Notes under the pieces: generated by a model
What the model was told of the DNA's origin: nothing
Seen by the model: only the letters and a program-made list of their open reading frames with translations
The model's database searches: none
In this document: one piece after another, positions 1-21,294 of the stretch
Position numbering within the stretch: the first letter of the stretch is position 1
Layout: every line of letters starts with the position of its first letter
DNA from: a virus
IMG/VR virus record: IMGVR_UViG_3300046794_000473
Coordinates: 1-21,294 of that record
DNA: 21,294 nucleotides
Strand: one strand, 5' to 3'
Made by a program: the position numbers and the translations under genes

Positions 1-1041
1 CAGGATCACGACTTTGATTTGCGCCTGCAGTACTTCCTGCGCGGTACCGATCTTGCGTGCCGCTACATACAGCGTGTTGATGTTGTCCAGGCTGTAGCCG
101 CGAATTTCCTCCTCCCTGGCTTCGTTCCAGATACTGAGGAACGTCACCGGGGAAATGGCTTTGCGCACGACAAAATCGAAGTTGGAGCCGAATACGGCGC
201 TGTCATCGTAAATGCCAGGGTAGGAACACACCTCGCGCATGGTCGCAATGTCCATGGGATTGGCGCCGGTCTGGATCACCTCAGACAGCTCCATAACCAC
301 CAGCGCGTCAGAAGCCCCGCCGGTGTACTCGAAATAGAACTTCAAGCCTTCAGCGAGCACCACGGCGCCTTCAGTGTCATGCACCGTGATGGTGATCTGC
401 TCGCCAATTGCAGGTTGGTAGCCAGACAAGCCGGCAATCCCGAACTGCAGGCTCAAGGCGCTGGTTTCGTCGGACTTGATGTTGTAGACCTTCTCACCGT
501 CCTCGATGTTGGCGAAGTTCGTCGAGTACTCAAATCGATCTACGAGCACGCTGGCGATATAACCGATATCAGCATCGGCCAGAGCGATCGTGTAGAACGG
601 CACATTAACGGCCACCTGGTGCGTGAATGTCCGGGAACTGACTTGCTTGGCGGTCATATAGCCGACGTTACCAGGCAGCAGATCAACCCCCGACATCACC
701 AGCCAGTAACGCCCGGCCGCATCTTGGAGAACGCGCCCGGCCAGCACCCGCACCGACTCCAAAGAACCGTTCGTAACCTTGATGGCGGCAATTGACGGCG
801 TGCCGAAGGGCAAGATGCCCTTTACTGCAGCGTCAGCGCGCACCGTCACGTCACGGGCCTTGGTGAAGGGCTCCCCGGCGGTAATTTCCACCTGCAGGTC
901 CAGGTGCGCCAGCATGGACGCCATCGACGCCAGGCCCTGCATAATCATCGGGTCACCGATCTGGAACCGGGCAGCTATGGTCGGATAACTGGCGATGTCA
1001 TTCACCGCATCCTGCAAAAACTCGTCTTTAGTAGCTGCCAC
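1..1041 (-). CDS. Baseplate wedge-like protein (gp6/J-like), C-terminus cut by window edge
   Basis: The frame is open for 347 codons from a GTG start to the left edge with no stop, so the C-terminus is missing. The GTG is chosen because AGGGGA lies about 8 bases upstream and the frame overlaps the preceding gene by 14 bases. The N-terminus reads MAATKDEFLQDAVNDIA. The middle contains ADAAVKGILPFGTPS. The C-terminal visible part has FDFVVRKAISPVTFLSIWNE followed by an EEIRGYSLDNINTLYVA stretch, which resembles baseplate wedge proteins of contractile-tailed phages (T4 gp6 / gpJ type). If correct, it would help build the baseplate that attaches tail fibres and triggers contraction. It is the most downstream gene visible, next to a small 106-residue protein of the same cluster. 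The product is inferred from remembered family patterns, not from a search; the reading frame itself is solid. Confidence 0.6.
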   Translation of the reverse strand, partial: MAATKDEFLQDAVNDIASYPTIAARFQIGDPMIMQGLASMASMLAHLDLQVEITAGEPFTKARDVTVRADAAVKGILPFGTPSIAAIKVTNGSLESVRVLAGRVLQDAAGRYWLVMSGVDLLPGNVGYMTAKQVSSRTFTHQVAVNVPFYTIALADADIGYIASVLVDRFEYSTNFANIEDGEKVYNIKSDETSALSLQFGIAGLSGYQPAIGEQITITVHDTEGAVVLAEGLKFYFEYTGGASDALVVMELSEVIQTGANPMDIATMREVCSYPGIYDDSAVFGSNFDFVVRKAISPVTFLSIWNEAREEEIRGYSLDNINTLYVAARKIGTAQEVLQAQIKVVIL

Positions 1042-1348
1042 GTTGTACGTCCCCTAAATCGCTCAGGCTCACCGCGGAGCCATTAATTTCGATGTAAATG
1101 TTTTTGCGCTCAATGCCGTCTGAATCGGCGTACATGTTGATCACGCCCGGCGGTAGCGCGGCCAGCACTGGAATGTCGTCGCGCATCTTGGCCAGGAAAG
1201 CGTCAGCGATCGGGGAACTGAGTGGCTTTTGCAAAAGTTCCTCGGTGGGCGCGCCGTAGGTCGAACCCAGGTAGGTAAATGGCTTGGTCTTCAGCCAATG
1301 GGCGACCATTCGAAACAGCAGATCCACGTTATAAGCATCGTTGGCCAT
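1028..1348 (-). CDS. Small virion-cluster protein, possibly baseplate or tail
   Basis: A 106-residue protein starting MANDAYNVDLLFRMVAHWLK. It is soluble-looking, with no signal peptide or membrane segment, and has a beta-rich end (RKNIYIEINGSAVSL). I do not recognise a named family. It begins just downstream of the terminator that closes the 1087-residue gene and its stop overlaps the start of the gp6-like baseplate gene by 14 bases, so the two are probably co-translated. The ATG has only a weak ribosome site (GGTG about 5 bases upstream). A baseplate or tail-completion role is inferred from position alone. Confidence 0.7.
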   Translation of the reverse strand: MANDAYNVDLLFRMVAHWLKTKPFTYLGSTYGAPTEELLQKPLSSPIADAFLAKMRDDIPVLAALPPGVINMYADSDGIERKNIYIEINGSAVSLSDLGDVQRGSY

Positions 1349-1384
1349 AGGGCACCGGTTACGGTCTATTGAGTGGAATCATGG

Positions 1385-1417
1385 CAAACAAAAACCGCCG
1401 TTTTTGGCGGCGGTTTC
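1385..1417 (-). terminator. Intrinsic terminator after the GH19 virion gene
   Basis: The inverted repeat AAACCGCC (1392-1399) and GGCGGTTT (1409-1416) forms an 8-bp stem with a 9-base loop. Read on the minus strand it runs into TTTTTGTTTG. It lies about 15 bases beyond the stop of the 1087-residue gene. It implies that the downstream baseplate genes have their own promoter or depend on readthrough. The plus-strand side lacks a T-run, so it acts leftward. Confidence 0.75.
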
Positions 1418-1430
1418 CGTAGTTCAGGCG

Positions 1431-4400
1431 TTACATGCGGCCCATGCTGGCGCCGCCCAGGCCACCGGTGGCGGCGTGTGCAATACGCCTGTCCTCCAGA
1501 TCCTGACTGAGCATCATCGGCGCCTGTGGTGTCGCCGCGGGCTTGCCGCTACCGCCCCCTAGCATGGGCTTGGCCACCTGTGGGGTGCTGGGCAGCTTCA
1601 CCATGCTGGCATCAGCCGCTGGCGGCGCGTAGGTCGGCATCTTCACCGGCGGCAATGCGACTGGTGCCACGTTCGCCATTTGCATCGCGGCCGGGGCTAC
1701 GGTGGTGGCCTGGGCAGGTGCGGCAACGGTTGCCGGTGGTGTCGGCGCCATATTGGCCAGCGGCATCATCCCCAACGGCTGGCCCTTGGGCGCGGCCGGT
1801 GTGACGCCGGCAGTACCTGCGCCACCGGGCGTGCTCGCTGCACCTGGTGCCCCTGAAGCACCTGGTGCGCCTGATACCGTGCCGGGGCCGACACCTGGCG
1901 TGCCTGGTGAGCCTGGGGTACTTGGCCAGCCTGGAGCCTTCGCGGCACCCGGTACCGCGCTCGCTGGCGCCGCGCCTTTAACCGCGGCCATAGTGGTTGC
2001 GATCGCCCCCGTAGCAGCCGCCGGCGCCGCTACCTGCACCTGGTCCGCACGACGGGTAGGCGTCAGGTCGCCCGTCTTGGCTTGTGCCAGGTACCCATCA
2101 AACTTGCTGTTTACGTCGGCCAGCCCGTTGGTACCGCCGTTGATCCGTTTGCGAGCACCAGTCATGTCGCCCGCAGTGGCCAGCTTGTCGGCGCCGGAAC
2201 TCTTCCAGTTCGCCACCGCGATTTGTGCGGAGTACTTCGGATCAGCAGCAAGCTCTGGATTGTTCACCAGGTCAATGCCCAGCTTTTTGCCCATCTTTTC
2301 GTACTGATCGCGCCCCGTCAGCTGCGTGTCACCACGCCCCCGGAACTTGTAGCCGTCCCCTGGATCGACGTTCCCCATGCGCCCGCCATAAACCTTGTTG
2401 GCGATCGCCTCGGGGTTGTTGGCATCGACGCGGGCGCTATCGGCGTCCTTGTAGTACTTGGGGAAAACCTCCTGCAAGCGCTTGGCGCTGTAGTTCAGGT
2501 TCTCTTCGCTTTTGGTGAACCCGCCCGACTCGTGGTCCATGTTGGCCATCAGCGCGGCCTTCGATTTCGGGTCAGTGATGCCCCCGGCGTCCATGGCCTT
2601 GATCAGCTCGTCTTTGCGGGCGTTGGAGCCGCCTGTGTAGCGTCCACCGGTGACAGTGTTCAGTGCGTTCTGGCCAGCATCCTTAACCGACGTGGCTTTC
2701 TCGCCCACGTAGTCCTTAGCGCCCTGTACCTTGTCATCAACGGTGTCCTTGAACGCCATGACCTTTTCAGTGGCGCTTTTCCAGGTGTCCTTGGCCCAGT
2801 CCGTCATGGACGTAAAGGCGCTGGTACCGATGGTTACCAGGCTATTCCAGCCGTCCTTGACCGCGCCGAACGCATCGCTGGCCATCTGGCTGGCGCCGTC
2901 GGCAACGGTCTGCCAGGCGCCGGTAATGCTGGCCATCATCCCCGTCATATCGACGGTGCTGAGCCATTCCCCTACGGCGGTACCTAACTGGTCACCCAAC
3001 ATGCCGCCGGCAATCACGCCAGCAGGCCCGCCGACCATACCCAGGACGCCACCCAGCATGCCGCCGGCAATGCCGCCCATGCTGCCGTAGCGTTCGGTCT
3101 TGCTGGCCTGTTGCTCCTCGGGTGTCGCGTTCGGGTCATCCTTGGCCATGGCTGCGCTGGCGAACATTCCAGCACCAACCAGCGCACCAATTACTGGCAG
3201 CTTACGCAGCAGCCCCTTGGCGGCGCCCCCCACCGCGCCGCCCACGGATTTAACTTTACTGGCGGTCCCGCCCGCGGCCTTTGCTGCCGATTGGGCAGGC
3301 TCAGGTTTTGCGGTACCGGCCTTGCCCGATGCACCTGGAGCGGCTGTCTTGCTGGCGGCATCCTTGGGCCCTGGCGTTTTCCCACCTGGTGCTTCCGGAT
3401 GGCCAGCGCGGCTTGTTTTGGAGCTCGGCTCTACGGGAGCGCCCTTTCCACGGCGGCCGGTACCTTCCCTGGCATTGGCAGCGGCGGCACGACGATTTGG
3501 CGCATCGGCCCGGCCGCGCCCTCTCAATCCAGCGGCGCCCTTGAGCACCGATCCCAGGCCTGCCATGGCCCGCATCATGCCCGTCATCCGCGCCAGGGCT
3601 TTGATCGGCGCCAGTAACAGCCCCAGCATCGACGCCAGGCCCGCCAGCACCATCCCCATGCCGGAGCCGCCACCTTTCTCACCCTTCAGCGTGGTCCAGA
3701 TCCGACGGAACCACATAGCGTTAGAACGCCGACTCTTTTCCTCTGGCGTGGATCTGCGCATACCAAACAGCCCCGCCAGCGGCTTCACTGCGCCAATCAC
3801 CGGCGAAACGATGCCGCCCACCTCCTTGGCCGCCTGTACGGTTGGATCGATGTTGTCGGCGCTGGACGATAGGCCTTGCGCGGCGTTCTTGAGCGATTCC
3901 GAGGCGGCGCCCATTGCCTTCGATGTTTTCGATTCGCCGGCATCGGCCGGGCCAGCACCATCGGCGCCGAATCGGCCGTTGGTTTGGCGTGTACGCTCGG
4001 CACGCTCAGCCCTGGCCACGCCTTCGTCAGCGATCGCAGGTTTTACGGTGAGCGGTACCGCAGCTTTGAACTGGCCGTTTTCGCCACGGGCGCGGGGCTC
4101 GGCTGGAATGGCCTGGGTTAGCGTCATTGGTTTGGCCGACGCAGGCACTGGTGTAGCCGACGGGGGCCCAGGCACGGCCGGCGCAGACGTGGCCGGTGCC
4201 GGGGCTGGCATCACTGCCGTGGGCGTGGCCGGTGCGGGCGACATCAGCACCATAGCCTGGCTCGCGGATGCCTGTGGCACGCTTGGCGCCATTGGCATCA
4301 CCTGGCCAGTGCCAAGCTCCGGATCGCTGTCACTGATAATGACTGGCGCGGGAACGGGGCCGGTGGTGGTCACGTCAGCAGCAGGCGCGATCGGCGCGCT

Positions 4401-4694
4401 GACAGGTGCACCAGGTTCTACCGGAACAGCGTGTAGGGCCTGGGCCCTATCGGCGCGCTCCTGGTCACCGGCGGCGAGCGTTGGCGTACTGGCATCAGGG
4501 GGCGGCGCGAACGATTGGGCGCCCATTCCATCCGCAATACGCGATAGCAGGCTGATGCTTTCCTGGGTGTCGTCATGGATGGCGCGAAGAATGTCGATTT
4601 CGCGCCCGGCCTTGTCGATGTCGTCCTCAGTGCGGGGCCCCACCAGGAAGCCCGACTGGTCGTATTGATCCTGCTTTAGGATTTCGTCGGCCAT
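1431..4694 (-). CDS. Large virion-associated protein with GH19 peptidoglycan/chitin hydrolase domain
   Basis: A 1087-residue multidomain protein. Residues about 60-330 are Pro/Ala-rich and hold two RxxNG(Q/R)F motifs. A hydrophobic stretch lies near 345-375 (MGMVLAGLASMLGLLLAP), followed by a basic Lys/Pro/Gly-rich linker, and a glycine-zipper-like hydrophobic segment lies near 535-575 (repeated GGMLG). Residues about 695-875 form a GH19 domain with HESGGF (E722) and EENLNYS (E730/E731), where the family's catalytic acids lie, then GYKFRGRGDTQLTG and NNPELAADP. The tail from about 880 is low complexity with collagen-like Gly-Pro repeats. In phages such domains are usually endolysins or virion lysozymes that open peptidoglycan. 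The length, the membrane-like segments and the place after portal and protease suggest a structural or ejected protein, possibly a tape measure, rather than a free endolysin. The start lies 2 bases after the preceding stop and has no strong ribosome site. Confidence 0.85.
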   Translation of the reverse strand: MADEILKQDQYDQSGFLVGPRTEDDIDKAGREIDILRAIHDDTQESISLLSRIADGMGAQSFAPPPDASTPTLAAGDQERADRAQALHAVPVEPGAPVSAPIAPAADVTTTGPVPAPVIISDSDPELGTGQVMPMAPSVPQASASQAMVLMSPAPATPTAVMPAPAPATSAPAVPGPPSATPVPASAKPMTLTQAIPAEPRARGENGQFKAAVPLTVKPAIADEGVARAERAERTRQTNGRFGADGAGPADAGESKTSKAMGAASESLKNAAQGLSSSADNIDPTVQAAKEVGGIVSPVIGAVKPLAGLFGMRRSTPEEKSRRSNAMWFRRIWTTLKGEKGGGSGMGMVLAGLASMLGLLLAPIKALARMTGMMRAMAGLGSVLKGAAGLRGRGRADAPNRRAAAANAREGTGRRGKGAPVEPSSKTSRAGHPEAPGGKTPGPKDAASKTAAPGASGKAGTAKPEPAQSAAKAAGGTASKVKSVGGAVGGAAKGLLRKLPVIGALVGAGMFASAAMAKDDPNATPEEQQASKTERYGSMGGIAGGMLGGVLGMVGGPAGVIAGGMLGDQLGTAVGEWLSTVDMTGMMASITGAWQTVADGASQMASDAFGAVKDGWNSLVTIGTSAFTSMTDWAKDTWKSATEKVMAFKDTVDDKVQGAKDYVGEKATSVKDAGQNALNTVTGGRYTGGSNARKDELIKAMDAGGITDPKSKAALMANMDHESGGFTKSEENLNYSAKRLQEVFPKYYKDADSARVDANNPEAIANKVYGGRMGNVDPGDGYKFRGRGDTQLTGRDQYEKMGKKLGIDLVNNPELAADPKYSAQIAVANWKSSGADKLATAGDMTGARKRINGGTNGLADVNSKFDGYLAQAKTGDLTPTRRADQVQVAAPAAATGAIATTMAAVKGAAPASAVPGAAKAPGWPSTPGSPGTPGVGPGTVSGAPGASGAPGAASTPGGAGTAGVTPAAPKGQPLGMMPLANMAPTPPATVAAPAQATTVAPAAMQMANVAPVALPPVKMPTYAPPAADASMVKLPSTPQVAKPMLGGGSGKPAATPQAPMMLSQDLEDRRIAHAATGGLGGASMGRM

Positions 4695-4696
4695 AT

Positions 4697-5590
4697 TCAG
4701 CGCAACCCAAGCACTTGGCTGACCAGGGAGCGCCCTTTGGCCAGGAAGCCGCTGGTTTCCTCCTCCTTGGGTGGCACTACCTCGGCCTGCAGGGCGTCCA
4801 GATCCGCCCGCATGAAGCGATCGGCGCTATCGAGCATTTCATTGGCGCGGCTGGGCATGTAGCTGGTACCGCGCTCGAGTTTTTCCGCGCTGGTACTGTC
4901 GAGCATGCCGCCGCCAGCCTTCAGACGCTCTGTCAGGCGAGCAATGTGGTCCACCAGCTCATCATTGGCCGCGCATTGCGTCAGGTAGGCTTTGCTGATG
5001 TCGGCTGCAAGGGCATCGTTCTCGGCCAGCACCTTGTCTACGCTGTCCATCATGTCGCCATAGTCCTGAGCGAAGCCACCCGACGACAGTGCGCCCGCGT
5101 CCATGCTGTCCAGCATCGCGGCATAACCGCGGTTGGTGTCGTAGTTGGGGCTGCGCACGAAGTCCATGCCGAAGTACTGTTTCATGGTGCGCTTGCCGTT
5201 CACGTCCGGCGCAAAGAACACAGAGCTAAAGCCCCAGTTCTTGCTCTGGTACAGGCGTGCGGCAACGCGGCCGGGGCCGGTGTCCAGGAACTCTTGTTGG
5301 TGCTGCACGGTACCGTCCGGCATGCACTTCAAGAGCACGGTTTTCACTGCCGGCTCCAACACGACGGTTTTACCGCCCTCAATGACCGTCTCAGGCACCG
5401 CCAGGCCGTATTTCTCCCGGAAGCCATGGCCGACATAGCCGAAGTAGTCACCCTTGCGCACAGACTCCTGGGTGGCTGGGTGATTGATAAAGCGCATGGC
5501 GGCATCGATGTCGATCGCGCGATTCTGGCCGGTGTAGTCGCGGCCGCGCTCGTTGAGGTTGTAGCTGATGACTGGGGTGCGGGTTGGCAT
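4697..5590 (-). CDS. Probable prohead core protease (gp21-like) with helical C-terminal extension
   Basis: 297 residues. The N-terminal half follows the pattern of phage prohead proteases of the T4 gp21/HK97 type. A histidine sits in FGYVGHG (H55), then comes a strand-rich part with DGTVQHQQEFLDTGPGR, the serine-bearing GFSS (S122/S123), and GMDFVRSPNYD, which resembles the DVVxxPS segment of such enzymes. Such proteases cleave scaffold and capsid proteins inside the prohead. The C-terminal part (about 165-297) is helical and charged and could be a fused scaffold/delta domain. The start overlaps the portal stop as TAATG, and portal followed by protease is the classical head-gene order. The protease call rests on motif spacing remembered from the family. 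It might instead be an inactive relative or a scaffold. The reading frame is certain. Confidence 0.55.
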   Translation of the reverse strand: MPTRTPVISYNLNERGRDYTGQNRAIDIDAAMRFINHPATQESVRKGDYFGYVGHGFREKYGLAVPETVIEGGKTVVLEPAVKTVLLKCMPDGTVQHQQEFLDTGPGRVAARLYQSKNWGFSSVFFAPDVNGKRTMKQYFGMDFVRSPNYDTNRGYAAMLDSMDAGALSSGGFAQDYGDMMDSVDKVLAENDALAADISKAYLTQCAANDELVDHIARLTERLKAGGGMLDSTSAEKLERGTSYMPSRANEMLDSADRFMRADLDALQAEVVPPKEEETSGFLAKGRSLVSQVLGLR

Positions 5591-7200
5591 TACGCGGCCT
5601 CGTTGTCGTTGTCTTGTGTCAGCGCCATTTCAGGCTCCGACGTTTCTACAGGTTGGCCGTCCGGCCCCATGATCATCCCGCCTTCAGGCTGGGGCGGTTT
5701 GGCGTTCTTGAGCCCCTTGGCCAGCAACTTGGCTTGCTCTTGATCCAGCTCGGCCATCAGGAGCATCACCTTGGTCGCTTCTTCATCCATGCCCAGATCA
5801 CGCAACTGGGCCAGCACCTGCACCAGGATGGCCACGGTGTTCATGGCGCGCTCACGGCTGGCTTGTTTCTCGGCTTCCAGGGCGGCGATCGAGCCGAAGA
5901 AATTGACGTGGTAAGGACGCTCGCTGTCCGCCCACGCAAAGCCGTACTTGGCCAGCATGTGGCGATCGATAATGTCGTTGGCGTAGGCCATGTAGGCGGT
6001 GCGGATGATTCGCGAGCGCTCGGCCGCCTGGCTGCTGGTGCGGTTGAAGCCACCTTCACCGAGGCCACCGGTCATCTGGTCGGCAAAGCCCACCATGGAA
6101 AGATCGATGCCGCCGGTACCGGCCAGCTTGCGGGCGCAAAACATCACGTCTTCGATGTTGGCGCCGGCGCCACTGTTGGCGGTACCGGTGAAGCTGGTGA
6201 CCTGGGTGAGCTGCTTTTCGTTGAAGGTCGGCATGACGTGGAAATTGCGCGAAACGGCGTAGGTGCCGTTCTTCACCGCCTGCTCTGCCCGGTCTTTCAT
6301 GGACCTGAGCATTTTTTCCAGGGAGCGCATAAAGCTCTCTTGCTGCTCCAGGGTCATGTCCGACATGTTGGCGCCGATCATGGTTTCATCAATGGAACCG
6401 GCGATACGCTGCCCGATCATGCCGCGCAGGGCGGCAATCAGGTTGTCGTAATCCTCCTCCATAGCTTCCAGGAACGAACCGCCCACCAGATCGGGTAGCG
6501 GGGTCATCAGGCGCGGGTCATCGGCCTCCAGGTTCATTTTCTGGGCGTTCTCGACCGCCCGCATCTGGGGCACGAACACCATGCGCGGCATCTTCATTCG
6601 CCCCACCTGCAGGTGGTTGAAGCGCGTTTGCATCTTCGGCCCCAGCGCCACCACACAGCCCACCGTGCGCCCGGCTTCCACGTATGGCTGGACCAGGGGC
6701 GGGAACAACGACTCAGCATCGAGCAGTATTACGCCCACCTTGGGTTGTACGTAGATCCGGGTATAGGCGTCACCAAAGGTCGCAGCGTTGAAGCAAGTAC
6801 TGTGAGCGCTCTTGTTGAGCATTGCGGCGATCGCCTGCAGGTCTTCGACGATCTTGGCGTCAGCGGCGCTGATGTTCGGCTTGGGCTCGATAAAGACGGT
6901 TTCGCCAGTGGTTTCATGGCCACCCAGCGCCATCTGGACATGCAGGCGCAGGATCGTGCTAATCAGCCCGTCCTGGATCATGTGGTGCCACTTCAGATAG
7001 ATTTCTGACCTGGCGCGGGCTGGCCGATCGGCGTTGCCCATGATCATTTCAATGCCGACGTAATCCGCATCGAAGGTGGACACGTTGGCCATCTTGTTGG
7101 GCGACACGTCCACTTCGGAGAGCAGGAGCTTGGTCGCGGCCTTGGTGGCGGCGCCCAGCTTGCTGATCAGGGACTTTTTCGGTTCGGTTTCGTCTGCCAT
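5590..7200 (-). CDS. Portal protein
   Basis: A 536-residue protein of typical portal length and composition. It is acidic, rich in helices, and has no membrane segment. Visible portal-like features are the early DGLISTILRLHVQMALGG helix, the FGDAYTRIYV stretch (portals often carry a G(D/N)ay-type loop here), a long helix-rich centre (EQQESFMRSLEKMLRSM), GGFNRTSSQAAERSR before a long helix, and a charged Gln/Pro-rich C-terminus. Portals form the dodecameric ring at one capsid vertex through which the terminase pumps DNA. It is followed directly by the protease-like gene (TAATG) and preceded by a 96-base gap. That gap has a GC-rich imperfect hairpin (about 7243-7270) without a T-run, so I do not call it a terminator. 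The ribosome site is not obvious. The assignment is inferred from pattern and context. Confidence 0.72.
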   Translation of the reverse strand: MADETEPKKSLISKLGAATKAATKLLLSEVDVSPNKMANVSTFDADYVGIEMIMGNADRPARARSEIYLKWHHMIQDGLISTILRLHVQMALGGHETTGETVFIEPKPNISAADAKIVEDLQAIAAMLNKSAHSTCFNAATFGDAYTRIYVQPKVGVILLDAESLFPPLVQPYVEAGRTVGCVVALGPKMQTRFNHLQVGRMKMPRMVFVPQMRAVENAQKMNLEADDPRLMTPLPDLVGGSFLEAMEEDYDNLIAALRGMIGQRIAGSIDETMIGANMSDMTLEQQESFMRSLEKMLRSMKDRAEQAVKNGTYAVSRNFHVMPTFNEKQLTQVTSFTGTANSGAGANIEDVMFCARKLAGTGGIDLSMVGFADQMTGGLGEGGFNRTSSQAAERSRIIRTAYMAYANDIIDRHMLAKYGFAWADSERPYHVNFFGSIAALEAEKQASRERAMNTVAILVQVLAQLRDLGMDEEATKVMLLMAELDQEQAKLLAKGLKNAKPPQPEGGMIMGPDGQPVETSEPEMALTQDNDNEAA

Positions 7201-7296
7201 GTGAGTCGGTACGCAGTAGGCCTATTTGGCGAACAGCGTAACGGCCCCAGAACAGCCAAATTCCGGGGGCTTTGCACCTTATCGAGGCTCTGCGTG

Positions 7297-7806
7297 CTAC
7301 GGCTCCAGCGCAGCGGTGGCAGCCTCATCAGGACGCGGATTGAGCAGGTATTTGCGGGTATACGGGTGAATGTTCACGTTACCGGTCACGTCCACAATCT
7401 GGTAGTTGACGATCACGCCACCGCCCACCAGGACGGCCACCAGCATCTGGCGATCGGGCAGCACGTAACCTTCGGTACCGGGATTGGCCAACGGCTCAAT
7501 GGAAGCCTCAAGCACCTGTTCTTCGAAGTCCAGGTGCCCGCCGTTGTCCGCCATGTTGCCCAGCGGCGCCGCTAATCCTTGGGAGAAGTGAATGCGGGCG
7601 TCACAAGCGACCACCCACGTATAGTTCACCTCATCTTCAGACGAGAGCATGCCGGCACCGCCAAGGGTTGGGGCCCCGTCGAAGGCATTGCCCTCGCCAA
7701 CTCGATCCACACGCTTGGTGAACAGTACGCAGTCGATGGCGTTGGGTTCACGCAAGGTGCGTTGGCGGTTGGCCTTGTTGACTGCGATTGCGACGTTATT
7801 GAGCAT
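7297..7806 (-). CDS. Virion-cluster protein, possible head-tail connector or decoration protein
   Basis: 169 residues starting MLNNVAIAVNKANRQRTLRE. The sequence is beta-rich with Gly/Asn/Asp turns (GGAGMLSSEDEVNYTWVVA) and ends with a strand-rich segment (MLVAVLVGGGVIVNYQIV). There is no signal peptide; the hydrophobic stretch is too short and glycine-broken for a confident membrane helix. It starts 2 bases after the stop of the SWIM-motif gene and lies just upstream of the portal gene, so a structural role in the head or connector is plausible. I do not recognise a named family. Confidence 0.72.
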   Translation of the reverse strand: MLNNVAIAVNKANRQRTLREPNAIDCVLFTKRVDRVGEGNAFDGAPTLGGAGMLSSEDEVNYTWVVACDARIHFSQGLAAPLGNMADNGGHLDFEEQVLEASIEPLANPGTEGYVLPDRQMLVAVLVGGGVIVNYQIVDVTGNVNIHPYTRKYLLNPRPDEAATAALEP

Positions 7807-7808
7807 GC

Positions 7809-8888
7809 TTAACCCTGTGCTTTGTCTGCGGCGGCAATTGCGGCCAGTGCGGCTTCACGGCTGTAACCCAGCCCCATCAATACCTTGATCTTTTTGTCTG
7901 CGCCTACGGGCTTGTTGACCTTCGCGGCGTGCGTCTTACGTAGCGAGTCGTTCGCGGCCTGGATGCGCGCAGCGGTCCTGGCCTTGCCCGCCGGTGTGCC
8001 GGCGCGAGCCTCCCGGCGCTCTTGCGTCGTGGTGATAGCCCGGTCCCTGGCGCGCACGCTGCCAGCCTTCTCGATGAACGCCTTCTGATCCGCCACCGAC
8101 ACAATCTGGCGCTTGTTGCTGAGCGTTTTACGGCCGTTCTCGATCATCCGGGTAGCGAAGCCCAGGAACGTCGGCCCGCTGGTGATGGCTTTCATCACGC
8201 GCAAAACGTGCTTACAGCCAACCCCGTAGAGCGTCGGGTTGCGGATCTTCGGGAAACCGTCCTCTGCCCGACCATAGTTGAAGTTGCCAATGCTGGCGAT
8301 GTAGCGAAACCAGAAGGTGTGCCGGCCACAGTCGCAATCGAATTTGATCTTGCTGCGCATCATCTGCTTGGCGCCGTCCTTCGAGGACAGGCCGCCAGAC
8401 AGGGCGCTGTCGTACCCCAGGAACTGCACCATGACGTGGTGACGCACAGCCCCATTGTTCGGGCCCGCGTTGGTCTGGAAGTGCACCAGGCCCGCCCGGT
8501 TGGTCACCGGTACGCAGGTGTGAATCTCCTTTTCCGAACGCCGGCGATCCTGGGCGCGGGAAAGATCGATCACCTGCTTGGGTAGGATGCCGCCGAATAC
8601 GCCCTTGCCGTTCTTCTGCAGGCCGTGGCGCTTCTGTACGTCCTTCACCGCGGCCTTGAACGCCAGAATGTCGTCCAGCGTCAGCAGGCGCGGGCTGCCA
8701 TCGATCGAGGTAAACAGGCGGCGTGACGGGTCGTACAAGCCCGACATGTCGTCGGCGGTAAGGATTTCGTCCTTGTCCGCCAGACGCCGGTTGAGGTCGT
8801 ACAGGAATTTGTTGCTGGCTTGCTTGCCAGCCTGGTTGGCGCTCTGTACCAGCGCCAGGCGCGGGTCTTTATCGTCCTGGGCAGCCAT
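7809..8888 (-). CDS. SWIM-type zinc-motif protein in the virion gene cluster
   Basis: A 359-residue basic protein. A metal-binding motif of SWIM type is visible: C185-x-C187 (FDCDCGRH), 37 residues, then C225-x-H227 (GVGCKHV). SWIM fingers mediate DNA or protein binding. The C-terminal third is Arg/Ala/Lys-rich and helical (KAGSVRARDRAITTTQERRE) and ends with a short hydrophobic helix resembling a UBA-like tail (GLGYSREAALAAIAAADKAQ). It shares a TAATG junction with the 99-residue gene before it and is followed 2 bases later by the next gene, so it is part of a translationally linked set leading into the portal gene. Its role could be head assembly, packaging or DNA binding; I cannot tell which. 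The frame is certain and the motif is seen directly. Confidence 0.75.
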   Translation of the reverse strand: MAAQDDKDPRLALVQSANQAGKQASNKFLYDLNRRLADKDEILTADDMSGLYDPSRRLFTSIDGSPRLLTLDDILAFKAAVKDVQKRHGLQKNGKGVFGGILPKQVIDLSRAQDRRRSEKEIHTCVPVTNRAGLVHFQTNAGPNNGAVRHHVMVQFLGYDSALSGGLSSKDGAKQMMRSKIKFDCDCGRHTFWFRYIASIGNFNYGRAEDGFPKIRNPTLYGVGCKHVLRVMKAITSGPTFLGFATRMIENGRKTLSNKRQIVSVADQKAFIEKAGSVRARDRAITTTQERREARAGTPAGKARTAARIQAANDSLRKTHAAKVNKPVGADKKIKVLMGLGYSREAALAAIAAADKAQG

Positions 8889-9184
8889 TAGCGTTTGGAC
8901 CGGACGTTAGTGGGCAGGCCCGCTTGCTGCTTGAGCGTTCGCAAATGCTCAAGCGTTGGCAGCACCAGGTCTTGTTCCTTGAGCTCGGCGTCCACGTTGG
9001 GCAAGCCGGCGGCCGCCATGATGGTCAGCACTTCGGTGGGGTCGTTGTAGACGCGCCGGGCAACCCGTGACAGGTCGAAGCGATCGCTGGGGAGAGTGCG
9101 CACCACCTGGCGCAGGTTGGAGTACGTCGGTTCTGTCTGGCAGAACCGCCGCACCTCCTTGTAGAACCTGGAAACTTCAATCAT
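8888..9184 (-). CDS. Small protein upstream of the virion genes, function unknown
   Basis: 98 residues from the ATG at 9184 (MIEVSRFYKEVRRFC). This start is preferred over the GTG at 9199 because a G-rich ribosome site (GGGGGTGG) sits just upstream of it and downstream of the GTG. The protein is mixed-charge and helical (DLSRVARRVYNDPTEVLTIM), with no signal or membrane segment. It is the first gene after repA, separated by 75 bases that hold a short CCGGC/GCCGG inverted repeat (9221-9235) without a T-run. Its stop shares a base with the start of the SWIM-motif gene. I do not recognise the family; a virion or assembly role is inferred from the neighbours. Confidence 0.7.
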   Translation of the reverse strand: MIEVSRFYKEVRRFCQTEPTYSNLRQVVRTLPSDRFDLSRVARRVYNDPTEVLTIMAAAGLPNVDAELKEQDLVLPTLEHLRTLKQQAGLPTNVRSKR

Positions 9185-9259
9185 CACCACCCCCATCACG
9201 CAAAGTCAGGGGGTGAATTGTCACCGGCTGGCGGCCGGCGATCGGGGCGGGGTTTGCGC

Positions 9260-10393
9260 CTACTCGGTTGCCTCAGCGGGCGCATCAGCACCCACCGCCG
9301 GCGGCGTTACGTTTTTCCATTTCTCGGCCTGGCTGCGGTGAGCCATGCACAACACTTGCCCTTCCAGGCCGTCTTCCTCGGTCAAGTAGTACTCAGGCAG
9401 ATCATTGGCCTTGATGATTTCCCTGAGCGCACGGGTGAACTCTTTGAATTCCCCAGTGCTACCGCTTCGCTCGAATATGGTCCGGAAACCCCACCGGGCG
9501 CTGGTCTTGCCCGCGGCCTTGCGCGCCAGGCGATACAGGAAGCGGCCAATGCCGGCATCGAGCAGGAAGTAGTCGGGATGCACCGTCAACACGTCAGGCT
9601 TATCGCCCTGTGTGATTTCGGCATACATCCAATCGGCAATCTTGAATTCGACATACTCGACTTTCTGGGTCTTGGCGTTGCTGATCACCTTGGTGGCGCC
9701 AATGAGGTTGTCGCCTTCGGTAATCATCTTTTTCTCACCATCGCGCATGATGGCCCGCTCCATGCTCACATGGGTGGTGCTCAGTCGATTCAAGGCCTCC
9801 ACAACAAAGGCCTTCTGCGCCCCGCCGTTGTCTTTGCGGCAGAACTTGAGCACTTCGGAAATGTGGGGGCGAAAGGTCTGGGGCGGTTTCTCGCCCGTAC
9901 CTTCGGCATACCGATTCATCGCCTCAGTGAGGTGGGATATCGCCATCAGCACCAGGTCATAGTCCCAAACCGACGCCATGCCATAGGCGCCCGACGCCAC
10001 CTGCACATAGCCATCGGTGAGCTCGTAACGCATCACCTCATTGGCGCGCTTGTCCCGCTTCGATAGCCGGTACACCGCTACGTCCATGACGCCACGGTTA
10101 TCCTTGGCGCCTACGTCGTAGAGCATGGGCGCAAAGAAGTCAGGCTGATCGCCAGCGCCACGCGGCTTTTTACGCATGCTGGGCGAAGTCGTGGCCGGTT
10201 TGGTTGCCGGTTTGGCGGCTGGCGCCTTGGGTTTGGCCTTTGGTGGCGCCGCTGGGGCCTTCGTGGCGCCGTCAGCGATACCCGCCAGCAAGTCACCTTG
10301 TTTAGCCGCGCGCGCCTGCTGTTTGGCCTGCAGTGCCTTAACCGCCTGTTCGTTGCGGTTTGCCGGCTTCTCGTCGGCTTTCTCGGATGGCAT
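9260..10393 (-). CDS. repA: Plasmid-type replication initiator protein A (RPA family)
   Basis: 377 residues. The N-terminal ~80 residues are a Lys/Ala/Pro-rich flexible tail (APPKAKPKAPAAKPATK). The rest (about 85-345) matches the RPA family of plasmid replication initiators: YRLSKRDKR, then YDLVLMAISHLTEAMNR, RPHISEVLKFCRK, a winged-helix-like centre, and FLYRLARKAAG near the end. These proteins bind iterons and open the origin for the host replisome. Six iterons lie directly upstream (10472-10696), which fits. The start is taken as the ATG at 10393 because GGGG lies about 7 bases upstream. An ATG at 10405 is possible, but the longer open frame to 10675 would run through the iterons and is rejected. 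Autoregulation through the inverted iteron is likely. The family call is from memory of conserved patterns and the context is strongly supportive. Confidence 0.85.
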   Translation of the reverse strand: MPSEKADEKPANRNEQAVKALQAKQQARAAKQGDLLAGIADGATKAPAAPPKAKPKAPAAKPATKPATTSPSMRKKPRGAGDQPDFFAPMLYDVGAKDNRGVMDVAVYRLSKRDKRANEVMRYELTDGYVQVASGAYGMASVWDYDLVLMAISHLTEAMNRYAEGTGEKPPQTFRPHISEVLKFCRKDNGGAQKAFVVEALNRLSTTHVSMERAIMRDGEKKMITEGDNLIGATKVISNAKTQKVEYVEFKIADWMYAEITQGDKPDVLTVHPDYFLLDAGIGRFLYRLARKAAGKTSARWGFRTIFERSGSTGEFKEFTRALREIIKANDLPEYYLTEEDGLEGQVLCMAHRSQAEKWKNVTPPAVGADAPAEATE

Positions 10394-10471
10394 ATGGCGC
10401 CCCATTCGTGTGTGTTGAGTGATGATAGGTGCTTGAGCTTCTGCGGGAAACTTTGGTGGCGTCGGTGTGGC

Positions 10472-10494
10472 GGTGGGTAATTTACGGAATCCGG
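10472..10494 (-). promoter_or_regulatory. Inverted iteron, candidate repA operator
   Basis: A sixth iteron in opposite orientation (10472-10487), between the direct array and the repA start. The identity to the copy at 10654-10676 extends over 23 bases as a perfect inverted repeat, including the CCGGATT flank. In iteron plasmids an inverted iteron or half-iteron pair often overlaps the rep promoter and serves autorepression by initiator dimers. That role is inferred here. Confidence 0.7.
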
Positions 10495-10541
10495 AGGCGC
10501 CATCCTGATGAAACCCCGTGTTTTCGGGCATTTCAGATGGT

Positions 10542-10562
10542 TCCGACCGACGAAAGGTCGGA
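10542..10562. repeat. Short hairpin between inverted and direct iterons
   Basis: TCCGACC (10542-10548) and GGTCGGA (10556-10562) form a perfect 7-bp inverted repeat with a 7-base loop. No T-run follows on either side, so it is not a standard terminator. It may be an operator or part of the repA leader structure. Confidence 0.5.
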
Positions 10563-10577
10563 CCACACCCGGTTTTT

Positions 10578-10696
10578 CCGTAAATTACCCACCAGAAGCC
10601 TCCAAAAACTGGCTGCGGGCGTAAATTACCCACCCAACCCAGTAAATCACCCACCGGATTCCGTAAATTACCCACCAGAATCGTAAATTACCCACC
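10578..10696 (+). repeat. Direct iteron array, five 16-bp copies
   Basis: Copies of CCGTAAATTACCCACC start at 10578, 10619, 10640, 10661 and 10681. Copies 1 and 4 are exact. Copy 2 has G for the first C and copy 5 has T for it. Copy 3 has A for the second C and C for T in the ATTA core. Start-to-start spacing is 41, 21, 21 and 20 bases, so all lie on the same face of the helix, as expected for cooperative initiator binding. The 41-base gap equals two turns of the pitch but I see no degenerate copy in it. Confidence 0.92.
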
Positions 10697-10707
10697 CACC
10701 CACAGGT

Positions 10708-10760
10708 TTGTGCACAAGCTACAACGCCCGGCTGGCATGGGCTGCAACGGGTTATTCACA
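10708..10760 (+). promoter_or_regulatory. DnaA-box-like sites
   Basis: TTATTCACA at 10752-10760 fits the DnaA consensus TTATNCACA. A palindromic TTGTGCACAA at 10708-10717 carries a one-mismatch box on each strand. Both lie between the iterons and the AT-rich tract, the usual place for host DnaA loading at iteron origins. Confidence 0.65.
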
Positions 10761-10763
10761 TTG

Positions 10764-10809
10764 GCCAAAACATAGATAAAACAAACATCTAAAACATTAA
10801 ATCTTTATA
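10764..10809. other. AT-rich tract, candidate DNA-unwinding element
   Basis: A strongly AT-rich stretch in a GC-rich region, with AAAACAT occurring twice and a related AAACAT copy between them. It borders the DnaA boxes and runs into the stop codon of the 126-residue gene. It is the likely melting site of the origin. Confidence 0.65.
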
Positions 10810-11177
10810 GGGACTGGATCAGGCGCGAGAACCTCCATCGCCAGGCGGTGGAACTGGTCGAAGAACAACGGCGCCAGCCTCGCATAATCAGGCCGACTAT
10901 CCAGCGGGAAACCAATGCGTTCGTCCAGGCAGTCGGTGAGCGTTTGGGTATGCGAGTGCACTGCCTGGTAGTCCTTCTCGCGATCACTGCGGCGCACCAT
11001 GTCCACGTCATCGATCCCACGTACAGCCGCGACGTAGAACGTGCACAGCTCGATATGCCGCATAGCCTTCTCATGCCCATCCACCCGGCCGTGCGCATTG
11101 CTCATCAAATACCGGTGAATCGGGTGGCTTAGGTGCAGCCAGCACGCCTGGCGGAACAGATCCGTTGGCTTATCCAT
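10797..11177 (-). CDS. Unknown protein, last gene of the early cassette
   Basis: 126 residues from the ATG at 11177 (MDKPTDLFRQACWLHLSHPI). This start has GGAG 7 bases upstream and overlaps the preceding gene by 8 bases; the longer open frame starting at 11303 would overlap that gene by over 130 bases and is rejected. The protein is His/Asp/Arg-rich and helical, with no membrane segment. Its stop lies inside the AT-rich part of the origin, so transcription of the cassette would run into the origin. No family recognised. Confidence 0.75.
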   Translation of the reverse strand: MDKPTDLFRQACWLHLSHPIHRYLMSNAHGRVDGHEKAMRHIELCTFYVAAVRGIDDVDMVRRSDREKDYQAVHSHTQTLTDCLDERIGFPLDSRPDYARLAPLFFDQFHRLAMEVLAPDPVPIKI

Positions 11178-11706
11178 CGTCACGCTCCAGGTCGGGGGAC
11201 ACGTCCATGGTGATCGGGAATTTATCGAACACAGAGCGAGCGACAACCAGGGCCATGCGCATCCCCTTGGCCATGTCCTCATTGAGCACCACGCTCTGGT
11301 CATTCCCCTCCGCGCCCTTGAATTGCAGTTCGGTACCGGCCTTTACGTGCTCTTGCACTTCGTCCAGTTGCTTCAGGCGAGTGTTCAACCAACGCTCCAG
11401 GTAGCGAATGCCTTCCACCGAGTCAGGCAGGTGCACCACGCGGGCAATCAGCGCTTGGAACTCCATTTCTACCAGTTCGTGGTCATCCTTGGTGTGCTGC
11501 GCGGCAAAAGGCCCGTCGATCATGCTCCAGGAGGACGCCAGGCGCTGGCCCTCGCTCATTACTTCTTTGATCAGATCCGCGCGGCACGCTTCCATGCCGT
11601 CCAGGTCGCCGGCCTCGATCATGGCCTTGAGGTCCAGCAGAACGCAGCCAACGGTTTCGATGGCTGGGCTGGTGACAGGTGCAACAAATGGTTTCTGGCT
11701 GTTCAT
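11170..11706 (-). CDS. Unknown acidic protein of the early cassette
   Basis: 178 residues from the ATG at 11706 (MNSQKPFVAPVTSPAIETVG). The in-frame ATG at 11712 is less likely because AGGAAG sits only a base or two before it but about 7 bases before 11706. The protein is mainly helical and acidic (EAGDLDGMEACRADLIKEVM), with a coiled-coil-like centre (LNTRLKQLDEVQEHVK). No signal peptide, membrane segment or known family was recognised. It starts within a few bases of the preceding stop, so translation is probably coupled. Confidence 0.75.
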   Translation of the reverse strand: MNSQKPFVAPVTSPAIETVGCVLLDLKAMIEAGDLDGMEACRADLIKEVMSEGQRLASSWSMIDGPFAAQHTKDDHELVEMEFQALIARVVHLPDSVEGIRYLERWLNTRLKQLDEVQEHVKAGTELQFKGAEGNDQSVVLNEDMAKGMRMALVVARSVFDKFPITMDVSPDLERDDG

Positions 11707-11708
11707 CG

Positions 11709-12203
11709 TCATTCTTCCTGAAAGAGATTGGCGCGGCTGGCCAGGGCTTCGAGCGCCAACACCAGCGCAGGCCCCATAGCGCCAGCGCTTTTGCCTTCGC
11801 AGTACTCACGCAAGGTCAGATCCTTGATCCCCAGACGAGTGGCCACGGTTTTACGGGCGATCCGGTGGCGCGTCATCAGCACTTGCACCAGCTCGGCAAT
11901 GCGCTCGGCCCGATCTTTCGGCTCGCCGTCCACCTCACCACCTAGCAAGGCAGTCCATTTCAGGACCGCATCAGAATCCAGCAAGAGCGCTTGTGACTCG
12001 ACTTCAGCCATTACCGCGCCATCATGCTCACGGTGTAGCTCGCAAGGCCGCCAGTGGCCGCTGGCGGGCTCAAAGCATGCCGCCATGCGGTAATCACCCA
12101 TGGCGGCCACTTCGCACAGCTCGACCTTGTACAACACGTCACGCCCGGTTACGCCGAACACAACGGCGCTCCCCATCAGGGTGACATTCGTTACTTTGCT
12201 CAT
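11709..12203 (-). CDS. Small HTH-like protein of the early cassette
   Basis: 164 residues from the ATG at 12203 (MSKVTNVTLMGSAVVFGV), chosen because GAGAGG lies 5 bases upstream and the start forms an ATGA overlap with the preceding stop; the open frame to 12347 is an extension inside the previous gene. The N-terminal half is beta-rich with Cys/His residues. The C-terminal part (about 95-150) looks like a helix-turn-helix: RIAELVQVLMTRHRIARK, then TVATRLGIKDLTLREYCEGK and a final helix. It may bind DNA and regulate the cassette or the origin. Function is inferred and no specific family is claimed. Confidence 0.72.
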   Translation of the reverse strand: MSKVTNVTLMGSAVVFGVTGRDVLYKVELCEVAAMGDYRMAACFEPASGHWRPCELHREHDGAVMAEVESQALLLDSDAVLKWTALLGGEVDGEPKDRAERIAELVQVLMTRHRIARKTVATRLGIKDLTLREYCEGKSAGAMGPALVLALEALASRANLFQEE

Positions 12204-12448
12204 TGGTGCCTCTCGACTTGTGGGAGTGTGGCGCGCAATCCGGCCTTGTTCTGGGCCCAGCGCATCGCCATGCCCCGGACCAGCAGCACGCTGCCATCCT
12301 GGAAGGTGTAGCGGCTGCCCCGGCGCGATACGTACAGCTCGGTGCACTCAAGGCTGGCGTAGGTTTCTGCCTGGTCAGCATCATCGACCATGCCGGCGAT
12401 CTGCTCGGCCTTGAAGGTGATGGTGCTCAGCAGGGTTTCTTCTAACAC
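12200..12448 (-). CDS. Unknown small protein of the early cassette
   Basis: 82 residues from a GTG start at 12448, supported by AAGGAG 8 bases upstream. The protein is mixed alpha/beta (CTELYVSRRGSRYTFQDGS) and has no signal or membrane segment. It lies 23 bases after the first gene of the cassette and its stop overlaps the next start as ATGA. I do not recognise the family. Confidence 0.72.
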   Translation of the reverse strand: MLEETLLSTITFKAEQIAGMVDDADQAETYASLECTELYVSRRGSRYTFQDGSVLLVRGMAMRWAQNKAGLRATLPQVERHQ

Positions 12449-12471
12449 TGGTGTATCTCCTTAGTGGGTTG

Positions 12472-12759
12472 TCAGGCGTTGACGACCATCGGCTCATTGC
12501 CAGGCGCCAGCAGTTTGTAGCGCGCGTTGACGACACGGCCGGCGGCATGGCGCGCTAACGCCTTGCGGCAATCGGCCTTGCTGTAGTGGGAGGAGAGAAT
12601 GAGCAGCTTGCCCGCGGCGTCGTACCCGACCACAGCGGCCTTGTACGTCATGTGGGCGTCACGGCTGGCGGTGTCGCCGTTGGCCATGGTGACGGTGAGC
12701 TTATCCACGGTGCTGATCATCACGGCGCCGAGAGCGGTGCCGATGGGGGTGGTTTGCAT
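12472..12759 (-). CDS. Unknown small protein, first gene of the early cassette
   Basis: 95 residues starting MQTTPIGTALGAVMISTVDK. The ATG has AGGAA 8 bases upstream and lies about 30 bases below the predicted transcription start of the TTGAAA/TATAGT promoter, so this is the promoter-proximal gene. The protein is small and beta-rich with a basic helix (SKADCRKALARHAAGRVVNA). No signal peptide. Position and strong promoter suggest early or constitutive expression, as in host-takeover or immunity genes, but the sequence gives no function. Confidence 0.75.
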   Translation of the reverse strand: MQTTPIGTALGAVMISTVDKLTVTMANGDTASRDAHMTYKAAVVGYDAAGKLLILSSHYSKADCRKALARHAAGRVVNARYKLLAPGNEPMVVNA

Positions 12760-12795
12760 TGCGTTATTCCTGGCTGAAATATCGTTGGAGACGCA

Positions 12796-12824
12796 ACTAT
12801 AGTTCTCTGCGCGTACTTTTTCAA
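12796..12824 (-). promoter_or_regulatory. Sigma70 promoter for the early cassette
   Basis: On the minus strand a -35 TTGAAA (12819-12824) and -10 TATAGT (12796-12801) are separated by exactly 17 bases. A start near 12789 would give a leader of about 30 bases with AGGAA before the first ATG. It sits just downstream of the terminator that closes the previous operon. It is the best promoter in the window. Confidence 0.85.
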
Positions 12825-12857
12825 CGTTACTTGATGCCCTTAGCGAACTTTTACGAA

Positions 12858-12886
12858 CAAAAAAGCCCGCTACCTTGAGCGGGCTT
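12858..12886 (-). terminator. Intrinsic terminator after the LytTR gene
   Basis: AGCCCGCT (12864-12871) and AGCGGGCT (12878-12885) form a perfect 8-bp stem with a 6-base loop, followed on the minus strand by TTTTTTG. It lies 15 bases after the LytTR stop and ends the packaging/regulator operon. Confidence 0.9.
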
Positions 12887-12900
12887 CCTTCAACGGTGGA

Positions 12901-13299
12901 TCAGTGGCAGCCGTAAACCGAACGGGCGCCTGCATGGTTGGTCGCAGGGCAACGCTTGCGGCGATTGGCCTGGGCATTCTCCCGGCTGGCGATCGCGAAC
13001 GGCTCTGCGCGCTGGCGGCGAGCCAAGCGGTATTCACCTACGACGGTAAGCACGTTGCGGTGCTGGCCGGCGCCGATCAAGCCAGTGACGTGCTCGCGTG
13101 CAACCAGGGTGGCCCGGCTGACGCGCATCAGGGTAGGCACGGCCTGCTCGATCGCTTTGAGGGTGATGCCATCCAGCAACATCAGTTCTACGCCATCGGG
13201 CAGAACCCCGATCACGTACTTGTCTTCAGCCCGAAAGGCGGCGAAAGCATCCGCATCCATGACGGTACGCACGCGGTTTCCATAACACTTGAACTGCAT
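12901..13299 (-). CDS. Stand-alone LytTR-type DNA-binding regulator
   Basis: 132 residues from an ATG with GGAG about 6 bases upstream. Residues about 25-102 follow the LytTR fold: an early strand pair (KYVIGVLPDGVELMLLDG), a helix (ITLKAIEQAV), the signature-like MRVSRATLVAREHV (R59, R62; the family has RVHRSxLVN), and strands ending VGEYRLARRQR. LytTR domains bind DNA through beta strands and usually sit behind a response-regulator receiver; here there is none. The C-terminus is basic (QANRRKRCPATNHAG) with a terminal Cys/His tail. It is the last gene before the terminator. It may control phage genes or its own operon. A 12-bp palindrome lies about 50 bases upstream. Confidence 0.7.
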   Translation of the reverse strand: MQFKCYGNRVRTVMDADAFAAFRAEDKYVIGVLPDGVELMLLDGITLKAIEQAVPTLMRVSRATLVAREHVTGLIGAGQHRNVLTVVGEYRLARRQRAEPFAIASRENAQANRRKRCPATNHAGARSVYGCH

Positions 13300-13347
13300 A
13301 ACTTCTCCTAGCGGTACGGCGATGTGGGCAATATGCCACTAAAAAAG

Positions 13348-13359
13348 TGTCCTCGGACA
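13348..13359. promoter_or_regulatory. Palindromic operator-like site upstream of the LytTR gene
   Basis: TGTCC and GGACA form a perfect inverted repeat with a 2-base spacer, followed on the minus strand by CTTTTTT. With such a tight loop it is a poor terminator, so a protein-binding site in the leader of the LytTR gene is the better reading. The bound factor is unknown. Confidence 0.35.
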
Positions 13360-13360
13360 T

Positions 13361-13546
13361 TTACCCGACGAAAAACCACCGCAATCCATCGCCTGCAACT
13401 GTCTTGACCTCCTCCATGGGCCGTTTTTGTAGTTTTCCGCCACTTTGTTGGCGTTTATCGAGTGGAATCAAACGCCTATGTCCCACGCTGGTGCAAAACG
13501 CGATCCGCGCCGCACGCCATTGGTCGAGCATGCGACACGGGGTCAC
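13361..13546 (-). CDS. Possible small coupled protein, doubtful
   Basis: A 61-residue frame starting at a GTG that overlaps the stop of the PD-(D/E)XK-like gene as GTGA, an arrangement common in this window. It begins MTPCRMLDQWRAARIAFC and is basic. Against it, third-position GC falls off in the second half, only a weak ribosome site (GGTGG) is visible, and no family is recognised. The stretch 13300-13542 may instead be the untranslated leader of the LytTR gene. Confidence 0.3.
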   Translation of the reverse strand: MTPCRMLDQWRAARIAFCTSVGHRRLIPLDKRQQSGGKLQKRPMEEVKTVAGDGLRWFFVG

Positions 13547-14181
13547 GCCACCGGCGCGGGGTTTATCCCACAGTCACAGCGGCGCAGGTATCGCGCATTT
13601 TCACGATCCTTGAGCTGAGTGCGCAGTTGCTCGATGCTGGCGTGCGCCTGGTCACGGGCATAGTGCGCTTCTCGAATCATGCGATTCATCTGCTCGGGGT
13701 CACCGACACGACTGAGCAGCTTGGCCAGCAACCACAGCTCCCGCTTCTGGTCTGCAGGTTGGCGCCAGCGCTCACACACGTCCTGGAAGTTGCCGCAATT
13801 GTTCGATTCCGCTACCGGGCCCGCCATGGGCTTGATGTGGCCGCGCTTGTTCACCCACAGCAGCCCCCAGCCCGCCGGCAGATCCGCCACCTGAATCAGC
13901 CCCTCGGGACACATGTAGTACCGGTAGTCACCCAGGCCACCCACCTGGCGGTGCGGCTTGCGCTTGTCGGCCAGGAAGTCGGAGCGGGACACCTTCACTT
14001 CCACCACAACCGACTCCGCGCCATGCCAGCCCGTCCGGAAGCCGATCGCGTCGGGAATCTCGCCCATCTGGCCGCTGGGGCATTCCGATACCGCCACGTT
14101 GCAGCCATGGCCACGGGCGCTGTTCTGGCGCTTGAGCCATACCACGGCCAGGTCACACAGGGCCTTGTGCGTGTAGGGCAT
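13543..14181 (-). CDS. PD-(D/E)XK nuclease-like phage protein
   Basis: 212 residues from the ATG at 14181, which shares a base with the preceding stop (TGATG); the TTG three bases earlier is not preferred. Residues about 5-120 show the pattern of a small PD-(D/E)XK fold: a helix with DLAVVWLK, then GEIPDAIGF (D44), a strand with VVVEVKVSRSDF (E61-V-K63), and a later WGLLWVNKRGHIKP. In this superfamily the D and ExK residues bind the catalytic metal. The C-terminal part is a helical, coiled-coil-like region ending in a Cys-containing tail (YLRRCDCGINP). Similar proteins are common in Pseudomonas phages and have unknown roles; nuclease activity is inferred. It lies downstream of the large terminase in the same operon. 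Confidence 0.68.
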   Translation of the reverse strand: MPYTHKALCDLAVVWLKRQNSARGHGCNVAVSECPSGQMGEIPDAIGFRTGWHGAESVVVEVKVSRSDFLADKRKPHRQVGGLGDYRYYMCPEGLIQVADLPAGWGLLWVNKRGHIKPMAGPVAESNNCGNFQDVCERWRQPADQKRELWLLAKLLSRVGDPEQMNRMIREAHYARDQAHASIEQLRTQLKDRENARYLRRCDCGINPAPVA

Positions 14182-14567
14182 CAAGGTCGAAAACTCATGT
14201 TGATGATGCTGGGGCGATGTACGGGCGCACGGACTGACAACAGGCTGTCCATGAACATCGACCGTTGAGGCTCCGGGAAGTCCGGAAAGGCTATTACCGG
14301 TGGGCGGGCGGACGGGCTAGGTTGGGCGTCTACGGCATTGCGCAAGCGCTGGGCAGCCTCTGGGTGCATCACCAGACCGGCGGGCGTCCGGTAGCAGGTT
14401 TCGGTGTCTGGCACCTGCTTGGAGCGGTATTTGAAGGCCTGGCCAGGGTTATGGCGCTTGCGGTGGGACCACTTGCGTTCCGTGCGCCAGGCAATGGTTT
14501 TGGTCAGCTCGGCACTGATGATTCGGATACCTGCAAACAAAGGTAGGGCATTGCCTGGGCTCAGCAT
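14181..14567 (-). CDS. Unknown protein downstream of the large terminase
   Basis: 128 residues from an ATG with AGGAG 7 bases upstream, 21 bases after the terminase stop. The N-terminus (MLSPGNALPLFAGIRIISAE) is followed by a basic patch with WSHRKRHNPGQAFKYRSKQ and a Pro/Ser-rich C-terminal half (AQPSPSARPPVIAFPDFP). No membrane segment or recognised family. It could be a small DNA- or terminase-associated protein; nothing in the sequence shows it. Confidence 0.7.
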   Translation of the reverse strand: MLSPGNALPLFAGIRIISAELTKTIAWRTERKWSHRKRHNPGQAFKYRSKQVPDTETCYRTPAGLVMHPEAAQRLRNAVDAQPSPSARPPVIAFPDFPEPQRSMFMDSLLSVRAPVHRPSIINMSFRP

Positions 14568-14588
14568 GGGGACGCTCCTATGGTCGGA

Positions 14589-16157
14589 TTACATGCCCGC
14601 AAAGGCTTCCTCACCGGCCTGAATGGCGGCGGCCTTGCGGTCGTAGTTGGCGCTCACCGCTTCACCAGCGGCTGGCACGTAGTCGGCGTCTTCGAGGTAC
14701 GCCATGGAAATGGTGTCGAAATAGTCAGGCGATGCCAGGCCTTCGGAGGCCATGTCTTGCTTGCGCGCCACCTGGTAGCGCCCCAGGCCGTCCAGGATGT
14801 AAGGCATCCGGCTGCCCTGGTCGAGCAAGTCGCGCTTGTACTTGGAAATGAAGCGAATAGCCCCGTCCTTGACCGCTTCGGCGGCGTGCACGGTGGCCTG
14901 GGCCCGCTGGTTGTAGAATCGCTGGCGGTAGGCGTTTTTGAACGTTGGTTTGCCCCATTGCACGCCTATGACGTTGGCGTTACCGGTCCCCAGCTCGATC
15001 AGGCGCTTGAGGAACTGTTCACCCATACCGCTGGCGTCGATGACGATCGTAGGGTTTGAGAGCGGCGCGCAGTACTCCAGCAGCTTGACCGCCACCGGGG
15101 TCCAGTCGAGGGTGTTGGTGTACACCGGGACATCGACGACCTCGATCCGCCGCCGGTTCTGCATCATCCGGTCACCGTGGCCAATGACGCGCATGTGGGT
15201 GGCCACCGTCTTGTCTCGGCCCACACCGGCCGACACGTCCACCACGATCATGTGGCCCCAGGCTTCGCTGTCCTGGATGACGCGCGGGCCTTCAATGACG
15301 CGCTCGATCGCTACAGAGCTGAGCAGGTATTTGCTGGAGTTGGTCGGGAACATGCCCCGGACCTTGATTTGATACTCCATTTCATCCCGCCCACCGTACT
15401 GCAGGATCTTGGAGGCAATGAACTCATCAGATACCAGCGGGCTCAGCTCGGAGCTGAATGTAAGGCTGGTCCACTCCCCGCCCTGGCGCTTGCTCAGGTT
15501 GTGGTGAGTGTCCCGGAAGAAACCGCTGTCACGGGTAGGCTGTGACGCCAGGACAAAGCGGTTGCGCTTATCCGTGAGTGCGCCACCGATAACGCCAAAG
15601 TTTTCGTCTGGAATACCTGACGCTTCGTCCCCCAGCCATAGCAGGTAGTCGCCGTGGGTACCGGCCAGGTTCTCAGGTGAGCCGCGTGGCGCTGTACGGG
15701 TAGTGACGTACCAGGTGGCCGAACGGGTGTGGATGTAGACCTTCTCGGCCTGGATGTTGAAGTACTCCGCAATCCAGGCGTGCGGCCCCTTCAGAATTTC
15801 AGTCTTGAGGTTGGTAATTTCCTTCCACACACCCTCTCGCACCGTCTTGAGCTTCGGTGCGGTGACGTAGGTGTTGGAGTTGCGATAGCACAGCAGGTGC
15901 CACAGGCAGATCACGCCGAACGAACGGGTTTTGCCGGTACCGTGGCCAGACGCGACGGACACACGGCAACCGAACTGCGACGTGGCGTCAAACAGTTGCT
16001 TTTGCTGGAAGGTGACGCCCTTCCCCGCCCCCATGCCGCACACTTCCACAGCGAAGCCGTACAGGTTGAAGGCGTACCGGGCGACGAACGCAGGCCAGCG
16101 AGGGTCTGCATCGATCGCCAGGCGTGGCGCCTTCTTGGTTGTTCCTGCTCTGGCCAT
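14589..16157 (-). CDS. terL: Terminase large subunit (ATPase and nuclease)
   Basis: 522 residues, usual for the family. The N-terminal ATPase domain shows a Walker A motif SGHGTGKT (G71 to T77), Walker B YLLWLGDEA (D177, E178), and an ASQPTRDSG coupling motif (about 204-212). The C-terminal RNase H-like nuclease has its acidic residues in VVDVS (D307), IVIDASG (D374) and PDYFDTISMA (D478/D481). The protein cuts concatemeric DNA and pumps it into the prohead through the portal. The start has GGGA about 4 bases upstream. It lies 66 bases after a gene encoding a degenerate copy of its own ATPase domain. All catalytic residues appear intact, so this is the working enzyme. Confidence 0.95.
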   Translation of the reverse strand: MARAGTTKKAPRLAIDADPRWPAFVARYAFNLYGFAVEVCGMGAGKGVTFQQKQLFDATSQFGCRVSVASGHGTGKTRSFGVICLWHLLCYRNSNTYVTAPKLKTVREGVWKEITNLKTEILKGPHAWIAEYFNIQAEKVYIHTRSATWYVTTRTAPRGSPENLAGTHGDYLLWLGDEASGIPDENFGVIGGALTDKRNRFVLASQPTRDSGFFRDTHHNLSKRQGGEWTSLTFSSELSPLVSDEFIASKILQYGGRDEMEYQIKVRGMFPTNSSKYLLSSVAIERVIEGPRVIQDSEAWGHMIVVDVSAGVGRDKTVATHMRVIGHGDRMMQNRRRIEVVDVPVYTNTLDWTPVAVKLLEYCAPLSNPTIVIDASGMGEQFLKRLIELGTGNANVIGVQWGKPTFKNAYRQRFYNQRAQATVHAAEAVKDGAIRFISKYKRDLLDQGSRMPYILDGLGRYQVARKQDMASEGLASPDYFDTISMAYLEDADYVPAAGEAVSANYDRKAAAIQAGEEAFAGM

Positions 16158-16223
16158 GCTTCCCTTACGCGCTTACCTGACCGATTTCCGGTCTATCCAC
16201 TCTACGGTCCCCTACGCCAGCGT

Positions 16224-16901
16224 TTAGGCGAGGGTTTGCGTGGTGCGGGCGTGTTCCAGGGTGAAGGCATCCCAGTGGGAGCTGTTGCGGGCGCGGTAAG
16301 CGAAACCTGTGAGCGCCAGGAAGTGGCTGAGCATGACCAGGCGTGTGTCGGTATTGCCGTAGCAGGCGCCACCCATCACCACAAAACAGTGATCCGGCAG
16401 CGCGTGGGCATCCTCCACCAACCACAGCAGATCCTTGTCCAAGTAGCCGGCCAGCACTTCAGGCGCGCCGGCTGTGATAAAGCGAATTCGCCAGTGGTGG
16501 GCGCCCATTACACGGATTTCATCAGGGCGAACGTCCAGCACGTCACACAGCCAGCCATAAGGCCCGTATGCGATCGTTTTGAGGAGCTTCTGGTACTGGT
16601 GCCGGCGACGTGCGCCACCTGGTGGCAATACGACGTTGGTGGCCGAACTGGGGCGGCAGAACAAGTGCCACAGCGCCACCGGGGCGAGTGGACTAATTGC
16701 CTGGTCATCGTCGTGCAAGTAGTCCAGGGCGCCTGTCATCGCCACACGGCAACCAGGTAACTCGGCCGCGGCATAGGCTTGCGCCATGTTCGGTGCCAGC
16801 TCCACGCCGCACACATCACGGGCGAACCCTCGCAGATCCTGGGCATAGCGCTGCATGAAGTCTGGCCACCGCGGGTTTTGGTAGAAGTGCACGTTATTCA
16901 T
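16224..16901 (-). CDS. Degenerate terminase ATPase-domain paralogue, no nuclease domain
   Basis: 225 residues from the ATG at 16901, with AGGGGAG 8 bases upstream; a GTG at 16910 is less likely. It aligns block by block with residues 19-237 of the neighbouring large terminase. PRWPDFMQRYA matches PRWPAFVARYA, GFARDVCG matches GFAVEVCG, and PGCRVA matches FGCRVS. VALWHLFC matches ICLWHLLC, GPYGWL matches GPHAWI, DLLWLVEDAHALPD matches YLLWLGDEASGIPD, and VVMGGA matches GVIGGA. The Walker A loop is replaced by GALDYLHDDDQ (no GKT), Walker B DE has become ED after a Val, and SQP has become SHF. The protein ends before the nuclease domain. The frame is intact with a good ribosome site, so it seems expressed. 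It may be an inactive regulator, scaffold or decoy of the terminase, or a decaying duplicate. Confidence 0.82.
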   Translation of the reverse strand: MNNVHFYQNPRWPDFMQRYAQDLRGFARDVCGVELAPNMAQAYAAAELPGCRVAMTGALDYLHDDDQAISPLAPVALWHLFCRPSSATNVVLPPGGARRRHQYQKLLKTIAYGPYGWLCDVLDVRPDEIRVMGAHHWRIRFITAGAPEVLAGYLDKDLLWLVEDAHALPDHCFVVMGGACYGNTDTRLVMLSHFLALTGFAYRARNSSHWDAFTLEHARTTQTLA

Positions 16902-17490
16902 CGGATGCACTCCCCTGGCTGGCGCGATCGGCGCGTGCGTCCAGGGCGGCCAGAATCAGCGCGCCGGCGACTGCCAGGGATTCTTCAGCAGGGCGGCGCT
17001 TGATCGGGTTGTCCCATGGCCAGAAGCGGTTAAAGGTCAGGTCAGAGTGCCCGGCCGCCTGCAGCGCATAGCAGGCCGCGGCGTGTTCCAGCTCGCACTT
17101 GCTGTATTGAGCATCCCACTCAGCGCTATAGCCTTCGGCCTGTTGCTGGCGCAGACGCTCCATAACCACCGTGATGGCCGACTTGGAGAGCGCCGGCACT
17201 GTGGCGAAGACTGGCAGCGGAAAACCCCACCCTTGCGCCGCGCGGCGGTCCCAGCCATGGCTACCAGGGCCTTGCGGGCGCGTGTAGCCAAAGGTCTGGA
17301 TCTTGTTGTGCCGGACTGACACCCACCCGATCGGCTTTTGATCATGGTGGGCGCCGGTGGCCATCAACCACACTTGGTACGTGGCATGGGTATGGCCATC
17401 GTAATAGCCGTCACCGTCGCGGGTCAGGTCAGTAAAGCCGGCCTGCAGGCAAGCGTGTTCGAAGTCGTCGCGGGTCAGGAAGCGGCTCAT
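16894..17490 (-). CDS. Unknown two-part phage protein
   Basis: 198 residues starting MSRFLTRDDFEHACLQAGFT. The N-terminal ~70 residues are a small alpha/beta unit with HATYQVWLMATGAHHD. The C-terminal part (about 120-190) resembles a module seen in many phage proteins of unknown role: ELEHAAACYALQAAGH, a WPWD motif, and LAVAGALILAALDARADR. The start overlaps the preceding stop as ATGA and the stop overlaps the next gene by 8 bases, so it is translated with the terminase paralogue. No enzymatic motif is visible. Confidence 0.7.
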   Translation of the reverse strand: MSRFLTRDDFEHACLQAGFTDLTRDGDGYYDGHTHATYQVWLMATGAHHDQKPIGWVSVRHNKIQTFGYTRPQGPGSHGWDRRAAQGWGFPLPVFATVPALSKSAITVVMERLRQQQAEGYSAEWDAQYSKCELEHAAACYALQAAGHSDLTFNRFWPWDNPIKRRPAEESLAVAGALILAALDARADRASQGSASDE

Positions 17491-17744
17491 TGCAGGCCAC
17501 CCGACTCATTGCCCCAGGCGGAACCGACCGGCTTGGCTTTCACAATGGTCCACCCACTCTCCTCCAGCCTGGTGCGAGAACACATCCGGATCTGCTGGGT
17601 GGCGTCGAGCAACCACAGGGTGTCGCCTATTTCCAACTCAACCGCCAGGCGCTGCGCAGCGTCGGGGCTGATGACTTCCAGGGCTTTCAAGCAATTGATA
17701 CCGGTGGCGCCAGCGCTGGCGCGTGGGTGGGTGGCTGTATTCAT
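17487..17744 (-). CDS. Unknown small protein
   Basis: 85 residues starting MNTATHPRASAGATGINCLK. The rest is a compact alpha/beta sequence (RLAVELEIGDTLWLLDATQ) ending in a Gly/Ser tail. The start lies 6 bases after the stop of the CxxC protein with only a weak ribosome site (GAG), and the stop overlaps the next start as ATGA. No signal peptide, membrane segment or known family. Confidence 0.65.
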   Translation of the reverse strand: MNTATHPRASAGATGINCLKALEVISPDAAQRLAVELEIGDTLWLLDATQQIRMCSRTRLEESGWTIVKAKPVGSAWGNESGGLQ

Positions 17745-17750
17745 AGGGGC

Positions 17751-17924
17751 TCAAGACATTTTTAGTTGAAGTTGCGCGCGGGCGCATTCCTGGGGGCCGT
17801 GTGGCAGAGCGCTGGTGCCCCGCTCACAGTTGCGGCGCTTACACTCGTTGCAGAATGTGTGGTGGCCATGGGTCTTGGTGTGCTTCCACACCACCTGGCC
17901 ACCGCCACAGAATCGACAGAGCAT
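17751..17924 (-). CDS. 57-residue CxxC zinc-ribbon-like protein
   Basis: A short frame of 57 residues with an ATG at 17924 and a TGA at 17751, filling the gap between two clear genes. Two pairs of cysteines, C3-x2-C6 (LCRFC) and C25-x2-C28 (FCNEC), flank a His-rich stretch (KHTKTHGHH), the layout of a small four-cysteine zinc ribbon. Further cysteines lie at 33 and 47. The ribosome site is weak. Such proteins usually bind nucleic acid or another protein; no specific role is visible. The regular spacing of cysteines and the tight fit between neighbours support it as a real gene. Confidence 0.7.
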   Translation of the reverse strand: MLCRFCGGGQVVWKHTKTHGHHTFCNECKRRNCERGTSALPHGPQECARAQLQLKMS

Positions 17925-17940
17925 GTATGTCCGATCCCTG

Positions 17941-18672
17941 TTAGTCCCCGGCCATGGTGGGACGGTGCTCTATCATCAAATCCGCGAATTTCCAGCAGCG
18001 ATCAGCAAAAGAGGCCATCGTTTCGCCTTCATTCATCACCAGGGGCGCGCGCAGGGCGAAGTCGTCGCGCAGGTCGCGCAGGTATTCGCGTTGGCGGGCA
18101 GACAGGGCCTTCTCTTGGCGATGGTCTGCGGTACGGATATCGATCACTTCTAGGATTCCGCTTTCATCGACGCGCGAAACGGACTCAATGCACAGGGATG
18201 GACCATTGGCCGGATCGATGCCCAGGAATGCACGGGCTTCCGGTTGCAGGCTGGCCAGGGTGGTTGCGTCCTTGGCGGCGATACGCTCGACCAGGGTGGA
18301 ATAGCTTATGCCTTGAGCGGTGGCCACTAGGGACGTGATTTTCTGCGCCTCGGTGGCGCCGGCCGGGAACTCAGGCAGCTCCTGGAACAAGGAGCGGCTG
18401 TTGCTCGACAGGATCGCCTTGCCGATCGGCGCCTTCAGGAAGTCCTCAACCACCGCGCGCAGGCTCACCGGAGTGGCCACCTGGTCGCGCTTGCCGCGCT
18501 GGATCGGCGCCCAGCCCGCGGTAGTGCGCACATGGAAGTACTGCCCGCCACGGCCTTCACGAGTCTGCACGTTCTGGCCGTCCAGGAAGGCGCGGAAGTC
18601 CAGGACGCGCTTGACTGGCAATAGACCTACATCGCAGGCGTTTTGAGGGACTGGCTGATTCAATGACTGCAT
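17941..18672 (-). CDS. Unknown protein of the packaging operon
   Basis: 243 residues from the ATG at 18672, chosen because AAGGAG lies 8 bases upstream; the open frame to 18813 lies inside the preceding gene. It has the N-terminus MQSLNQPVPQNACDVGLLPV, a beta-rich part (GRGGQYFHVRTTAGWAPIQR), then helical segments with basic and acidic patches (SARQREYLRDLRDDFALR). It overlaps the small HTH gene by 13 bases and is probably co-translated. No catalytic motif, membrane helix or known family recognised. Confidence 0.72.
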   Translation of the reverse strand: MQSLNQPVPQNACDVGLLPVKRVLDFRAFLDGQNVQTREGRGGQYFHVRTTAGWAPIQRGKRDQVATPVSLRAVVEDFLKAPIGKAILSSNSRSLFQELPEFPAGATEAQKITSLVATAQGISYSTLVERIAAKDATTLASLQPEARAFLGIDPANGPSLCIESVSRVDESGILEVIDIRTADHRQEKALSARQREYLRDLRDDFALRAPLVMNEGETMASFADRCWKFADLMIEHRPTMAGD

Positions 18673-18971
18673 GGGCGTGGCTCCTTGTTGGCTTGCGCCT
18701 GGTACGGGGTGAGGTTTTCCGGCTTGCCGGTATGGCGGGTTGTCTTCTTGTCGGATCTGAACACCAGGGGCGCTAGGAATAGCTGCCCGGTCTTGAACAG
18801 GAACAGCTCCCATAGGCCCACTTTCATGGTCACGGTGCCGTCTTCGTAGGTCTGCCAGGCGCGCTTGCTCACGTACACGGTGGACGCGGCGCGGGATTGA
18901 CTCAGGCCCGCCAGGTTGCGCGCCTGCTTGATGGCGGCGACGTTGGGGCTTTGGGGGCGAGTAGCGATCAT
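18660..18971 (-). CDS. Small helix-turn-helix (XRE-like) protein
   Basis: 103 residues from an ATG that overlaps the small-terminase stop as ATGA. Residues about 10-58 show an HTH pattern: AAIKQARNLAGLSQSRAAS, then VYVSKRAWQTYEDGTVTMK and WELFLFKTG. This variant is common in small proteins of phages and plasmids. The C-terminal part is basic and disordered (KKTTRHTGKPENLTPYQ). It may be a transcriptional regulator or a DNA-bending partner in packaging. The regulatory role is inferred. Confidence 0.72.
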   Translation of the reverse strand: MIATRPQSPNVAAIKQARNLAGLSQSRAASTVYVSKRAWQTYEDGTVTMKVGLWELFLFKTGQLFLAPLVFRSDKKTTRHTGKPENLTPYQAQANKEPRPCSH

Positions 18972-20050
18972 TGCGGGTTACCTTCAGCTAGCCGGCGTTC
19001 ACGCTCTTGCATGGCTTCGAGCTCGTTATTCGTCTTGGCTTCAGCCTCGGCGTAGATAGCGTTCAAGGCCTCATCACTCACGCCGATGATTACCTTCACT
19101 TCCGGCTCAACCTTCAGGTCGAAGATGCTGGCCAGCATTTCCAGGTAGCCTTTTTTGCTGGCCACCTTCACCTCTGTGCCGTCCTTGCCTTCCTTCACGC
19201 CTTCGTACAGCACGACGGCGCCGGGGCTCAGGTTGGCGGTGTCCTTGAATCGCGGGCGGCCGATCCCCTCGCCAAAGCAGTTGGTGCAGGCATCGACAGG
19301 GGCCAGCGTGGGGTTGAAGCCGGTACCGCCCAAGGTGTCCATGGGCAGCAGCACTTTGTTATCTGCGTCCGCCTGGGCCTTGAGCTGAGCGTATTCGGCC
19401 TCACGCTCAAGCATTTCGTGCTTCTTGAACTGGTACAGGTGATCAACGCCGTAGCAGTAGCGGCAGCACCGGCGGTTGTACTCGACCAATTCGCGCACGT
19501 CGGCCAGGGCAGCTGATCGGATCTGCTCGATGACTTCGTTTTGAATGTCGGCGGTGCGCTTGAACAGTTCGGCCTGGCGCCACTTCGTATAGGGGTGATT
19601 CTTAACCTTCTTTAGCAACTTGCTGGCGCCCACGGCGGCCACGTTGTCGTTCTTGCATTTGTAGCCGGCATCGCGGTACGCCTGACCAGCGTTTTGGCTC
19701 ACTACCCATAGGTCGATGAACTTCTGCTGGCGCCGGTCCAAACCGTGGGAATCCGCTATGCGCAAGGCTTCCAGCTCAAATTCACTGAGCGCGATCGGGT
19801 TAACAATCTTGGTGTTGCCCTCTTTCGCTGGGGATCGAGGGGTACGGCCAGCCGCGGGCTTCTTGGCGGCTGGCGTGGAAGTCTTTGCCGCGGGTTTTGC
19901 GGTCCTTCGAGCCTTGCTAACTGGCGGCTTTTCCTGATCACCCTTAGCAACGCGCGGTGCACGGGGCTTAGCAACCGGCTTACTACCCACTGCCGGGGAC
20001 TGTTGGTCCTCAGACAAGGACGGGGTTTTAAGCGGTGTCTTGCGGGCCAT
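18968..20050 (-). CDS. terS: Terminase small subunit with basic tail and four-cysteine motif
   Basis: 360 residues from the second of two tandem ATGs (20050), which has AGAGG 7 bases upstream. The longer frame to 20191 would translate through a terminator and is rejected. Residues 1-80 form a Lys/Pro/Ala-rich histone-like tail (SKARRTAKPAAKTSTPAAKK). Residues about 90-160 match the Terminase_2 type: LDRRQQKFIDLWVVSQNAGQ then AYRDAGYK and the DNA-binding helices. A zinc-type motif follows, C196-x2-C199 (CRYCYG) and C255-x2-C258 (CTNCFG), as in some phage small terminases. The C-terminal part is helical. The protein recognises the packaging site and recruits TerL. It is the first gene after the non-coding block and presumably binds there. 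Confidence 0.85.
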   Translation of the reverse strand: MARKTPLKTPSLSEDQQSPAVGSKPVAKPRAPRVAKGDQEKPPVSKARRTAKPAAKTSTPAAKKPAAGRTPRSPAKEGNTKIVNPIALSEFELEALRIADSHGLDRRQQKFIDLWVVSQNAGQAYRDAGYKCKNDNVAAVGASKLLKKVKNHPYTKWRQAELFKRTADIQNEVIEQIRSAALADVRELVEYNRRCCRYCYGVDHLYQFKKHEMLEREAEYAQLKAQADADNKVLLPMDTLGGTGFNPTLAPVDACTNCFGEGIGRPRFKDTANLSPGAVVLYEGVKEGKDGTEVKVASKKGYLEMLASIFDLKVEPEVKVIIGVSDEALNAIYAEAEAKTNNELEAMQERERRLAEGNPQ

Positions 20051-20091
20051 CATGCAACCTCTTAGCGCAATATTTTCGTTATCAACCGTGG

Positions 20092-20117
20092 CCAGGCGGC
20101 CAACTTCTTGCGCCTGG
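20092..20117. repeat. Inverted repeat upstream of terS
   Basis: CCAGGCG (20092-20098) and CGCCTGG (20111-20117) form a perfect 7-bp inverted repeat with a 12-base spacer, between the terminator at 20.14 kb and the terS start. A weak promoter (TTGGCC, 16 bases, TAACGA) overlaps its left side. It may be an operator or a terminase-binding element. Confidence 0.4.
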
Positions 20118-20126
20118 GGCACAGCT

Positions 20127-20152
20127 ATAAAAAAGCCCGCACGCGCGGGCCT
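20127..20152 (-). terminator. Intrinsic terminator upstream of terS
   Basis: GCCCGC (20135-20140) and GCGGGC (20145-20150) with a 4-base loop, followed on the minus strand by TTTTTTATAG. It lies about 80 bases before the terS start, so it would end leftward transcripts from the non-coding block and isolate terS under its own promoter. Confidence 0.85.
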
Positions 20153-20155
20153 CTC

Positions 20156-20504
20156 TATTTGGGTGTTGAGCACTGGTATGCCCCCCGCCACTCCCAGCTA
20201 TTCGGACACGCTGCTGGTGCAGCGTTACAAAGGCAGGCATGCCTCGTCCTACAGTTATCCGTGCCACCGGTGTTGTTCAATGCCCCGTCTCAGGACACCA
20301 GCCAAAGGGTCTGTACAGCCCCCTCCGACCACCATGGCGATCGACTGCTAGCAAACCCGTAGGTGGGCCAGTCCGTCCCTCAGTTACGTCACACACAATT
20401 GAAATGCGGCAGGTAACGCGCTTAGGCGCTGGTCAACCCACGTCACTGGCGCCTTTTCGGGGGAGGAGCAACCCCCGCCAGTCTTGCCTTCCTTTCGGCC
20501 CACC
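20156..20504. other. Non-coding block between two leftward terminators, candidate cos/pac site or small RNA
   Basis: About 350 bases with no convincing gene on either strand and no tRNA pattern that I could see. It contains an inverted repeat ACGCTGC/GCAGCGT with a 4-base loop (20208-20225), the palindrome AGGCATGCCT (20235-20244), and a GC-rich stem GGGGG/CCCCC near 20459-20476. It is bounded by leftward terminators on both sides and lies directly upstream of terS, where many phages keep the packaging-initiation site. No strong sigma70 promoter is visible inside it. Confidence 0.45.
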
Positions 20505-20545
20505 GCATAAAACAGCGCTCAATCACCTGGAGCGCTCTTTTATGG
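20505..20545 (-). terminator. Terminator after the XRE regulator
   Basis: AGCGCTC (20514-20520) and GAGCGCT (20530-20536) form a 7-bp stem with a 9-base loop. The minus-strand side runs into GTTTTATG and the plus-strand side into CTTTTATG, so it could act in both directions. It begins a few bases after the regulator's stop. Confidence 0.7.
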
Positions 20546-20551
20546 GATCGG

Positions 20552-21294
20552 TTACAGCGTCAGCATCATCTGTTCAACCTTCTGCTTGACCACCTCCGGC
20601 GCCGGTACCACCAGTTCATGGTCGGCCATTGCCTGCTCCATCCGTTGGCGTCTGATGCACTCGCCCATGCTGCCATGCAGTTCACCGACCAAACGGCCCA
20701 GCTTTGCGCCTCCGCGGATGCCTTCGAAGTCCGGGGCGTAGCGCTTGAAGACTTCCAGCGCTTGCACCAGGTCTTCAGACAGGCCCGCTACGCTGCGCAA
20801 TAGCACGCGATCGGAACTCAGGCCCTGAATCATCAGCGCGTTACGCTGAGCCATGCCGTTCACAAAGGACGTGAAGTCATGGGTCAGGGTGGCGACCATC
20901 ACACCGCGCAGCACGGCCTGGTTGCCCTCCTCCGGACAAGCCAGGATGTCTTCATTACGGCCCAACAGGTAATCCGTGGTCACGCCGTACAGATCCGCCA
21001 GTAGCTTGAGATTCAGCATGCTGGGGAAACGGTGGCCATTCTCGAACAGGCTGATTTGCGTCACGCCGTTGTGATCCAGTGCCAGGCCGGCGGCACTCTC
21101 GGACAGGCCGGCAGCCTTGCGGGCTTTTCGCAGCCTGGCGCCCACCACTTTCATGTATGCGGATTCTTGCTCGCGCAGTTGCGCCAGTGGCCCCGCACCC
21201 AGGCCCAAGTCTTCGCTTTCGGCAAAAAGTGACGAATTTGCCTCGATAGAGTCGTTTGACGACGCTGTTTTGCGCTCAGACGGCTTAATTGAAG
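20552..21294 (-). CDS. XRE-family repressor-like regulator, 5' end beyond the window
   Basis: The frame is open from the right edge to the TAA at 20552, about 247 codons, so the true start may lie outside. Internal candidates are a TTG at 21208 and an ATG at 21154 (MKVVGARLRKARKAAGLSES), neither with a good ribosome site. The XRE helix-turn-helix covers the 60 residues after that ATG: ARLRKARKAAGLSESAAGLA, GVTQISLFENGHRFPSMLNL, and LADLYGVTTDYLLGR. The C-terminal ~130 residues are helical, without a visible peptidase motif (no LexA-type S/K dyad evident), so it is not a classical self-cleaving CI. It is followed by its own terminator, which fits a lone regulator of phage genes. Confidence 0.82.
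   Translation of the reverse strand, partial: SIKPSERKTASSNDSIEANSSLFAESEDLGLGAGPLAQLREQESAYMKVVGARLRKARKAAGLSESAAGLALDHNGVTQISLFENGHRFPSMLNLKLLADLYGVTTDYLLGRNEDILACPEEGNQAVLRGVMVATLTHDFTSFVNGMAQRNALMIQGLSSDRVLLRSVAGLSEDLVQALEVFKRYAPDFEGIRGGAKLGRLVGELHGSMGECIRRQRMEQAMADHELVVPAPEVVKQKVEQMMLTL

Follow-up and report, generated by a model that had tools for sequence, protein, structure and literature searches.

In phage P1, CRISPRi experiments found pacA and pacB to be essential and isaA and isaB to be nonessential (PMC10695390), and the isaA/isaB region is variable among P1-like elements (PMC9603915, PMC6906374). Terminase, one of the most conserved phage proteins, is also known to set off innate immunity in bacteria. 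The terminase sensors among the Avs proteins are Avs1–3. The introduction of one paper on these STAND-type defences has Avs1–4 recognising the large terminase (TerL) or the portal and TerL as a known Avs trigger, and mentions no dummy terminase made by phages (PMC12931631). In the phi29 motor, a dead terminase domain is kept for DNA binding (PMC7672431). Searches of the open-access literature turned up no account of any dead paralogue of terminase.

Here we analyse such a gene, pA, in a 21,294-nucleotide stretch of DNA from a Pseudomonas virus (the window), which is itself a 21-kb fragment; many of its relatives are metagenomic contigs. The pA product shares with P1 PacB and its relatives (phrog_2) homology over the ATPase half, the predicted fold and its position as a neighbour gene, but it is a stand-alone protein of 225 aa without Walker A, the catalytic acids, the coupling motif or the nuclease domain. 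Like the vestigial C-terminal nuclease of phi29 gp16, it is terminase-derived, has lost catalysis and has been kept (PMC7672431); however, the dead phi29 domain is a nuclease half within an active motor chain, whereas pA is a separate ATPase-half protein and TerL is complete. The PHROG 5902 proteins of enterobacterial P1-like phages resemble pA: they are dead paralogues of the TerL ATPase half that occur in addition to the real TerL, their gene is coupled to a small one upstream, and they are optional. They differ in their separate origin, their distance from pacB, a residual Walker A-like GIG loop, an extra C-terminal domain and a length of ∼364 aa.

The pA gene and its neighbours

The features of the packaging region in the window are as follows.

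18968 to 20191, minus strand: TerS (family match, PF03592, phrog_51)
17941 to 18672, minus strand: Q, a TerS-adjacent protein, in the window a copy without nuclease insert (profile and locus comparison)
16894 to 17490, minus strand: F5, the gene upstream of pA, similar in its C-terminal half to several PHROGs of unknown function
16910 to 16915, minus strand: ribosome site GGGGAG, 8 nt 5′ of the pA ATG
16224 to 16901, minus strand: pA, a catalytically dead paralogue of the TerL ATPase domain (protein P0003; BLASTP, AF2/Foldseek, 13 orthologues)
16158 to 16223, minus strand: terL leader, which separates pA from terL and contains a hairpin and the conserved (C)GTAGAGTGG box (alignment of 17 loci)
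14589 to 16157, minus strand: TerL, a P1 PacB-like large terminase of 522 aa with intact catalytic motifs (BLASTP)

The window TerL is 36–38% identical to PacB of P1 relatives and 67–73% identical to that of three Pseudomonas phage-plasmids. The pA frame is open, encoding 225 aa plus stop, and BLASTP aligns its product to residues 18–234 of TerL (E 6e-27; of 223 columns, 31% are identical and 48% positive). Given these E-values and the 13 orthologues in other phages, chance likeness is excluded. The initial annotation, made from the letters of the window, had proposed a dead ATPase-domain paralogue adjoining terL, and homology, predicted fold and motif losses all confirm it. It had also described a strong ribosome site and coupled neighbours. 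The first part stands, as does coupling to F5, whose end overlaps the start of pA by 8 nt (ATGAATAA). Translational coupling is confined to this upstream side, however, since pA and terL lie 66 nt apart, and the hairpin between them is seen again throughout the clade.

Searches with P0003 found no close relative in phage GenBank records or in a single-sequence viral scan, and nothing useful came from Pfam, NCBIfam, PADLOC or PDB sequence searches.

Several smaller observations concern the same region. In relatives, too, the terL leader has a conserved (C)GTAGAGTG box and a hairpin, a possible promoter or regulator site; some of these leaders have a T run and resemble a terminator. TerS may truly start downstream of its annotated GTG. 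A Cys/His-rich ORF of 57 aa (17751–17924, minus strand; family F6) is conserved in the clade loci. Elsewhere in the window, positions 1431–4694 (minus strand) encode a structural-type protein of 1087 aa, inside which lies an endolysin/chitinase-like domain (phrog_181, PF00182).

Catalytic residues and predicted fold

Three segments of pA stand out when it is aligned with TerL.

16818 to 16871, minus strand: best-conserved segment, N-terminal RWPDFMQRYAQDLRGFAR; R11, W12, F15, R18, Y19 and F26 present in 12/12
16701 to 16733, minus strand: GALDYLHDDDQ (P0003 residues 57–67), the degenerate Walker A region, opposite SGHGTGKT in the alignment to TerL
16407 to 16421, minus strand: LVEDA (P0003 residues 161–165) where TerL has LGDEA, a change in the Walker B acids (alignment of 12 pA)

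Residue losses were counted in the 12 full-length orthologues aligned. None keeps the Walker A Lys and Thr, so that the pattern GxxGxGK[ST] is absent throughout. The Walker B Asp, TerL D177, has become Glu in all 12, and the catalytic E178 has become D, A or G in 11. The coupling motif SQPTR reads SHFLA in pA, the coupling Gln being kept in 0/12, and pA ends before the C-terminal RNase H-like nuclease domain with its three Asp. The changes to Walker A, Walker B and SQP and the missing nuclease domain, all reported beforehand from the window alone, are therefore real in the alignment. We also considered whether pA might donate an arginine finger to a mixed ring. This is unsupported: none of the pA proteins retains R158 of TerL, a candidate trans arginine, nor is R107 conserved, and which Arg serves as the finger in this family is a guess.

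What has been kept is unevenly distributed. Mean identity of the 12 pA proteins to their own TerL is 52% in the N-terminal segment (TerL 18–45), 41% in the PENLAG loop and 14–32% elsewhere, and the residues kept are mostly ones common to TerL. AlphaFold2 modelling of pA with 12 orthologues gave a pLDDT of 85.3 and a pTM of 0.86. Foldseek against the PDB placed TerL ATPase domains first (P74-26 4znl, E 3.8e-6; T4 gp17, TM 0.65; HK97, Sf6 and D6E) and general RecA-like ATPases after them, as expected for the fold, and most of the named best matches among predicted viral proteins were large terminases. We thus predict with good confidence that pA has a terminase ATPase (ASCE) fold, as the initial annotation had supposed.

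Judged from its sequence, pA is a terminase pseudoenzyme: its catalytic residues are gone, but the fold remains and so does some of the surface of TerL, chiefly in the N-terminal segment and the PENLAG loop. It would lack what is needed for normal ATP binding, hydrolysis or DNA cutting and, being without catalysis, must, we infer, work by binding. Since P22 TerL binds TerS through its first 23 residues (PMC9611059), it is plausible that pA retains an N-terminal protein-binding surface.

One partner for such a surface would lie within the packaging machinery itself. Through its N-terminal segment pA might compete with TerL for TerS, or join TerL transiently, and so adjust pac cleavage, the headful series or the start of the motor while itself remaining dispensable, by analogy with the C-terminal domain of phi29 gp16. 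The similarity of this segment to TerL over the region that binds TerS in P22 argues for such a regulator of packaging, as does the precedent of a dead nuclease domain in a motor (PMC7672431). Overall, we consider it less likely than not, and the second most likely of the readings.

Selection and distribution in the Pseudomonas phage-plasmid clade

In close pairs of phages the dN/dS of pA is 0.11–0.31, with bootstrap upper limits of at most 0.50, compared with 0.04–0.09 for TerL in the same pairs, and the dN of pA is ∼2–8 times that of TerL between the same phages. No copy of pA has an internal stop over its available length, whilst under neutrality a stop-free frame would be rare at the divergence of pA (0.3% at d = 0.4). 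Thus pA is under clear purifying selection though it evolves faster than TerL, and the earlier view that its intact frame is maintained rather than decaying holds good across the orthologues.

For its distribution, we compared nine bacterial-genome and 70 viral loci obtained via TerL alignment, together with plasmid records and one further viral clade locus. In profile searches pA was found between F5 and terL only in a Pseudomonas phage-plasmid clade, where TerL is at least ∼65% identical to that of the window. It is present, always at this place, in 14 of the 20 assessable distinct loci (the window, L024, L026, L034, L035, L005, L006, L008, L009, L015, L038, L041, L064 and L145; the L024 copy is cut by the contig end). 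In four others (L027, L037, L028 and L011) the terL leader follows F5 immediately, and F5 ends in codons that resemble those at the end of pA, which points to a deletion of pA. In L004 and L007 the C-terminal tail of pA alone remains, as an ORF of 54 aa. This ORF (L004:7772–7936 and L007:7772–7936) corresponds to the tail beginning FIELVAGKPLTP, the ATPase domain being gone. The element is rare in the sample of ∼400 Pseudomonas genomes that we scanned.

In the tree the pA sequences form one clade whose branching order is close to that of TerL, L041 fitting less well, and for this reason we read the six loci with absent or cut-down pA as losses. The TerL of L027, which has no pA, is 97.5% identical to the TerL proteins of L026 and L034, which both carry it, so TerL function does not require pA. 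The gene is therefore maintained but optional, and essential membership of the motor ring is disfavoured; the initial annotation had put it forward as one candidate role, beside those of a cap, an occupant of the portal and a decoy. Frequent frameshifts or absence together with relaxed selection had been named at the outset as telling against a maintained pseudo-ATPase: the absence is real, at 6/20 assessable loci, but selection is not relaxed where pA is present.

These results bear on three explanations. That pA is merely the relic of an old terL duplication on its way to being lost would account for the several losses, the tail-only remnants in L004 and L007 and the faster evolution, but we find it hardly credible: all copies are intact over their available length, dN/dS is significantly below 1, the fold is confidently predicted, and a single origin was followed by long retention. 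A regulator of packaging is favoured by the invariable position of pA directly upstream of terL in the TerS-to-TerL block, coupled to F5, and by a pA tree that broadly mirrors the TerL tree; it fits poorly with the loss or truncation of pA in six of 20 assessable relatives, one of them with a near-identical TerL. Finally, the relatives are phage-plasmids and therefore probably temperate, and a dead motor half could act dominant-negatively, so that pA made from a prophage-plasmid might bring about superinfection exclusion by poisoning or starving the terminase of related phages as they enter. We regard this as very improbable, as the pA gene lies among the packaging genes of the phage that makes it and would harm that phage's own motor, and a separate lysogenic promoter was not identified.

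Nuclease-half paralogues of the same phages

Phages of the clade also carry dead paralogues of the nuclease half of TerL, situated downstream of terL, inside Q, or fused to small phage proteins.

L009:1399–2694, L015:4177–5457, L038:4163–5458, L041:4148–5440 and L064:4158–5444: dead TerL nuclease domain in the Q linker
L004:9567–10454, L005:9605–10324 and L007:9601–10485: nuclease-domain paralogue directly downstream of terL
L134:1059–2330 (minus strand), L135 ORF about 1109–2452 and L006:672–1733: fused nuclease domains elsewhere in the genomes

The Q-linker domain is absent from the window and from L145, and a more degenerate nuclease paralogue, F33, occurs downstream. L134 belongs to the phage of L028, and L135 to the more distant plasmid of L012; of the three fusions L134, L135 and L006, two have partners like phrog_9165/phrog_27241 or phrog_292. 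All of the nuclease-domain paralogues examined have V, R or L in place of D307, the first catalytic Asp. Structure prediction for the nuclease paralogue was weak (pLDDT 55), with the Sf6 terminase nuclease as best match. The copies inserted in Q and those downstream fall into two separate clades in the tree, which does not exclude a single one, and the dead state of the nuclease half has possibly arisen at least twice.

Dead nuclease domains in at least five contexts are unlike one regulatory subunit, which weakens the case for packaging control. Their fusion to unrelated small proteins would fit some other use of the fold, for example as a scaffold binding DNA or another phage protein, unconnected to the partners of TerL. 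The enterobacterial family described below, in which an unrelated C-terminal domain has taken the place of the nuclease, would also agree with this, but the residues that pA retains are mostly those common to TerL, and we judge such a use to be improbable.

An enterobacterial counterpart

The initial annotation was right about the dead gene itself, but its single-gene picture missed both the other dead pieces in the clade and an independent family in enterobacterial P1-like phages. The latter, PHROG 5902, is a dead PacB paralogue of 364 aa with 35% identity to PacB (E 4e-53). The PHROG is labelled ‘unknown function’, its members being otherwise annotated as terminase large subunit or hypothetical; an example is the following.

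MH422554 (Punavirus), 16006–17100 (= L153:3998–5092): PHROG 5902 protein, annotated ‘terminase large subunit’, with PacB encoded elsewhere

In this family the Walker A GTGKS has become GIGET, GIGRP or GIGQK and the Walker B DE has become NS, DS or EA. Where the nuclease domain would be, the C terminus has an unrelated domain of ∼90 residues, similar to phrog_17928. PHROG 5902 is the best family match of P0003 (E 3.2e-9, residues 5–202), although this match is not diagnostic on its own, because TerL also matches the profile (3.5e-73). The tree places the PHROG 5902 proteins inside the PacB group of gammaproteobacteria and away from pA, and a joint clade of the two was rejected (AU p 0.004), with long branches present. 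For the ATPase half, this gives at least two separate origins of the dead state.

The PHROG 5902 gene is coupled to an isaA-like gene (phrog_2326), far from pacB. Neither this partner nor the C-terminal domain of ∼90 residues has an equivalent in pA, which ends after its ATPase half; F5 was considered as an isaA homologue but has no similarity to isaA. At the corresponding place phage P1 has isaA-IS1-isaB, and laboratory P1 is without the PHROG 5902 gene; since the reference P1 has IS1-isaB there, the protein may have been overlooked. In PLSDB, 120 records match it at 80% identity or more, and among 5,426 complete E. coli genomes the gene occurs in 100 and a P1-like pacB in 599.

In MH422554 and P1 the hxr-ddrB-ddrA-darA genes (antirestriction ddr/dar) follow. 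In three other plasmids, the next gene upstream of the isaA-like gene encodes a Tad2-like anti-defence domain (by annotation, with a profile match in two), giving a cassette found at varying places in enterobacterial phage-plasmids.

L157:2557–5077, L158:2464–5065 and L159:2512–4996: Tad2-like gene, isaA-like gene and dead PacB paralogue

Tad2 binds a small molecule. The Tad2-like proteins (PF11195) are neighbours of the cassette with an unrelated fold, and anti-defence by sequestration is an analogy. The place of the PHROG 5902 gene in an accessory region, far from pacB, is a further point against a regulator of packaging.

Possible role of pA

The reading that we tentatively prefer is that pA is a putative bait for antagonists that bind TerL. 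It would bind a TerL-recognising protein without being a productive motor subunit, and would thereby shield the real TerL encoded by the adjacent gene. Candidate targets are an Avs/STAND-type immune sensor of the host and a terminase inhibitor or hijacker from a satellite or rival prophage. We consider bait the most likely of the readings, because the dummies of the ATPase and nuclease halves are optional, fast-evolving and combinatorially scattered; it is also favoured by their recurrence and by the accessory-region neighbours (Tad2-like, ddr/dar) of the enterobacterial counterpart. That related viruses keep such pieces, and that the P1 family evolved one independently, suggests that a dummy is kept for a purpose.

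Several points count against bait. In the Pseudomonas clade pA is always in the packaging operon, which would fit a packaging role too, and the best-kept segment is N-terminal, as is the TerS-binding part in P22, which favours an internal partner. The anti-defence neighbourhood is an association only, and laboratory P1 does without the gene. In addition, Avs3 contacts the active sites of TerL, and it is precisely these that the dummies lack.

A broader possibility, on which we are more hesitant, is that P1-type phages have repeatedly and independently evolved dead copies of both terminase halves as anti-immune bait, a mimicry in which a harmless TerL antigen would be displayed to innate immune sensors or satellite inhibitors. 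The recurrence of dead terminase halves under selection points either to an unrecognised form of counter-defence or to an unrecognised layer of non-catalytic packaging control.

Insertions in TerL of relatives

Match spans of ∼2.3 kb to TerL were considered as inteins, but they mostly reflect pA upstream or a nuclease-domain paralogue downstream, and insertions in Walker A account for some only. A TerL with an insertion in the Walker A loop is encoded at L011:4203–6497, L035:7001–9295 and L037:6983–9295, and also in L016, L042, L062, L085 and L090. The insertion in L011 is annotated as a Hint-domain homing endonuclease, that is, an intein, and the others are presumed to be inteins as well.
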